A stretch of DNA of 64,000 nucleotides from Paludisphaera mucosa (GTDB lineage Bacteria > Planctomycetota > Planctomycetia > Isosphaerales > Isosphaeraceae), in NCBI RefSeq assembly GCF_029589435.1, contig NZ_JARRAG010000002.1:2542001-2606000 (forward strand). Reading direction: 5' to 3'. Positions 1 to 64,000 of the stretch are shown here, one piece after another (position 1 is the stretch's first letter; every line of letters begins with the position of its first letter). The translations under genes and the position numbers were made by a program. The notes under the pieces are model-generated. The model was not told the origin of the DNA. It worked only from the letters and a program-made list of their open reading frames with translations, and did not search any database.

Positions 1-2
1 AT

Positions 3-730
3 TGCGAGGCCGTCCGCCTCGACGGGGACCGCCTCGGCTCGTCCATCTTCAACCTGGGCTACCTCCTTCGCGACCTCGGCCGGTACGAGGAGGCGGCCGA
101 GACGTTCCGCCGCGCCTCGCATCTGGCCCGGGCCGAAGACCGGCCCGATCAGGTCCGACTGGCCGAGGACGGCCTGCGCGGCGTCGACGTCAGGCGGTCG
201 CTCGTCGCGAGGCTGCCGGGCCTCCACGCCGGCGCCGACCGGCCGAAGGACGACGCCGAACTCTTCGAACTGGCGGGGGTCTTCCACGATCGCGGCCTGA
301 ACGCCGCGGGTGCCCGGTTCTTCGAGGCGGCGCTCGGGGCGGCCCCGGGCCCACGGGGGAGCCGAGGGACGTGGAGGGCGACTTCGTCAATCGCCGGAAC
401 GCCGCCCGCCTCGCGGCTATGGCCGGTTGCGGACGAGGAAAGGATGAACCGCCTCCGGGACCGTCCGAGCGTGAACGATTGCGATCCCTGGCCATGGATT
501 GGCTCCGGGATCTCGTCCGGCTCGGCCGCGAGCGCCTCGAACACGGCTCGCCCGACGAGCGTGGGCGGCTGATCCAACGCCTGGGCGAGGTCCGCAATGA
601 CGACGACCTCGCCGCCGTTCGCCTCCCGCTCTCGCTGGAGAAACTCCCCGCCCCCGAGCGAGAACGATGGAAGGCCCTCTGGGCCGACGTCGACGCCCTG
701 TCGTCCGCGGCCGGTCCGGGAAAGCCGTGA
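3..730 (+). pseudogene. C-terminal fragment of a TPR-tailed Ser/Thr protein kinase, frameshifted
   Basis: The window opens inside a gene. In the frame starting at base 3 a TPR-like segment reads through about base 345 (motifs LGRYEEAAETFRRA and ELAGVFHDRG). The conserved tail then continues one frame over, with NRRNAARLAAMAGCGRGKDE, MDWLRDL and a final KALWADVDAL, ending at the TGA at 728-730. This order is typical of the extracytoplasmic tail of large planctomycete STPKs, in which a TPR-like region is followed by a conserved Cys/Gly-Lys segment. The frames switch near 345-370 in a G/C-rich tract, so the gene is either broken or affected by an indel error. The kinase domain would lie upstream of the window. 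Confidence 0.6.
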
Positions 731-1229
731 GCACCCTCGGTGGCGAAGACCAACCAGATGTCCCGGATCGCCGTACGACGGCCGCCCGTTCGTGCTGGCT
801 CGCACCGTGAAGTATCTCCGAAGCCCTCGCGACGTCCTTGCGGTCCGCGTCGGCACGGGTGCCTACGCCCGATGCGCGATATTCATCGACGCGACCCCGC
901 AGGAGCCCGAGTGGGAACGCCGCGTAACGTGCACGAAGCTCCTTCTCGCCCGGACGCAAGGGGATGATGGGGACGTGACACGACCTCTTCCTCAAGGCCG
1001 ATACGCCGTGCGAGGTCTCCGAGGCTGACCGAGATGAGTAGGACGGGTGACGTCGCCGATGGTCGAGCCGGCGAGTGGCGGGCGAGGGCTCGACTCAACC
1101 TCCCCCAGGTCATCCCGGCCCTGACCTCTCCCTGCGCCGAGCACCGCTCCCGCCTCCGCAGGACTACCCCGGCGACGGTGTCAGGTCGCAAGGGAAAGCC
1201 TCGATGGAGTGATTACTGTCTCAACCTCC
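731..1229. other. intergenic, no supportable gene
   Basis: About 500 bases between the kinase fragment and the convergent aldo/keto reductase. Open frames exist on both strands but none has a recognisable motif, a plausible ribosome-binding site or consistent codon use. I see no RNA gene or strong hairpin here. Confidence 0.5.
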
Positions 1230-2168
1230 CTATCCTCTCGGGATGAACCCGGGGACGCCGGTCTCCACGACGGCGTTGAACCTGACCCGCGTCGTGATTC
1301 TTTCGCTGATCTCCCGCACGGCCTCTTCAGGAAGGGCGGAGACCTCGAAATTCTCCTTGATCCGACTTGGGGTCTTCGAGGTGGTCAGGAGGGCCGTCCC
1401 GCGCTGGATGGCCCAGCCGAGCAGGACCTGCGCCGGGGTCTTGCCGACTCGCCTGGCGATCGCGGTGATGACGGGATCTTCCAGCAAGTTGGGCTTGCTG
1501 CTATGTCCCAGCGCAGCGAAGGCCTGCATCACGATGCCATTCTTCGAGCAATAATCCAAAAGGTCCCATTCCGGAAGATAGGGATGGGATTCGACGTGAA
1601 CGATCGCGGGCTTGATCCTCGCTGCTTCGAAGATCTCGCTCGCCTGGGCGAGGTTGACGTCGGATAATCCGATGGCCTTGCACCTGCCCTCATCCACCAG
1701 GCTTTCCAACGCCCTCCATGTATCCAGCAACGTCACCCCTTCGTCATAAATCATATTGCCGTGCGAATCCCTCGGGTCCTGCTCGTCCCCGGGTTGGAAG
1801 GCGAAGGGCGTGTGGATGAGATAGAGATCGACGTAGTCGAGCCGGAGCTTCTCGAGGCTGGCCTCGAATGCCGGCTTGACGCGCTCGGGACGATGGTTGT
1901 TGTTCCAGAGCTTCGTCGCGACGAACACGTCCTCCCGCTTGATCTCCCCCGCCTTGAAGACCTCCTCCATCGCCTCGCCGACCTGCACTTCATTTCGGTA
2001 GCGCTCCGAAGCGTCGAGCTGGCGGAATCCCGCCTCCAGCGCCGCCTTGGTCGCGGTCCTGGTCGCCACGTGGTCGGGTATTAGCGTCCCGAAGCCGAGG
2101 GCGGGGATGGAACCGGATCCATTGTTGAGGGCCATCCTCGTATAGCGAAGGCCGTCGCTCTCTGCCAT
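1230..2168 (-). CDS. aldo/keto reductase (AKR1-5 type)
   Basis: A soluble NADPH-dependent carbonyl reductase of the AKR superfamily, about 312 residues, the usual length. The tetrad is visible: Asp52 and Tyr57 in LDASERYRNE, Lys86 in VATKLWNN and His119 in LYLIHT. The N-terminal strand IPALGFGT and late NADP-binding residues in TTSKTPSRIKEN also fit. I chose the ATG at 2168 because a GGAGG lies about ten bases upstream; an open frame continues further upstream but lacks family homology. The substrate cannot be told. The next gene on the same strand upstream is a second AKR of a different subfamily, so the two may serve related aldehyde detoxification, but the 208-base gap argues against tight coupling. 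Confidence 0.93.
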   Translation of the reverse strand: MAESDGLRYTRMALNNGSGSIPALGFGTLIPDHVATRTATKAALEAGFRQLDASERYRNEVQVGEAMEEVFKAGEIKREDVFVATKLWNNNHRPERVKPAFEASLEKLRLDYVDLYLIHTPFAFQPGDEQDPRDSHGNMIYDEGVTLLDTWRALESLVDEGRCKAIGLSDVNLAQASEIFEAARIKPAIVHVESHPYLPEWDLLDYCSKNGIVMQAFAALGHSSKPNLLEDPVITAIARRVGKTPAQVLLGWAIQRGTALLTTSKTPSRIKENFEVSALPEEAVREISERITTRVRFNAVVETGVPGFIPRG

Positions 2169-2376
2169 CGTTCCACCCCTCCGATCGTGATGCGATTCCG
2201 TCCGGTCGGCCTGAAAAGCCGACATCGATTCGGTCGTGACGAGGCCGCGTGGGTAGACATCAGCCCTGCTTGGCGCGGCGCGCATCGTCTCCTCCGAGAA
2301 GGCCGCCGCCTCGTCCGCGACCCGGGTCGCGCGAGGCCTCCCGCCTCCTTGCGGAAGTGGACGCGGGGCGATCGCT

Positions 2377-3357
<981 letters not shown>

Positions 3358-4026
3358 GTGCTTCCTCCTCGTAAAGGGCGACTTCTCTTCGCCGAGTTTT
3401 TCAGGCCGGCCACCTTCTCCGGGGCGTGCTCCGGCCATTCTGAAAAGACATTAAACATCGGCCGAATGCTCGTGTGCAAAGAAAAAGCCGCGTTCCCGGA
3501 TCGCTCGGGTGCGGTAATGGAATCCGGCCGATATACCTCGGCGGGGTCGTCGCACCGCCAGGTCCGCATCAGGCGTCCTTGGCGGTCGCGGGCGGCCCGG
3601 ACGGTGTTGTCGCAGACGGTCCAGGCCGGCCGGCTCGCGGCGCGGCCGGGCGGGGCGCCCCCGCCGCCAGGCGACCCGGACGATCCTGGGATCGATGATC
3701 GCCAAGCATCCGGGCGTCGGGCGCATCCCGGTCGAGGATGGCAGGGGCGGCCCGCTCGGCCGCTCGTTCCGTAAGAGGCTCTGGCCGACGCTCGTCTTCA
3801 CACGCGGCGGCCAGGTGGGGAGCCGGCTCGTCCGCCCCGCTTCCGGGGCAATCGCCGAGGGCTTCGCCGAGCCGGAAGCGGATCTCCAGCTTCGACCCGG
3901 AACGGCTGGGGGACGTCCCGATCCAATGGCCGCCGACCCGATCCCCGGCGGCGGGCCGCATCGTCCGGGCGATATTCCGTATCATGGACGGCTTTCCCCG
4001 CTCGCCGCCTTTCTTACGAGACAGCC
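3358..4026. other. intergenic, no supportable gene
   Basis: About 670 bases of GC-rich sequence with overlapping open frames on both strands but no recognisable domain and no clear ribosome-binding site. The first 100 bases are relatively AT-rich and probably hold the promoter of the aldo/keto reductase on the minus strand. Confidence 0.5.
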
Positions 4027-4395
4027 GTGATCTCCAAGAAGTCCGCCCGCAGGCTCCTCGACCCCATCAACTCCCTCGCCTGGTTCTCAATGGACGGCTT
4101 CTGGCTCGCAAAGGCGCCCTGGCCGGCCTACCCGGCGATGGCCCTCACGCTCGCCACAGGAGGCTTGCTGCTGGCCATGAGCCGCAGGAGGGGAGAAGAC
4201 CTCGCGCTCAACGCCTGGATGTGGATGAACGCCCTGTGGCTCATCTCCGACCTCGGCGACCTCCCCAAGGTCCGATACGCCGCCATGGCGGTCGGAGGCC
4301 TCGGGGCGATCCTGCTCGCGAGCTCGCTGCGACCGTCCAAGCGGCGGCGGCGGCCGCTGCGTCGGTTTCGGAAGATTCGCCGAGCGGAGGGATGA
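4027..4395 (+). CDS. small membrane protein of unknown function
   Basis: I do not recognise a family. The 122-residue product has three probable membrane segments (around residues 30-52, 60-82 and 84-102) and a strongly basic tail rich in Arg and Lys, so the C-terminus is probably cytoplasmic. Trp-rich stretches (AWMWMNALWL) are unlike random frames in this GC-rich DNA, which supports real coding. The start is GTG at 4027 with only a weak purine-rich upstream stretch. It stands alone between two minus-strand genes. Confidence 0.6.
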   Translation: MISKKSARRLLDPINSLAWFSMDGFWLAKAPWPAYPAMALTLATGGLLLAMSRRRGEDLALNAWMWMNALWLISDLGDLPKVRYAAMAVGGLGAILLASSLRPSKRRRRPLRRFRKIRRAEG

Positions 4396-4523
4396 GTTCG
4401 ACTCGATTGACTTGCAAGCCATTGCGGCGGCCCGTCCTCGCCCGAAGCGTCGATCGACCGGGGCGGCGGCGTCCGGCGGAAGGGCCGATGATTCGCGGCG
4501 CATGTGCAAACCTGTTAGGCGCG

Positions 4524-5921
4524 CTACTCGCCCTCGAAACTGGCGAACAGGTTGTTCAGCCCCTCGGCCAGGGTCGGGTGGGCGAACATGTCGTCCCGCA
4601 GCCGCTGGTAGGAGAGGCCGCCCATCATCGCGAGCTGCACCATCGACATGATCTCCCCGCCCTCGACCCCGAGCGCGGCGCACCCCAGGATGAGGTCCGT
4701 ACGGGCGTCCACGACCGCCTTGAGGATGCCCCTCGCCTCCCCGGCCTCGAGCGCCCGCGCCACCCCGGCCATCGGGAGCTTCGCGATCCGCACCGGCCGC
4801 CCTTGAGCTCGCACCTCGCGTTCCGTCAAGCCGACCCGACCGAACTGCGGGTCGGTGAACACGGTGAACGGGACCAGTCGCCCGGCGGTCGTGCGGCCGG
4901 CGTCGCGGAGCAGGTTCTCCCGGAGGATCTGGTTGTCGTGATGGGACACGTGTGTGAACGCCGGGCCGCCGTTCACGTCCCCGACGGCGTACACGCCGGC
5001 CACGTTGGTCTCCAGCCGCTCGTCGACCGGGATGAAGCCCCGGGCGTCCGTCCGCACGCCGGCCGCCGCCATGTTCAGGGCCTCCGTGTTCGGCGTGCGT
5101 CCGGCGGTGACCAGCAGGTGCGAGCCCGCCAACTCCCGGTCACGGCCGCCCGCCCAAACGGACAGGCGGACTTCCCCGGCGCCTCCTGCGGCCTGCGTGG
5201 CCCGGGCGTCCAGGACGACGTCGATCCCGTCTTCGCGGAGGATCTCGGCGAGCGCCGCGGCCATGTCCGGGTCTTCCCGCCGCAGCAATTGCCCGCCCTT
5301 CTGCACCAGCGTGACTCGGCTCCCGAACCGGCGGAACATCTGGGCGAATTCGACCCCGATGTACCCGCCGCCGAGGACGAGCAGGTGCTCGGGGATCTCG
5401 CCCAGCCCCAGGATCGACGTGGAGTCGAGCGCGGCCACGGCACCCAGCCCGGGGACGTCCGGGAACGACGGTCGGCAGCCGGTGTCGATGACCACCACTT
5501 CGCCGCAGAGCGTCCGGGCGCCGCCGTCATGGAGGGCCGCCCGGACGGTGCGAGGCCCGATGAACGAGCCCTCCCCGCGGATCAGCTCCAACCCGTCCGT
5601 GGCGGCGAGCTTCCGCTCGCTCCCGGAGCGGAATCGGTCGACGAGGGCCCGGGCCCTGTCGCGGACCTCGTCGAGGCGCACCAGGACCGCTCCCGTGTGC
5701 ACCCCGTACTCGCCCGCGCGCCGGGCCAGGTGGGCGATCCGGGCGCTGGCCGCCATCGTCTTGGTCGGCGTACACCCGGTGTTGACGCAAGTCCCGCCGA
5801 CCTCGGCCCGTTCGATCAGGGCGACCCGGCGGCCGGCCCCGGCGAGCGACCGCGCCAGGGGATTGTTCGCCTGCCCTGCGCCGATGAGAACCGCGTCGAA
5901 GATTTCCGAAGGCTCGGCCAT
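4524..5921 (-). CDS. class-I pyridine nucleotide-disulfide oxidoreductase (mercuric-reductase/LPD-like)
   Basis: A cytoplasmic FAD enzyme of 465 residues. The N-terminal FAD site is GAGQAN (14-19) and the redox disulfide is Cys45/Cys50 in GGTCVNTGC. An NAD(P) Rossmann motif LVLGGGYIGVEF follows in mid-protein, then the second FAD motif VYAVGDVNG, and a dimerisation domain ending in the catalytic-base motif HPTLAEGLNNLF. The family includes mercuric reductase, dihydrolipoyl dehydrogenase and soluble transhydrogenase. The Cys pair needed for Hg(II) delivery at the C-terminus and a heavy-metal domain are both absent, so mercuric reductase activity is unlikely. The ATG at 5921 starts the FAD fold directly. 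No partner complex gene is nearby, so its electron acceptor is unknown. Confidence 0.9.
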   Translation of the reverse strand: MAEPSEIFDAVLIGAGQANNPLARSLAGAGRRVALIERAEVGGTCVNTGCTPTKTMAASARIAHLARRAGEYGVHTGAVLVRLDEVRDRARALVDRFRSGSERKLAATDGLELIRGEGSFIGPRTVRAALHDGGARTLCGEVVVIDTGCRPSFPDVPGLGAVAALDSTSILGLGEIPEHLLVLGGGYIGVEFAQMFRRFGSRVTLVQKGGQLLRREDPDMAAALAEILREDGIDVVLDARATQAAGGAGEVRLSVWAGGRDRELAGSHLLVTAGRTPNTEALNMAAAGVRTDARGFIPVDERLETNVAGVYAVGDVNGGPAFTHVSHHDNQILRENLLRDAGRTTAGRLVPFTVFTDPQFGRVGLTEREVRAQGRPVRIAKLPMAGVARALEAGEARGILKAVVDARTDLILGCAALGVEGGEIMSMVQLAMMGGLSYQRLRDDMFAHPTLAEGLNNLFASFEGE

Positions 5922-7573
5922 CGAACAGCGCTCCTGGGGTGTCGTATCGCTGCGTCTCGAGGGCGGACCAGCGAGAAGGATTCCAAAGGTTCCGTCGGCG
6001 AGCCGCCGAGGGAGGCGGGCGTTTCGTCGTCATGACGGGGGGCCTCGCACGGAGCAGGACGCTCGCGCGGTCGAACAGCCGGCATGAAGATCGCCGATTT
6101 GAGGCTATCCGGCAAGGCTTGGGGATCGCTGCCTTCTCCGCGCCGCGAACCCCGTCCGGCACCGAGGCGGGGATTAGAGTCGATGGGGCTACATCCGGAT
6201 TCCGGTGATCGATCGGGCGGTCGAATGCGCCCCGGAGCCGGCCGGCGGATGCCGATGGCCGGGCTGATGGGGTCCGACATTCGCCGGAGGGGGGCCGGGG
6301 CGTCCCTGGGAGGAGCCCGTCGGCGTCATCGGGCCCGCGAGCCGATCGGGTCGCCGGGGGGCGTCGCGGGAGGCCCGGTCCGGCGAAGGGCTTGCCCGCG
6401 GTCGCGAGCGCGACGAGGGCGGCGAGGGCGAAGCTGGCCATCCGGGTGGGCTCCTCTGATGCGGGCCGGGTCGATCGCTCGGACTCGCCCCGATTCTCGC
6501 CCGGCCGGCCCACCCCGAGCAACGCTCGATTATCGGCGAAGCAGTGGCGCGGGCGGGACGACGTCGCCCCGCGGCTCCCGGCCCGCCTCTTCGAAACGAC
6601 CCGCGGGTCGGGCCGCTCCTCGCGGCTCGGCGTACGACTACGGGGAGCCACCGATACGGTGGATGAGCTCGCCGCCCGCGCCCTCTGGCAGGCGTCGCGG
6701 CTCCCACCGCCAGGCTTCGAGATCGCCTCTTCAAGACCTGCGGTACGACGTCCTCCGACGCCGTCTCGACGACCAGGAGCTCGGCCATGCGGCTCGCCGT
6801 CGCACCCCCGGCGTCGCCCCGCAGAGGTCGCCGGGTCCGATTCGGCCGACGCCCCGGAGAGGCGAGGCTCGCGGGGCTTTTGAAGGTTATGCAGGTCTCC
6901 AGCCCGGACGTATGGTCCCGCCGGCGACGGGTATGCTCCGGAGGTGTCCATATGGAGATCGACGCCGAGCCGACCGGCGAGGACGGGTCGCACATGATCC
7001 TTCCGATCGGACGGGAGGCTCCTCTCGGGGACGACTTGCAAGGGTGAGGCCCCCTTGCGGCGGTCCCGGCGTGGCCCAGGGACGGCGTCGGCGTTGAGGT
7101 CGCCCTTCGGCCACGGGTCGTCGATCTCGGAGTTCAGGGAGAAGGTGGCCGGACGGACCGCCTTCAAAACCCCCGGAAGGCCGCCGACGACGCCTCCGGC
7201 ATGCGCCCAGCGATCCAGCCCGCCTCGCCGCGGGCGAACTGCGTCGATCGTCGAGCTTGGGCGGCCACGAGAACCGCAGGGCTCCCCGGCCGACGCCCAT
7301 CCCGCGGCAGGCCGGCTCGACCGGCGTGCCGCCTTCGACGAACGTCGACTCTTCTACGGATTTGGCCCTGCTTTCGGAGGTCGATCATCGCATCGCCGTT
7401 CTCAAACGCGATGGACTCTTTAGGGGGTCGAGTGCACCCGCGCGGCGGTTCGTCTTCTTGAAGCAGTATCTGGAGAAGAGCCTCGAACGCTGAAACCACG
7501 ACCGTCCTCGGGGGGTATTCGCCGTCGTGTAATACAGACCGATCAGATTGGTTCTTCTTCGGGGGGATCGACG
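5922..7573. other. long stretch without a convincing gene
   Basis: About 1.65 kb. Long open frames exist on both strands, as expected at this GC content, but they are Arg/Pro-rich and lack motifs. On the minus strand an ATG near 6442 follows GAGGAG and opens a signal-peptide-like run (MASFALAALVALATAG), but the frame then loses any protein-like character. It may be a decayed small exported protein. Nothing else could be identified. Confidence 0.45.
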
Positions 7574-9307
7574 ATGGCCAAGGGAGTGCGGCCGCTCGGC
7601 GCGGGACTCGTCGCGGCCTGTGCGATCGCATGGTCCTCCGACGGCCGGGCGGTCCGGGCGGACGATTCGGCGTCCAAGGCTGCCGCGACCGACCCGGCGG
7701 AGACGAAGTACCTGTCGTTCCAGCTCATGACCGGCCTCCCCGGCTATGCCGGACCGCCGCCCACGCCCGGCCGCTCCTCGCTCGGGAAGTCGCAACTGGA
7801 CGCGTTCGTGCGCGGCCTGGCGAAGGCGATCGGGGCGACGGGGGACGCGCGTCGCAAATTGTGCTTCGCCGTCGGGCCGCTCTGCTTCGACATGCCCGAC
7901 GACGAGACCCGCCAGTTCATCCGCGACGCCTTCGCGGTCGCCCGAGAGCACGACGTGGCGGTGGCGTTCCACATCGACGACTCGATGTCGTGGGGGAAGC
8001 GGAAAGACCTCCTCTCGGATCCGGACAACGTCGAGACGGCGGGTTGGGGCGAGCCGCCGAACGCGGGACGGCGTGCGGACTGGGGGCCGAAGCCGACGAG
8101 GTTCCCTCCCCAGATGTGTTTCAACAGCCCGGGGATCGTCGCGGCGGTCGGGGATCGCGGAGCGGTTATCGGCCGGGAGATCCGGCGGGAGCTGGCGGCC
8201 CTGGAGTCCCAGGGGATGCGACACCTCTTCGCCGGCGTGATGACGGGATGGGAGACGCAGATCGGCAGCGATTTCGACACGAATCGCCCGCTCGGATTCC
8301 GCGCGCTCGGCCATCGCGGATTCAGCCGAAACAACCTGCCCCGGGACGTGGATCTCGAACGAGTGCGGGTCGTCAAGGAATTCATGGAATCGTGGGCCGA
8401 CGCGCTGCACGAGGGCGGCGTCCCTCGCGAACGGATCTTCTGCCACATCGCATTCACCGACCAGGGCCTGCGCGAGGCGGACGCGAAGGAGTCCTACGCC
8501 CAGAAGGTCCATTTCGCCGTGCCGGAGGTGGCCTTCAGCTCCGCATACCGTCCCGGGTTCTCCACGTATCCCGAGGGGGCGACGTTCAAGGAGATCTACG
8601 CCGTCCTGAAGGAGCACGGCTCTTCCGGGTGGATCTCCGCCGAGGGGGCCAACGTGTCGCCCACTAGCATGCCGGGCGAGCCGACAATGGAGACGTACCT
8701 CGGACGGATGTTCAACCACGGGGCGGTGATGACGAACATCTTCTCATGGGGCATCGGCGGCGAGGCGATGCGCGACAACTTCTTCTGCAAGGAGACGGAG
8801 AACCCGGAGGCGCTGGCGGCCTATGCGAAGTTCCTGCGGGGAGAGCCTCTCGTCGAATCGGCCGCGACGGGCTTTTCAAGCGAAGCGTTCCAGGCCAAGA
8901 TGCGCCGGATCCAACGAGAACTCCCCGGCCGGATCCAGAAGTCGGGCAAGCGGGCCCAGGCGATGTCGCTGACGCAGAAGCTCCAGGGACTCGTGAACCA
9001 GAAGGAGTGGCGGGACGCGGACAAGGTCGCCGACGAACTCCTGGAGCTGATGAAAGGCGACGAGGCGGGGATGAAAGAGGATCCGCAAGCGTCCCCGGTG
9101 CAGGAGCGCCTGCCGGCGAAGATTCGGAAGATCCAAAAGGATCTCCCCGCGTGGGTCCAGGGGGACGTTTCGCGGCGGAAGGGAGCGACCGCGCTCATGC
9201 AGTCGCTCGACGGGCACCTCAAGGCCGTGAACTTGGAACAAGCCGAGGAGACGGCCGACGCCTTCCTGAAGCTGATCGGCGGGACGCCGATGCCGGACGA
9301 CAAATGA
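7574..9307 (+). CDS. exported TIM-barrel-like protein of unknown function
   Basis: A 577-residue protein with a signal peptide (roughly residues 1-28, ending near GRAVRADD). The central region (about 45-420) has the pattern of a glycoside-hydrolase-like barrel: hydrophobic strands each followed by acidic or aromatic residues, such as VAFHIDDSMSWG, FAGVMTGWETQ, IFCHIAFTDQG and WISAEGAN. I cannot name a GH family or catalytic pair. The last 150 residues are helical, charged and Lys/Gln-rich, possibly two repeats of a helical module (PGRIQKSGK and LPAWVQGD regions). The ATG at 7574 follows a G-rich ribosome-binding stretch. The downstream hydratase gene begins 102 bases later. Confidence 0.75.
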   Translation: MAKGVRPLGAGLVAACAIAWSSDGRAVRADDSASKAAATDPAETKYLSFQLMTGLPGYAGPPPTPGRSSLGKSQLDAFVRGLAKAIGATGDARRKLCFAVGPLCFDMPDDETRQFIRDAFAVAREHDVAVAFHIDDSMSWGKRKDLLSDPDNVETAGWGEPPNAGRRADWGPKPTRFPPQMCFNSPGIVAAVGDRGAVIGREIRRELAALESQGMRHLFAGVMTGWETQIGSDFDTNRPLGFRALGHRGFSRNNLPRDVDLERVRVVKEFMESWADALHEGGVPRERIFCHIAFTDQGLREADAKESYAQKVHFAVPEVAFSSAYRPGFSTYPEGATFKEIYAVLKEHGSSGWISAEGANVSPTSMPGEPTMETYLGRMFNHGAVMTNIFSWGIGGEAMRDNFFCKETENPEALAAYAKFLRGEPLVESAATGFSSEAFQAKMRRIQRELPGRIQKSGKRAQAMSLTQKLQGLVNQKEWRDADKVADELLELMKGDEAGMKEDPQASPVQERLPAKIRKIQKDLPAWVQGDVSRRKGATALMQSLDGHLKAVNLEQAEETADAFLKLIGGTPMPDDK

Positions 9308-9409
9308 CAGTCGCATCTCCTCCGCCAATTCGGCGTTCTCTCCATCATCGCCGTCGGGAAGGTTCAAGACGAACGGAATCCCAAGGCCGGGCAGCTGTGC
9401 GAACGAACG

Positions 9410-10183
9410 ATGTCGGTTGATCTCGAGAGGCTGGCTCGGCGCATGCTGGCGGATTTCGACGCCAGGACGCAGGACCGCCTCTTCGCCGAGCCGATCGACC
9501 TGACCTCCGGCCGGGCGTACGACCTTCAGGCCGAGATCGCACGGCTTCGCGAGGCGCGCGGGGAGCGCGTGGTCGGCTACAAGCTCGGCTGCACGAGCCC
9601 GGCGGTGCAGAAGCAGCTGGGGATCGACGAGCCGATCATCGCGCGCCTCTTCGACACGGAGCGCCACGATTCGGGCACGCGGCTGCTTCACGCCTCTTAC
9701 GCCAACTTGGCCGTCGAAGGCGAGCTCGCCGTCCGCCTGGCCGCGGACTTGCCCCCCACGATACCCGCCGGCGAAGAATGCCTGGAGGCAATCGAGTCGA
9801 TCTTCCCGGTGATCGAGCTGCACCATTACGTGCTCCGGAGCCCGAAGCCCTGCGCGCACGAGTTGATCGCAAGCAACGGCATGCACGCCGGGTTCGTGCT
9901 GGCCGAAGGATCGAGCGGCGGACCGCGGGCCCGGGTGCGGAACTTGACCGTCGCCCTCAACGATGCGATCGTCGGACGGAGCGACGCGCCGTGGACGATG
10001 GCCGACCCGATCGCATCCCTACGCTGGCTGGCGGCCCGGCTGGGGAGGCATGGACTGCGACTCACCCGCGGCCATGTGATCCTGACCGGTTCGCCATTGC
10101 CCCTGTATCCGGTCGGCCCAGGCGACCGGGTCGTCGTCGAGGTCCCGACCCTGGGGATATGCCGCGTCTCGGTGGATCCGTAA
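9410..10183 (+). CDS. 2-keto-4-pentenoate hydratase / FAH-superfamily enzyme
   Basis: A 257-residue cytoplasmic protein resembling MhpD/TesE-type hydratases of meta-cleavage pathways, which add water to 2-hydroxypenta-2,4-dienoates. Signs are the substrate-loop motif GYKLGCTSP (about 60-68), the metal-ligand region VEGELAVRL (about 103-111) and VIELHHY (about 135-141). Length matches the family. The ATG at 9410 has only a weak upstream ribosome-binding site. It is followed at 23 bases by an AhpD-like gene and then a thioesterase gene, which suggests an acyl/aromatic catabolic operon. Related decarboxylases share the fold, so the exact reaction is open. Confidence 0.82.
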   Translation: MSVDLERLARRMLADFDARTQDRLFAEPIDLTSGRAYDLQAEIARLREARGERVVGYKLGCTSPAVQKQLGIDEPIIARLFDTERHDSGTRLLHASYANLAVEGELAVRLAADLPPTIPAGEECLEAIESIFPVIELHHYVLRSPKPCAHELIASNGMHAGFVLAEGSSGGPRARVRNLTVALNDAIVGRSDAPWTMADPIASLRWLAARLGRHGLRLTRGHVILTGSPLPLYPVGPGDRVVVEVPTLGICRVSVDP

Positions 10184-10206
10184 CTTCAGGCATAAGGAGT
10201 TCGACG

Positions 10207-10524
10207 ATGGGTTACGACGGCAGAGCGGTCCTGGGGTTTCTCGGCGACGCGCACGACACGCCGCTCATCACCGACCGCGAGAAGCACCTCCTCGGGCTGG
10301 CCGTGACCATGACCCGGGGGTGCCAGGTCTGCACCCGGAACCGGATCGAGAAGGCGCGGGCGGCCGGCATCGGCGACGACGTGCTCAACGCCCTGGTGGA
10401 CGTCGTCGCCGCGGTCAACGCCGGCGTGACGGCCGCCACCGCACGCGAGGGATTCCTGCTGGCCGACGCCTCCGCGGCCGAGTCCACGTGCGGTGATCTC
10501 TGCGCCGAAGGGGGCCGCTCATGA
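10207..10524 (+). CDS. AhpD-like / carboxymuconolactone decarboxylase family protein
   Basis: A 105-residue, all-alpha protein of the CMD/AhpD family. The redox motif is CQVC within MTRGCQVCTRNRIEKA, in the position of the AhpD CxxC. The following helix AGIGDDVLNALVDVVAAVNAG is typical of the family. A consensus AAGGAG lies eight bases before the ATG at 10207. Proteins with CxxC usually act as small peroxidase or disulfide reductase modules, while the true decarboxylases lack it. It lies in the same direction between the hydratase and the thioesterase gene. Confidence 0.85.
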   Translation: MGYDGRAVLGFLGDAHDTPLITDREKHLLGLAVTMTRGCQVCTRNRIEKARAAGIGDDVLNALVDVVAAVNAGVTAATAREGFLLADASAAESTCGDLCAEGGRS

Positions 10525-10603
10525 GGCCTCTCGCGAGACCGGCGCCCCCGGCCGCCTGCTTCGTCCGGGCCGTGCGAGACCTTCGCAGAGAGGATGAGGC
10601 GTC

Positions 10604-11007
10604 ATGCGAGCCGGTTTGAAGGTCGGAGCGACGGGCCAGCGTCGCTTCGTCGTCGAGCCGGCCCACGCGATCGACTTCGCTGAGGGTGCATGCCGGCCAT
10701 CCTATGCACCCCGTGGCTGGTCTGGTTCCTCGAACACGCCGCCCGCGACGCGGTCGTCCCGTTCCTCGGCGAGGGGGAAAGCACCGTCGGCTCGCACATC
10801 GACGTCGACCACCTCGCAGCGACGCCCGTCGGCCAGGCCGTCGTTTGCCTCGCCCGAGTCGTCCACGCGGAGGGGCGCCGGGTCTCGTTCCAACTCGAAG
10901 CCAGGGACGAATCGGAGGTGATCGCGCCAGGGTTCCACCGCCTGCAGGTCATCGACGCGGGGCGGCTGGCCCGGCGGGTGGATTCGAAGAGAGGCCGATC
11001 CAGCTGA
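10604..11007 (+). pseudogene. FlK-type acyl-CoA thioesterase (hot-dog fold), one-base frameshift
   Basis: The product matches the fluoroacetyl-CoA-thioesterase-like family. The first part runs from the ATG at 10604 (MRAGLKVGATGQRRF, then PAHAIDFAEG). The rest continues in the next frame from about 10690 (ILCTPWLVWFLEHAARDAV, then GESTVGSHIDVDHLAATPVG and ending RVDSK). One extra G in the GGGTGCATG around 10686 would restore an uninterrupted 134-residue protein. The family hydrolyses small acyl-CoA or aromatic thioesters with a Thr/Glu/His set. Either the gene is dead or a base was lost in assembly. Translation could also restart at the ATG at 10690, but that would lack the first strand. Confidence 0.8.
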
Positions 11008-11302
11008 CCACAGCCGCTCCGCCCCTGTCTTCCAACGACCGCCTCGCGCTCCTTTCAGTCTCCCGAGCGACTCGGTCGATCCGAACGACTCAAGAGTGGT
11101 GTTCCGAACACCGAATCTGTCGAGTCCTGGGGATTGGCCCCGCATCGGTCGGACCCTCTCTGCGTCGGAGGCCTACCGATTCCCGTAGATGACTTTGTTC
11201 GCTTACCACACCATGCTGATTGTCCCCGATGATCCAATCCCAGGGACCACTTCATCGACAAGATGCGTGCCGAGCCGTCGAAGTCTTGGAGCTGGGCTGG
11301 GA

Positions 11303-11752
11303 TCAGTCGCCCAGATCCCGGATGACCTGGGCGAGCCCTTCGCAGAGAGTCTGAAATTCCCTTCGTTCCTGGGGCGTGAGGGCTTCGGAAGGGGACCCGT
11401 CCCGCAATCCCATGAGATCGGGGTCGTTCAGCCAACGCCTCTGCACTGACTTGAGCAAGGCTCGAAGCTCGGCGGGCGAGTCCGGCCCCAGATCTCTAAG
11501 CTCCGCCGTCAGCAAGACGACGGCCCGCTGCAGCCTGCGCTGCACCGTCTTGATCGAAACCCCGAGTAATTCCGCCGCCTCGACCTGGCTCATGCCGTGG
11601 ATCCTGACGAGGTCCAGCGCCTCGCGTTCATCATCCGGCAGGCCTTCGATGGCGTCGAACATGCGTCGGGCGGCCGGCGGCAAGACCGATCCGCTGCTCC
11701 CCGGCGAGGCGACGTCGATCTCGTGGACGTCGACCATGGGCCGATGTTCATC
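11303..11752 (-). pseudogene. ECF-type RNA polymerase sigma factor, 3' fragment cut by insertion sequences
   Basis: The frame contains a full sigma region 4: FDAIEGLPDDEREALDLV, then the helix-turn-helix MSQVEAAELLGVSIKTVQRR. A planctomycete-type tail of about 70 residues ends at 11303. The frame runs straight into the end of the IS630 element at 11753, and region 2 is not found in the adjoining DNA. When both elements are removed in silico, the sequence beyond base 13685 continues in the same frame but shows no region 2 motif. The 5' half therefore seems to have been lost before or during the insertions. Confidence 0.7.
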
Positions 11753-12786
11753 TAAGCAGCCGGACGTGGCCTTTCTACACGTTTGGGTCGAAGCCGGCGG
11801 CCGTAGCCGTCGAATGCCGTCACCACGGCCTCGCGGAGGCCCGATCGCGTCGTGTAGCTCCGCCGCGGCATCTCCTGATACTTGACCTGCCGGAAGACCG
11901 GCTCGATCTCGTTCAGCTCCGGGCTGTACGCGGGCAGGAAGTACAGGTAGATCCCGCGTCTGGCGGCCAGACGAGCCCTCGCCGCACGGACGACCCGGCC
12001 GGTGTGCAGGCCCGCGTTGTCGAGGACGACGACCCGGGGCAGCCTCGAGCATGGCAGGGCCCCGAGGAAGCCGAGCAGGTCGTACGCGTCCCACGTCCGC
12101 TCGGCCGCGAAGACCTCCAGGCGGGGGGAGAGGTCGTAGGGCCGGTAGGCGGCGATGGCGTTGGCCCGCCGGCCCTGCGGCGCCTCATACTCCACCAGCT
12201 TCCGCTCGCCGCGCAGGGCCCAGCTGCAGCCGGTCGGCAGCGTCGGGGCGAAGCCGCATTCGTCGAGGTAATACAGCTTCAGCAGGCCGGCCTCGGCCCG
12301 GGCCTTCAAGTTGGCCAGGACGCGGCGGGCCCGCTCGGCCTTAGCCGGGTCCTGCTTGTGCCGCAAGGTCGAGCCGGTGCGGCGGTAGCGGGCACCCATC
12401 CGCTTGAGGTACCGCCGCACCTGCCTGGCCCCGAGGGAGATGTCGCGCTCGGTCAGGGCCCGGCTCAGCTGGCCGCTGGTCCAGGTCCGTCCCCGCCGCA
12501 GCAGCTCGCGGAGGGCCGCCTCGACGCGGTCGCGCCGCTCGAGGTCGGGATCGGGCCCGCTCCGGGAGGGATGCAAGGCGGAGGAGCCGCGGGCGAGGAA
12601 CGATCGGAGCAAGTCGCGGACGGTCTGGGGGTGACGCCCGAAGTGACCGGCGATCCTCGGGGCCGGCCATCCGACGTCGGAGAGCGTGACCATCTCGATG
12701 CGGTCGCGCACCTTGTGCGGCAGGTCGGCTCGTCGCAACGCCTTCAGTTCGTCGCGGGTCGTCTCGTCGAGGTGGATGCGGATCAT
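11752..12786 (-). CDS. IS630-family transposase, intact
   Basis: A 344-residue DDE transposase. The N-terminus has a helix-turn-helix (GWPAPRIAGHFGRHPQTVRD) and a second winged-helix segment around residues 85-130. The catalytic triad is Asp in YYLDECGFAP, Asp in VVLDNAGLHTG and Glu in YSPELNEIEP. The TAG stop codon lies at the very edge of the element: its TA is the duplicated target dinucleotide and only the G comes from host DNA. No frameshift is visible, so it may be active. Confidence 0.93.
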   Translation of the reverse strand: MIRIHLDETTRDELKALRRADLPHKVRDRIEMVTLSDVGWPAPRIAGHFGRHPQTVRDLLRSFLARGSSALHPSRSGPDPDLERRDRVEAALRELLRRGRTWTSGQLSRALTERDISLGARQVRRYLKRMGARYRRTGSTLRHKQDPAKAERARRVLANLKARAEAGLLKLYYLDECGFAPTLPTGCSWALRGERKLVEYEAPQGRRANAIAAYRPYDLSPRLEVFAAERTWDAYDLLGFLGALPCSRLPRVVVLDNAGLHTGRVVRAARARLAARRGIYLYFLPAYSPELNEIEPVFRQVKYQEMPRRSYTTRSGLREAVVTAFDGYGRRLRPKRVERPRPAA

Positions 12787-12820
12787 GTGGAATTATAGGA
12801 AGACCACGTCCAGCCGCTTA
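11753..12820 (-). mobile_element. IS630-family insertion sequence with TA target duplication
   Basis: The ends are imperfect inverted repeats: AGCAGCCGGACGTGG reading in from 11755 and AGCGGCTGGACGTGG reading in from 12818 on the other strand. They are flanked by TA at 11753-11754 and 12819-12820, the TA target duplication expected for IS630/Tc1-like elements. The element sits inside the CTAG target copy of the neighbouring IS5 element, so it arrived second. Confidence 0.9.
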
Positions 12821-12821
12821 G

Positions 12822-13681
12822 AAGGTGTTATGATATGTACGGTAGTACGGGCGCTGCCTTCCGGAGCATGAGCAGCCCGAACGCGACGTAGTGCAATCCG
12901 GCGAGCACGGTCTGCAGCCGCTCGTAGTCCTTCGCCAGGCGGCGGAAACGCGACGCCCAGCCGAAGGGACGCTCGACGACCCAGCGCCGCGGCAGCAGCA
13001 CGAAGCCCTTCTTCGCCTCGGGGAGCTTGACGACCTCCAGGTGGATCCCCTCGCTCGCCGCGTCGGCCTCGGCGTCGTCGCCGGTGCAGCCCTGGTCGAC
13101 GAACGCGAGCGAGACCGACTCTCCGGTCGCCTCCTGCACGGCCTCGCAGAGTCGGCCGACGTGGACCCGGTCCTGCTCGGAGGCCGGCGCGACGTGCAAG
13201 GCCAGGAGATGGCCGAGCGTGTCGACCGCCATGTGCACCTTCGACCCCCGCTTGCGCTTGTAGCCGTCGTAGCCGGCCCGGGCGCCGCTCTCGACGCTCG
13301 ACTGCAGCGTGCGGGAGTCGAGCACGGCCGCCGACGGGTCGGCGTCCCGCCCCTCGGCGAGCCGGAGCAGGACGCGGAGGTCGTGGACGATCGCCTCGAA
13401 GCAGCCGGCGTCGAGCCACCGCCGGGTCTGCTGATAGACCATCTCCCAGGGGGGGAAGTCGCCCGGCAGGTACCGCCAGGGGGCCCCGCTGCGGACGATC
13501 CAGCGGAGGGCGTCGAAGACGTCCCGCAGGCGGTGGACGCGCTGGCCGGCGTCCTCGGGGAGGAGCGTCAGGTAGGGCGCGACGAACGCCCATTCCACGT
13601 CGGTGACGTTGCTGGGATAGGGTTTGCGAGTTCTCATACCCTAAACTACGACCGACAGTGGACTAAAGTTCATAACACCCT
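12822..13681 (-). mobile_element. IS5-family insertion sequence, ends and CTAG target duplication
   Basis: The 860-base element is bounded by inverted repeats AAGGTGTTATGA (from 12822) and AGGGTGTTATGA (from 13681, other strand). The right target copy CTAG is at 13682-13685. The left copy is split: C at 11752 plus TA, then the IS630, then TA plus G at 12819-12821. Removing the IS630 recreates CTAG exactly, as expected for IS5-type YTAR target sites. Confidence 0.88.
12828..13637 (-). CDS. IS5-family transposase, intact
   Basis: A 269-residue IS5-family DDE transposase. It begins with the family's RKPYPSNVTDVEWAFVAPYL, followed by the DUF4096-like region GAPWRYLPGDFPPWEMVYQ. The triad is Asp in AAVLDSRTLQS, Asp in LAFVDQGCTG and Glu in RRWVVERPFGW. 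The ATG at 13637 lies 44 bases inside the element end, and the gene fills almost the whole 860-base element. No disruption is seen. Confidence 0.93.
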   Translation of the reverse strand: MRTRKPYPSNVTDVEWAFVAPYLTLLPEDAGQRVHRLRDVFDALRWIVRSGAPWRYLPGDFPPWEMVYQQTRRWLDAGCFEAIVHDLRVLLRLAEGRDADPSAAVLDSRTLQSSVESGARAGYDGYKRKRGSKVHMAVDTLGHLLALHVAPASEQDRVHVGRLCEAVQEATGESVSLAFVDQGCTGDDAEADAASEGIHLEVVKLPEAKKGFVLLPRRWVVERPFGWASRFRRLAKDYERLQTVLAGLHYVAFGLLMLRKAAPVLPYIS

Positions 13682-13685
13682 CTAG

Positions 13686-14107
13686 AGGAAGCGGACGGCC
13701 CAATCTTGGTCTTGGAAGGTCTATCCCCAGAGGTCGACGTGGTCGCGGACTTGCACGAAGAGAAATCGCGCCCCTGTCGGACCGACCGCTCCGTCGTTCC
13801 CCAACTCGGGCTCGGGCAGGTTCCCATCGATCCGGACGGGCACATCGGTTGTCTTGTGTGGGATCAGGAGGCATCCGCCGAGACGGCCTAGCCCTCAGAT
13901 GTCTCAAGCAGGGTGGGAGATGCGCGGCCGAGGCGGCCGCGTCGAGGCGTTCCAGATGGGGCAGCCCGACCTCGTCCGCCCCGGGAACATCGCCGCATCA
14001 CAAGAACCGACCTGAGACGGGCCCTCGACGCCGGCCTGCTCGACCGAACATGAATCGAGTTGATCGCCCGAGCACGGGGAGAGGTGGGGAGGGCGTTGTC
14101 CGACCGG
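13686..14107. other. degenerate coding remnant beside the IS pair
   Basis: On the minus strand a frame ending at the TAG at 13721-13723 reads like genuine protein (IPHKTTDVPVRIDGNLPEPE and RFLFVQVRDHVDLWG). It is open only back to about 13894. A neighbouring frame further upstream (EVGLPHLERLDAAASAAHL) looks like its continuation after an indel. I cannot name the family. The rest of the 420 bases shows nothing. Confidence 0.3.
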
Positions 14108-14326
14108 TCAATCAGGTAGTTCGTCCGCGGCATGACGCCGGTGCTCCGCCGCGGGCAGGCCGTTCACTCCCCAGTCCGCCATCTCCACTTCCTGGATGAT
14201 CACGAAGGTCAACCCCGGCGGCTTGTCCAGCACGTTTGCGAGGAGGTCCGTCGCCCCCTTGATGAGCGAGGCTTTCTGCTCGGGCGTCGTCCCCTCTCGG
14301 GTGATCTGGATCGTCACGATCGGCAT
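14108..14326 (-). CDS. 4-oxalocrotonate tautomerase family protein
   Basis: A small tautomerase of 72 residues. The catalytic proline is Pro2, which becomes Pro1 once Met is removed: the protein starts MPIVTIQITREGTTPEQK. Two ATGs are candidates. The one at 14326 gives the essential N-terminal proline and stands about six bases from GAGGAG, while the ATG at 14332 would abut the ribosome-binding site and bury the proline. Family members isomerise 2-hydroxymuconate-like enols. The SDR gene lies immediately upstream on the same strand (17-base gap), so the two are probably one operon. Confidence 0.88.
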   Translation of the reverse strand: MPIVTIQITREGTTPEQKASLIKGATDLLANVLDKPPGLTFVIIQEVEMADWGVNGLPAAEHRRHAADELPD

Positions 14327-14343
14327 GGTCATCTCCTCGGGGG

Positions 14344-15057
14344 TTACCAGTGTCCGGCGTGCGCGCCGCCGTCGACGTGCAGCGTCTCGCCGGTCACGAA
14401 TGCGGCCGATTCCAAGTAGAGCACCGCCTCGACCACCTCCCGGACCTCGCCCATCCGCCCCATCGGATGGAGCCCGGCGAGGGAAGCGTGCGTCTCGGGG
14501 GCGTGCATCGGCGTTTTGATGACACCCGGGGCCACCGCGTTCACGCGGATGCCCCTGTCCGCGTACTCGATGGCCAGCGACCTCGTGACCGCATCCAGCC
14601 CGCCCTTGGTGAGGGATGCCAGCGCCGACGGCACGCCCTTGAAGGGCTGTCCCACGAGCGTCGTGGTCAGGTTCACGACGTGCCCGCCGCCCTGCGCGAG
14701 CATCCGGCGGATGGCCCGCTGCGAGACGTGGAAGAACCCCGTCAGGTTCACCGACAGCATGGCGGCGAAGTCGTCCTCGGTATACTCGGTGAACGGCCTG
14801 GAGATGAAGCTGCCTGCGTTGTTGACCAGCGTGTCGACCCGGCCGAACTTCTCGACCGCGCCCCCGATCACCCGGTCGGCAACCCCCGGGTCGGAGATGT
14901 CGCCGGCGACGGCCAGTACGTCCGCCGAGGCGTCGGGCTTGATGGACCGGGAGTTGGCAACGACACGGTAGCCGCGGTCGAGGAACCCTCGGACCAATCC
15001 TTCGCCGATCCCTTGCGATGCCCCGGTGATGACGGCGACCTTGCGTTCGGTACTCAT
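14344..15057 (-). CDS. SDR-family oxidoreductase lacking the usual catalytic Tyr
   Basis: A 237-residue Rossmann-fold short-chain dehydrogenase/reductase: cofactor loop TGASQGIG, then NNAG, and C-terminal VNAVAPGVIKTPMH. The expected active site is altered. VVNLTTTLV replaces the usual VNISS, and the YxxxK motif reads ASLTK, so Lys is kept but the Tyr position is Ala. Close relatives with this PSALASLTKGG segment are known to me in bacteria, so it is probably a subfamily trait rather than damage. AGGAG lies eight bases before the ATG. It is transcribed with the tautomerase and diverges from the hlyD gene. Confidence 0.88.
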   Translation of the reverse strand: MSTERKVAVITGASQGIGEGLVRGFLDRGYRVVANSRSIKPDASADVLAVAGDISDPGVADRVIGGAVEKFGRVDTLVNNAGSFISRPFTEYTEDDFAAMLSVNLTGFFHVSQRAIRRMLAQGGGHVVNLTTTLVGQPFKGVPSALASLTKGGLDAVTRSLAIEYADRGIRVNAVAPGVIKTPMHAPETHASLAGLHPMGRMGEVREVVEAVLYLESAAFVTGETLHVDGGAHAGHW

Positions 15058-15322
15058 GACGAAGCTCCTATTTATCAGAGTGCCAACCGGCGCGGCTCAT
15101 TCTTCATACATTCGTGAACTTGCCTGGATCCAGGACTCGCCGGTCTCATTGCTCGCGCGTCGCCTTTCGGTTATACCCCATCGCGACCTCATACGGTTCG
15201 TGTTATTGTGATCCGACTTTCAACGAACGGGAGCCCCTCGCCGCGGAACGAGAGCGATCGCCGATAAAGACTGGTGGGCACGATTCGAGTCCGAGCATCC
15301 TCATCCCGGAGTGGGGACGACC
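15058..15322. promoter_or_regulatory. divergent promoter region between SDR operon and efflux operon
   Basis: A 265-base region between oppositely oriented genes, with AT-richer stretches near 15068-15120 and 15170-15225. It must hold the promoters of both the SDR/tautomerase operon and the hlyD/MFS operon. I cannot assign -35/-10 boxes or an operator with confidence. Confidence 0.45.
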
Positions 15323-15454
15323 ATGAGCACCGAGGGCGCGATGCCTGATGATACCGCGGTCGGACCGGTCGAGAGCTCGAATCGGCCGACGGCCGACGGC
15401 AACTCGACGCAGGCGGCTCCGTCGTCGGTCCAGGAGGCTCGCCCGGCCCGGGGG
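15323..15454 (+). pseudogene. 5' end of hlyD/emrA-type gene, separated by ISAs1
   Basis: The ATG at 15323 opens a hydrophilic N-terminal cytoplasmic segment (MSTEGAMPDDTAVGP, later VQEARPARG) that stops making sense at base 15454, where the ISAs1 starts. Joining base 15454 to base 16744 (removing the element and one target copy) keeps the frame, giving ...RPARG-SSRGRILIGLG.... This segment is therefore the native N-terminus of the HlyD protein downstream. Confidence 0.85.
15445..15454. repeat. ISAs1 target-site duplication, left copy
   Basis: GGCCCGGGGG here is repeated exactly at 16734-16743, directly outside the two CAGGG ends of the element. Ten bases fits ISAs1. Confidence 0.9.
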
Positions 15455-16733
15455 CAGGGCGATTGCGCCATGATGGGTGATTTGCGAAGATCTTGACGAT
15501 CGGCCTACGGCGGCCGGGCGGGGGCTCGGTTGCGGGAGGCCGACGGCCGAGGTCCTCGATCATGTCGCAGCCGTCTCCCGAGTCCGATCTCGACTCTCCG
15601 TCGATCCGCCTTCAGGACCACTTCGCGAGCCTGACCGACCCGCGTCGTCGCAAGGTCACGTATCCGCTGGCCAACATCGTGACCATCGCGGTCTGCGCGG
15701 TGATCTGCGGGGCCGACGACTTCGTCGCCATCGCCACCTGGGGGCGGCTGAAGCGGGACTGGCTGGCGACGATCCTCGACCTCTCGGCCGGGATTCCGTC
15801 GCACGACCGCTTCAACGCGATCTTCCAGGTCCTGGACCCCGGAGCCTTCGAGAAGTGCCTGCTGAGCTGGATCTCCGAGCTTCACGAGGCCACCGCCGGC
15901 CAGGTCGTGGCGATCGACGGCAAGACGTTGCGCGGCAGCTTCGACCGGGCGTCGGGCAAGTCGGCGATCCACATGGTGTCGGCCTGGGCGACGGCGAACC
16001 GGCTCAGCCTCGGGCAGGTCGTCGTCGAGGAGAAGTCGAACGAGATCCCGGCGATCCCGGCGTTGCTGAAGCTGCTGGAGCTGAAGGGCTGCCTGGTGAC
16101 GATCGACGCGATGGGCTGCCAGACGGCGATCGCCGAAGCGGTCCTGGCTCGCGAGGCCGACTACGTCCTGGCGGTGAAGGACAACCAACCGACGCTGCGT
16201 CGGGCGATCGAAGACTTCTTCACGAGTCAGATGGAGGACGACTTCGCGAAGGTCGAGGTGGGCCGGTTCGAGACGAGGGAGACGGCCCACGGCCGCGTCG
16301 AACACAGGGCCTACTACATCTGCGACGCGCCGGCCGACCTCGCCGACCGTGAACGTTGGAAGGGCCTGGCGGCGATCGGCGTCGCGATCAACATATCCAC
16401 CCGCGACGGCAGGTCGAGCGACGCGGTGCGGTACTACATCCTGAGCCGCCGCCCCGACGCCCGGGCGTTCGCCGACGCGGTGCGAGGCCACTGGACGATC
16501 GAGAATTCGCTGCACTGGCAGCTCGACGTGACCTTCGGCGAGGACGCCTGCCGCGTCCGCACGGGCCTGGCCGACGCCAACCTGAGCGTCGTCCGCCGCG
16601 CCGCGTTGGGCCTGCTCAAGAACGAGAAGTCCGAGAAGATCGGCGTGAAGAACAAACGCCTCGCCGCCGCATGCAATACACGCTATATGGAGAAAGTCCT
16701 CGCCGGATCATGACTTATGGTGCAATCGCCCTG
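15455..16733 (+). mobile_element. ISAs1-family insertion sequence copy A (in hlyD)
   Basis: A 1279-base element. The ends are inverted: CAGGGCGATTGCGCCAT on the left and the complement of CAGGGCGATTGCACCAT on the right. It is flanked by the 10-base duplication GGCCCGGGGG. It contains one intact transposase gene in the same direction as the interrupted operon. Confidence 0.93.
15562..16713 (+). CDS. ISAs1-family transposase, intact
   Basis: About 383 residues from the ATG at 15562; an upstream TTG in the same frame is less likely. The N-terminal DDE_Tnp_1-associated domain carries DHFASLTDPRRRKVTYPL. The catalytic residues are Asp in VVAIDGKTLRGS, Asp in LVTIDAMGCQ and Glu in HWTIENSLHW, followed by DVTFGEDACRVR. 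The TGA stop at 16711-16713 lies just before the right inverted repeat. No lesion is visible. Confidence 0.93.
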   Translation: MSQPSPESDLDSPSIRLQDHFASLTDPRRRKVTYPLANIVTIAVCAVICGADDFVAIATWGRLKRDWLATILDLSAGIPSHDRFNAIFQVLDPGAFEKCLLSWISELHEATAGQVVAIDGKTLRGSFDRASGKSAIHMVSAWATANRLSLGQVVVEEKSNEIPAIPALLKLLELKGCLVTIDAMGCQTAIAEAVLAREADYVLAVKDNQPTLRRAIEDFFTSQMEDDFAKVEVGRFETRETAHGRVEHRAYYICDAPADLADRERWKGLAAIGVAINISTRDGRSSDAVRYYILSRRPDARAFADAVRGHWTIENSLHWQLDVTFGEDACRVRTGLADANLSVVRRAALGLLKNEKSEKIGVKNKRLAAACNTRYMEKVLAGS

Positions 16734-18126
16734 GGCCCGGGGGTCGTCGCGAGGCCGGATATTAATCGGCCTCGGTGCCTTCATCTTGCTGGGCGGTGGG
16801 GGATACTATTTCGCCCCAACTGTGTTGAAGGCGCTCGTGACGACATCGACCGACGACGCTTACGTCAATGGCCACGTCACCTTCGTGGCGCCCCGAGTCC
16901 AGGGGCAGGTGGCCAAGGTGCTGGTGGACGACAATATGCGGGTCGCCAAGGGCGACCTGCTCGTCGAGCTCGATCGCGAGCCGTATCAAGTCCAGGTCGA
17001 CATCAAGAAGGCGGCCGTGGTCAACGCCGAGGCCGATTTCAAGGCGGCCGAGGCCCAGGTCCGGGCCAACCTCGGCCGACTGCGAAGCCTGAGATGGCGG
17101 CTCCAGACGGCGATTGAGCAGGTCGACAACAATGTCGCCCTCCTGCGGGCTCGGGTCGCGACTCTGCGGAGCAAGGAGGCGACCCGCGATCGCGCGAGGG
17201 CCGACCTTAAACGCGCCGAGGCTCTCCTCGCCCGCTCGGCGATCGCTCGAGAGGAATTCGATCAGCGCCGCGAGGCCGAGCGAGTCGCGGAGGCCCTGGT
17301 CAATCAGGCCCTGGAAGAAATCTCTGAGACCAGGGTCTCCCTCGGCCTCCCCCCGCACACCGAGAGCGGAGACCTGTCCGAAGTCCCCGCCGACCTAAAC
17401 CAGACCTTTTCGGGCGTCCGGCAGGCACTTGCGGAGCTGATACAAGGCGCCGCCCAGGTTGGGCTCCCCCTGTTCTCGTTGGTCAAGTCGCCCAAGCAGA
17501 TCATGGAGGAATTCGTCGCCCGCGATAAGGAGGGGAACATCGATCGGATCTTTGAACGGATCGTCCCCGAGGCCCCTGAGATCCGCCAGGCCCTCGCCAA
17601 GCGAGTGCAGACCGAGCGCGACCTTGCCCAGGCCGAGCTCGATTTACGCTATTGCGAGGTCCGTTCGGAGATCGATGGCGTGGTCGCGCGGAGGAACGTC
17701 AACCCCGGCAATAACGTCGCGGTCGGCCAGGCCCTTATGACGGTCCGCTCGCTCGTGGAGATCTGGGTCGACGCCAACTTCAAGGAGACGCAGCTCGCCG
17801 ACATGAGGATCGGCCAGCGGGCCGATCTCGAGGTCGACATGTACGGTAGTCGGAAAGTGTTCCGGGGACGGATCTCCGGCTTCACGATGGGGACCGGCCA
17901 GACCCTGGCACTCCTGCCCCCGCAGAACGCCACGGGCAACTTCGTCAAGATCGTCCAGCGCCTCCCCGTGAGGATCGAGCTGGAGGATTACGACCCCGAG
18001 AAGGAGACGCTCTACGTCGGGCTCTCGGTGACCCCCTACGTGTTCGTCAAGGAGGCTCCCCAGGGCCCGGGGGCCGGCAGGCGACTCCAGGAGCTGCAAC
18101 GACCGAACCTCTCGGCCTCGAAGTGA
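16717..18126 (+). CDS. HlyD-family membrane fusion protein (EmrA-like), restarted inside the IS end
   Basis: The periplasmic adaptor of an MFS efflux pump. After a short N-terminus there is one membrane anchor (ILIGLGAFILLGGGGYYF). The lipoyl half-motifs (DDAYVNGHVTFVAPRVQG and LRYCEVRSEIDGVVARRNVN) follow, separated by a long helical hairpin, then a beta-barrel domain. The native first 44 codons are cut off by ISAs1. However, the IS right end supplies an in-frame ATG at 16717, giving MVQSPWARG and then the native sequence from SSRGRIL. Only the cytoplasmic tail is replaced, so function may persist. The start is four bases from the transposase stop. The MFS gene overlaps its 3' end. Confidence 0.85.
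   Translation: MVQSPWARGSSRGRILIGLGAFILLGGGGYYFAPTVLKALVTTSTDDAYVNGHVTFVAPRVQGQVAKVLVDDNMRVAKGDLLVELDREPYQVQVDIKKAAVVNAEADFKAAEAQVRANLGRLRSLRWRLQTAIEQVDNNVALLRARVATLRSKEATRDRARADLKRAEALLARSAIAREEFDQRREAERVAEALVNQALEEISETRVSLGLPPHTESGDLSEVPADLNQTFSGVRQALAELIQGAAQVGLPLFSLVKSPKQIMEEFVARDKEGNIDRIFERIVPEAPEIRQALAKRVQTERDLAQAELDLRYCEVRSEIDGVVARRNVNPGNNVAVGQALMTVRSLVEIWVDANFKETQLADMRIGQRADLEVDMYGSRKVFRGRISGFTMGTGQTLALLPPQNATGNFVKIVQRLPVRIELEDYDPEKETLYVGLSVTPYVFVKEAPQGPGAGRRLQELQRPNLSASK
16734..16743. repeat. ISAs1 target-site duplication, right copy
   Basis: GGCCCGGGGG, identical to 15445-15454. It lies within the coding frame of the restarted hlyD gene. Confidence 0.9.
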
Positions 18127-18137
18127 AAGGGATCCGG

Positions 18138-19745
18138 ATGGCGAGCCTCGCCCGACCGCCCGACCCCTCGCGCCCGACCGTCAATCCGTGGCTCATCGCC
18201 CTCGCGGTCACGGTGCCGACGTTCATGGAAGTCCTCGACACGACGATCGCCAACGTCGCGCTGCGATACATCGCCGGCGGCCTGTCCGCCTCGGAGACCG
18301 ACAGCGAGTGGGTCATCACCAGCTACCTGGCCGCCAATGCCACGATCCTGCCGATCTCGGGCTGGAACTCGGCCCGGCTGGGTCGCCGCAATTACTTCCT
18401 GATCTCCATCGCCGTCTTCACAATCGCCTCCGGGCTCTGCGGCGCGGCGACGAGCCTGGAGCAGTTGATCCTGTTCCGGGTGATCCAGGGACTGGCCGGC
18501 GGCGGACTGCAGCCGTCCAGCCAGGGGATCTTGCTCGACAGCTTCCCGCCCGAGAAGCAGGGCCAGGCCCAGACGATGTTCGGAGTCGCGGCGTTGCTCG
18601 CGCCGGTCGTGGGCCCATTCCTGGGCGGATATCTCACCGTCAATTACAACTGGCGATGGATCTTCTACGTCAATCTGCCGGTGGGCACGCTCGGCTTGCT
18701 AGCGTGCTATCTCTTGGTCGTCGATCCCGATTACATCAAGAAGGCCCGGGCCGAGCTGCGTCGCGGGCCGCTCAATTTCGACTACATCGGCTTGGGGCTG
18801 CTGACGCTGGCCATCTCGTGCTGGGAAGTGCTCCTAAGCAAGGGCCAGGAGTGGGACTGGTACAATGACCCGTTCTGGCGAGTACAGGCATTGTTCCTGC
18901 TGTTCGTCGTCGGGCTTGTCGGACTGATCGCCTGGGAGCTACGAATCGCCAACCCGGTGATCAACCTCCGGCCGCTGGGCGAGCGGAACCTGGCGGTGTG
19001 CTGCGTCATCATCTTCTGTGCGTATGGCGTCCTTTATGGTGCCAGCACCTCACTGCCGGCCTTACTCCAGTCCCTGTTCGGCTACGACGCCTACGCCTCG
19101 GGGCTGGTGCAGTCGCCCGCGGGATTATTCGCTGTCATGGGGTTGTTCGTCGTCGGCATGCTCCTCGGTCGGGGCGTCGACGCCCGCTGGCTGATCGCCG
19201 CGGGCTTGCTGATCATGGCGGCCGGGAACTACTGGATGGCGCTGATGAACCTGGACATCAGCCCGGGGCAGGCGATCTGGCCGAGGGTGGTGCTGATCGT
19301 CGGCCTCTCGATGATCTTCGCCCCGATCAACGTCGCCGCCTTCAAATACACTCCCGTGCATCTGAGGGGCGCGGCGGTCGGCCTCCTGGCGCTCCTCCGG
19401 AACGAGGGCGGGAGCGTCGGCACGTCGATGGCACAAACAATGGCCCAGCGTCGGAACCAGTTCCACACGGCGCGCGTTAACGAGTTCCTCGACCCCTTGA
19501 ACCCGGCCTTGAATTCATTCTCCGAGCAGGCCCAGCCGTACTTCTATCAGCAAACTGGCGACCCGGCCGCGTCGAGGTTACTGACGTGGCAGGCGCTGGA
19601 GGATCTCCGCCACCAACAGGCGGCATCGATGGCCTACTTCGACATCTTCTGGCTGTTCGCCGTCCTGGCCCTGGCACTCCTCCTCCTCGTGCCCTTCATG
19701 AAACGCTCGGTGGCCGAGAAGGGGGCTCACCTGGCCGCGGAGTGA
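18138..19745 (+). CDS. MFS transporter, DHA2 family (EmrB/QacA-like)
   Basis: A proton-driven multidrug exporter of about 535 residues with some 14 membrane segments. The DHA2 signatures are visible: LDTTIANVALRYIAG in the first helix (motif D1), SGWNSARLGRRN (motif A) and FRVIQGLAGGGLQPSSQGIL (motif C region). It pairs with the HlyD adaptor: a GTG at 18123 would overlap the adaptor's stop, but the ATG at 18138 has AAAGGGA six bases upstream and is preferred. The substrates are unknown. No TolC-like partner is in the window. Transcription presumably now depends on read-through of, or a promoter in, the upstream ISAs1. Confidence 0.93.
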   Translation: MASLARPPDPSRPTVNPWLIALAVTVPTFMEVLDTTIANVALRYIAGGLSASETDSEWVITSYLAANATILPISGWNSARLGRRNYFLISIAVFTIASGLCGAATSLEQLILFRVIQGLAGGGLQPSSQGILLDSFPPEKQGQAQTMFGVAALLAPVVGPFLGGYLTVNYNWRWIFYVNLPVGTLGLLACYLLVVDPDYIKKARAELRRGPLNFDYIGLGLLTLAISCWEVLLSKGQEWDWYNDPFWRVQALFLLFVVGLVGLIAWELRIANPVINLRPLGERNLAVCCVIIFCAYGVLYGASTSLPALLQSLFGYDAYASGLVQSPAGLFAVMGLFVVGMLLGRGVDARWLIAAGLLIMAAGNYWMALMNLDISPGQAIWPRVVLIVGLSMIFAPINVAAFKYTPVHLRGAAVGLLALLRNEGGSVGTSMAQTMAQRRNQFHTARVNEFLDPLNPALNSFSEQAQPYFYQQTGDPAASRLLTWQALEDLRHQQAASMAYFDIFWLFAVLALALLLLVPFMKRSVAEKGAHLAAE

Positions 19746-19779
19746 TTTGGCGGCGCCCATGCTGGGCGATGGCCCAGAG

Positions 19780-19860
19780 GTGGAGGTCGCCGAAGAGTCG
19801 TGCGAGGGCGGCGGGCTGGTAGTGGGCGTTGAGGCCGCTGGGGTTGGGGAGGACCGCGGT
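19780..19860 (-). pseudogene. 3' fragment of a mismatch-specific DNA glycosylase (Mug-like)
   Basis: About 27 residues on the minus strand read TAVLPNPSGLNAHYQPAALA then RLFGDLH. This is the conserved C-terminal LPNPSGLNAHY element of G:U/G:T mismatch glycosylases. Homology stops at about 19860, exactly where the IS66 remnant begins on the other strand, so the rest of the gene has been lost. The frame then continues past the gene end into the MFS gene on the opposite strand. Confidence 0.65.
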
Positions 19861-20883
19861 CGCGGGCAAGCCGCCGCAGCCGATCGAGAAGGGCCTGCCT
19901 GGCCCGGGGCTGCTCGCGCAGGTCATCACGAGCAAGTATGCCGACCACATGCCGCTCTATCGTCAGGAGGGGATCTTCACCCGTCACGGCGTCGAGCTGT
20001 CGCGCAAGACGATGTCCGGCTGGATGGCCCAGGCGGCCTGGCTCTTGGAGCCGATCTGGAAGGCGACGAGGGCCGAGGTGCTCAAGTCGCATGTGATTCA
20101 GACCGACGACACCACCGTGCCCGTGCTGGACCGTCGGCTCGATCGGGCTCGCACCGCCCGGCTGTGGGTCTACCTCGGCGATCGCGAGCATCCTTACATA
20201 ATCTATGACTACACGGCCGACCGCAGCCGCGACGGACCGGAGAAGTTCCTCGGCGACTACAAGGGCTACCTCCAGGCCGACGCCTACAGCGGCTATGACC
20301 TGTTCTACTCCCGCATCGTAGTCGAGGTCGGGTACTGGGCCCACGCTCGCCGCAAGTTCTTCGACGCCCGCACGAGCGACCCCGAGCGGTCCCACGAGGC
20401 GTTGGCGCGGATTCGCGCCCTCTACGCGGTGGAGGCCGGGGATAAGGGGCTCGCCCTGCGCCGCGAGCAGTCCGTCCCGCTGCTGGAGCGGCTCGGGGCC
20501 TGGCTGGAGGAGCACGCCCGGGTCGAGCTGCCCAAGAGCCCGATCGGCGGGGCGATCGGCTACGCCCGCTTGAACTGGGCGGCCTTGAACCGATTCACGG
20601 GGGCGGGCTACCTGGCGATCGACAACAACGCGAGCGAGCCGTCAAGCCGGACGCGATCGGCCGCCGCAACTGGCTCTTCGCCGGGAGCGAGGGCGGCGGG
20701 CGGACAGCCGCGATCCTCTTCAGCGTCGCATCGACGTGCCGGGCCCTGAAGATCGACCCCTTCGCCTACCTCCGCGACGTTCTGGATCGGGTCTGCACCC
20801 ACCCGGCCCGGCGGGTCGCGGAATTGCTGCCCGATCGCTGGTGGACCCACCGATGCGTCTCGGGATCGGCCCTGGCGGGGTGA
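19860..20883 (+). pseudogene. IS66-family transposase (TnpC-like), 5'-truncated and frameshifted
   Basis: Starts abruptly at PPQPIEKGLPGPGLLAQV, a mid-protein IS66 motif, so the N-terminal leucine zipper, HTH and zinc region are missing. Catalytic Asp residues lie in HVIQTDDTTVPVLD and YLQADAYSGYD, and the Glu in AIDNNASE. One codon later the frame shifts, near 20640. The conserved IS66 C-terminus (GRRNWLFAGSEGGGRTAA, then YLRDVLDRV and LLPDRW) continues in another frame to the TGA at 20881. It cannot be active as it stands. Confidence 0.9.
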
Positions 20884-20931
20884 TCACGGCCGCCACCGAT
20901 GGCGCGTGTGGCGTCCCGCTCGACCTGATGA

Positions 20932-20953
20932 CACCGGACCGCCAAGTCCGGTG
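20932..20953. terminator. short perfect hairpin after the IS66 remnant
   Basis: CACCGGAC and GTCCGGTG form an 8-bp stem with a six-base loop, about 50 bases after the IS66 stop. No T-run follows, so its role as a terminator is only a guess. Confidence 0.35.
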
Positions 20954-21111
20954 ACGACGAGCAGTACCCGGACCACGGCGGCGTCCCCCATCGCCAGGTC
21001 GACGGGGCGTGGCGAGGGGGGCAATCCGGCCGGGCCGGGGTCGGTTTTGCTGCGCTTTCGGGGCCGCGCTGGCCCTGCCGCGTCGGCAGGTCGCGGTCGC
21101 GGACCACGTGA

Positions 21112-21268
21112 ACCAGACGATGACGCCTTCAGGCGTAGAGCAGAATTTGGGGCGTGATCGTGATGGATGGCGGCGTCGGTAACCAAGACGATGACGCCTT
21201 CGGGCGTTGAGCAGGCCTGGCAGCCGGCCTCCGGGTTTGCGGGCCACGATGTGACCAAGACGATGACG
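21112..21268. repeat. regularly spaced hairpin repeats downstream of recQ
   Basis: Two near-identical 32-33-base units (around 21112-21143 and 21182-21214) share GACGATGACGCCTTC followed by GGCGT and GAGCAG. A third partial unit (ACCAAGACGATGACG) lies at about 21254. Starts are spaced about 70-72 bases. Each full unit contains ACGCC-TTCG/TTCA-GGCGT, a short stem closed by a UUCG-type tetraloop. They lie directly 3' of recQ, reading on its strand as AGGCGTCATCGTC units. Confidence 0.6.
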
Positions 21269-21292
21269 ACGGACCCCGGAGCGCCTCGTGGT

Positions 21293-23230
21293 TCAGCCCG
21301 CGAGTCCGGCGTCCGCGAGGTATTCCAGCACACGCGCGAACGGCACGTCCGCCAACGCCCCGAACCTCTTGTCCCGAGTGAGCTTCGCCCGGCTCGTCGC
21401 CGGGGAGGACAGCCCGCAGAGGAACCGGGCCATCTGCCGGGGGGTCGCCAGGGCCGGGTGCGCCTGGGCTTGCAACGCATCGACGAGCATCCCCTCCGCC
21501 CTGCCCAACGGCCGGACGGGCGTGGGGACCGGCGGCCGCGGACCGACGCCCAGGCAGGGCCCGCAGTGGCCGCAATCGCCGGCCAGATCCTCCCCGAAGT
21601 AGGACAGCATCCGGCGGGTCAGGCAGCCCGCCTCGTGGGCGAAGGCCAGCATCCGATGCACACGCTCGGCCTCGCGTGCCTCGCGCCGCCGGAAACGGGC
21701 CCACATGGCCTCGACGAGGACCGCGAGCCCGGGCCCCCCGGCCGAGCGACGATAGCCCTGGCGCAGTCCCGTGGCCTGGAGGACGACTTCGCCCTGCTCC
21801 TCGAGGTAGGTCAACGCCTTGGACAGCCTGGCTCCAGATTCGCCCAGGGCCGTGGCCGCCGCGCGCACGTCGAGCGTGAGCCACCGGTTCCCCTTCCGTG
21901 CCTGGCCGAACACTCGGCCCAGGAACTCGGCCCGACGTTCGTCGAACCGCGCGAGGATCTCTTTCAGGGGCCGCGTCGGCTCGACCTTCAACTCGGCGTA
22001 GAATGGTCCGGTCGACTCCGCGACCCCCTCGAATTCGAGGTAGGTGAGCAGCGTCTCGACGACGAGGGGCCGGATGTCGTGGGCGACGGACAGCCCCTGG
22101 ATCGAGACGTCGAACTCGTCGCCGCGGGCCAGGACGTCGGCCAGCAACGAGCCGATAGCCTCGCGCGTGGGGGTGTCGCCGTGGGCGAAGTTCTCCAGCG
22201 TCACGACGTCCTCCGGGCAGGCCAGAAGTTCGCAGGCGGCGGGCCGGCCGTCGCGGCCCGCGCGGCCGATCTCCTGGGCGTGATTCTCCGGGCCCTTGGG
22301 CAGGTTGTAGTGGTAGACGGCGCGGATGTCCGCCTTGTCGATCCCCATGCCGAAGGCGATCGTCGCCACGACGATCATCGAAGTCGAGGCCATGAACCGG
22401 TCCTGCACCGCGTGCCGGACCTCGTCGCCCAGCCCCGCATGGTAGGCGTGCGCGTCGTGGCCGTGCTCGACGAGCCGGCGGGCCAGGCCCTCGGCCGTCC
22501 TCTGGAGCGTGACGTAGACGATCGCCGGGCCCGGCGGGCGGGCCGCCAGGCGTTGCAGCAGGAACTCGTCTCGCTCGGCGGACGAGCATGGCGTGGCATG
22601 CAACTCGAGGTTGGGCCGGTGGAACCCGGTGCGGACGACGTCGCCCGGCGAGATCCCGAACGCCTCGGCGATCGAGCGGGCGACTTCGGGCGTGGCGGTG
22701 GCCGTCAGCGCCAGCACCCGGCCGACCGCCAGGCCCCGCGAGACGCGGGCCAGCCGCAGGTAGTCGGGGCGGAAGTTGTGCCCCCACTCGCTGATGCAGT
22801 GCGCCTCGTCGACGGCCAGCAGCGCGATCGGCCGCCCGGACACGGTGGCGACGAACCGCTCGCCGGCCAGCCGCTCCGGGGCGATGAAGAGGATCCGGAG
22901 CCGGCCGGATCGGAGGTCGGCGTGGACCCGCCCGGCCTCGTGCGCATCGAGGCTGGAGTCGAGCCGTGCGGCGGCGACGCCCCGGGCGACCAGCGAGTCG
23001 ACCTGGTCCTTCATGAGGGCGATCAGGGGGCTGACGACGACCGTCAGGCCGTCGAGCAGCAGGGCGGGCAGTTGATAACAGAGGCTCTTGCCGGCGCCGG
23101 TGGGGAAGATCGCCAGGACTGAACGGCGATCCAGAAGTCGCGAGACGACCGCCTCCTGCCCCTCGCGGAATTCGGCGAAGCCGAACACCCGGCCCAGGGT
23201 CGCTCGGGCCTCGTCGATGGTGGCGGTCAT
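21293..23230 (-). CDS. recQ: RecQ-family ATP-dependent DNA helicase
   Basis: A 3'-5' DNA helicase of about 645 residues. The helicase core shows Walker A FPTGAGKSLC, motif Ia SPLIALMKDQV, DEAH box VDEAHCISEWGH, motif III LALTATATPEV and motif VI QEIGRAGRDGR. The RecQ zinc-binding region follows with Cys residues in AGCLTRRML and DCGHCGPC. The C-terminus has no clear second HRDC domain, but a short conserved tail with SPATSRAKLTR remains. The ATG at 23230 stands eight bases from AAGGA; the frame continues upstream without homology. It is monocistronic on this strand. Confidence 0.92.
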   Translation of the reverse strand: MTATIDEARATLGRVFGFAEFREGQEAVVSRLLDRRSVLAIFPTGAGKSLCYQLPALLLDGLTVVVSPLIALMKDQVDSLVARGVAAARLDSSLDAHEAGRVHADLRSGRLRILFIAPERLAGERFVATVSGRPIALLAVDEAHCISEWGHNFRPDYLRLARVSRGLAVGRVLALTATATPEVARSIAEAFGISPGDVVRTGFHRPNLELHATPCSSAERDEFLLQRLAARPPGPAIVYVTLQRTAEGLARRLVEHGHDAHAYHAGLGDEVRHAVQDRFMASTSMIVVATIAFGMGIDKADIRAVYHYNLPKGPENHAQEIGRAGRDGRPAACELLACPEDVVTLENFAHGDTPTREAIGSLLADVLARGDEFDVSIQGLSVAHDIRPLVVETLLTYLEFEGVAESTGPFYAELKVEPTRPLKEILARFDERRAEFLGRVFGQARKGNRWLTLDVRAAATALGESGARLSKALTYLEEQGEVVLQATGLRQGYRRSAGGPGLAVLVEAMWARFRRREAREAERVHRMLAFAHEAGCLTRRMLSYFGEDLAGDCGHCGPCLGVGPRPPVPTPVRPLGRAEGMLVDALQAQAHPALATPRQMARFLCGLSSPATSRAKLTRDKRFGALADVPFARVLEYLADAGLAG

Positions 23231-23539
23231 GCGGGGTGATCCTTCTCTCGGCAAGTCCGACCGGAGGCCCCGGCCGGCATCCACGAGACGGATCTCGACG
23301 GGGGGCTCCATTGTTGCCGATACGCCCCGCCGCGAGAACGTCAAGATCCAGCCGGCGGTCCCCATCCCGCCGCGTACATTCGGGGTGGAGGATGCCCGAC
23401 GAGGATGGGACTCGGCGGCTCGACGTCGACCCGCTCGCGGGCCCGCCCCAGTCCGCCGGAGGTCATCAGCCGCCCCAGGTCATCCCCGTCGATCCGCGCT
23501 TCTCCATAATCCGGCCGCTGCACGCAGGGCCAGGGGCAA

Positions 23540-23672
23540 CTAACGTGTTGATCCGATAACGACTTGCATGAGGAAGTCTCCGCTCCGGCCTCAGGAGCGG
23601 CGTTTCGCGGCGACGCTCTGACGGCCGGGGTACTGCCTCAGCAGGGAGAGGCAGAATCGGTTCATCCAGGCC
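23540..23672 (-). pseudogene. 3' end of ISAs1 copy B transposase
   Basis: Read from 23667 and joined in frame to the right arm at 31400, it gives NMAWMNRFCLSLLRQYPGRQ, the conserved ISAs1 C-terminus. SVAAKRRS follows, then TGA where Cys is usual, then RSGDFLMQVV to a TAG at 23540. The in-frame TGA shows decay before or after the transposon arrived. Confidence 0.8.
23668..23672. repeat. Tn3-family transposon target duplication, left copy
   Basis: AGGCC, repeated exactly at 31400-31404 outside the other inverted repeat. Five bases is the standard Tn3-family duplication. Confidence 0.88.
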
Positions 23673-23710
23673 GGGGTTCCGATAGCAACGGAGAAAAAAA
23701 CAACGATCTT
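23673..23710 (+). repeat. left terminal inverted repeat of the Tn3-family transposon
   Basis: 38 bases beginning GGGGTTCCGATAGCAACG, complementary to 31362-31399 except at one position (A versus G in the A-rich middle). The transposase stop codon lies at its inner edge. Confidence 0.93.
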
Positions 23711-26690
23711 TATCGGTACTTTTGTTCAGTTGGCTGGCGTAGCGGCCGCAGTCGGGAGCGGCTCAAGCCACCCTCGACCTCGAAGCGGTACTTGCCGTAT
23801 GGATTGATGTGTTCGTAGCGGGCCGGGGAGAGTCGAGCGATGTCCTCTTCGTTCACCGTCTTGCCCTCTGCCCGGAGCTGCTTGATGACCGCCGCCATGT
23901 AGACCGTGTTCCAGCTCACCACCGCGTTGGTCACCAGGTTCAGGCAGCCCGCCTGGTTCATCAGCTTCTCCTCCTGTTTCTTCCGGAGCGTGCCCTTGTT
24001 CGCGAACAGGAGGAACTCCCGCAAGCCGTGCAGGGCCTCGCCCTTGTTGAGTTGGGCCTGGATTCGCCGCCGGAGATGCTCGCTCTCCAGGTAATGCAGG
24101 ATGAAGATCGTCTTGACCAGCCGGCCGTACTCCTGCAAGGCCCTGGTCAGGCGGTTCTTGCGGGGGTAGGACTGGAGCTTGCCGATCAGCAGCGACGAGG
24201 TTACCCTGCCGCGCTTCAGCGACCCGGCCACCCGCAACAGCTCGCCCCAGTTGTTCAGGATCCGGTCGCGGTTGATCCGCCCTTTGAGCCGAGGCGCCAG
24301 GAGAGGGTGTCGCTTCTGACGCTCCACGCGGAACAGTCGCTGGTCCCCCAGGTCGCGGATGCGTGGGGAGAATTGCAGACCGAGCAAGTCGAACAGGGCG
24401 AAGACGATCTCGGTAAAGCCGGCCGTGTCGGTCGTGTGCTCCAGGAGCGGCAGCTCGGTCTCGTTGTCGAGGATCTCATCGAGGACATAGGTCGCGTCCC
24501 GGACCGTGGTGGGGATCACCTTGGTGCCGTACTGCGAGAACTGGTCCGCAGTCCAGGTGTAGAAGGTCACTCCCTTGCCGTATCCGAAGTAGCGAGGCAG
24601 GGACGTGGCCATGCGGACCTTGCCGGAGACGGGGAACCGCTGGCCGTCGGACGAGGACAACGTTCCCGTGCCCCAGAGTCGGCTCAGCGGCTGGTGGTAC
24701 TGGAAGTTGACGGGCCGCGTCGTCGCGGCCTTCAGGGTCTCGTCGTGCACGTACCAGTTCGTGCACCAGGCCAGCTTCTGATAGGTCAAGTCGGAAATCC
24801 GCGCCATGCGAGTCGGGCCGAGGTTGCAAGCCTGAGCGAGGACCGTCGCGTAGAGGTGGCTTGGGAGGTCGCGGCCCCGCGGCTCCGTCCCCCCGGCGCG
24901 CTCGAAGTCGTCGCTGAAGCGCGTCCAGCCGTCGACCTCGATGAGCAGTTCGCTCAGCTCGACCAACGGCAGCCGATCGTCGATGAGGTGTTCCAGTTCC
25001 GTCGTGCTCGCCGGCCTGTCTTGCGCGACCAAGGGTGAGACGATCAGGTCGTTACCTTCCATACGGACGTCCCCACCTTTGGCGAGCAAGGCCTCGACGA
25101 GGTCCAGGAGCCCGCTCAACTCCGCCTCACGCTCGCGCAGACGATCGGTCCCGGCTTCCGGGGCCTGGATCTCCCGACACACCTCCGCCCGGAGCTCGGA
25201 CCATCCCTCCCGGGGGATCAAATAGGTCTGGGGGTCGGCGTAGCGACGGCTCTTCTCCAGCCACACGCACCCCGCCCGCAAGGCTCCCCGCAGTTCCCAG
25301 AGCACGCACAGCTCGAAGTAGTGACGGCGTTTCGTCGGGTCGGGGTTGTCGTTGACGTACGGCCGCCACCGCGCGGGGACGAACTCGAGTGGCGTTTCCT
25401 CGGGGAGGACCCGCCGTCCTTCGTTGTTGAGCCGACGGAGGAGGTCCACGGCCCCGATCAAGTTCGAATCGCCGCTGGCACGGAGCTTGAGGGCGGCGAT
25501 GAACTCGGGAGTGAATTGGCGGAGGTAGGTGTAGCGGCTCGCCAGGAAATCGAAGTAGTGGTCGTCGAGGGGACGGATGATCCGGTCGGACTCCTCGATG
25601 GCGTCCCGGAGTTCATCCGAAGAGATGTGACGGTAGATGGTTCGTCGCAGTTCCGTGTCCTTGACCTTGGGATCGAGGACGACTCGGCCGATCTCGCGGA
25701 AGAGCCGGACCTTCTCGTTGGTCGAGCGGGCCACCGAGAGCCGGAAGTCTTCCAGGTCGCGACTGGCCCGGTGATAGGCCTCCGCCAGGCAGCGGTCGAA
25801 CAGGTCGAGGGCTTCGTCGGTCAGGTCGACCAGGGTCTGGTAGAGGAAGGCGACGAGGATCGGGTAACGCCGCGGCTCGGACATCCTCTGGAGGGCCTGG
25901 TTGGTGGATCGGCGAGCGACCTGGGCGAGGAATTTCAGGCGGTTCGGGGTCAGCGACGAGAGGTCCCAGCGGTCGACTCCCCACTCCAGGCAGCGGGCCC
26001 GCTTCTTGAGGGCGGCAAGGATCATCGACGGCGTATATGTCGCGGCGGATTGCTGGAGCCACGCCAGGCTGGAGTGCCCGGTGTCGGCGTCGACAGTCAG
26101 CAAACCATCGAGCCTGGCCTTGCACTCCTTGGTCAGGAGCATTCCCAGCCGTCGGTAGGTCTCCTGCTGGGCTCGTCGTCGGGACGAGGCGATGACGCGC
26201 TCCAGATGAGTGATCCCCGGCCGTTCGATCCGGAGGCCAGCAGGTTTTCGCAGTCCAGGCGCAAGAGCACGGTGGGTCGGTCGTGCTCCAGGGCGCGGTC
26301 CACGAGCCGGAGTTCGAGCTGGACCAGGTCCCTGGCCGTGGCCTTGCGGAAGCCGAGGTAGCGGCGGATTTGCCGGAGGTGCTCGGTCCGCGTCTGGCCC
26401 CGCCGGCCATCCCTCACGATCTCGCCCGGGTCGATGTCCAGTTGCTTCGCCACGAAGGCGACGACCCTCTGGGGGGCTGTACTCAGGTCGTCCGGGCAGA
26501 AGCCCAGGAAACGGAGCATGCCGAGTTGCAGGGCGAACCCCAGGCGGTTGGTAGCCGAGGTGGTGGGAGGAATCTGCCTGCGGTCGGCGCGGGAGAGGAT
26601 GAAGTAGGTGTCGAGGTCGGCGGGGATGATGTGGGCGGGGAAGCCGTCGAGCCGCTCGCGTTCCGCATCGCTGAGCAACCCGATGGGCAC
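23710..26690 (-). pseudogene. tnpA: Tn3-family transposase TnpA with one frameshift
   Basis: A roughly 990-residue DDE transposase. A GTG at 26690, six bases after GGAGGAG, opens the DUF4158 domain (PIGLLSDAERERLDGF, then NRLGFALQLGMLRFLG). Near 26230 the frame shifts (LRLDCENLLAS to IERPGITHLERVIASSRRR). The rest runs unbroken to 23710 with the Tn3 catalytic domain, for example YHQPLSRLWGTGTLSS, YTWTADQFSQYG, DATYVLDEILDNE and TTDTAGFTEIVFALFDLLG, and the C-terminal VVSWNTVYMAAVI. As it stands no full-length protein can be made. A single lost base in the run CCTCCGG would explain it. Confidence 0.85.
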
Positions 26691-26861
26691 GGCGGTCTCC
26701 TCCCGGGTTCTCACAAACGAAGGTTTCCGAGAAGACTCGGTGGGTCGGAGCCACCGACACCAAACCAGGACGCTCCGCTTCTCGGAAACCACTCGCGGAA
26801 TCGCTTTCTCGCAAGTGTATGGGTACGATGGGTTTCGAGAAATGAGGACGGGAGGGTTCCC
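26691..26861. promoter_or_regulatory. probable res site and divergent tnpA/tnpR promoters
   Basis: The gap between the divergent transposase and resolvase genes holds dyad elements typical of resolvase subsites. GGTTTCCGAGAAG at 26722 is repeated in inverted form at 26778-26790, TCGGTGG...CCACCGA lies at 26737-26758, and a related GGTTTCGAGAA is at 26831. Tn3-type res sites of three subsites sit in exactly this position and also regulate both genes. Confidence 0.6.
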
Positions 26862-27415
26862 ATGCGGATCGGTCATGCCCGCGTCTCCACCGACGATCAG
26901 TCGCTCGACCTCCAGCTCGACGCCTTGAAGAAGGCCGGGTGCAAGCGGGTCTTCACCGACAAGGCATCGGCCGTGAAGGGGGATCGGGGCGGATCGGCGG
27001 ACGCCGTGTCTCACCTCCGACCCGGCGACGTGCTCGTGATCTGGAAGCTCGACCGCCTGGGGCGCACGGTGAAGGGGTGGTCGACTTGGTGGCGGATTTG
27101 CAGGAACACGGGTGCCAGTTCCGCAGCCTGACCGACGGCATCGACACCACGACCCCGGCGGGCCGGTTCTTCTTCCACGTCATGGCGTCGCTAGCCCAGA
27201 TGGAGCGGGAGCTGATGGCCGAACGTACTCGCGCCGGGCTCGACGCGGCGCGGCGGCGGGGCCTGGTCGGCGGCCGCAAGCGGAGGATGACGCCGGGAAA
27301 AGTGGAATCGGCTCGCACGCTCTTGAAGGAGGGGATGTCCCCCAGGGATGTGGCCCAGAATCTCGGAGTCTCCGTCCCGACGCTCTACCGCTGGGTCCCC
27401 GCCACCAGCCGCTGA
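26862..27415 (+). pseudogene. tnpR: Tn3-type serine resolvase TnpR with one frameshift
   Basis: A site-specific recombinase that resolves cointegrates at res. The N-terminus MRIGHARVSTDDQSLDLQLD carries the catalytic Ser9, followed by GDVLVIWKLDRLGRTVKG. Around 27075 one base is missing. The other frame continues VDLVADLQEHGCQFRSLTDG, then FHVMASLAQMERELMAERT, and ends with the HTH domain (GMSPRDVAQNLGVSVPTLYRW). GGAGGG precedes the ATG by six bases. If the frameshift is genuine, the DNA-binding domain is lost; if it is an assembly error, the gene is normal. Confidence 0.85.
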
Positions 27416-27517
27416 TCCGATCGGCCCGGTTTCGAAGGTCGTCCGACGGCTCCCGTCGATCGATTCTGTCGCCCTCGAACTGCGACCGGGAGCGGGAACC
27501 CATTCGAGGACAATCCC

Positions 27518-30500
27518 ATGCCGCTAGATCAGAAACGCGCCCAGGCCGTGTTCGGTGCGCCCGTTGAAGGGGCCGAAGCCTCGGACCGGGCCGCCGTCCG
27601 CGGCATGGGACACCTCGCGGGCTTTGAAGGCCCGAACGGCCCCCGCGACGACGCCTCCGCCATCGCCCGGGGGGTGTCCGACCTGACGATCGATTCTCAG
27701 CCCGACCCCGACGCCGTCACCGGCGGCGGCCCCACCCAGGAAATCGCCCGGCACGCCGTCCCCGCCATCTCGGGCTACGAGATCCTGCGCGAGTTGGGGC
27801 GCGGCGGGATGGGCGTCGTCTACCTCGCCCGGCAATGCCTCCTGAACCGCACCTGCGTCCTGAAGATGATCCTCGCCGGCGACCATGCCGGCGCCGAGGC
27901 GGTCGCACGCTTCCTGGCCGAGGCGGAGGCCATCGCCCGCTTGCAACACCCCAATATCGTCCAGATCCGCCACATCGGCGAGACCGACGGGCTCCCCTAC
28001 TTCGAACTGGAGTACGTCGACGGCGGCAGCCTCGACCGGAGGCTCGACGGCACCCCTTGGCCGGTGCGGTCGGCGGTCGAGCTGGTCGAGGCGCTGGCGC
28101 TGGGAGTGGCCGAGGCGCATCGCCTGGGCGTCATCCACCGCGACCTGAAGCCGGCGAACGTCCTGCTGGGCGACGACGGCACCCCCAAGATCACCGACTT
28201 CGGCCTGGCCAAGTCGCTGGCGGGGAACTCCGGGCTGACGCGGACCGACTCGATCATGGGCTCGCCCGGCTACATGTCGCCCGAGCAGGCCGAGGGCAAG
28301 ACCAAGGAGGTCGGGCCGCCGGCCGACCTCTACGCCCTGGGGGCGATCCTCTACGAGCTGCTGACCGGCCGCCCGCCGTTCCGGGGTGCGACGGTCCTGG
28401 AGACGCTCGAGCAGGTCAGGACGACCGAGCCCGTGCCGCCGTCGCGGCTGGTGCCCCGCCTGCCCCGGGACGTCGAGACCATCGCGCTGAAATGCTTGCA
28501 GAAGGAGCCGGCGAGGCGCTACGACTCGGCCGCCGCGCTGGCCGAGGATCTGCGGCGGTTCCGCGCCGGCGAGTCGATCGTCGCGCGGCCGGTCCCGTTC
28601 TGGGAGCGAACCATCAGGTGGGCGCGACGCCGGCCGGCGATCGCATCGCTCGCGGTGGCGGTCCTCCTGCTGTCGGCGACGCTGATAGGGCTTGGCGTCT
28701 TGTCGTACGAAAGAATCGACGGCGCACTACGCATCGCCGAGGTGCGACGCAAGGCCGCCGAGGCCAGTCGGCTCGAGGCGACCAAGCAATCGAAGGCCGC
28801 CGAGGCCAACTTCGCCCGCGCCCGCGAGGCCGTCGACGAGTCGTTCACCATCGTGAGCGAAAGCAAGCTGCTCAACGTCCCGGGTCTCCGTGCCCTCCGC
28901 GCCGATCTGCTCGGCTCGTCCACGAGATTCTACGAGGAGTTCCTCCGAGAGCGGGGCGACGACCCCTCCCTGAGGAACGATCTGCTGCGGGCCAGGCTGC
29001 GTATCGCTCACGTGTTTCGTGAGCTGGGACGGTCGAAGGAAGCGAAGGAAGCTTACGAAGCCGCCGTAGCCGGCTTCGAGCGTGCCCTTCGCGATCGGCC
29101 CGACGACCTCGACCTCAAGAGCGGCTTGGCGGATGCGCTCCATTGGACCTCCTCGTCCGGGCCGAACGATCGGAAGATCGCGATCCAACGCCGGATCGTC
29201 GCCTTGCGGGAGGAGGTCTTCGCGGGCCGCCCCACCGATGGCCCGTGCAAGCGGGACCTCGCCCTTTCCTGCAGCCGGCTCTACGAGAGCTTGATAGGGA
29301 CGCGACCAGCCGAAGCCCTCCTTGTTCTGGAGCGAAGCGTGGTACTCCGGCTGGAGCTGGCCGAAGCGTTCCCGGACGACGCCGACGCGATCGACGGCGT
29401 GTTCGTGTCGTTCTTCAAGCTCGCGCGGGCGATGGGATCGAGTCGGTCGCTGGCCTTGAACCGGCGGGCGCTGGAGTTCGGACGGGAGTCGCTGCGGCTG
29501 CGGCCGAACGATCCGATCACCGCCCACGACTTCTTGTTGGCCACTCAAGACGCGGTCGCGATCCTTTCGGACTCGGGCCGAAATGACGACGCCGAGGTGA
29601 TCGCCGAGTTGCGCCGGTCGGTGAAGACGCTCGGCGAGTTGGCCCGGGTGAATGCCGACACGCCGAGCATCCAGGAGAGCTATCTCGGAATCACCCGAGA
29701 CCTGGCGGATCGGCTCGTTGCGCTGAATAGGCCGGACGAGGCGGTCCGCGCCCTACTGGAATCGCAAGCGGCCCTCGACCGGTTTCCCCGAGGGACGGCG
29801 GCCGATCTCGCCGGCTGTGCCGATCGGAATGTCGCCCTCGCCCAGCGACTGGGTGAGATCAATCCGGACCTAACGCCGGAACAGAAAGCCCGGCGCGATG
29901 AACTCCTCGACCACGCGGTGGGCGACTACCGGGCAGCCGTGGCAGGGGGCTGGAAAGAGTTCGCCGTACTAAAAGACACGACGCTCATCGAGGGCCGTCC
30001 AGGCCACAGGGCGCTGATGACGGAAGCAGAGTCCGCGGCGAAAAAAACGGCCGACCCGGATGCGTCCGGCAGGGCAGTTGTTGCGCTGGCGGTTTCGAGA
30101 CCTCGATTGGACGTCAAGCGCGATCGCGCCATAGCCCAAGCCGCCCTCGGCGTCGTCCGCGCCCGCTCCCGGTTGGTCGACGAGGCCATCGCCACGATGG
30201 ACAAGGCCGGAGCCCTCTTCGACGAACTCGCGCGCGAAAGGCCCGGCGACCCCGAAGTCCGGAAGGCCCGCGCCGACGCACTCGCCGACTTCCACGTGGC
30301 CCTGTCCGACCTCGCACTCGATCGGCGCAGGCGTGGGAAGGCCGAGGAGTCGGGCGTGGCCCAGAGAAGGGCCGACGAATTCGTCGCCGATCTTTCCCGC
30401 GAGCGGCCGAACGACCCGGAGGTCGAGGCCGCCCGGCGCCGGGCCCTGCTCGGGGCCGCCGACGTGCGACGCGAGGCGAGCCGCTGGGGCGAGACCTACC

Positions 30501-31306
30501 TGGCCCTACGCAAGTCGGAAGCGAGCGCCCGAGAGGCTGCTCGGGGCGCCTCGGCCGGCAGGCCGGCAGACCAGAGTATCGTCGCGACCTTGGCCCATGT
30601 CGGCTACGGGTACGGTAAGCTCGCCCTCTGGGACGAGGCCACTGGCGCTCTCACCAACGCGTACGAGATCGACCCTGTCGGCCTGCAGGCCGTGGAAGGC
30701 GCCGGGGACACGGGTATCGCCGCTTGGTATCGGGTTGCCGTATTGCTGTTTCAAGGCGGTGAGTTGGACGCGTATGAACGGCTCCGCGAGAAAATGCTCC
30801 GCGAGAACACCGCGGGCAACCTCGGGTCTACTCTCGATCAGATCCGAATCGCGACCCTTCGCACCGATCCACGCTCCGACTGGAGACAGATCCTCGACCT
30901 CGCCGAGAAGTTCCCCGAGCGAAATCCCTGGGGCCAGACCGTGAGAGGGTTCGCGCTCCTGCGAGCCGGAAGAAACCAAGAGGCCCTGGACGCATTCAAG
31001 AAAGACCCCGAGTGGATCAACGCCTGGCCTGCGCGAGCGATTGCCCACCACCGGTTGGGACAAACCGCCTTTGCACATGAATGGCTCGACCGAGCCGACC
31101 AGCATGTTCGAGGGGATCTGGATGATGCACTGGCCGGGGCCGGGTTCACCCAATCCGGTCGGGTTTCCTGGTGGGACGACTGGCTGTTGAGGATGATCTG
31201 GACTCGCGAGGCCCACGAGCTTATCGACGGTAAGGCCTGGCCGGACGCGGTGTGGATGCAGCAACAGAGGGCCCGCGTGCTCGCCCGAATCAACGAGGCG
31301 AAGTAG
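27518..31306 (+). CDS. transmembrane Ser/Thr protein kinase with TPR-like sensor tail (transposon cargo)
   Basis: A 1262-residue eukaryotic-like kinase. The kinase domain spans about 86-350, with a glycine loop GRGGMGVVY (95-102), Lys116 in CVLKMI, catalytic Asp209 in [11 protein letters not shown] at 227-229 and an APE-equivalent SPEQAEG. One membrane segment lies at about 374-396. The remaining 860 residues are helical with TPR-like repeats ([33 protein letters not shown]) and should lie outside the cytoplasm. The ATG follows GAGGA by eight bases. The gene lies between the resolvase and the right inverted repeat, so it moves with the transposon. Its targets are unknown. The 5' fragment at the window start belongs to the same broad kinase group. 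Confidence 0.9.
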
Positions 31307-31361
31307 GTCGACGGGGATCTCGCGGCCCTCTCCGTCCGCCTACTGAACAACAGTCCCGATG

Positions 31362-31399
31362 AAGATCGTTGTTCTTTTCTCCGTTGCTATCGGAACCCC
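31362..31399 (-). repeat. right terminal inverted repeat of the Tn3-family transposon
   Basis: The complement reads GGGGTTCCGATAGCAACG at the outer end and matches the left repeat over 38 bases with one mismatch. Confidence 0.93.
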
Positions 31400-31404
31400 A
31401 GGCC
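31400..31404. repeat. Tn3-family transposon target duplication, right copy
   Basis: AGGCC, identical to 23668-23672, immediately outside the right inverted repeat. Confidence 0.88.
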
Positions 31405-32437
31405 ATATTCTCGCGCAGGTGCACCTCGCGGATGCGGGACTCGTCCTCGCGGAATGTCACGTCCAGGGTCTAGTGGCAGCCGTTCTCCACGCCCCAGTGC
31501 GAGCGGATCGCGTGGGCGAACGCCTTCGCGTCCGGCTCGACCGGCAGGCTGCTGATGTAGTAGCGGACCTCGTCGGCGGCCTGACCGCCTCGGCGACCTC
31601 GGAGATCGCCACGCCGATCGACCTCGGCCCCCGCCGCGCCTCGCGACCCGGCAGGTCGTCTGGGGCCTCGAATTGGAGGTAGGTCCGCGTCTCGCGACGG
31701 CCGTGGCCGGTCCCCTCGAACTGGCGGCGGCCGACCGCGTCGCCCTCGAAATCCGCCTCCCAGCGGCTCATCAGGTGGTCGATGACCGCCTGATGCAGCG
31801 TCCCCTGGTTCCCCTTCAACGCCAGCACGTCGTCGCACCCGGCGGCGGCGACGGCCCCGGCGATCTCCTTCTGGCAGCCCATCGCGTCGATCGTCACGAC
31901 TCCCCCGGCGACGTCCACCAGCCTGAGCAACTCGGGGATCGCCGTGATCTCGTTGGACTTCTCGTCGCGGGCGACCTGGCCCAGCGACATCCCGTATTCG
32001 CTCGCCCAGGCGGTCACCGAATGCAACGCCCCCAGGCCGCTCTTGCGGTCGTGGCTGCGTCGCAGCGTCTTGCCGTCGATCGCCAACGTCGGCCGCTCGA
32101 CGCCGGTCTGGGCCGCTGCCTCGTCGCGCAACGCCCGGACCCAGGCGGCGAAGTACGCCTGGAACGCCTCGGGCCGCAAGGCCATCAGCACGCGCCGGAA
32201 GCCGTCCTTGCACGGGACCCCGTGCGGCAGCGGCAACACCGAGGCGAGCAGATCCTCCTTCAGGGCCGCCCAATGCGCGATCATCGTCGGCCCCGACGCC
32301 CCGGCGAGGACCGCGACCAGGGCGATGACCACCACCGAGCCGAGCGGATGCTTGCGGTTGACCTCCGACCGCAGGTCTTCGAGTTCCTGGAAATGCGCCA
32401 CGACCTCGTCCAGCCCGAACCGCCGCGGTTCCGCCAT
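31400..32437 (-). pseudogene. ISAs1 copy B transposase, main part, decayed
   Basis: Starts at the ATG at 32437 (MAEPRRFGLDEVVAHFQELE). It holds the Asp motifs LAIDGKTLRRS and VVTIDAMGCQ. A frameshift near 31590 switches to the frame giving ADEVRYYISSLPVEPDAKAF and HWGVENGCH. Here an in-frame TAG replaces the Trp codon expected before TLDVTFRED. The reading continues to the transposon edge at 31400 and resumes at 23667. The gene therefore has at least three lesions besides the transposon and is inactive. Confidence 0.88.
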
Positions 32438-32595
32438 CGACCACCCCCACGCCCAGCCCCGAGAAGCCGCATGGAACATGGTCCAACCCAACCCGGCGCG
32501 GCGCGCAAGCCGTCAGACTTTCCCGAATCTGCCTATAAGTGCGCGCTGGCCCTGTGTGACGACTCTCCTTGATCCAGCCCCACACCTAATCCCGC

Positions 32596-33213
32596 TCAGG
32601 CCCTGATGATGGCCCGCAACGATTCCGTCTGGGCATTGGCAATTTGCTGCAGCTGTTCTCGAACTTGGTGCATCGTCTCCATCATTTGCTGAATAAACTC
32701 CTGCTCATTGAGTTCCGTCCGGTGCGCCAGACGTTCGTGCTCTTCAGCGAGCAGCTCCTTCTGCTCCTGCAGGCCGGCGTCGCGGATGGCGAGCAGCGTC
32801 CCCTGTTCCAGCTGGCCGATGCCTGCGAGCGACTGACCCACGATCCCTAGCAGACCCTTCTCGGATGTATGGCCCTTGTGCGCCAGATGGTCGGCACCCG
32901 ATATTCCTTTTCCGCCCGCGCCTTTGAGGGTTCCCACCCCACTGGCGATGGACGTGGCCCCCGAGACGATCCCCGCCGCGAGCGCGGCGTTTGCGTGCTC
33001 ACGAATCTTGTCCGTTTGGATCTGTATCGCCTCATGCTGAGCTTCCCGCGCCACCTCCCGCGACTCGCGGACGGCCGCTCTCTGTTGCTGTGCCAGCTGG
33101 TGGAACAGCGCCATGGTTTCGTGGACATTCCCCAAGAATCCACTGCTGGGCGCCAGGCGAGGCTCGATATGCTCGACGCTTGGGACGAGGCGGAACGGGT
33201 GGTGGTTCGACAT
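32596..33213 (-). CDS. coiled-coil protein with Gly/Ala-rich hydrophobic middle, unknown
   Basis: About 205 residues from the ATG at 33213. Two long helical stretches rich in Gln/Glu/Arg (about 35-80, e.g. HQLAQQQRAAVRESREVARE, and about 140-200, e.g. QEQKELLAEEHERLAHRTE) flank a small-residue hydrophobic segment (AALAAGIVSGATSIASGVG). This layout resembles pore-forming or translocator proteins in outline, but I see no family motif. The N-terminal HIEPRLAPSS recalls an N-terminal EPR motif seen in planctomycete exported proteins, though no clear signal peptide is present. It sits alone next to a tRNA cluster. Confidence 0.6.
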   Translation of the reverse strand: MSNHHPFRLVPSVEHIEPRLAPSSGFLGNVHETMALFHQLAQQQRAAVRESREVAREAQHEAIQIQTDKIREHANAALAAGIVSGATSIASGVGTLKGAGGKGISGADHLAHKGHTSEKGLLGIVGQSLAGIGQLEQGTLLAIRDAGLQEQKELLAEEHERLAHRTELNEQEFIQQMMETMHQVREQLQQIANAQTESLRAIIRA

Positions 33214-33501
33214 GGATGGCGTGGCTCTCCCGGGCGACACGCATCCGTGCGTCTGATCCGCGACCACTTGAAGACTCCGTCGGAACATAGGTCGCGGACG
33301 GGCGGCTGGCCGGGTGGATCGACCAGGGAAAGTGGCGTTCCGCGAGAAGGCAAGGCGGGGAGCGAGGTAGGCTCCTGAGTCAGGTGACCGGCTTCCTCTC
33401 GAAATGACGTCCCCGCTCCCCTGGCCCTTCAAGGACTTCCGAGGGAGACCGGAGGGGGAAATCGTCGCAACTCCGGAGTTGCGACGGGAGCATCAAAGCA
33501 G

Positions 33502-33584
33502 TGGGTGTGGAGGGATTCGAACCCCCTCAGTCAGGGACGCCGCGTTTACAGCGCGGCCCGGCTCTCCAACTCCGGCGCACACCC
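33502..33584 (-). tRNA. tRNA-Tyr (GTA)
   Basis: The minus strand folds as a class II tRNA of 83 bases: acceptor GGGTGTG/CACACCC with discriminator A, anticodon stem CCGCG/CGCGG closing the loop CTGTAAA (anticodon GTA), a long variable arm and T-loop TTCGAAT. CCA is not encoded. Confidence 0.88.
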
Positions 33585-33590
33585 GAAGAG

Positions 33591-33673
33591 CGGAAGCGGC
33601 GGGATTCGAACCCGCGGTGGTTTCCCACACCTGGTTAGCAACCAGGCACGATAATCCTCTCTGACACGCTTCC
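33591..33673 (-). tRNA. tRNA-Ser (GCT)
   Basis: Class II tRNA: acceptor GGAAGCG/CGCTTCC with discriminator G, anticodon stem CCTGG/CCAGG with loop TTGCTAA (anticodon GCT), long variable arm, T-arm GCGGG-TTCGAAT-CCCGC. It lies six bases from the tRNA-Tyr gene, on the same strand. Confidence 0.92.
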
Positions 33674-33710
33674 GGTCCGACACGCTTCCGGTCCGACTCG
33701 CTTCCGATCT
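33665..33710. repeat. 16-base tandem repeat derived from the tRNA-Ser 5' end
   Basis: CACGCTTCCGGTCCGA at 33665-33680 overlaps the tRNA 5' end and is repeated exactly at 33681-33696. A third degenerate copy (CTCGCTTCCGATCT) follows to 33710. Confidence 0.75.
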
Positions 33711-33727
33711 GGCCCGGTTCCGAGATG

Positions 33728-33811
33728 CGGAGGGAGAGGGAGTCGAACCCCCAAGTCCTCGCGGACGGTAGTTTTCGAGACTACTGCCTTACCAGTTAGG
33801 CTATCCCTCCG
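33728..33811 (-). tRNA. tRNA-Ser (CGA)
   Basis: Class II tRNA of 84 bases: acceptor GGAGGGA/TCCCTCC with discriminator G, anticodon stem GTAGT/ACTAC around loop CTCGAAA (anticodon CGA), variable arm GTCC-GCGA-GGAC, T-loop TTCGACT. It is the first gene of the minus-strand tRNA cluster. Confidence 0.92.
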
Positions 33812-34185
33812 TTTGGTGCGGACGAGATCGGCAATGCGTCGGCCTGTCATCAGGCGGACGATCGTGTCGTCTCGGCTACCGAACGGCTTTCGTGGATCGG
33901 TGCCGGGATGGAACCGGCGAGGATCAACCGGTCGATCGGGATCGATCCGGCGAGTACGGGCCGCGCGTCAATACGACAGGCGGCCCCGACTGGAATACCG
34001 CGAACGGGGACTCGCAGATCGCGCCGGGAGCACGAGAGAGGTGACGAGTTGGTCGCGGTGGGTGGTCATATTCGAACCGCATGGCTTGAGGACGATACGC
34101 CAGTTGCAGGTCCGACAGCGCGAGTATGCTGAAGGTTCGCACCGGGACGAAAGCCCGAGCGGAAACCTCGACTCTCGGCCGACGA
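33812..34185. other. intergenic, upstream of the tRNA cluster
   Basis: About 370 bases between the tRNA cluster and the zinc-ribbon membrane protein gene, both on the minus strand. It should contain the tRNA promoter. Open frames here have no recognisable features. Confidence 0.45.
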
Positions 34186-35580
34186 TCACCGCGCACCCCA
34201 GCGGTGCCGCTTCCGCCGCCACTTGAGGCGGTTCCTTCGCGGGGCGTAGTACGCCCCCAGGGTGTGCATGGCGACGATCGAGAGCCACGCCGCGAGCAGC
34301 CAGCTCGCCAGGCTCGCCGGGATGTAGACCCAGAACGCCCGGTCGCGAAGGGCCAGCGCGGCGGCGAAGGCGATCCCGACGAGCGCGAAGAGGGCCGCGA
34401 CCGTCAGGCTGAGCCCAAGGAACGACGGGCCGAGTCGCGCCATCGTGCCCAGGACCGTCCATGGGCGGGCCGCCAGGTCATCGTCGTGCAGGAACGTCAG
34501 CATCAGCGCCATAAGTGCGTAAGACAGCCCGAAGGGCCCGAGGGCCGCGGCCACGCCGGGGCTCCATGACTCGCCCAGCGCCGCCCGGTAGGTCGCCAGC
34601 GGCAGCAGGCCGACGCCCGCCCCGAGCACGATCCAGAGGAGCCAGGAGCCGATGCCGTCCAGGAGGCCGTCGGCGCTACGGTCGGGCGGGCGAGGCGGCA
34701 GGAGCTCCCCCTCGCTCGAGGCCACCAGCACCCGCGCCAGGTACTGGATGCCGTAGACGAGGACCAGGGGCGATATGATCAGGAAGGGCAACGACGAGAT
34801 CAGGGCGATCAGGCGGCCCATCGAGGACACCCCCATCAGCTCGCCGTCGGCGAGGATGGCCAGGCAGTACTCCAGGCCCAGGGTGCCCATCACCCAGGCC
34901 ACGCCCCCGATCGCCGCGACCATCGCCAGGCCCTCGAACCCCCGCGCCGGGTAGAGCAGGTGCGGCGGGAACCATGGGTCCAGGCGCTGCGGCTCGGCAT
35001 CCTCCGATTCTCTCTTCGCGTTCCGACCGAGCGGGGCGAGGGGCGGGCGGGTCTCGGCACCCTCGACGGCCTCCTGAGGTTCCGGTGCGCCCTGCACGGA
35101 CACCGACGCCCGCGGTTCCTCGCCCAGTTCATAGTTCCCCTGCCAGCTCCACTCGCCGTCGGTCGCCTCGGCGGGCGGCGCCGGCTCTTCGGGGACTTCG
35201 GGCTCGTCGGTGATTTCGACCTGGTCGGGCCACGGCCCGAGGGGACCGCGCGGGTTCGCCCGGTCGAGCGCACGGGACATGGGGCGAGGCGGCTCGACCG
35301 GGTCGAGGTCGTACGCCCCCTGCCAGTTCCATTCGTCCTCCTCGACCGCCGGGGCCGCCACGGGCTCGGTCGGCACGGGATCGGTGGGCGTGACTACGGG
35401 TTTCTGCCGGAGCATCTCGAGGACGTCGTCGTCCGACACCGCCTCGGGCGGAGAGGCTTTCGCCCCCAAGGGCGTTAGGAGCGAGCGCCCGCAGCCGGGA
35501 CAGCGGCCGCTCTTGCCGGGTGCCATCCCCGCCGTCCTCAACCGCAGTCCGCAAGGACAGACCAGGATCGTCGCGCCCAT
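34186..35580 (-). CDS. zinc-ribbon multi-pass membrane protein, unknown
   Basis: About 464 residues from the ATG at 35580. The N-terminus holds a CxC and CxxC pair (ILVCPCGLRL, then GRCPGCGRSLL), a zinc-ribbon often seen in planctomycete proteins. An acidic, Pro-rich linker follows with two similar EWNWQGAYDLDP and EWSWQGNYELGE repeats (about 84-95 and 145-156). Five or six membrane segments fill the second half, starting near residue 215, and the tail is very basic (RRNRLKWRRKRHR). The function is unknown. The domain order suggests a zinc-bound or redox-sensing cytoplasmic head on a membrane anchor. Confidence 0.75.
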   Translation of the reverse strand: MGATILVCPCGLRLRTAGMAPGKSGRCPGCGRSLLTPLGAKASPPEAVSDDDVLEMLRQKPVVTPTDPVPTEPVAAPAVEEDEWNWQGAYDLDPVEPPRPMSRALDRANPRGPLGPWPDQVEITDEPEVPEEPAPPAEATDGEWSWQGNYELGEEPRASVSVQGAPEPQEAVEGAETRPPLAPLGRNAKRESEDAEPQRLDPWFPPHLLYPARGFEGLAMVAAIGGVAWVMGTLGLEYCLAILADGELMGVSSMGRLIALISSLPFLIISPLVLVYGIQYLARVLVASSEGELLPPRPPDRSADGLLDGIGSWLLWIVLGAGVGLLPLATYRAALGESWSPGVAAALGPFGLSYALMALMLTFLHDDDLAARPWTVLGTMARLGPSFLGLSLTVAALFALVGIAFAAALALRDRAFWVYIPASLASWLLAAWLSIVAMHTLGAYYAPRRNRLKWRRKRHRWGAR

Positions 35581-35839
35581 GGCGAGCACTCGCTCAAACG
35601 CCCCTTGCCCGGCGACCCTGCAACGCCGCGTCGCGACAATTGTAGTAGCACGGCGGACGCCCCTTCAAGGACAACAGTCGGAGAAAGCCGATCGAGTCGG
35701 TGGAGCCACGAATTTTGGGTCGGCGGCGTCGTATGGGCGAGGCCACCACGCCTCGCTAAACACCTGCCCAGCTAACACGTTCTATCGAATCGGCCATAAA
35801 ATCTCCCCGCAACTTACCTGTATCCCGGGGAACTGACCG

Positions 35840-36415
35840 ATGAGCGACGAACTCGAATCGGCCCTGGCCGAACTGACCACGGCCCGCGAGAAGTTCGAGG
35901 CGGTCCGGGCGTCGCTCGTGCAGGTCCTGGACATCCCGCACGACGACCAGGCCGTGGTCCGGCAGACCCAAAGCCGCCTGGAGAGGATCGACGCCGAGGT
36001 GGCGGGGGTGGAGCGTCTGATGAAGTCGGTGGCGAGCCAGGTGGTGGGAGACGGCCTGACGAAAGCGAGTTACGCCCGCCTCCTGCTCGGCCCACGACCT
36101 CAATCAGTAGAACCTGAGGATCTCGGGGGAGGAATTCAGGATCTTGCCCGCGTCGTCAGCGGAGAGGAAATAACTGTTCACGATCTTCCCCGAGGCCGCG
36201 TCGGCGCCCGCGACGACGTTCACTCGGTAGCGCCCGGCCCCGACGGCGTGCACCCTCACCGCCAGCAGGTCCCTCGGCCTGCCGAGGGATCGCATCACCT
36301 CCCTACGGATTGCATCCCGCACGGACGACTCCTGAATCGGTCCTTCCTCCTCCGGCGCGACACTCGGCATGACCCCCTCCTGGATATGGCAGTCGGACTG
36401 CCCCATCGTCGATGA
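35840..36415 (+). CDS. small coiled-coil protein, true 3' end uncertain
   Basis: The first 85 or so residues are convincing: a hydrophilic helical protein (MSDELESALAELTTAREKFE, later QTQSRLERIDAEVAGVERLM). From about 36100 the frame runs antisense across the convergent gene at 36104-36370 and becomes His/Pro/Arg-rich, so an original stop codon near 36105 has probably been lost. A one-base shift would give TAG at about 36107. The function is unknown. Confidence 0.5.
   Translation: MSDELESALAELTTAREKFEAVRASLVQVLDIPHDDQAVVRQTQSRLERIDAEVAGVERLMKSVASQVVGDGLTKASYARLLLGPRPQSVEPEDLGGGIQDLARVVSGEEITVHDLPRGRVGARDDVHSVAPGPDGVHPHRQQVPRPAEGSHHLPTDCIPHGRLLNRSFLLRRDTRHDPLLDMAVGLPHRR
36104..36370 (-). CDS. 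small conserved-looking protein, unknown
   Basis: 88 residues starting MPSVAPEEEG. The ATG at 36370 follows GGAGG by about six bases. The core alternates strands (RPRDLLAVRVHAVGAGRYRV, then VNVVAG) and ends ADDAGKILNSSPEILRFY, a protein-like pattern with good codon use. It may be a single small alpha/beta domain. It converges with the coiled-coil gene, with overlapping 3' parts. No family is assigned. Confidence 0.65.
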   Translation of the reverse strand: MPSVAPEEEGPIQESSVRDAIRREVMRSLGRPRDLLAVRVHAVGAGRYRVNVVAGADAASGKIVNSYFLSADDAGKILNSSPEILRFY

Positions 36416-36593
36416 ACCCGTGCTATTGAACAAGCCGTCGGCGCCGGGATCGTCGCGGGGAGGGCTGAGCAGAGCCCGGTACTCGCCGCGTCGGCGTCGC
36501 TCAAGCACGGCCGTCAGGTCGGCTGGCGGGTGGCGACGACAGGGCCGGTGCCCGATTGGTCGGCAGCACCTTCCTGCGAACTTCCTCGAATTC

Positions 36594-37046
36594 TCATTCC
36601 CTGATGAGCGGGATCTTCTGGATGGCCTGGTCGATCACACTGAGCCGGGCGTTGGTCTCGTCGATCTTGGCGTTGGTGCGGCCCAGGTTCTTGTTGGTCG
36701 CGTCCAGGCCGGTGATCGTCGCGCCGATGCGGCCGCTCGCCTCCTTCATCCCGCCGACGGCCTGGGCGATGCCCTCGTTGGTCCGGTCGAACTTGCCGTT
36801 GGTCAAGGCGATATTCCGGTTGGCCTCGGCGAGCTGTATCCCGACCTGGGCCATCTGCTCTTTGGTCCCGGCGAGTTCCGAACGCATCTCCGCGAGCTGG
36901 CGGTTGGCGTTCACGATCTCCGCGTTGGCGGTGGCCAGCTGGGCGTTGGCGGTCCCGAGTCGCTCTAGGGCGGTATCCGCCCGCTCGATCATGGAGCAAC
37001 CGGAGGTCGCCAGGAGGACGGCGGCGGTGAGGAGGAGATTTCGCAT
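36594..37046 (-). CDS. lipoprotein with Asn/Ala-rich coiled coil
   Basis: 150 residues with a type II signal peptide and lipobox (LLLTAAVLLATSGC, Cys17). The mature part is one long helical array with repeated 7- and 11-residue spacing and Asn at regular places (TANAQLATANAEIVNANRQL, later LTNGKFDRTNEGI and TNAKIDETNARL). Such Asn-rich coiled coils form parallel trimers or dimers on the cell surface or in the periplasm. AAGGAAG precedes the ATG. Its function is unknown, probably structural. Confidence 0.8.
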   Translation of the reverse strand: MRNLLLTAAVLLATSGCSMIERADTALERLGTANAQLATANAEIVNANRQLAEMRSELAGTKEQMAQVGIQLAEANRNIALTNGKFDRTNEGIAQAVGGMKEASGRIGATITGLDATNKNLGRTNAKIDETNARLSVIDQAIQKIPLIRE

Positions 37047-37176
37047 GGCGATCTTCCTTGATCGAAGTGGAACCGGGAGGTGGACGGCGGCTTAATGATT
37101 AAGCACGGGGAATGCCGTCACCGAAAAAGACCGCGTCGCGAGTGGGCAGGTTGAAGCGGCTGCAGGGGCTGGCGGC

Positions 37177-37725
37177 TCACCCCCTCGAAGCCCGATACCG
37201 CGCCCCGCCCTCCTCGACCAATTGCCCCGCCCGCTCGGCCCCGTAGAGCCCTAGCGGCTCGAAGCGCTTCCCCTTGGAATCGTTGTACGACACGAAGAAA
37301 TGCTGGATCTCCGCAAGGAGGTTCTGGTTGAACTGGGCGACCTCGCGGATGTCCTTGTGATTGCGGGAGCGGGTCGAGACCGCGATCAGGCGGTCGTTCC
37401 GAACCGTATCCCCTTCTTCCGTCTGTTCGGCCTCGATGACGCCGATGAGTCGGGACTCGACCAGGCAGCCGACGAAGGCCGGCTCGTCCATCAGGATGAG
37501 GACGTCGATCGGGTCGCCGTCGCCGCCGAGGGTGGCGGGCACGAAGCCGAAGTCATAGGGGAAGACGGCCCCGGCGGGCAGCACGCCGCCCAGCTTGAAG
37601 AGGCCTCGTTCCTCGTCGAACTCGAACTTGTTCCGGCTCCCCTTGGGGGTGTCGACGATGACGTTCAGGTCGCCGGACTCGGGGTCGAAGGCGGGGAGGC
37701 GGGCGAAGGGCGGCTTGAGTGGCAC
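37177..37725 (-). CDS. ppa: inorganic pyrophosphatase (family I)
   Basis: A cytoplasmic Mg2+-dependent enzyme hydrolysing PPi, about 182 residues from the GTG at 37725. The substrate-binding region KGSRNKFEFDEERG, then FPYDFGFVPATLGGDGDPIDVL with the family's Asp cluster, and late VAQFNQNLLAEIQHFF are visible. An alternative TTG at 37806 would add 27 residues unlike the family, so the GTG is preferred although its ribosome-binding site is weak. It is downstream of, and on the same strand as, the SAM-hydrolase-like gene. Confidence 0.88.
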   Translation of the reverse strand: MPLKPPFARLPAFDPESGDLNVIVDTPKGSRNKFEFDEERGLFKLGGVLPAGAVFPYDFGFVPATLGGDGDPIDVLILMDEPAFVGCLVESRLIGVIEAEQTEEGDTVRNDRLIAVSTRSRNHKDIREVAQFNQNLLAEIQHFFVSYNDSKGKRFEPLGLYGAERAGQLVEEGGARYRASRG

Positions 37726-37861
37726 GGAGAGCCTTGGGAGTGAAGGCCATCCTTGGTGGAACTCAGAGGACGGCGGGCGGGGGCGTGACGAATCATCGAT
37801 CTGCAACTACAGGGCCGTGGCCGGCTCCAATGTCCAGAAGAAGTTTCCCTTACACGGACCT

Positions 37862-38662
37862 TTAGGATCGCGCCTTCGCCGCCACCTTCACCTCGGTCCC
37901 GCTCGCCGGCTTCCCGAACGCTTCCGACGCGTTTCCGCCCCGCAAGAACAGCTCGAGCCACTCGACCTTGCCGCCATCAGGCAAGGGCCATCCGCTGCTC
38001 CCCGGGGCCAACGCCATCTGGCCGGGCTCGACCGAGAACGAGCCGTCGCTGACGATCGCCTCGATCTCCTTTTTCCCGATCGTGACGCGGACCGCCTTTC
38101 CGTCCTTCCCGGGCACGTCCTCACGTCTCAGAGTCAACTTTAGGTTGCCGTAGCCGTCGGTGCAGGCGATCTTCCCAGCAGGCACGTCGGGAACGTCCTT
38201 GAGTTCCAGAGTCCCCGCTTTCGCCTTCCTCCGCCTGGCCAGGAGATCGGCCGCCGCCTGGGGGAACAGGTCGCGCGAGCGGAACTGGGAGCCGGAATCG
38301 GACGCCGCGGCCCACCCCAGCTCGTCGGCGGCGTCCCGCACGAACGAGTAGACGTGCCCGGCGTTCACGCCGACGACGAGGGCGCCCGTCTTCAGCCGGG
38401 CGAAGGCGAGCTTCTCCCCGGCGTTCTCCTCACGCTCGGAATCGTCGTCCTCGCGCGGGGCGACGTTGTGGAAGATCAGCGTGCCCTCGGGCGGCGAGTT
38501 CAGGCCGAGCTGGGCGATGCAGAACCCGGCGGCCAGAGTCGCGAACGGCGGGACCGGCGTATAGACCAGACGGGCCTCGGGTAGCAGGGCTATCAGGCGT
38601 TGGGCAACTTCGGCGTAGGCGAGGTCTCCCTGGCCGTAATCGGCGATGACGTGGACGAGCAT
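37862..38662 (-). CDS. SAM hydroxide adenosyltransferase / halogenase-family protein (DUF62)
   Basis: 266 residues resembling the SAM-dependent chlorinase/fluorinase family, most members of which cleave S-adenosylmethionine to adenosine and methionine using water. The N-terminal ADYGQGDLAYAEVAQRL, IFHNVAPRED, and LVVGVNAGHVYSFVRD (the SAM-binding region), then QFRSRDLFP, fit the two-domain fold. The C-terminal beta domain carries ACTDGYGNLKLTL. The halide-binding loop of true fluorinases is not evident, so SAM hydrolysis is more likely. The start ATG at 38662 is without a strong ribosome-binding site. Confidence 0.78.
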   Translation of the reverse strand: MLVHVIADYGQGDLAYAEVAQRLIALLPEARLVYTPVPPFATLAAGFCIAQLGLNSPPEGTLIFHNVAPREDDDSEREENAGEKLAFARLKTGALVVGVNAGHVYSFVRDAADELGWAAASDSGSQFRSRDLFPQAAADLLARRRKAKAGTLELKDVPDVPAGKIACTDGYGNLKLTLRREDVPGKDGKAVRVTIGKKEIEAIVSDGSFSVEPGQMALAPGSSGWPLPDGGKVEWLELFLRGGNASEAFGKPASGTEVKVAAKARS

Positions 38663-38775
38663 CTGGGGGGCTCCGCTCGGGCGTTTGAATCAGCTTCAGG
38701 ATGCCGGGATGTTAGGCAACCTGCGTGCCCTTGCGTGAAGCAGCTCGCCAGGGAGAGCGAGGTTCTCGCCGCCCC

Positions 38776-39105
38776 TCACTCCCAGGCCTGCTCCATGCCG
38801 ACGAAGTGGAAGCGGAACCATGCCGTCCGCTTCTGACGCCCGGCGTCTTCCAGTTCGGCCCTGTAGACGTCGTCGTGCTCGTCGTCGAGCACGAACGGGC
38901 ACGGTTCCAGGAACGACCGGGTCCTGACTTCGCCGACGACGCTGTAGCCGTTCTGCGCGGCCCATTCGGAGACGCGGGCCTTCCGCGAGTCGTGGTTGGC
39001 CACAAGGGCGACCACCACGACGACGATGATAGCCACTGCCGCGAGGCACGCCTTGACATTCAATTTTTGGCGTGTCGGTTCAGGCGATACGGGCTCGGTA
39101 TTCAT
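38776..39105 (-). CDS. small single-pass membrane protein, unknown
   Basis: 109 residues from the ATG at 39105. A short basic N-terminus, one membrane segment (ACLAAVAIIVVVVVALVANH, residues about 19-38), then a 70-residue soluble domain with Tyr/Phe-rich strands (NGYSVVGEVRTRSFLEPCPF, then RTAWFRFHFVGM). Codon use is good. The same frame runs back without a stop into the PEP-CTERM remnant, but that reflects an indel at that gene's end rather than a fusion. The function is not known. Confidence 0.65.
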   Translation of the reverse strand: MNTEPVSPEPTRQKLNVKACLAAVAIIVVVVVALVANHDSRKARVSEWAAQNGYSVVGEVRTRSFLEPCPFVLDDEHDDVYRAELEDAGRQKRTAWFRFHFVGMEQAWE

Positions 39106-39245
39106 GGGAAGCGATTCGATCGGACGCGGCGAAGATTGTTCGGGGCCTCTGGTCCCCCTCTCACGAGCGGGATCTGCGCTTCTCGGCCTCCAAGGGACCG
39201 ACCATTTTCTCTGGAGTCGAGTAACCGCCTCGTGTCGCATTCCGC

Positions 39246-39620
39246 TCAGCGACGCCGCTTCCCATCCGTAGCCCGCGAATGCCGCCAGTCCGATGCCGCC
39301 CAACGCCAGGGCCGATGGCTCCGGCACGGCGGCGCCCGACCCGATCCGCAGCGTGACGGTCTGGCCGTCCCCAAAAAACCAGTCCGAGGCGCGCGGAATC
39401 ACGCCGAGGGTCTGGAACGTCTGACCGGCGAACGTCATCCTCGTCGTGATCTGGGCGCCCGAGACATATCCGGGAGGGAGCCCGATGTACTGTTCCGTCC
39501 CACGGAGGTCGATCGCGTCGCCGCTGAAGCTGCTGGCGTTCACGCCGTTCCCGAACCCGAAGACGGTAACTCCCTGGACGAGTTCATAGCGGTTCCCGAG
39601 GTCGACGCCGACGCCTAGTA
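39246..39620 (-). pseudogene. PEP-CTERM protein remnant
   Basis: The C-terminus has the sorting signal AVPEPSALALGGIGLAAFAG followed by YGW. The basic tail KRRR and stop (TGA at 39246-39248) are one frame off because of one extra G in GGATGGGAAGC. The preceding 100 residues show the beta-rich pattern typical of these exported proteins (GYVSGAQITTRMTFAGQTFQ, then TLGVIPRASDWFFGDGQTV). No signal peptide or start is found upstream. Such proteins are exported and processed by exosortase, and no exosortase is in this window. Confidence 0.7.
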
Positions 39621-40677
39621 TGAGCTGAAGGAGAATAGGCGTTTGGCGACCAGGTTCGAGAAGCTCGGGGTCAACTTCCCGGCCATGGTCAGGCTCGCCA
39701 TGATCCGCCGTTGTGTCCGTCTCCCGCGACATGAACAGCCGGTTGCTGGTCGTGTCGCGGCAGTCCATGGCCTGCATCGAGCCCTCCTGTCCGGCTGCTT
39801 AGAGATCTTGTTCGGGCGGCAAGAGTCGAATACGATCCGAGGGCCTGTAACATCGGAGCAGCCAGGGGGAAATGGCTGATCGACCTGGTGCACGGCTGGT
39901 GCACAACCGGTGCACGGCGAGAGGGGCCGGGTCGGTGAGCCCGATGAGAGGTGATATTGGGTCGCTTGCTGTAAGTGATTTCCAAATAGAGGTTTGAGCA
40001 TCAGGGTGGTTTGACGGGGTGCGGGTTTCAGGCGTGAATAATGGGTTGACGGAGAGTCCCCCCCTCTCCGCTTTAGATGGAAGGTGCCGACGCAACTCGT
40101 CGGCCCTTATGGGTTTCCGACTCGGACGTCTCGAACTCTCCTCTCGTCGTGCCGAATTCGTGCGACGTCGGTCTTCTCGCCCCGGCCGGGCTGGGATTTC
40201 TTCCGCATCTGCCCGTGCAGGGTCGCCGAGGCGATGCGGGTGTGCGGTTTCATCAGGTTGCGATCGACGCGTCCATCCCGCACGCCCACGCCTAAGTCGG
40301 TGCCCGCCGACTTGCGCCCACTTTGATGAACGTGGACAGGTTGCTCGGCAACCCCAGCCGGGCCGGCGATCGCTTCAGGGCGGCCTGAAGTCGGCGTTCG
40401 GAGATCCGGCGATTCTTCGTCGACCGGGCCGATCTTCACCGGGTGGGGCGGATGGACGGAGAAATCTCCGGTCACACGCGGCGACGACCCAGGCACCTCC
40501 GTGATCGTTGCTCGGCCCGTCGATGTCGAGGATGGACGACCGCCGGGCGCGCCGGGCTTTCGGCGTCCGTCTCCGACGTCGGAGGACCGATCGAAACCGC
40601 CGTCATTCGACCTGGCCCGGCCTGAGGTATGATGAAGGCCACGCTCCGGGCAGGTGGTGGCGCGTCGGAGTGTCGAC
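39621..40677. other. long intergenic region upstream of the two-component system
   Basis: About 1.05 kb without a supportable gene. It holds a triple GTGCAC array (39888-39915), an AT-rich stretch around 39950-40030, and open frames on both strands that are Arg/Pro-rich and motif-free. The part nearest 40640 should contain the promoter of the response regulator gene. Confidence 0.5.
39888..39915. promoter_or_regulatory. three GTGCAC palindromes at 11-base spacing
   Basis: GTGCAC occurs at 39888, 39899 and 39910, one per helical turn, each preceded by a G (GGTGCAC). This regular phasing on one DNA face suggests a protein-binding array such as an operator. Which gene it would serve is unclear, as the nearest coding sequence is over 200 bases away. 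Confidence 0.45.
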
Positions 40678-41358
40678 ATGCCGAGAATCCTGATCGTCGA
40701 GGATGAGGACAAGCTGCGGCGGGCCCTGCGGCGCGGGCTGGCGGAAGCGGGGTACGACGTGGTCGCGGTCGAGGACGGCGAGTCCGGGCTGGCCCGGGCC
40801 GCATCCGAGCCGTTCGACTGCCTGATCCTCGACGTGATGCTCCCCGGACGCGACGGGCTGCAGGTCCTCGACGACCTCCGCGCCGTCGGCGCGGCGACGC
40901 CGCCGGTCCTCATCCTGTCGGCGCGGGGGGAGGTCGACGACCGGGTCCGCGGGCTCGATGCCGGGGCCGACGACTATCTCCCCAAGCCGTTCGCCTGGGC
41001 CGAGCTGCTGGCGCGGGTCCGGGCCTGCGTGCGTCGCAGGGCCGACGACGGCGAGGCCGTCCTGCGGGCGGCGGGCGTGGGGCTCGACCGGGTGCGCCGC
41101 CGGCTCGACCGCGAGGGGCGGCACGCCGAGCTGACCATTCGAGAGTGCGACCTGCTGGAATACCTGATGCGCAACGTCGGCCGGACCGTCGGCCGCGACG
41201 AGCTCGCCCGCCAGGTCTGGGGCGACCCGGACGCGGCCCTGACCAACGTCATCGACGTCTACGTCAACTATCTTCGGAAGAAGCTCGACAAGGCGGGTGC
41301 GGCCGGGCTGATCCGGACCGTTCGCGGCGTCGGCTACGTCTACGGGCCGGAAGCATGA
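40678..41358 (+). CDS. OmpR/PhoB-type response regulator
   Basis: 226 residues. The receiver domain has the acidic pair in VEDEDK, the phosphoacceptor Asp52 in LILDVMLPG, Ser81 and Lys103 in YLPKPF. A winged-helix DNA-binding domain follows (LTIRECDLLEYLMRNVGRTV, later DVYVNYLRKKLD and TVRGVGYVYG). The ATG at 40678 has GGAG seven bases upstream; the frame extends a few codons further. The histidine kinase gene starts within its stop codon (ATGA overlap), so the two are translated together. Confidence 0.95.
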   Translation: MPRILIVEDEDKLRRALRRGLAEAGYDVVAVEDGESGLARAASEPFDCLILDVMLPGRDGLQVLDDLRAVGAATPPVLILSARGEVDDRVRGLDAGADDYLPKPFAWAELLARVRACVRRRADDGEAVLRAAGVGLDRVRRRLDREGRHAELTIRECDLLEYLMRNVGRTVGRDELARQVWGDPDAALTNVIDVYVNYLRKKLDKAGAAGLIRTVRGVGYVYGPEA

Positions 41359-42746
41359 CGTCGACGAGCATCCGTGTCCGCCTCACCGCCTGGTACGCAG
41401 GCATGCTGACGATCATCCTGGTCGCGCTGGGGGCGGCGGTGTACGTACTCATGGCGCGCGCCCTGGTGGAGCGGGTCGACGCGATGCTGGACTTCGAGTT
41501 CCAGGAGGCCGCCGAGCGACTCGCCGAGGGGCGGGCCGCCGGCGAGCTGGCCCGCGAGCCCGAGGCCTTCCACGAGTCCTACTTCCTCAGGGTCCTCGAC
41601 TCCGAGGCGCGGATCCTGGCCGAGAGCCGCAGGCTCGCAGGGCTCGCCATGCCCCTGCCGGGCGAGGTGGGGACGTCCCTCCCGCGACGCCGCTTCGACG
41701 TCCATCTCGGCGGACTCGGCCGCTGCCGCGTGGTCGTCGGCGGGGTCGCCGCGGGCGCGGGGCCGCGGATCGTGCAGATCGCGACCTCGCTCGACGGCGT
41801 GGGAGCCGAGCTGGCGGAGCTGAGGGGCGTCTTGTTGACGATCCTGCCCATCGGCTTCCTGGCCGCAACCCTCGGCGGCTACTGGCTGGCCGCGTCGGCC
41901 CTCGCCCCCGTCGAGCGGATGGCCGAGGCGGCGCGGCGGATCTCGGCCGAGAACCTCGGCGAGCGCCTCGTCGTCAAGAACCCCGGCGACGAGCTCGGGC
42001 GATTGGCCTCGACGCTCAACGCGATGCTCGACCGGATCGACCGGGCCTTCGTCGCGACCCGGCGGTTCACCGCCGACGCCGCGCACGAGCTGAAGACGCC
42101 CGTGGCGTCGATCCGGGCGGAGGCGGAGGTCGCGCTGGCCGCGCGCCGATCCCCCGAGGACTACGAGGAGACCCTCCGCAGCGTCGTGGAGGAGGCGGCC
42201 CGGCTCGGTCGGCTCGCCGATCGGATGCTGGAGCTGTCGCGCGAGGATTCGGGCGCCGCACCGCCGCGACGGACCATGCGGCTGGACGACGCCGTGCGCG
42301 AGGCCGTCGCCGCCGCCCGCGGGGCCGCGACGCGGGCGGGCCTGGACCTCCGCCTCGAAGACCTCCCCGACGCCGATGTCGACGGCGATCACGAGGGCCT
42401 GCGGCAGGCGTTCGCCGACCTCCTCGACAACGCGATCAAGTACACGCCGGCCGGCGGGTCGATCACCGTCCGCGGCGGCCTCGCGGACGGCCGGGCGGCC
42501 GTCGAGGTGAGCGACACCGGGGTGGGCATCCCCGGCGACGCCTTGCCCCGCCTCTACGACCGTTTCTACAGGGCGGACCCCTCGCGAAGCCGACGGACCG
42601 GCGGGGTCGGCCTCGGCCTGAGCATCGCCAAGGCCGTCGTGGAGCGCCACGGCGGGACGATCGACGTCGAGAGCGTCCCCGGCTCCGGGAGCACCTTCCG
42701 GGTCTCCCTGCCGGTCGATCCCGCATCGTCCCGACGTCCTCGTTAG
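41355..42746 (+). CDS. sensor histidine kinase (HisKA/HATPase_c)
   Basis: 463 residues, partner of the preceding regulator. Membrane segments at about 13-35 and 158-182 enclose an extracytoplasmic sensor of about 120 residues. A HAMP domain follows, then the phosphorylated His244 in [13 protein letters not shown], and an ATP-binding domain with N box ([13 protein letters not shown]), G1 (DTGVGIPGD) and G2 ([13 protein letters not shown]). The sensor has no recognisable ligand motif. The architecture resembles heavy-metal/CusS-type kinases, but no metal genes are near. The downstream DUF1559 gene is 100 bases away. Confidence 0.95.
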
Positions 42747-42846
42747 AAAGATCTCACCGAACCGGCCGCGCCCCTGGACGCCCCCGAGGTTAACCTTGCC
42801 GGCCGCCGTCCGGGTCCCGGGTCCTTCCAGGGGAGCGAATCAGGTC

Positions 42847-43860
42847 ATGGAGCGTCACGCCCGCCTTTCGAGCCTTCGCAGCCGAGGCTTCACGCTGATC
42901 GAGCTGCTGGTGGTGATCGCCATCATCGCCGTGCTGATCGCCCTGCTACTCCCCGCCGTCCAGTCGGCGCGCGAGGCCGCCCGCCGGTCGCAGTGCACCA
43001 ACAACCTCAAGCAACTCGGGCTCGGCCTGCACAACTACCTCTCGGTGCACAACACGTTCCCGCCGGTGGTGGTCCTGCCCCGGGGTCGGACGTCCCAGCC
43101 CTGGTCGGCCTTGGCCCGCCTGCTTCCCCACGTCGAGCAGGTCGGCCTGTACAACGCGATCAACTGGGACCGGGACTTCGAGTTCACCATGAGCCCCACG
43201 GTCGCCCGGGTGCGCGTGTCCGTCTTCATGTGCCCGAGCGAGGTCAACGACCGGGCCCGGCCGACGCCCACGCTGACCTACTACCCGAACAACTACGCCT
43301 TCAACGAGGGGACCTGGTTCGTCTACGACCCGCCGAGCGAGCAGTTCGGCGACGGAGCCTTCGAACCCAACCGTGCGTTCACCTCGGCGGCGATCACCGA
43401 CGGCCTGAGCAATACGCTGGGGATGTCGGAGGTCAAGGCCTACCAGCCGAACTATTGGGACTCGACCAACCCCTCGGCCTTGGGCGTCGCGCCGCCGGCC
43501 ACGCCCGCGGATCTGACGGCGTTCATCGGCGGCACCTTCGATCGCAACGGCCACACCGAGTGGGTCGAGGGGGACGTCCACGAGGTCGGCTTCACCACCA
43601 CGTTCACGCCCAACACGCGCGTGACGGCGACGGTCGCCGGCCTGCCCGAGGACGTCGACCTCACGTCGATGCGCGACGGCGAGTCGATCACGCAGCCCAC
43701 ATACGCCGCCGTCACCGCGCGGAGCTACCACCCCGGGGGCGTCACGACGCTGATGCTCGACGGCTCGGTACGGTCCGTCAAGAACACGGCCGACCTCCGC
43801 GTCTGGCGCGCCCTGGGCACGCGGGCGTCCGGCGAGGTCGTCGGCTCGGACGCCTACTGA
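42847..43860 (+). CDS. DUF1559 prepilin-like protein (SBP_bac_10 family)
   Basis: A planctomycete-expanded family of pseudopilin-like exported proteins, 337 residues from the ATG at 42847. The N-terminal methylation/cleavage motif [18 protein letters not shown] is followed by [20 protein letters not shown] and [11 protein letters not shown], the DUF1559 hallmark. The C-terminal H-X9-DG element appears as [17 protein letters not shown]. These proteins are thought to be type II/IV pilin-like; the biological role is not settled. The next gene, a lipoprotein, starts 16 bases later, the common DUF1559 operon partner. Confidence 0.95.
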
Positions 43861-43876
43861 CCGCGGAGACCCGTCG

Positions 43877-44311
43877 ATGTCGACCGCAAGTCGCAAGGCC
43901 GGCACAGGGCTGCCGTCGGTCCTGGCAACCATCGCCATCGCCCTCGCCGCCGCCGTCGCCGGCTGTTCGCAGGCCGGGGGCGGAGCCTCGGCCGACGGCC
44001 GGGAGGCCGCCGCCTCCTTCCTCGACGCGCTGAGGGCCGGCCGCGTCGAGGACGCCTGGCGAGACACCTCGCCCGAGTTCAAGTCGCTGATGGGCCTGGA
44101 CAGCCTCCGCGACCTCGTGAAGAGGCGCCCGGCCCTCAAGACGGCGACGCGCCGCGACGGGTGCACGGCCGTCGGCGAGGGCCGATCCCTGTTCGAGCAC
44201 GCCTTCCAAGGTGCAACGACGCATCGCGGCAAGACGACACCCGCGACGATCAAGGTCCTGGTCGCTCCCGATGACGACGGCTGGAAGGTGGAGGGGCTGG
44301 TCGTGGAGTGA
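43877..44311 (+). CDS. small lipoprotein, operon partner of DUF1559 protein
   Basis: 144 residues with a lipoprotein signal (IAIALAAAVAGC). The mature part contains ASFLDALRAGRVEDAWRDTS and ends in a beta-rich PATIKVLVAPDDDGWKVEGL, resembling DUF4878/NTF2-like lipoproteins that accompany DUF1559 genes. It follows the DUF1559 gene by 16 bases and is probably co-transcribed. The start is ATG at 43877. The function is not known. Confidence 0.82.
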   Translation: MSTASRKAGTGLPSVLATIAIALAAAVAGCSQAGGGASADGREAAASFLDALRAGRVEDAWRDTSPEFKSLMGLDSLRDLVKRRPALKTATRRDGCTAVGEGRSLFEHAFQGATTHRGKTTPATIKVLVAPDDDGWKVEGLVVE

Positions 44312-44501
44312 GGCGTGTCGGCTTCAAGCCTCTCGATCCCCGGCGCCGCGCCGACCGCGGGCGGCCCTGACATCGCATTCTGCGAGCCTCAGGAGCATGG
44401 CGTAATCACCTGATTCGAGCTTTCTCGGCGCGTCGGCCCACGATATGCGACAGCCGGAACGACGGTCTGTCGGCGCGGGTCAAAATGTGCTGGGGCGTGC
44501 A

Positions 44502-45266
44502 ATGGCGAGGGATGGAACGGAGCGTTCGGGAGGCTCGGGCGTCCTCCATATCGGATGCGCCGGGTGGTCCCTCCCCAGGGAGCACGCCGGACGTTTTCCG
44601 GCGGGGGGGACGCACCTATCGCGCTATTCGGCCTGCTATCCCGCCGTCGAAATCAACTCTTCGTTCTATCGGCCCCACCGGCCGTCGACCTACGCACGGT
44701 GGGCCGAGTCCGTGCCGGAGGGCTTTCGGTTCGCCGTCAAGGCGCCCAAGGTCATCACGCATGAGCGTCGCCTGGTCGACGCGGGCGAACCGCTCGAAGG
44801 CTTCCTGGAGGAGGCGACGCAACTCGGAGCGAAGCTCGGCCCTTTGCTCGTCCAGTTGCCGCCGAGCCTGAGGTTCTCGGCCGAGAGCGCGAAGGAGTTC
44901 TTCGCGGAGCTTCGGTCTCGGTTCGACGGCGATGTGGCCCTCGAGCCCAGGCACGCGACCTGGTTCGAGCCCGCGGCCGAGCGGCTCATCGCCCGGTACC
45001 GCGTGGCCCGAGTCGCGGCGGATCCCGCCGTGGTTCCGGCGGCGGGAGAGCCGGGCGGTTGGGACGGGCTCGTGTATTACCGCATGCACGGCGCGCCGAA
45101 GGTCTACTACTCGACATACTCGGACGACGACCTCGAGAGACTCGCCGATTCGCTCAAGGCCGCCGCCCGCTCGGCGGTCGTCTGGTGCATCTTCGACAAC
45201 ACGGCCGAGGGCGCCGCGATCGTGAACGCGCTCGACTTGCTCGGCCGGATCGCCGAGACGTCGTGA
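44502..45266 (+). CDS. DUF72 family protein (YecE-like TIM barrel)
   Basis: About 254 residues from the ATG at 44502. It shows the family pattern: IGCAGWSLPRE at the N-terminus, YPAVEINSSFYRPHRPSTYARW, FRFAVKAPKVITHERRL, LGPLLVQLPPSLRF, VALEPRHATWF and YYRMHGAPKVYYSTYSDDDL. It ends with VWCIFDNTAEGAAIVNAL. Biochemistry of DUF72 is unknown; the fold is a TIM barrel. An upstream ATG at 44445 is possible but adds residues unlike the family. It is monocistronic. Confidence 0.9.
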   Translation: MARDGTERSGGSGVLHIGCAGWSLPREHAGRFPAGGTHLSRYSACYPAVEINSSFYRPHRPSTYARWAESVPEGFRFAVKAPKVITHERRLVDAGEPLEGFLEEATQLGAKLGPLLVQLPPSLRFSAESAKEFFAELRSRFDGDVALEPRHATWFEPAAERLIARYRVARVAADPAVVPAAGEPGGWDGLVYYRMHGAPKVYYSTYSDDDLERLADSLKAAARSAVVWCIFDNTAEGAAIVNALDLLGRIAETS

Positions 45267-45417
45267 GCGAATGACCCTTCCCAGGCCTTCGCCGTCCGAT
45301 TCCGCGCCCGCCTCCCCCGACCGATCGCACCGCTCGCTCGGAGCCGTAATGCCCCGGCGGTTCGCGCCGATCCCCCCCTGGGATCGTGGTACGACGCGAA
45401 GCGCAGCTCTGGCGTTC

Positions 45418-46680
45418 TCAGGGCTGCTTGGTCGCCTCGCGTTCCTTCTCCTCCGAGTAGGGCCCGCGGACGACGCGGCCGGCGATCGGCTGGGAGTTCT
45501 TCAGCATGTTATAGATGGGGCAGACCGCCTCGACGCCCCGCTGGAGATCCTCGATCTTCTCCCGGGATTCGGGAGACCCGATCCGGACGGTGTAATGGAT
45601 GTCCTTATAGGTCAGCGGAGCGGACGTGTTGCCGAGACGGCCCGTGAGCGTCCCTGCGACCTCCAGTTCCAGGCTGTCCAGAGCCAATTGCTTCCTGGCG
45701 GCCTCGATCTCATAGATGTGTGTCAGGCAGGTGATCATGGTCCCAAGGATGTGTTCCTCCGGGACCGCGCCGAGGTCGTGCCCCGCCAGGTAGCGGGGGT
45801 AGTCGTGGACGACCTGGAAATTCTTGACGTCGGTGCGGATGTTCCGGACCCCCGTTCCCCCCTCGACCTTGACGTGGGCGCGCAGCGGCGGCCTCCCGTC
45901 GTCGCGCGCCCGAGGCGTGGCGTCGCCGCGGCCCTCCGGCGGCTTCGCCCCGTGGCTCGCGGCGTACTTGTCCTCCAGGAACTCGCGCAGGCCGCCGAGA
46001 GTCTTCCCCTCGCGAACGGCCGGGGTCTGGGTGTAGATCAACCGGCCGTGATCGATGTCTTGAGGCTGGGCAACCAGGTTGAGCACGGGGGAAAGGCGCT
46101 CCACGGTCGCCCGCAACGCCTCCAACTCCTCGTCGGAGGCCGGGGAGACGATGAAGGCGGTGTACGCCAGGGCCTGAGGATAGACGACCGTCGCCCCGCC
46201 GCCCTGCGACCGGGCGACGCCGGGCCGGCTGGTGAAGACCACTTCGAGCTCGTCGAGCGGAATCCCCTTGATCGCCGCCTGGGTCAGGAAGTCTCCGGCC
46301 GCCGCGCTCCCCATCGCGGCGACCACGCTGGGCCAGGATCCGGCCCCGAGCTCGAATTCCGCGGTCTCCCGGCCGCCGTCGCTGAGGATCTGGAAGTTGC
46401 GGATCCGCAGGCGGCGGATGCCCGTGCGGCCCTCCGCCGTAACGCTCGCAGAGAGCCGGAGCGTCTGGCCCGCCTCGGCTCGATCCCTCAGCAGGAAGAG
46501 CGCGGAGCGCAGTCTCGTCTGGAAATCCCTCAGCGAGTCGCCGTCCGCGAACGCGCCGGGCGTCTGCGCCCAGTCCTGAGAGGCATGCGTCGCCTGGGCG
46601 AGCAGAGCCCGCGACGTCATCGGCGCCCAAACCAGTGCGGCCAGGCCGTAAGCGACGATTCGTCGAAGATGATCATGCAT
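45418..46680 (-). CDS. exported tandem OsmC-domain protein
   Basis: 420 residues with a signal peptide (HLRRIVAYGLAALVWAPMTS, cleavage after about residue 28). Two OsmC/Ohr-like domains follow. The first (about 45-235) has ASVTAEGRTGIRRLRIRNF and SDEELEALRATVERLSPVLN. The second (about 270-410) has AHVKVEGGTGVRNIRTDVKN and SREKIEDLQRGVEAVCPIYN. OsmC proteins reduce organic peroxides with a Cys pair. Here only the second domain keeps the CPxYN cysteine; the first has Ser. Secretion is unusual since Ohr/OsmC enzymes are cytosolic and need dihydrolipoamide. It may therefore serve a different, perhaps binding, role. Confidence 0.75.
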   Translation of the reverse strand: MHDHLRRIVAYGLAALVWAPMTSRALLAQATHASQDWAQTPGAFADGDSLRDFQTRLRSALFLLRDRAEAGQTLRLSASVTAEGRTGIRRLRIRNFQILSDGGRETAEFELGAGSWPSVVAAMGSAAAGDFLTQAAIKGIPLDELEVVFTSRPGVARSQGGGATVVYPQALAYTAFIVSPASDEELEALRATVERLSPVLNLVAQPQDIDHGRLIYTQTPAVREGKTLGGLREFLEDKYAASHGAKPPEGRGDATPRARDDGRPPLRAHVKVEGGTGVRNIRTDVKNFQVVHDYPRYLAGHDLGAVPEEHILGTMITCLTHIYEIEAARKQLALDSLELEVAGTLTGRLGNTSAPLTYKDIHYTVRIGSPESREKIEDLQRGVEAVCPIYNMLKNSQPIAGRVVRGPYSEEKEREATKQP

Positions 46681-46872
46681 CGCGTGTGTCCATGACGGTC
46701 TCGAACGCGGCTTCAATCGGAGTTGATATCGTAGCCGAGCCGCCCGGGAACCGAGAAGGTCGGCGACGCGGCGCGACCCGAGACACGCACGACAACCCGC
46801 TTGACCGTGGCGGAGAGATCCACAATATGGGACGGGACGGGCGGTGACGCCCTGCAAGCAGGAGAAGCGACG

Positions 46873-47433
46873 ATGCAAGAGCTTTACGTGAGCACCGACG
46901 TCGAGTCCGACGGGCCCATCCCGGGGCCGCACTCGATGCTGAGCTTCGGGTCGGCGGCCTATACGGCCGAGAAGAAGCTGATCGCGACTTTCGAGGCCAA
47001 TCTCCACACGCTTCCCGACGCCCAGGGACACCCCGACACGATGGCCTGGTGGAAGACCCAGCCGGAAGCGTGGGCCGCCCACCGCGTCGACCTGCGACAG
47101 CCCGACGAGGCCATGAGGGCCTACGTCGCCTGGCTCAAGGCCCTGCCGGGCAAGCCCGTGTTCGTCGGATACCCGGCCGGGTTCGACTTCGGCTTCATCC
47201 ACTGGTACCTCGTCCGCTTCGCCGGGGAGTCGCCGTTCGGCTTCGCTTCCCTGGACGTCAAGTCGTACGCGATGGCGGTGCTCGGCACGAACTTTCGAGA
47301 AACGGCCAAACGGCGTATGCCGAAGGCGTGGTTCGACGAGGGCCTTCCCCATACCCACAAGGCGCTTGACGACGCAATCGAGCAGGGAGCCCTCTTCTGC
47401 AACATCCTGGCCGCCTCGCGGGGGGCCAAATGA
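46873..47433 (+). CDS. DEDD-family 3'-5' exonuclease-like protein
   Basis: 186 residues from the ATG at 46873, six bases after AGGAGAAG. The N-terminal strand [11 protein letters not shown] supplies Asp9 and Glu11; the later [17 protein letters not shown] fits motif Exo II, and [13 protein letters not shown] the Exo III acidic residue. It resembles short RNase T/DnaQ-like proteins that act on single-stranded 3' ends. Its substrate is unknown. It diverges from the OsmC gene and ends about 100 bases before the third ISAs1. Confidence 0.82.
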
Positions 47434-47538
47434 GCGGCGGGCGGGTCCGGGGATCGCATGCGAGGAAATCGGCTCTGGCAATTCGCAGCCCTCGTCGTCG
47501 CCCATGATCATCTGGAGAAGATGGAGGTTCGGAGGCTT

Positions 47539-47548
47539 CTCGTCCCTC
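47539..47548. repeat. ISAs1 copy C target-site duplication, left
   Basis: CTCGTCCCTC, identical to 48760-48769 and directly outside the element end. Confidence 0.92.
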
Positions 47549-48759
47549 CAGGGTGAGCTAGTTCTTCAAGCTGCGTAGGTTCACGACCAACTCGTGGACC
47601 CTGGCGGCGTTGCGACGGAGGGCCGCGGCGACGTTGGTGACGCCCTGGAGGCGGAGCCAACTCACGGCGAGGTTCCGCAGGACGGCCAGGGCCTGGGGGC
47701 CGGAGCCGGTGCGGGTCCGGTTGGCGTCCTCGCCCAGCGTGACGTCGCGGACGTAGTGCAGCCCGTTCTCGATCGCCCAATGGCCCCGCGTCCAGGCCAG
47801 GAGCGTCGCGGCGTCGGCCCGGGATCGTGGGACGCTGGTGACGATGCATTGCACCTCGACCGTCGTCCGGCCCGCGGCCGTGATCGTCCGCTCCAGGCGG
47901 CCGACCTGGGCGGCGTGGGGCCAGTCGAGGTAGCCTCCCAGCATCGTCGTGACGGTCAGCCGTCGGCGTTCGACCCGGTCGCCGTGCTTGTCGACCGTGG
48001 TCGCCTCATCGCGCTCGGCGGCGGCCCGCCGCCGGGCGTAGGGGGGAAACCGGCGGCTCGCAGGCCGCCGCGACGTCCGCCAGGAGGGTCGGCTGGTTGG
48101 CGTCGACCTTCCAGAGGAAGTGGCCCCCGGCCTCGACGACCCGGCGGCTGAGGTCGCGTTGGCAGAAGGCGGCGTCGCCGGTGACGACGCGGCCCTCCAG
48201 GGCCAGCCCCTTCAGCAGTCGCAGGGCCGTCTTGTGCTCGTTGGTCTCGGCCGGGACGCGGGCCTGGGCGAGGACGCAGCCGGTGGCCTGGTCGAGGGCC
48301 GCCAGCAGGTGGACCGCCGGGGCGGCGCCCCGACGGCTCCCTCGCGAGGCCTTGCCGTCGATCGCCACGGCCCGCAGGCCGTCGGGGTCGACGTCGGGCA
48401 GGACGTGGTCGACCCAGCGGGCGACGGCCGCCTCGAAGGCGTCGGCGTCGAGCCGGAGGAAGACCTCGCGGACGGCGCCGTAGGAGGGGGGCCGACGCAG
48501 ATAGCCCAGGCGGTGCATCAGCCCGATGGGCTGGTCGCGGCCCCACTGCGCGATCGCCGCGTAGCCGCGGCAGCCGCAGAGGATCGCGCAGCACGCGTGG
48601 GCGAGGATCGCGGCCAGGGGATGCCGCCGCCCCGACCGCTCGCGCGGGTCGGGGACCTCGGCCAGGAAGTCGTGCAGGCGCAGCGGGCGTCGGTCGTCCA
48701 TCGGCGTCGACTCCAAAAAGTCGACAGCCTACCACAAATTAACGAACCGACTCACCCTG
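47549..48759 (-). mobile_element. ISAs1-family insertion sequence copy C
   Basis: 1211 bases bounded by CAGGGTGAGC (from 47549) and the complement of CAGGGTGAGT (ending at 48759), with the exact 10-base duplication CTCGTCCCTC outside both. It lies between the exonuclease and the ABC-F gene and breaks no gene I can see. The end sequence differs from copies A and B. Confidence 0.92.
47558..48716 (-). pseudogene. ISAs1 copy C transposase, one frameshift in a C/G run
   Basis: Starts at the ATG at 48716 (MESTPMDDRRPLRLHDFLAE) and shows VAIDGKASRGSRRG, VVTGDAAFCQRDLS and, in the second frame, GHWAIENGLHYVRDVTLGED. At 48041-48046 a run of six G (C on the coding strand) is one short. With seven the frame would read CEPPVSPPYARRRAAAERDE and continue cleanly into HGDRVERRRLTV and on to the stop at 47558, inside the inverted repeat. 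A homopolymer read error or slippage is likely, so the gene may be intact in the cell. Confidence 0.88.
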
Positions 48760-48769
48760 CTCGTCCCTC
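48760..48769. repeat. ISAs1 copy C target-site duplication, right
   Basis: CTCGTCCCTC, identical to 47539-47548. Confidence 0.92.
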
Positions 48770-48921
48770 AACGCCTCTTGCCGAAGTCCTTCATTGCAGC
48801 TATTCTTATGAGCTTTCTTCCGATTCTCACCGCCTGATCGCGACGACGGGCCCGGCCGGGCTTCGATACGGCGTTCGGGCTCACCCTCCTCGCCCGCCCC
48901 AACCGCGAGACGAATCCCCCG

Positions 48922-50625
48922 ATGATCCGATTGGTCAACGCCCACAAGAAGTTCGGCCGTCAGTCGATCTACGACGGCATCGACGCCTCGATCATCCGGG
49001 GCGAGCGGATCGGCCTGCTCGGGAAGAACGGCGCCGGCAAGTCGACCTTGTTCAAGGTGTTGATGCGCCAGGAGTCGCTGGACTCCGGCGAACTGCTCCG
49101 CGACCGCAAGTGCTCGATCGGCTATCTCTCGCAGGAGATCCACCCGCTCCGCGAGGGGACGGTCTTCGAGAACATGCTGCATCATCTCGGCCCCTGGACC
49201 GAGGCCGACCTTCGGCTCAAGGCGGTCGTCAAGGGGCTGGAAGCGGGCGACCCGCAAGCCCTGGACGACTACGACGACGCGATGGAAGCGTTCGTCTCCG
49301 CCGGCGGCTACGAGATGGAGGCCCGCGCCAAGGCGATCTTGCTGGGACTGGGCTTCTCGGTCGCCCAGCTCGACGCTCCGGTCGCCACCCTCTCGGGCGG
49401 CTGGGCGATGCGGTTGGCGCTGGGCGGCCTGCTCGCCTTCGACCACGACATCCTGCTCCTCGACGAGCCCACCAACCACCTCGACCTCCTCAGCGTCAAG
49501 TGGTTCGAGGAGTTCCTCCGCTCCTACCCCGGCGCGATCCTGATCACCTGCCACGACCGCGATTTCCTCGACCGGGTCATCACCAAGACGTTCGAACTGG
49601 AGCTGGGCAAGCTCTATTCCTACGCCGGCAACTACTCGGCCTACCTCCCCCAGAAGGAGCACCGGCTGGCGGTCCATCAGGCGTCGTTCGACACGCAGCA
49701 GAAGAAGATCCGCCAGATGCAGGACTTCGTCGACCGCAACCGCGCCAACGCGGCGACCGCCGGCCGGGCCCAGAGCCGGCTCAAGGCGATGGACAAGGTT
49801 GAGCGGATCGACGCGCCTCAGTCCGACAACTCCTCCGTCCGGATCCGTCTGCCCGAGCCGCCTCGGAGCGGCCACGTCGTCGCCAAGTTCGTCGACGTCG
49901 ACTTCTCCTACGGCGCCAAGGCGGTCTATCGCAGCCTCGCACTGGAGATCGAGCGGGGCGACAAGGTTGTGCTGGTCGGGCCCAACGGCGCCGGCAAGAC
50001 GACCCTCATGAAACTGCTGGCGGGCGTCCACACGGCGACGGGGGGCGAGGTGGCGTTCGGCAGCAACGTCGTCGCCACCTATTTCGCCCAGCACCGGGTC
50101 GAAGGCCTGAACATGAAGGCGACCGTGCTCGCCAACCTGCGGGAGGTCCATCCCGGCGCCAGCGAGGGCGCCTTGCGGCAGATGCTCGGCGGCTTCCTCT
50201 TCTCGGGCGACGCCGTCGAGAAGCCCGTCGGGGCGCTCTCCGGCGGCGAGAAGACCCGCCTCTGCCTGGCGCGGATCCTCACCGTCCCACACAACTTCAT
50301 CATGATGGACGAGCCCACCAACCATCTCGACATCGACAGCCGCGACGTGCTCGAGGAAGCCTTGGACGAGTATTCGGGGTCGCTCTGCTTCATCTCGCAC
50401 GACGAGCACTTCATCCGCGCCGTGGCGAACAAGGTGATCGAGGTCGAGTCGGGCAAGCTGACGGTCTACCCCTGCGACTACGAGAAGTATCTCTACGCCA
50501 AGCTCAAGCGGCAGGAGCCGGACAGCCCCTTCGCCGTGCTCACGCGCAGGGTCAAGCCCAGGGCCGACGACTCCCCCGACGGCGCCAAGCCCGGCGCCGG
50601 CCGCCGGACGTCTTCGGTCGCCTGA
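48922..50625 (+). CDS. ABC-F family ATPase (Uup/EttA-like)
   Basis: 567 residues, two ABC domains and no membrane segments, so a soluble ABC-F protein that acts on ribosomes rather than a transporter. Domain 1 has Walker [14 protein letters not shown], signature [13 protein letters not shown] and Walker [14 protein letters not shown]. The interdomain helical linker holds the P-site-tRNA-motif region ([20 protein letters not shown]). Domain 2 has [26 protein letters not shown] and [13 protein letters not shown]. The ATG at 48922 has no strong ribosome-binding site. The closest role is translation-factor-like (Uup or EttA type); antibiotic resistance is possible but not indicated. Confidence 0.93.
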
Positions 50626-51449
50626 GCCGCAACATCCTCGAGCGGCCCCCTGAAAGGTCGAGCGTCGCCGCGAGGTTGAAAGGGGCGGGGTCGAGGCTGG
50701 GAAAGCTCCGGCCGTGCATCGTTGAAAGATGTCGATGTCTTGGTCTATTCGCGCACGCCTTCAGGGCGGTTTCGCCCTCTCTTCGACGCGCCGACGATCC
50801 GTCGACGTCTGCCTCCCGGCGGCTTCCAAACTTCTCGGCCTTGGTGGTTGCGGCTGAGTGCGTTCCGGACGGCCTCTCATGCCAAGGCCGTCCTGCATTC
50901 AAACGCTCGTCTAGCTCAGCAAGTTTGGTGGATTTTTTCCACAGCCTCCAGGTCGTCGATCCTCCGATTATGCTTCGCAACCTCGGAATCCGAGGGCGTC
51001 TCGATTTCGGACGTAAGACAGGTGCCATCCTCCTCGTCTTCGCGCAGCGCGTCCTAGGTGTCGTCGACCTCGACAGCCGGCCGACCGTCACGCCGGTCAG
51101 GCAGCCCGGCGAAATACCATCATCGAACGATCAGTTCGGCGAGGGTCAATCCCTGTGAAGGGACGGGGAGGCCCCGAGTGCGCCCCGCATGGGCCAGCCA
51201 TCCAACGACCAGTCGGTCGCACTGCGCTTTCCGTCTTGCGTGCCGTGAAGCCCGAGATCGCAGTCCGACCGTCGAGGCTGATGATGGCTTGCCCGCTGGC
51301 CTTGCACGGGCGATCCGAAGGGAACCGGCGCACGAGTCGGGGCTTGTTGGACGATCCCCTCGGTCGCACCAAGACGGTATCCCACCACCTCGCCTCCAGG
51401 TCTGGGACGCTCCGCTTACCGCGGTTTGCCCCGGGATGGCATACAGCCC
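50626..51449. other. intergenic, no supportable gene
   Basis: About 820 bases between the ABC-F gene and the IS chimera. Minus-strand reading near 51130-51330 contains a protein-like stretch (SGQAIISLDGRTAISGFTAR) that I cannot place; it may be an older mobile-element remnant. Nothing else found. Confidence 0.4.
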
Positions 51450-52001
51450 CGAGTGACGGAACCAGCCGGCTATACCGCTGGGCGTGACATGATCGAGGGC
51501 GTCGGCCACGGCCTGATGCAACGCCGGGGTCGTCCGCGCGGCGGCTCGCCGCAGACTCTCTTTGATCTTCGACCACATCTCCTCGATTGGGTTGTAGTCG
51601 GGGACCTTCGTCGAGTAGCCGCCGCGCGACCGGCCGAAGGCAAGCGCCTCGCCCCCCCCCTTTTTTCGCGCCGCCCCGGCGGCGTGCTGATGGGCTCGGA
51701 CGACCGTCGAGTCGATCATCAGCCGCCGGGCGTCCCAGCACTCGGCCCGCCCGGCCATCAGGTCGAACAGTCTCTTGAGCCGCCCCGAATGGATCCGGCG
51801 GCGGAGCCGGTTGGAGACCGCGTCCCGGGCGCCGAACTCCGCCGGCGGGTCGCGCCAGGGGATGCCGGTCCTGGCCCGGTAGAGGACGGCCTCGAAGAAT
51901 ATGCGGTCGGGCGGCTCCGGCTCCGGGCCCGGCTTCGAGCGGCAGCTATCCACCATCGGGCCGAGGACGGCCCGGATCTGGTCGGCGATCAGGTGTCGCA
52001 T
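51450..52001 (-). pseudogene. chimeric transposase remnant: IS5-type N-terminus joined to IS630-type C-terminus
   Basis: From the ATG at 52001 the frame reads as an IS5/IS427-type transposase start (RAVLGPMVDSC, RTGIPWRDPPAEFG, MIDSTVVRAHQHAAGA, GRSRGGYSTKV). At about 51607 it changes abruptly to an IS630 C-terminus (PDYNPIEEMWSKIKESLRRA, then ALDHVTPSGIAGWFRHSGLY). Neither half contains a full catalytic triad. The junction is in frame and suggests recombination between two elements. A run of nine C and six T sits within the IS5 part at 51652-51666. Confidence 0.8.
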
Positions 52002-52589
52002 GGCGGCGTCGGCCCCTCCCGGGTCGTGGTCCGCCGTAAATCCTCACCGGATCAACCTCCAGGCAGTCCACAAGCCCTAACATAGCGACGGGTGGCAACG
52101 ACGTGGGCGGGCTACACAGGGCCATGGCCTACCTGGTCTCGGGGCGTATGCCTCAATCAAGGGCCGTGCCGAACCACGCCTCATCGGGCCAGGAGCCCTC
52201 GTTCAGCCGGTCCGAATCCCCGGGTCAGGTTGGAGCGCAGAAGGTAGCCCAAACAAGTGCCCTTTTTTTTGTTGATCTCACCAGGATGTCGCGATACACT
52301 CCCAAACGCGAGGCGATATAAGCCAGACCGTTCTTAATCTGGCAGACAGAGAAGCCATCCTTTCTGGTTGCTTCACGTAGCAGATGACCGTCGGGGCGCT
52401 CGCCCATTACTCGTAAGCTCGGCGATGAACCGCAATCGGGCTGTCCGAGCGGAATATGCTTGGAGATCGTCTAGGTCGATCAATTCAGGCCCGAAGTCCA
52501 CGACCGGCCCACCGACGCTGACGCGAAGGCGTGGGTCAGGCTTGCGCTTTGCGCCACAATCGGGTGCCTGCCGAGGGAGAAGAACGGAC
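52002..52589. other. intergenic with a possible decayed minus-strand gene
   Basis: Two minus-strand frames look protein-like and may be one gene with an indel: VGGPVVDFGPELIDLDDLQA with ARLRFIAEL (about 52420-52600), followed by MGERPDGHLLREATRKDGFS and IASRLGVYRDILVRS (52225-52407). I recognise no family. A run of eight T lies at 52263. No other feature is seen. Confidence 0.35.
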
Positions 52590-53111
52590 ATGAAATCGAC
52601 GCGGCGGGCGGGCATGAGGATCAGAGCGGCCGGCCGCATCGTCGTACTCGCATCGGTTCTATCGACGATCCACGCGTCGCTGGGCTCCTATCCCCACCAG
52701 TTGGCCTATTTCAATCCGCTCCACGGAGGTTTGCACAGCGGGCATGAGCGTCTGCTGCACAGCAACGTCGACTGGAGGCAAGATTGGCTTCTCTGTCAAG
52801 CTTACCTGTTCGGCAGTCCAAGAATATTTCCACATAACTACTCGTACATTTATGTTGCTGAAGACGAGGCGGCCATACTTTGCGACGATTTCCGAGGCCT
52901 GGCTGATCTCCGCATGATGATCGCTTCCGTCCCACCCGCGACTCCGTTCGGGCTGTGCGTCGGCAGAACGGTCGCAAGCCAGGTTCTTCAGGGTATTCCG
53001 ACTCCGTCCTTGAGCAATAGTATCAGGGAGTGCATACGACGGGCGGAAAGATGCACCGCGATTACTCCGGCGGTCTTGCTATTCCACTGCCGTACCCCCA
53101 ACGCAAATTAG
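52590..53111 (+). CDS. C-terminal-domain-only relative of ArnT/PMT glycosyltransferases
   Basis: 173 residues. After a short basic start and one hydrophobic segment (IVVLASVLSTIHASLG) comes SYPHQLAYFNPLHGG, then HERLLHSNVDWRQDWLL, the element found right after the last helix in planctomycete PMT-family proteins (usually YPHSLSYFNELAGG and SNIDWGQDLL). The rest is a soluble domain with several Cys. The catalytic membrane part is absent, so it is either a truncated paralogue or a stand-alone extracytoplasmic domain. GGGAGAAG precedes the ATG. It is the first of a run of plus-strand exported proteins. Confidence 0.6.
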   Translation: MKSTRRAGMRIRAAGRIVVLASVLSTIHASLGSYPHQLAYFNPLHGGLHSGHERLLHSNVDWRQDWLLCQAYLFGSPRIFPHNYSYIYVAEDEAAILCDDFRGLADLRMMIASVPPATPFGLCVGRTVASQVLQGIPTPSLSNSIRECIRRAERCTAITPAVLLFHCRTPNAN

Positions 53112-53156
53112 ATGCAACTGTTCGCGTTCTCCCCCACAGCTTCAGGAGATCTTCAC

Positions 53157-54311
53157 GTGAAGCTCCAGCTCTCCTCGCTCTTGTCGTACGGGCTGATCGC
53201 CGCCTCGCTCGGAGTGATGGCCTGGACCACCTCCTCGCTCGGCATCCATGCTTCGACGGCGCAGAATCGAGGGGCGGAGGCCGGTGCGGATACGGTGCTA
53301 CTGCTCGGTGACAATCCGTACAAGATCTCGTTCGACCCGGTTCGAGTAGATCCGCCATGGGATCCAGCGGAGATGGAGAGATTCCTGGGATGGATCGCGG
53401 ACCCAATAGAGACCGACCCAAGAAACACTTCGCTCAGCCGCATGTCGCACGCGGCGCGACTGCTATCCCTGTCCGGTCGCGACCCTGCTTGGCTGAAGAG
53501 GGAACGAAAGACCTATGTGACGCGCGTGAAACTCCCGAAGCAATCGATCTGGCGCACTTGGCGGGGCCTCGAGGTGGCTGAGTCTGCCGAAGGAAAGCCA
53601 ACCGAGCACCGCGACCAGACGCTTGCCGCGCTCGCCGAATCCGGAGTTCCACTCAGCGCCGTGATCGAATCCGAGGATGGAGACTTTCACGTCTACGACC
53701 TCCTCCGGACCTCCTTGCATGAGTTCCATCTGGATCAAGAGGAGATATCCTGGACGGCGGCGGCCTACATCCGCTATCTCCCCCCCCAGACGACCTGGCA
53801 GAACCGTTACGGCGAACAATTTTCGTTGGACCACCTCGCTGAAGAGATGCTGCGGCGGCCGCTCCCTCGGGCGTCCTGCGCGGGGACCCACTTGGTCATG
53901 GTCCTGACTGAGTTCGCGAAAGTCGATCGGGGCCTCGGGATCTTAAGCTCGAACGTCCGAAGTCGGCTCGTCGCGTATCTTCGCAGCAAACTCTCTCAGG
54001 CGGTCGACTCTCAACTGGACGATGGGTCTTGGACGCATTGTTGGTCGCCTTCCGATCTCGTCGAAGGCCTCGACGTCTTCACGCCGGCAGATACCGACGT
54101 CAACCGGGTCACAGCGACGGGACATCTGCTCGAGTGGTTCCACCTCCTGCCCGAAGACCTGAAGCCGCCGGCCCGAACCGTCGAAAGCGGGACCGTCTGG
54201 ATCCGCTCGATTCTTCGCTCGACGCCCAAGGAAACCGTCGCGGAGGCGTTCTGCCCGTACACACATGCCATCGTGTCTCTCAACCTCGCCGCTCCCCCCC
54301 CGACGCGATAG
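53157..54311 (+). CDS. exported alpha-rich protein, unknown
   Basis: 384 residues from the GTG at 53157, which follows AGGAG by about eight bases. The N-terminus is a signal peptide or anchor (LLSYGLIAASLGVMAWTTSS). The mature part is helical with repeats of the kind seen in alpha/alpha-toroid proteins (SHAARLLSLSG, QLDDGSWTHCWSPSDLVEGL, NRVTATGHLLEWFHLLPEDL). The -DDGSW-H- and TGHxLEW pairs recall toroid folds, but no catalytic set is identified. It ends 53 bases before the Cys-rich peptide gene, so it probably belongs to the same operon. Confidence 0.7.
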   Translation: MKLQLSSLLSYGLIAASLGVMAWTTSSLGIHASTAQNRGAEAGADTVLLLGDNPYKISFDPVRVDPPWDPAEMERFLGWIADPIETDPRNTSLSRMSHAARLLSLSGRDPAWLKRERKTYVTRVKLPKQSIWRTWRGLEVAESAEGKPTEHRDQTLAALAESGVPLSAVIESEDGDFHVYDLLRTSLHEFHLDQEEISWTAAAYIRYLPPQTTWQNRYGEQFSLDHLAEEMLRRPLPRASCAGTHLVMVLTEFAKVDRGLGILSSNVRSRLVAYLRSKLSQAVDSQLDDGSWTHCWSPSDLVEGLDVFTPADTDVNRVTATGHLLEWFHLLPEDLKPPARTVESGTVWIRSILRSTPKETVAEAFCPYTHAIVSLNLAAPPPTR

Positions 54312-54364
54312 TGTGGCATGTGTGGGGGAAGGCGCACCTGCACCTGAGTGTCGTGGAGGATACC

Positions 54365-54631
54365 ATGAAGCTGTTGGCGACTCTCGGCGTCTCTTTGATC
54401 GTCGGCCTGGGCGCGATCTGTATGCAAGGCAGCAGACTGCCCGGCCGCGAGGTCAGCGCAAGCGAAGCTTCCCGAATCATCGGGGGCGCCTGTGGAAATT
54501 ACAAGGAAACCAGCTGCGGAGGCTGCACGGGCAACAAGCTCACGACTGGGTCCGCGCCGGGCGACCAGAACGATTCCGGTTGCTCAGGCAGCTGCGCTGG
54601 CAAGGGGGTCATCTCGGGCGTGTGCGGTTAA
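54365..54631 (+). CDS. exported Cys-rich peptide with double-glycine leader
   Basis: 88 residues. Residues 1-20 form a signal-peptide-like hydrophobic helix (LLATLGVSLIVGLGAI). Residues 30-41 read VSASEASRIIGG, a close match to the double-glycine leader ending that C39 peptidases cut. The predicted 47-residue product after Gly41 has six Cys (43, 51, 54, 73, 77, 87) and many Gly/Ser, so three disulfides or other modifications are possible. GGAGG lies six bases before the ATG at 54365. A strong hairpin follows the stop. The next gene encodes an exported tandem C39 peptidase. A processed secreted peptide is inferred; its activity is unknown. Confidence 0.75.
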   Translation: MKLLATLGVSLIVGLGAICMQGSRLPGREVSASEASRIIGGACGNYKETSCGGCTGNKLTTGSAPGDQNDSGCSGSCAGKGVISGVCG

Positions 54632-54651
54632 GAGTTGAGCCGATCCCTTCT

Positions 54652-54679
54652 CCGGGCCGCTCGGGAACGAGCGGCCCGG
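54652..54679 (+). terminator. strong hairpin after the peptide gene
   Basis: CCGGGCCGCTCG and CGAGCGGCCCGG form a perfect 12-bp stem with loop GGAA, 20 bases after the peptide stop. There is no T-run, so it may be an attenuator or mRNA-stabilising element that raises peptide expression over the downstream protease. Confidence 0.6.
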
Positions 54680-54878
54680 ACATTCGAAGCGTCATTCATT
54701 CCGTGTTCAAGGAATGCTCGATACGCCGACGGGTTCCACATATCGTCGCCACGTTCGACAGGACTCGATTCGAATTCTAGATGGACACCGAGGAGCTCAT
54801 AGCTCACGGAATAGCATGCGTTGTGGGTCGCCGTATCTCCGGCGTTTTGACATCGAGCCAAGGGAGGAGATGACCCAT

Positions 54879-56093
54879 ATGGCTGGACGGATCGAGGTCG
54901 AGGCGCCCGCAGGAAGCCGGTTCCCTAGGACGTCCGCGATGTGGATTCCTTTGGCCGCTTTCGCACTCCTGACCCCACTTCGAGCAGACGAGGTGACCCA
55001 GGCTTACGCCGAGGCGGAGCAGGTGAGCTGCGGACCTCGGACTGTATTCTCCTTGGCAAGAATGCTTGGATGCAATCTGGATTATGATGCGGTACGGGCG
55101 GAGTTTCGATTGGCGGAAAATGGATGTTCGGTACAAGATGTCAGGGGCGCGTTATTGAACTACGGAGTGGCATGCACAATCCGTCGCCTGGACCCCACCC
55201 AGCTTCTTTCGACGTCAACTCCGCTAATTGCACACATGAGGCCCCAGGGCACCGACGGCCATTTCATAATTGTAACTCGGATCGATAAAGAAGGCGTCGA
55301 GACCTTCGACCCGATGGTGAATCAAGACAAACATTGGAAATGGCGATCGTTTTCGGATTGGTGGAGCGGATACGTCGTCGTACCCGACCCTTCCCTGATC
55401 AATCGGGGGACAGGACCCATGATCCTTCTGCTTGGGATGCATCTCCTCGCGCTCGCGGTGCTGCTGATTTCGGTCATGAGATCCCTCTCGCCGTCGTCTC
55501 GGCCCGTCGGTTCAGGCCGTCGGGTGGCGATCAACATCCTGATCCTACTGGCTTTCGGGACCCTTGGGAGTCCCGTGACCGCGGCCGGGGCCGACGAGAC
55601 AATCCGTTCGAACGTGAATGACGGGAGAAATGCAGCCGGCCTCCTTGCAGGTTTATACGGCACGGATATCCTTTCGAACACGATCGTTCGTGACGAAGTC
55701 TGCAGTACGCTCGCCGAGGTCGCCTCGCTCCTCTCCAAGCACGGCATCAAGGCTCGCGCTCGGCAGGTCGATTACGAGGACTTGATGCACCGGACCGGAC
55801 CATGCATCGTTCCGCTCAGATTTGGCAGGACCGACGCGGCCACGCTTCATGTTTTGATCCAGGCGAACTCCGATGTGGTGACCACGGTTCACGCCGGACC
55901 GCTTCTTGTGTACACCTTTCCTGTCGATGAATTCCGGAGACGTTGGACCGGCCACGCGCTCATCCCGACAAGGCGTGTTCCTCGGACGGTCTACTGGGCG
56001 GGAGCCGGGGCACTGGCACTCCCGCCGGTCGCCTATGTGCTTGGCCGCAAGTTCATCGTTCGCTCGCGAGGAGCGTCGGGACAGGACGTCTGA
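54879..56093 (+). CDS. exported membrane-anchored tandem C39-like peptidase
   Basis: 404 residues from the ATG at 54879 (GGGAGGAG upstream; the ATG at 54870 touches the ribosome-binding site). A signal peptide ends near LRADEV (residue 38). The first C39 domain (about 40-170) has Cys51 in SCGPRTVFSLARMLG, His128 in GTDGHFIIVTRID and Asp144 in ETFDPM. Two membrane segments (about 180-200 and 216-236) flank a basic loop, which should be cytoplasmic. A second C39-like domain (about 245-365) keeps ATLHVLIQAN but lacks the CGP motif. A third membrane segment lies near the C-terminus. There is no ABC transporter domain. It probably processes the upstream double-glycine peptide outside the membrane. 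Confidence 0.78.
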   Translation: MAGRIEVEAPAGSRFPRTSAMWIPLAAFALLTPLRADEVTQAYAEAEQVSCGPRTVFSLARMLGCNLDYDAVRAEFRLAENGCSVQDVRGALLNYGVACTIRRLDPTQLLSTSTPLIAHMRPQGTDGHFIIVTRIDKEGVETFDPMVNQDKHWKWRSFSDWWSGYVVVPDPSLINRGTGPMILLLGMHLLALAVLLISVMRSLSPSSRPVGSGRRVAINILILLAFGTLGSPVTAAGADETIRSNVNDGRNAAGLLAGLYGTDILSNTIVRDEVCSTLAEVASLLSKHGIKARARQVDYEDLMHRTGPCIVPLRFGRTDAATLHVLIQANSDVVTTVHAGPLLVYTFPVDEFRRRWTGHALIPTRRVPRTVYWAGAGALALPPVAYVLGRKFIVRSRGASGQDV

Positions 56094-56425
56094 TCGGCCG
56101 ACCGAGGCTGGGGAAGCGGTAAACGCCATCCGGCGCAATCAAACACCCAAGAGACCTCAATGGCGATGGACCGTTACGACCACAACGGTTTCTCCACCTC
56201 GTATCCAGCGATTGTGCCGTGGGTCGCTCCCTCTATTTTAGCAGCCGACGCCGGCATAACTCGGTCCTTCAAGGCATGCTCCGGCACCCCGATCATTTCA
56301 AAGTCGGGCGAATCCTCCCGTCTTGCCATCGTCCTTGAGCGCCGCACGACCGCTTCGTTGACCGCCCGAGCGAGCGATTCGGCGATGTACTCATAACTCC
56401 TTTCGAACTGGCGAAGGAATTCGAG
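56094..56425. other. intergenic, with an antisense open frame
   Basis: About 330 bases. On the minus strand a frame ending at the TAA at 56174 is open back to about 56430 and reads protein-like (FLRQFERSYEYIAESLARAV, then DSPDFEMIGVPEHALKDRV). It has no proper start, so it is either a remnant or chance. No terminator is obvious. The plus-strand promoter or ribosome-binding site of the next gene (AAGGA) lies at the end. Confidence 0.35.
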
Positions 56426-57688
56426 ATGGTGCTTCTTTCATTGATCCTGGGGGCCCTCACGCTACAACCTTCCGGCACGCGAGACGGGATCGGCTCATCG
56501 ACGATCCCGGAGAGGATTCGGGCCGCTTTGGCAGCGGGGGCCGACAATAGCTTCTCCGACCTGGAGATCAAGGGATCGATGAACAGACGGATGCTCATGC
56601 CGTCTCGGAAAGTCCTCGAGACCCTGGGCACTCCCGAGTCCGAATCGGAGTTTACACAGCAGATCCGATTTGAATTGATGTTCAAGGGCGTCAGTTATCG
56701 AGAATCGTTGCGCTATCCGCCGGGCAAGTACCATTCGGGCGAGGACGTTCTGGAGACTTCCTTCGATGGGGCGAAATTCTTCGTGGGCCGGTTCGACCCC
56801 CAAAACAAGAGCAACCCCGGTTCTCTCATCGTGACCACTCCGGCGCTCAGCGAGGCTGAGAGCAAGCTGAATCGGACGGTCACGAGCTGGACGAGGAGCG
56901 ATCTGTGGTATCTGCTCGAAGCCGGCTTCGATGGCCCGACCCAGGGCACCACCATGGGACGGCCGGTCAGATCGCTCGTCCTAACCCGCGCCGCCGCCGG
57001 CAAGGTCGTGTCCGTGCGGCTCATGGGTCGGGAGTCCGAAGAACTGGTCGAGGTCGAGATCCAATATCCTGAGCCTTGGCAGAGCAGTGGGACCTATCCG
57101 ATCGAGACGGATCCGAGCTTCGATGATCTGCTGAATGGCACGGATAAGCTCCAGATGAGAAAGGAGCGACAACGTCGTCAGCTTGTAGGCGAAGAACGCC
57201 TGTGCCGATTCTTGCTCGACGGCAAGCTGGGCTTCGCGGTGCGGGAACGATGGGAATTCCGGAGGTCGAACGGCTTGTTGATGTTCCATTCGACGAGCTC
57301 CGATTTCGTTGAGCTCGAGCCGGGTGGTCCGTGGTTGCCGAAGCATTGCGACGTGAAATGCCATGCGGACCTTCTGGCCCCCCTTCATATCTCGTCGGAA
57401 CCTCTTTATGCAACGGTGATCGATGTCAGTGAGATCCGGAGGATACCGGCGGGTCGAGATGAGTTCAGCCTCTGGTATGGCGCCCCCGGGATGATGATCC
57501 AGGATTACACGCGACCGAACTCTTCCGTCTCCACCCCTCATCAGTACACCGTTACGTCCTCGTCTGAAGCTCTGGACAAGAGACTGGGCACGACCGGCTC
57601 GAAACAGGCACTAATCCTGCTCGCCAACGTTCTCATAATCTGCGGCATTGCATTGTATGCGTACGTCAAGTCGCGAAAGAAGCGCTGA
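56426..57688 (+). CDS. exported protein with C-terminal membrane anchor, unknown
   Basis: 420 residues. A short hydrophobic N-terminus (MVLLSLILGALTLQ) probably acts as a signal, and residues about 393-413 (ALILLANVLIICGIALYAYV) are followed by KSRKKR, giving an extracytoplasmic body with a basic cytoplasmic tail. The body has beta-strand-rich patterns with Trp/Phe (WEFRRSNGLLMFHSTSSDF, GGPWLPKHCDVKCHADLL). No family motif is known to me. AAGGA is eight bases before the ATG. The same architecture is seen in the next gene, 59 bases later, and both probably belong with the C39 cluster. Confidence 0.7.
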   Translation: MVLLSLILGALTLQPSGTRDGIGSSTIPERIRAALAAGADNSFSDLEIKGSMNRRMLMPSRKVLETLGTPESESEFTQQIRFELMFKGVSYRESLRYPPGKYHSGEDVLETSFDGAKFFVGRFDPQNKSNPGSLIVTTPALSEAESKLNRTVTSWTRSDLWYLLEAGFDGPTQGTTMGRPVRSLVLTRAAAGKVVSVRLMGRESEELVEVEIQYPEPWQSSGTYPIETDPSFDDLLNGTDKLQMRKERQRRQLVGEERLCRFLLDGKLGFAVRERWEFRRSNGLLMFHSTSSDFVELEPGGPWLPKHCDVKCHADLLAPLHISSEPLYATVIDVSEIRRIPAGRDEFSLWYGAPGMMIQDYTRPNSSVSTPHQYTVTSSSEALDKRLGTTGSKQALILLANVLIICGIALYAYVKSRKKR

Positions 57689-57747
57689 CGTCCCTCGAGG
57701 GTCGCGGCTGTTCGTTCGGAGTTGAGCCGCATTCGCGTCGAGCTTTC

Positions 57748-58953
57748 ATGGTACTCCTACGTTTGCGAGGCGGGCTGATGCCTTGGACCTTGATCTGGTC
57801 GTTCTGCGGCTTCGTCGGCCTCATCCCGCAAGCGGATTCCGCCTCCGCCCTCGCGGTGGGAGGCCGCCGACCGATGACGGCGGCCTCGCTGGCCCAAACG
57901 CTCATCGATCAGCATGATGACCTCTTCGCCTTGGCGTTGGTCTACCAAGAGGCGCCTGGCAGCCGACGCCCGGGCCGGCTGGAGGGCGCCTATCTACGAC
58001 GACGCTTGGCGGCGAGTCGACCCGGGTCGTTCATCCGGGACAACGCCCATGGTCACTCCAGGCTCAAATGGTCGGACGACCCGATTCGGAAGACGTTGCT
58101 CGTCACCCCGAACGAGTCCGTGATCCTAGAGCACCTGAATCGACTCCTCGTCGACTTCGAGAACACGCGATCGAATGGGGCCCTTTCGACGATCCAAGAG
58201 GAGATGATCTTCGAGGTCCTCTGTTGGTGGCCCTTCACGAGCTGGCCCGCTCCGAAGAACTTCGGTCGGCCCTTCGCGTTGAATCCTCTGTTCAAGGAAG
58301 GCGACCTCCGACTCCTCCCGCGGATCGAACGGATCCAGTCGCGGCCGTGCTACGTTCTCGACATCAAGGATGTCGTCACATTTTGGGTCGACTGCGAGCG
58401 CCCGCGGTGCATCCTCAGGAAAGACGTTTACAACCCGCGGACGAACTCGGTGGCGTCTCGTTACGAGATGGATGATCACCGAGAAGTGGGGGATGGCATC
58501 TGGATCCCCGGACGTTTCAGGAGCATGCAATTCGATTCGAACGCACAGTCGCCTCAGCTTCGGGAGAGGTTGGTCATCGACGCCGCGTTCCTGATCGACG
58601 ATGTGGAAGTCAACGACCACGTCCCTCCCGAGACCTTCCGACTGAACCTCGAGCCGGGGACGGTCCGCAGGGTCGTCTCATCGAACGCGGAGCGATTCGA
58701 TCCGGTCAGCGACGGGCAGGGTTTGCATTTGATCTCGATCTTGAATTGGTCCCGGGCGGTGGCAGCCGCCAAGAAGGCGGGGACCGATCCCGGCTTCGAG
58801 GGTCGCCTGCCCCTGATCCTATCCGTCGTCGCGGTCGGTGGAGTGACGGTCGCCCTCCTATTGGCGGCGCGCCCGTCCACCAGCCGAGCGGGGACCTTGA
58901 ATCCGACAACGTTAGGCGCGAATACGCTCAAGCAAGGATCTTGCCAACCATGA
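57748..58953 (+). CDS. exported protein with C-terminal anchor, LolA-like pattern
   Basis: 401 residues (or 391 from the ATG at 57778, which has a GAGG upstream). A signal peptide ends near PQADSASA. The last third has LIDDVEVNDHVPPETFRLNL then EPGTVRRV, the sort of ending seen in LolA/LppX-like half-barrel proteins of planctomycetes. A membrane segment (LPLILSVVAVGGVTVALLLA) lies near residue 360, with a hydrophilic tail. Cys residues in SRPCYVLDI and VDCERPRCIL could form disulfides. It has the same layout as the preceding gene. The function is unknown. Confidence 0.7.
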   Translation: MVLLRLRGGLMPWTLIWSFCGFVGLIPQADSASALAVGGRRPMTAASLAQTLIDQHDDLFALALVYQEAPGSRRPGRLEGAYLRRRLAASRPGSFIRDNAHGHSRLKWSDDPIRKTLLVTPNESVILEHLNRLLVDFENTRSNGALSTIQEEMIFEVLCWWPFTSWPAPKNFGRPFALNPLFKEGDLRLLPRIERIQSRPCYVLDIKDVVTFWVDCERPRCILRKDVYNPRTNSVASRYEMDDHREVGDGIWIPGRFRSMQFDSNAQSPQLRERLVIDAAFLIDDVEVNDHVPPETFRLNLEPGTVRRVVSSNAERFDPVSDGQGLHLISILNWSRAVAAAKKAGTDPGFEGRLPLILSVVAVGGVTVALLLAARPSTSRAGTLNPTTLGANTLKQGSCQP

Positions 58954-59482
58954 AGCAATCTCCGCGCTCGTCGCGTCGGTCGACCGCTTCGAAGTCGGTG
59001 CCGGAACGCGGCTGATGCAACCGCGTGCTCGCGCATGTCCTGGTTAGGCTACCTCCATCCGTCAAATTCGGGTGCGGGACGGGCGGGAGGCCCTCCAAGT
59101 AGGACCTCGACGGGGCCCCCGGTGGACGGCTTCGCATCACGGGCCCCGGTTGTTCTTTGCTGACGCTAGTCGGGGTCGAGACTCGATGACGCGGGGATGC
59201 TTCTCGTCTCAAGATCAGAGTAAGGGCCGAGAGGCGGCCTGGGGGTCCTCATCGGAGCGACTCGAATGCCGCCGAAAGCCTCGTTTCATGCATCGTAGGA
59301 AAGGAAGGACGCTCCGCATGACGTTGAGGCCGGACCTCCCCACTCCGCACGCCGAACCGTCGGCACGCCAAGCCATCGCACAAGTGGACGGTAAGATCAG
59401 AGTATCCATATATTACTAAAAAGTCGATCCGGCCCCGTGTCGGCTACACAGTCGGCGATCCTACGATCGCGGAGATCCTTCA
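58954..59482. other. intergenic, no supportable gene
   Basis: About 530 bases. Open frames are Arg-rich and lack motifs. An AT-rich tract at 59398-59420 (TATCCATATATTACTAAAAAG) could hold the promoter of the glycosyltransferase gene. No RNA gene seen. Confidence 0.45.
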
Positions 59483-60934
59483 ATGACTCCGACTCCAGCG
59501 CCGGCGATTTCTCGCGAGTCTCCGCGAGTCCGTGCGGATGGGGCTCGCGTGGTCGCGGCCGTCGCCCTCCTCCTCGCCGCCCACGGGCTCCTGGTGGGAT
59601 ACTCCGCCACGTTGCACAGCCCGACCTACAACGAGCCTGGACACCTGGTCGCGGGGCTGACGCAGTGGACGTTCGGCCGGTTCGAGGTCTACCGCGTCAA
59701 CCCCCCCCTGGTGCACTACGCCGCGGCGCTGCCGGTCATGCTCGCCGGGCATCGCGAGGTTTGGGACCAATTCTACGAGGCGCCCGGGGCGCGACCTGAA
59801 TTACCGATGGGCTATGCCTTCCTCAGGGCCAACGGACCGCGTTCCGCATGGCTGATCACCCTCAGCCGTTGGGGTTGCCTCCCCTTCACCTTAATCGGCG
59901 GCCTGATCTGCTTCGTCTGGTCGCGGGACCTCTGGGGCGGTCCTTCAGCTGGGTTGGTCTCCCTGACGCTCTGGTGCTTCGAGCCGTTCCTCATGGGCCA
60001 CGCGGAGCTGATCACGAACGATTGTGCTGCGACATCGCTCGGCCTCGGGGCCGGCTATTTCTTGTGGCGCTGGTTGCGGAACTCGACCTGGTGGCGAGCC
60101 GCGGCCGCCGGGGCCGCACTCGGTCTGGCGCTGCTGAGCAAGTCGACGTGGCTCGTCCTCCTAGTCCTCTGGCCGGTGCTCTGGCTGGTCTGGACGGAAG
60201 CCGGTCGCCGCCTGACCCGCGGGGCGGGCCGGACGAGATCGCCCGCTCCTTGCGCGGCTCAGTTCGCCGCTCTGCTCATCCTCGCCGTGTACGTCCTGAA
60301 TCTCGGGTATCTTTTCGATGGTACCTTGACGAGGCTCGGCGATTATTCCTTCACGAGTCGAGCTCTCGCCGGCCCGGGGAAACCGGGTCATATTGGAAAC
60401 CGTTTCCGTGGAACGTGGTTCGAGAATGTTCCGGTCCCATTGCCGCATTCCTACGTCATCGGCATCGATATCCAAAAGAAGGACTTCGAAACGTTGAGCG
60501 AGCCGTCGTTCCTGCTCGGTGAATGGAAGTCCGGTGGATGGTGGTACTACTATCTTTATGGGCTTCTCGCGAAGACCAGCGTCGGTCTGCAAGTCCTGGT
60601 CTTATTCGGAATCCTCTCGATCATCTGTCGGGAGCGAAGGAACGGGGATGTCGGCCGCTCGTTGGAGCGCCCCAGCGGTGACGTTGCATCCCCACGGCAT
60701 CGGCCGCGGGCTGGCTTCTGGATCGGGGGCGCGGGCTTTCTCGACCTCGCGGTCCTCGCCGCTCACGGGGCGATCGTCCTCGTCCTCGTCAGCTCACAGA
60801 CGCAGTTCAACCATCATGTTCGCTATGCCCTTCCGGTGCTGGGATTTGCCATGGTCTTCGCAGGCGCGTCGGCCTGGCCATTCGAGTCGGATGAGGGGAT
60901 GAGTCGGGGGCCTGGAACCGTCGGCGCGGGGTGA
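59483..60934 (+). CDS. membrane glycosyltransferase, PMT/ArnT-like, short C-terminus
   Basis: 483 residues with about nine membrane segments. The first luminal loop carries the GT-C acidic motif in HSPTYNEPGHLVAGL, followed by YRVNPPLVHYAAALPV. Later come LALLSKSTWLVLLVLWPVLW and GGWWYYYLYGLLAKT, typical of planctomycete PMT-family proteins. Such enzymes move a sugar from a polyprenyl phosphate to an acceptor outside the membrane. The protein ends soon after FNHHVRYALPVLGFAMVFAG and lacks the usual YPHSLSYFNE domain, which instead appears by itself at 52590-53111. It heads a run of sugar-transfer genes. Confidence 0.82.
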   Translation: MTPTPAPAISRESPRVRADGARVVAAVALLLAAHGLLVGYSATLHSPTYNEPGHLVAGLTQWTFGRFEVYRVNPPLVHYAAALPVMLAGHREVWDQFYEAPGARPELPMGYAFLRANGPRSAWLITLSRWGCLPFTLIGGLICFVWSRDLWGGPSAGLVSLTLWCFEPFLMGHAELITNDCAATSLGLGAGYFLWRWLRNSTWWRAAAAGAALGLALLSKSTWLVLLVLWPVLWLVWTEAGRRLTRGAGRTRSPAPCAAQFAALLILAVYVLNLGYLFDGTLTRLGDYSFTSRALAGPGKPGHIGNRFRGTWFENVPVPLPHSYVIGIDIQKKDFETLSEPSFLLGEWKSGGWWYYYLYGLLAKTSVGLQVLVLFGILSIICRERRNGDVGRSLERPSGDVASPRHRPRAGFWIGGAGFLDLAVLAAHGAIVLVLVSSQTQFNHHVRYALPVLGFAMVFAGASAWPFESDEGMSRGPGTVGAG

Positions 60935-61549
60935 GAGGCGCCCGGGCGACGCCGGTCTGTCGGCCGACTTCTCGTCGAGCAACGGCAATCGGCGGATGAT
61001 GATGACGGCGAGGGAGTTTCAAGTATGCTGGACCCCCGACAGTCGTTCGCACCGCAGCCGCTTCCAGGGAAGCCCCTTGATCCGGCGGGGCCTTCGCTCG
61101 ACGAACCGACGGCCCCGCTTTGGGCCGCCGCGGTGGGGCTCGACTCCCATCCGCGGAATCAGGCCTCGGTTCGCTCACGACGGTCGCGGCCACGGTCGGC
61201 GAACCGCTCTTCGGGCCTTGCCAGCCTCTCGCGCGACCGGCTGCCGCGCCTCGCCGGCGGCTGGGACCGCACCGACGGGGCGCAGGCGCGACATCCCTGA
61301 CGAAGCTTCACCGGCCGGGCTGACGGCGGAAATTCGGAGGGCGACAGGATGAAGCAGCCACTTGTAAACACGCGTCGATTCCGATACGGTGGACGGAAGA
61401 GAGGCTCGAATAGGCGATCTACCGCCAGGGCATGGCCACTCACTCACGTCTTCGTTGTGCTCGAAAAAGCCGCTCCTTCTGTCGCGGCTTGAAGAAGAAC
61501 CACGTCGTCATCAGGCGGGCACCAGCCTTCGGCCGGGGGGTCCCTGATC
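60935..61549. other. intergenic, no supportable gene
   Basis: About 615 bases between two glycosyltransferase genes. Frames here are Arg/Pro-rich without motifs. A few AT-richer bases near 61370-61440 may be promoter sequence. Confidence 0.45.
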
Positions 61550-62320
61550 ATGCCTGTCCAGCTCTCGATAATCATCCCCGCGTACAACGAGGCGGCGCGC
61601 CTACCTCGCCATTTGGACGAGATCCGCGACTATCTCGCTCGATCGGGCCCCGCGGATTACGAGGTCCTGGTCGTCGATGACGGGAGCGTGGATGGCACCG
61701 ACCGGGAGGTGCGCCGGAGGTCGGAGACGTGGCCCGAGCTTCGCCTGATCCGGCACGAAGGGAATCGTGGAAAAGGGGCCGCCGTACGCACGGGGATGCT
61801 GACTTCGTCCGGGAGCCTCCTGCTCTTCTGCGATGCGGACGGGGCCACCCCGATCCGGGAGGAGGCCCGCTTCCGCGACATCATCGAGTCAGGACGAGCC
61901 GAGCTGGTGGTGGGCTCTCGACGATCGATCCTCGTGCGTCGCGCGTGGCACCGCAGGCTGTGCGGCCGGGCGTTCTCGGCCGCCGTGCGATGGATGGTCC
62001 CGAATCCGGCTAGCGATAGCCAGTGTGGATTCAAGATGTTCCTGCGCGGTCCCGGGCTCGACTTGTTCTCGAACGGCGCCGAGGACGCCTACCTCTTCGA
62101 CGTCGAGCTGCTCGCCATGGCCGCAATCCGCGGCTATCGCGTCGCCGAGGTCGAGATCGACTGGGAGGAGGTGCCGGGCTCGAAGGTGCGCCTGGTGCGG
62201 GACTCGTGGCGGATGTTGTCCGGGTTGCCGAGGGTGCGGAGGTCCGTACGCTCCCGCAGGCACCCACCCCCCATCGGCGAGGCCGCCGTCCCGACCACAT
62301 CGGCCGGAGGGTCGGCGTGA
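61550..62320 (+). CDS. glycosyltransferase family 2 (ALG5/DPM1-like)
   Basis: 256 residues. The GT-A fold signs are IIIPAYNEAARLPRHLDEI, VLVVDDGSVDGT, GNRGKGAAVRTGML, the DxD element FCDADGATPI and SDSQCGFKMFLR. These match dolichyl/polyprenyl-phosphate beta-glucosyltransferases, which load a sugar onto a lipid carrier at the inner membrane face. No C-terminal membrane segment is seen, so it is a peripheral enzyme. It is followed by a mannosyltransferase-like membrane protein and lies after a PMT-like gene, which use such lipid-linked sugars. Confidence 0.9.
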   Translation: MPVQLSIIIPAYNEAARLPRHLDEIRDYLARSGPADYEVLVVDDGSVDGTDREVRRRSETWPELRLIRHEGNRGKGAAVRTGMLTSSGSLLLFCDADGATPIREEARFRDIIESGRAELVVGSRRSILVRRAWHRRLCGRAFSAAVRWMVPNPASDSQCGFKMFLRGPGLDLFSNGAEDAYLFDVELLAMAAIRGYRVAEVEIDWEEVPGSKVRLVRDSWRMLSGLPRVRRSVRSRRHPPPIGEAAVPTTSAGGSA

Positions 62321-62455
62321 GCGCCGCGAGACAGACCGACGGCTCGGGATGAATTCGGCCCCATCGCCCTCCCCGGCCGTCCTACCTCGATCGAGTCAGG
62401 GCCGACGCGAAGGCCGCGCCGCCAGGCGTCGGGTCGCGGGCCCCGGGGGCCGTGC

Positions 62456-63646
62456 ATGAAGAACTTCCTCAGAGCCCTGTTCTACGCCTACGCCACGGGC
62501 GTTATCGTCCTCGGCGGATTCGCATTCGGCGCGGCCGTGCTCAGGGATTCGCCGGTCCGCGGGACACTCTTCGGGTCGCCCGGGGAATCCTACAGCAACT
62601 GGGACGGACAATGGTACAAGTCCATCGCCGAGTCCGGATATCGCTACAGCACCACCGAGCGTTCGAACGCCGTGTTCTTCCCAGCCTATCCGCTGACGGG
62701 TTGCCTCGTGTCCCGGCTCACCGGGCTCGGGATCGACGAAGCCCTCCTGCTGACCTCGAACGTCTTCCTGGTGGGCGCCTTCTGGCTGATCCTCGAATAC
62801 ATCTCCCTGCGATACGGCCCCGACTGCGATCGCATCGGCGGGTACGCCCTGGTGGCGCTGGGGACCTTGCCCACGGCCTTGTTCTACCGGGTCAACTACT
62901 CGGAGTCGATGTTCCTCTTCTTCGTCGCGCTGGCCCTCTACCAGATGGAGCGTGGGGTGCATTCCCTCCTCGTCGCCGTCGTGGTCGGCCTGGCGACGGC
63001 GGTTCGCCCTGTGGGCGTCGCATTGGTCTTGCCCTTCGTCATGGACCTCTGGGGCCGCGGGGGGCGCCCGGGCCGGAAACTCATGCGGATCGCCATGCTC
63101 TCCCCCGTGGCCGTCTGGGGCCTGATGGCGTTCTCCGCGCATCTTTACGACAAGTTCGGCGACCCGATCGCGTTCGTCACGGCGCAGGCCGCATGGGCTC
63201 GACGCCCGCCCGAGCCCCTCATGGACCGGGTTTTTCACCTGCTGGTCTTCGAGCCGGGATGGGTCACGCTGCTGCCCGGCTCGTCGACCTACTGGTACAA
63301 CAACGAGTACCACCACTCGCTCCTCTTCAACATGAGGATCGTGGACCCGGTCTCGTTCCTCGCGACCCTTGGGCTGGTCGCCGCCGGCGCCGTGCGGCGC
63401 TGGCTGACGCCGCGCGAGGTGGCAGCGTCGGCCGGATTGCTCCTCATCGCCTATGTCACCAACGGCTACTCCACGAACATGGTCAGCATGGCGCGCTATT
63501 CGTCGGCGGTCATGCCGATCTACCTGGTCATGGGCCGGATGCTGGCCTCGGTCGAGCCGCCGGCCGCTGCGGCGTTGATCGGCGTGAGCGGCTTCTTCCT
63601 GGGTGCCTTCTCGGCGATGTTCGCGACGTGGCACGTCGTTATCTAG
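62456..63646 (+). CDS. GT-C mannosyltransferase-like membrane protein (PIG-V-like)
   Basis: 396 residues with about eight or nine membrane segments. The first loop has YSNWDGQWYKSIAESGYRY, and then NAVFFPAYPLTGCLVSRLTG, a pattern shared with GPI-mannosyltransferase 2 (PIG-V) relatives in bacteria. Later segments include FYRVNYSESMFLFFVALALY and RPVGVALVLPFV. Such enzymes take mannose from a polyprenyl-phosphate donor. It follows the GT2 gene by 135 bases with no strong ribosome-binding site. The donor and acceptor are unknown. Confidence 0.85.
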   Translation: MKNFLRALFYAYATGVIVLGGFAFGAAVLRDSPVRGTLFGSPGESYSNWDGQWYKSIAESGYRYSTTERSNAVFFPAYPLTGCLVSRLTGLGIDEALLLTSNVFLVGAFWLILEYISLRYGPDCDRIGGYALVALGTLPTALFYRVNYSESMFLFFVALALYQMERGVHSLLVAVVVGLATAVRPVGVALVLPFVMDLWGRGGRPGRKLMRIAMLSPVAVWGLMAFSAHLYDKFGDPIAFVTAQAAWARRPPEPLMDRVFHLLVFEPGWVTLLPGSSTYWYNNEYHHSLLFNMRIVDPVSFLATLGLVAAGAVRRWLTPREVAASAGLLLIAYVTNGYSTNMVSMARYSSAVMPIYLVMGRMLASVEPPAAAALIGVSGFFLGAFSAMFATWHVVI

Positions 63647-63752
63647 CGGAAGCCCCCGAGGCCGTCCGGTCCCGAGGGGTCGCGAAGTGAGGTTGAGACG
63701 ACGAGTAGAGCCCCCCCTCGCATCCCGCGTATCGATGAGGAGGATCGACCCC

Positions 63753-64000
63753 ATGTCCTCGATCGTGCTGCTTATCGCCTTGGCGGCCCCTGCGGCCCCG
63801 CCCAGCGATGTCTTGGATGTGGACCTCCGTTCGAACGGGTATGATCGGGCCCTGTTCCGCGCGGATTCCCAGGGCACGCGCGGGCGATGGCTCCTCGAAC
63901 CGGACGGCTTGCAGGCCTTGCTGCCGGCCGGCCCTGCCGGACGGGGCCCCATCAGCCTGAAGGGCCGGTTCCGGCTCGAGGGCGACTTCGAGGTGCTGGC
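63753..64000 (+). CDS. exported protein, 5' part only
   Basis: The gene runs off the window. The ATG at 63753 follows GAGGAGG by nine bases and starts a signal peptide (MSSIVLLIALAAPAAPPSD). The mature start (DVDLRSNGYDRALFRADSQ, later GPISLKGRFRLEGDFEVL) resembles the beta-rich domains of large planctomycete exported proteins of the DUF1583 kind, but 83 residues are too few for a firm call. Confidence 0.65.
   Translation, partial: MSSIVLLIALAAPAAPPSDVLDVDLRSNGYDRALFRADSQGTRGRWLLEPDGLQALLPAGPAGRGPISLKGRFRLEGDFEVL

What the first reader, a model, noticed from the sequence alone, without database searches (positions are those of the whole stretch)
54365..56093. Sec-exported double-glycine Cys-rich peptide beside an exported, non-ABC tandem C39 protease
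Seen: an 88-residue protein with a hydrophobic signal-like start, then VSASEASRIIGG and a six-Cys, Gly-rich 47-residue tail. 250 bases later lies a C39-type peptidase with a signal peptide, Cys51/His128/Asp144 and membrane anchors. Known: double-glycine leaders are normally cut by C39 domains on the cytosolic side of ABC exporters. Inference: here both partners seem to be exported separately, so cleavage would occur outside the membrane, an unusual maturation route. The flanking exported proteins may be dedicated partners.
Basis: partly seen in the sequence, partly recalled or inferred. Interest (0 to 1): 0.85.

Follow-up and report, generated by a model that had tools for sequence, protein, structure and literature searches.

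The report
Outward-facing double-glycine peptide-cutting gene cassette
A planctomycete genome carries a small gene set in which a cysteine-rich peptide and the enzyme expected to cut it free both appear to be sent out of the cell separately, whereas this type of enzyme normally works on the inside; the same set recurs in related bacteria, which points to a little-described way of finishing secreted peptides.

Summary
Window 54365-54631 encodes an 88-aa exported-type peptide with a textbook C39 leader (V-12, A-7, I-4, G-2, G-1) and a 47-aa, 6-Cys core. A peptide profile over 397 genomes of the class gave 24 matches, each within about 2.3 kb of a C39-type gene (three beside weak or partial ones); 7 of the 24 were not in the profile. 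Motif-bearing, Cys-rich, signal-bearing ORFs: 45 in 40 of 81 C39 loci, all on the C39 strand; 0 in 39 controls. Charges around the membrane span predict the C39 domain outside. LolA-like anchored proteins adjoin 59 of 81 loci. In six of six paired cases one C39 domain is active, one degenerate. Best reading: Sec exports the peptide and the outward-facing C39 then removes its double-glycine leader. Cleavage, topology and the product's role are untested. FapD is the one exported-C39 precedent I found. New variant of a known kind.

The parts
53112..54311 (+). P3: exported-type protein with N-terminal hydrophobic span; invariant H, CxGxH, TGH, SHA residues and a QxxDGSW (QW-like) stretch; possibly an alpha/alpha toroid
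   Evidence: weak profile match to squalene-hopene cyclase over 29 positions (E 0.0023); model pLDDT 58.6, Foldseek not significant
54355..54359 (+). GGAGG ribosome-binding site of the peptide gene
   Evidence: read
54365..54631 (+). 88-aa precursor peptide (signal-like start, double-glycine leader, Cys-rich core)
54452..54487 (+). leader positions -12 to -1: V S A S E A S R I I G G
   Evidence: position rule from PMC6363468, passages
54488..54628 (+). predicted mature product, 47 aa, 6 Cys, 12 Gly, net charge 0
54879..56093 (+). membrane-anchored C39 protein of exported type, two C39 domains (start 54879 or 54870)
   Evidence: PF03412 E 1.1e-18
55029..55310 (+). domain 1 catalytic triad: Cys 55029-55031, His 55260-55262, Asp 55308-55310
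55620..55622 (+). domain 2: Asp codon at the position of the catalytic Cys (degenerate domain)
56426..57688 (+). P4: C-terminally anchored paralogue of P5
57748..58953 (+). P5: C-terminally anchored LolA-like protein

Best explanation
This is a peptide-maturation cassette that works outside the cytoplasmic membrane. The peptide is exported by Sec as a prepropeptide. Its hydrophobic N-terminus is removed, or stays as an anchor. The leader then docks as a short helix (V-12, A-7, I-4) in the groove of the active C39 domain, which is held on the outer face of the membrane, and C39 cuts after G-2 G-1 to release a disulfide-rich product into the periplasm or medium. The degenerate second C39 domain (or separate degenerate partner) binds or hands over the substrate without cutting it. 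The LolA-like P4/P5 proteins hold or carry precursor or product. Shown by sequence and comparison: leader, triad, co-occurrence, strand and operon order, active plus degenerate pairing, C39-P5 fusions. Predicted: membrane anchors and outward topology. Inferred: Sec export, cleavage, roles of the degenerate domain and of P3-P5, nature of the product.
For: The leader has hydrophobic residues at -12, -7, -4 and GG, as LahT150 needs (PMC6363468 passages). Among 46 leaders picked by score in 41 loci, -12 is V/L/I/A in 45, -7 A/L in 37, -4 V/I/L/F in 45 (partly so by selection); a fixed matrix scored 18 of 47 held-out peptides at 6 or more against a shuffle mean of 1.15, maximum 5. Co-occurrence: 45 ORFs in 40 of 81 loci, all same strand; 0 in 39 controls; 24 of 24 matches near a C39-type gene, 7 of them not in the profile. 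Topology. None of 83 C39 ORFs has an ABC signature or Walker A motif and Pfam finds no ABC part in 10 tested. The active exported-type C39s group together (72 rows, SH-aLRT 93). One PF03412 gene in the 8.2-Mb own genome at E 0.001, so no ABC-type C39 is seen there. Even Cys number in 42 of 46 cores, as expected of disulfide-bonded exported proteins. C39 and P5 fused in L114, L184, L280, L281.
Against: No cleavage or export was measured. No SignalP or DeepTMHMM was available; my scan called an N-terminal span in 55 of 73 C39 ORFs and missed the window's own. In 41 of 81 loci the strict scan found no peptide: of 24 such loci with P5, 9 have under 500 bases upstream, others show weaker candidates, and L110, L131, L148, L154, L156, L169 show none that convinced me. 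The leader matrix was built partly on the loci it scores, and the profile lost one of its own 18 rows (L117) in the genome search. The C39 beside three of the 24 matches is weak (L194, 20.0 bits, under Pfam's cut-off) or only its second half is in frame (L281, two matches). FapD shows that an exported C39 can serve a system without canonical leaders.
Confidence: 0.72

Rival explanations
1. Signal-anchor release: the hydrophobic N-terminus is never cut by signal peptidase; it tethers the folded peptide outside and C39 is the only releasing protease (a sheddase). Same partners, different first step.
For: The distance from hydrophobic segment to GG is tight (median 23 aa, quartiles 21-27, range 9-47), which suits a tethered substrate and a membrane-anchored protease; several peptides show no obvious AxA site by eye.
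Against: Some have a plausible AxA site just before the leader (L105, L106, by eye); no signal-peptide predictor was run.
Confidence: 0.3
2. The C39 protein serves another substrate (P3, P4, P5 or an outer-membrane part), as suspected for FapD, and the double-glycine-like stretch is not its target.
For: FapD is exported, needs its Cys, and its target was unresolved (PMC5557850 passages); P5 adjoins more of the loci (59 of 81) than the strictly scored peptide (40 of 81).
Against: Leader positions fit known C39 recognition; 24 of 24 peptide matches lie by a C39-type gene.
Confidence: 0.12
3. The C39 domains face the cytoplasm, or an ABC-type C39 elsewhere processes the peptide before export as in class II bacteriocins.
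For: The leader-cutting C39 domains described in the review passages I saw are parts of ABC exporters (PMC10885120); that they act on the cytosolic side is also what PMC5557850 says.
Against: A membrane span plus positive tail behind the domain in 60 of 63; no other PF03412 gene in the own genome at E 0.001; the peptide has its own export-type start.
Confidence: 0.05
4. The two-domain C39 protein is mainly a chaperone or tether and cutting is secondary, as suggested for transporters with an inactive C39-like domain.
For: A degenerate domain is present in six of six paired cases, with Asp at the Cys position in five of six.
Against: The other domain keeps Cys, His and Asp in all six pairs; single-domain loci mostly keep the triad as well.
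Confidence: 0.1

Closest known systems
PCAT/AMS ABC exporters with N-terminal C39 domain (LahT, ComA, PCAT1)
   Same: C39 fold and triad; best solved relatives are LahT150 6mpz (E 1.1e-18), PCAT1 and ComA; double-glycine leader with hydrophobic -4, -7, -12
   Different: no ABC part; predicted outside and membrane-anchored; substrate carries its own export-type N-terminus; separate group in the tree
FapD, periplasmic C39 of the Pseudomonas functional amyloid system
   Same: C39 with Sec signal and without ABC; Cys needed for function (PMC5557850 passages)
   Different: 19.6 bits against a cut-off of 330 for NF058616; its paper reports no canonical leader in Fap proteins; tandem, anchored C39 with LolA-like and P3 neighbours here
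Class II (double-glycine) bacteriocins and microcins
   Same: small precursor, leader of the same pattern, small product
   Different: those are exported by ABC transporters without a Sec signal (recalled); no immunity gene recognised here; activity unknown
LolA/LolB superfamily (for P4/P5)
   Same: weak profile match to an outer-membrane lipoprotein-sorting protein (9tp6, E 0.052), PF17131 in 1 of 15 rows (E 0.085), top Foldseek hits 3bk5 and 3buu (E 0.011, 0.033)
   Different: none of these is significant alone; model pLDDT 41; C-terminal membrane span

Membership tests
C39 peptidase family (PF03412) | profile score over the curated cut-off | tested here: met
   67.8 bits against cut-off 22
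C39 peptidase family (PF03412) | Cys/His/Asp triad | tested here: met
   domain 1 met; domain 2 not (Asp for Cys, no His)
PCAT/AMS exporter | C39 fused to transporter and ABC domains | tested here: not met
   Pfam finds only Peptidase_C39 in the window ORF; 0 of 83 C39 ORFs with ABC signature or Walker A
Double-glycine leader peptide | GG/GA/GS at -2,-1 and hydrophobic -4, -7, -12 | tested here: met
   sequence; rule from PMC6363468, passages
Double-glycine leader peptide | cleavage after the motif by C39 | not testable with these tools
   needs enzyme assay or mass spectrometry
FapD (NF058616) | equivalog score cut-off | tested here: not met
   19.6 bits, cut-off 330
FapD-like exported C39 (works like) | export and activity outside the cytoplasm | tested here: inconclusive
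   charge-based topology prediction only
Class II bacteriocin | antimicrobial activity with immunity | not testable with these tools
   no activity data
LolA superfamily (P4/P5) | significant profile or fold match | tested here: inconclusive
   weak and concordant, none below E 0.01
alpha/alpha toroid, cyclase-like (P3) | significant profile or fold match | tested here: inconclusive
   8paj E 0.0023 over 29 positions only; Foldseek best E 0.057, none at 0.001

The most novel reading that the evidence does not exclude
A dedicated extracytoplasmic secretion-and-maturation system of Planctomycetia: Sec delivers double-glycine precursors, an outward-facing active/degenerate C39 pair removes the leader, and a LolA-like anchored partner passes the disulfide-rich product on to the outer membrane or cell surface, with many parallel peptide-protease sets in some genomes.
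Probability: 0.45. Interest if true: 0.85.

Novelty: new variant of a known kind. Interest (0 to 1): 0.72.

Why it matters
Double-glycine cutting is taken as a cytosolic step tied to ABC export. Here the same recognition code seems to have been moved outside and uncoupled from transport, in several families of one bacterial class and with up to eleven C39 loci in one genome (G441). It predicts mature N-termini for dozens of unstudied Cys-rich proteins, offers candidate leader-specific proteases that work outside cells, and gives FapD-type exported C39s, whose substrate was unresolved, a system in which the likely substrate is visible.

Tried and rejected
Rejected: ABC-linked export (no ABC part; one C39 gene in the genome). 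Rejected: membership in FapD. Rejected: chance ORF (homologue by a homologous C39 in another family). Considered and not settled: signal-anchor release. Led nowhere: Pfam on 17 P3 and 15 P5 proteins gave only weak, scattered matches at E up to 0.1; P5 model poor (pLDDT 41); P3 fold search not significant; plasmid records held no match to the C39 protein or P5; the genome-contig scan found one locus. The first search with the peptide alone at E up to 1 was nearly all noise; its one useful row lay beside the C39 of G046, and its best non-self row (G050, E 3.6e-5) lies among longer overlapping frames with no peptide, C39, P3 or P5 profile match in the 3.2-kb locus.

Rows dropped: 80 C39 loci were taken by hand. 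Of the 75 rows, 59 rows were taken (in 57 stretches), 2 rows were the window, and 14 were left out (frames of about 1,000-1,950 aa, a fragment and some weak ones). From I took 23 stretches in frames up to 692 aa; the other listed rows, many in frames over 700 aa but also shorter ones, were left out, and that list was itself capped. One of 40 controls (L194) was dropped because it held a weak C39 and a genuine-looking peptide. L157, L169, L173, L175 and L194 were left out of the tree. The topology count left out L176-L184 and L194.

Full report
What is there. Five genes at 53112-58953 lie on the + strand: P3 (399 aa), the 88-aa peptide, the C39 protein, P4 (420 aa) and P5 (401 aa). The peptide reads hydrophobic start, then RLPGRE-VSASEASRIIGG and a 47-aa core with 6 Cys. 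Counting back from the cut site gives V-12, S-11, E-8, A-7, I-4, G-2, G-1. The LahT150 study describes hydrophobic residues at -4, -7 and -12 as the recognition knobs and Gly-Gly, Gly-Ala or Gly-Ser as the cut motif (PMC6363468, passages); each is met. In the C39 protein Pfam finds Peptidase_C39 (67.8 bits, cut-off 22) and nothing else at E up to 1. Domain 1 has the Cys/His/Asp triad; domain 2 has Asp for Cys and no His.

Where it lies. The window is G000:C2:2542001-2606000, in an 8.2-Mb genome rated 100% complete. The genome holds one PF03412 gene at E 0.001. None of 5 same-genus genomes has a match to the C39 protein at E 0.001. The closest cassette that I saw is in a genome of another family (L163 from G346: P3 44%; P5 40%; C39 37% over 370 aa; peptide 57% over 35 aa); the aligned family members are more distant (P3 20-30%, P5 up to 25%). 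This patchiness suggests horizontal movement (inference).

Survey. With a profile of 17 C39 domains (A1), 26 of 45 genomes of the family and 107 of 392 of the phylum have matches at 1e-5 (the latter include ABC-type proteins). G441 has 11 matches at separate places. I took 80 stretches around C39 genes in mostly short frames and 40 control stretches of 19-20 kb. None of the 83 C39 ORFs in these and the window has an ABC signature or Walker A motif. Iterated profiles found P5-type proteins in 59 of 81 C39 loci (window included) and P3-type in 17 of 81. Among controls P3 had one marginal match (L197, E 3e-4) and P5 two (L224, E 2e-12, and L194, which proved to be a cassette). Three layouts recur: P3-peptide-C39-C39-P5-P5 (window, L118, L162, L163; L110 has the genes but no peptide that I found; in L114 C39 is fused to P5); peptide-C39-P3-P5 (for example L105, L108, L109, L112); and P5-C39 without P3 (41 loci), in many of which a Cys-rich exported ORF lies upstream of P5.

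Peptide count. A scan for short ORFs with a hydrophobic start, at least 5 Cys and a leader score of at least 8 gave 45 ORFs in 40 of 81 C39 loci, all 45 on the C39 strand; the same scan gave 0 in 39 control loci of 779 kb. A looser count without the motif gave 56 of 82 loci with a same-strand exported Cys-rich ORF, against 23 ORFs on both strands in the 39 controls. The matrix was partly trained on these loci; a fixed matrix on held-out peptides scored 18 of 47 at 6 or more, against a shuffle mean of 1.15 and maximum of 5. Of 59 loci with P5, 24 had no peptide in the strict scan; 9 of these have under 500 bases upstream, others show weaker candidates by eye (L107 ISKDLYGG, L111 VSAGLYGG, L149 truncated), and L110, L131, L148, L154, L156 and L169 show none that convinced me.

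Wider test. A profile of 18 peptides (A7) run over 397 genomes of the class gave 24 matches in 15 genomes at 0.001 (11 candidates per genome were scored). Seventeen of them, in 9 of the 12 genomes searched first, lie 60-2,289 bases from a C39. G027 is profile row L159. The other 6 are at loci not used before, in 5 genomes (four new to the survey, plus G012). Their loci read P3-PEP-P5-[C39+P5] (L280), P3-PEP-P5-[C39+P5]-PEP-P5 on the strand of the genes (L281), P3-PEP-C39-C39-P5-P5-P5 (L282), PEP-C39 (L283) and PEP-C39-P3-P5 (L284). So 24 of 24 lie by a C39-type gene; 17 are rows of the profile itself, 7 are not. Weak points: the C39 of L194 scores 20.0 bits, under Pfam's 22; of L281's C39 only the second half is in the frame, so its Cys was not seen; the profile missed its own row L117. 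No orphan was found at this threshold.

Leader and core. In 46 leaders from 41 loci: -12 V/L/I/A 45, -8 E 21, -7 A or L 37, -4 V/I/L/F 45, -1 A 18, G 16, L 5 (G at -2 was required and the rest is partly enriched by selection). The distance from the hydrophobic segment to the cut has median 23 aa (quartiles 21-27), 42 of 46 cores have an even number of Cys, and cores span 47-159 aa.

C39 family. In a quick tree, 66 rows of the exported type, 5 degenerate ones and L184 form one group of 72 rows (SH-aLRT 93) apart from the ABC-type rows and from the C39s of L176-L183; the second domains of the window and L163 fall elsewhere on a long branch, and half of the inner forks are weak. In six of six paired cases (window, L110, L118, L162, L163, L282) one domain keeps the triad and the other has lost the Cys; in five of six the Cys position is Asp. 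A C-terminal membrane span was called in 63 of 73 C39 ORFs, and the 15 residues behind it are net positive in 60 and net negative in none. An N-terminal span was called in 55 of 73, not in the window's ORF, although MWIPLAAFALLTPL is evident by eye. A span between domain and positive tail puts the domain outside (positive-inside rule, recalled). Four longer C39 proteins (L134, L159, L174, L283) carry a DUF1573 match behind the C39 domain (L134 just under the cut-off).

Partners. P5 shows three weak but concordant LolA hints. P3 shows a QW-like stretch and a mostly helical low-confidence model. P3 relatives occur in 273 of 397 class genomes, so P3 is not specific to the cassette. C39 and P5 are fused in L114, L184, L280 and L281, which ties these two together.

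Known and new. FapD has a Sec signal, its Cys is needed for amyloid secretion, and its target was unresolved in 2017 (PMC5557850, passages). The RiPP-protease review speaks of C39 as part of PCATs in the passages I saw (PMC10885120). Searches of the open library (listings and abstract starts, empty) showed no title on exported C39 with double-glycine peptides in planctomycetes; subscription papers are mostly not covered.

Verdict. Missing are biochemical proof of the cut, proof of topology, and the role of the product. I lean to a secreted or surface-held disulfide-rich effector or structural peptide, without evidence between these.

Noticed in passing
window 59483-60934 and 52560-53111: A PMT-like (mannosyltransferase-type) protein downstream looks short at its C-terminus beside the 590-aa relative in L225, while a piece that matches the later part of such proteins lies directly upstream of P3. 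PMT-like ORFs also lie in 6 of 80 C39 loci and 0 of 40 controls.
   Followed up: partly
window 51120-52001 (-): IS4/5-type transposase ORF (DUF4096, E 1.2e-13) near the cassette.
   Followed up: no
L176, L177, L178: In three genomes of family f5 a different conserved exported-type protein with MSDEEGKNVRG followed by a Gly-rich, Cys-free tail lies on the opposite strand beside a C39 that falls outside the main group: perhaps another substrate class.
   Followed up: no
L170, L171: Three and two paralogous 6-Cys exported-type peptides (SAE.V.A.S.KG[GA]) downstream of a C39 protein with two further hydrophobic spans.
   Followed up: no
L134, L159, L174, L283: C39 domain followed by a DUF1573 match in one protein.
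   Followed up: no
G002, G009, G024, G028, G437, G440: C39 domains inside open frames of about 1,790-1,950 aa in the same family, left out here; architecture unknown.
   Followed up: no
L111, L113: Single C39 genes with Arg or Ser at the place of the catalytic Cys; L111 lies in a P3/P5 cassette of a genome (G032) that also has an active near-copy, L107.
   Followed up: partly
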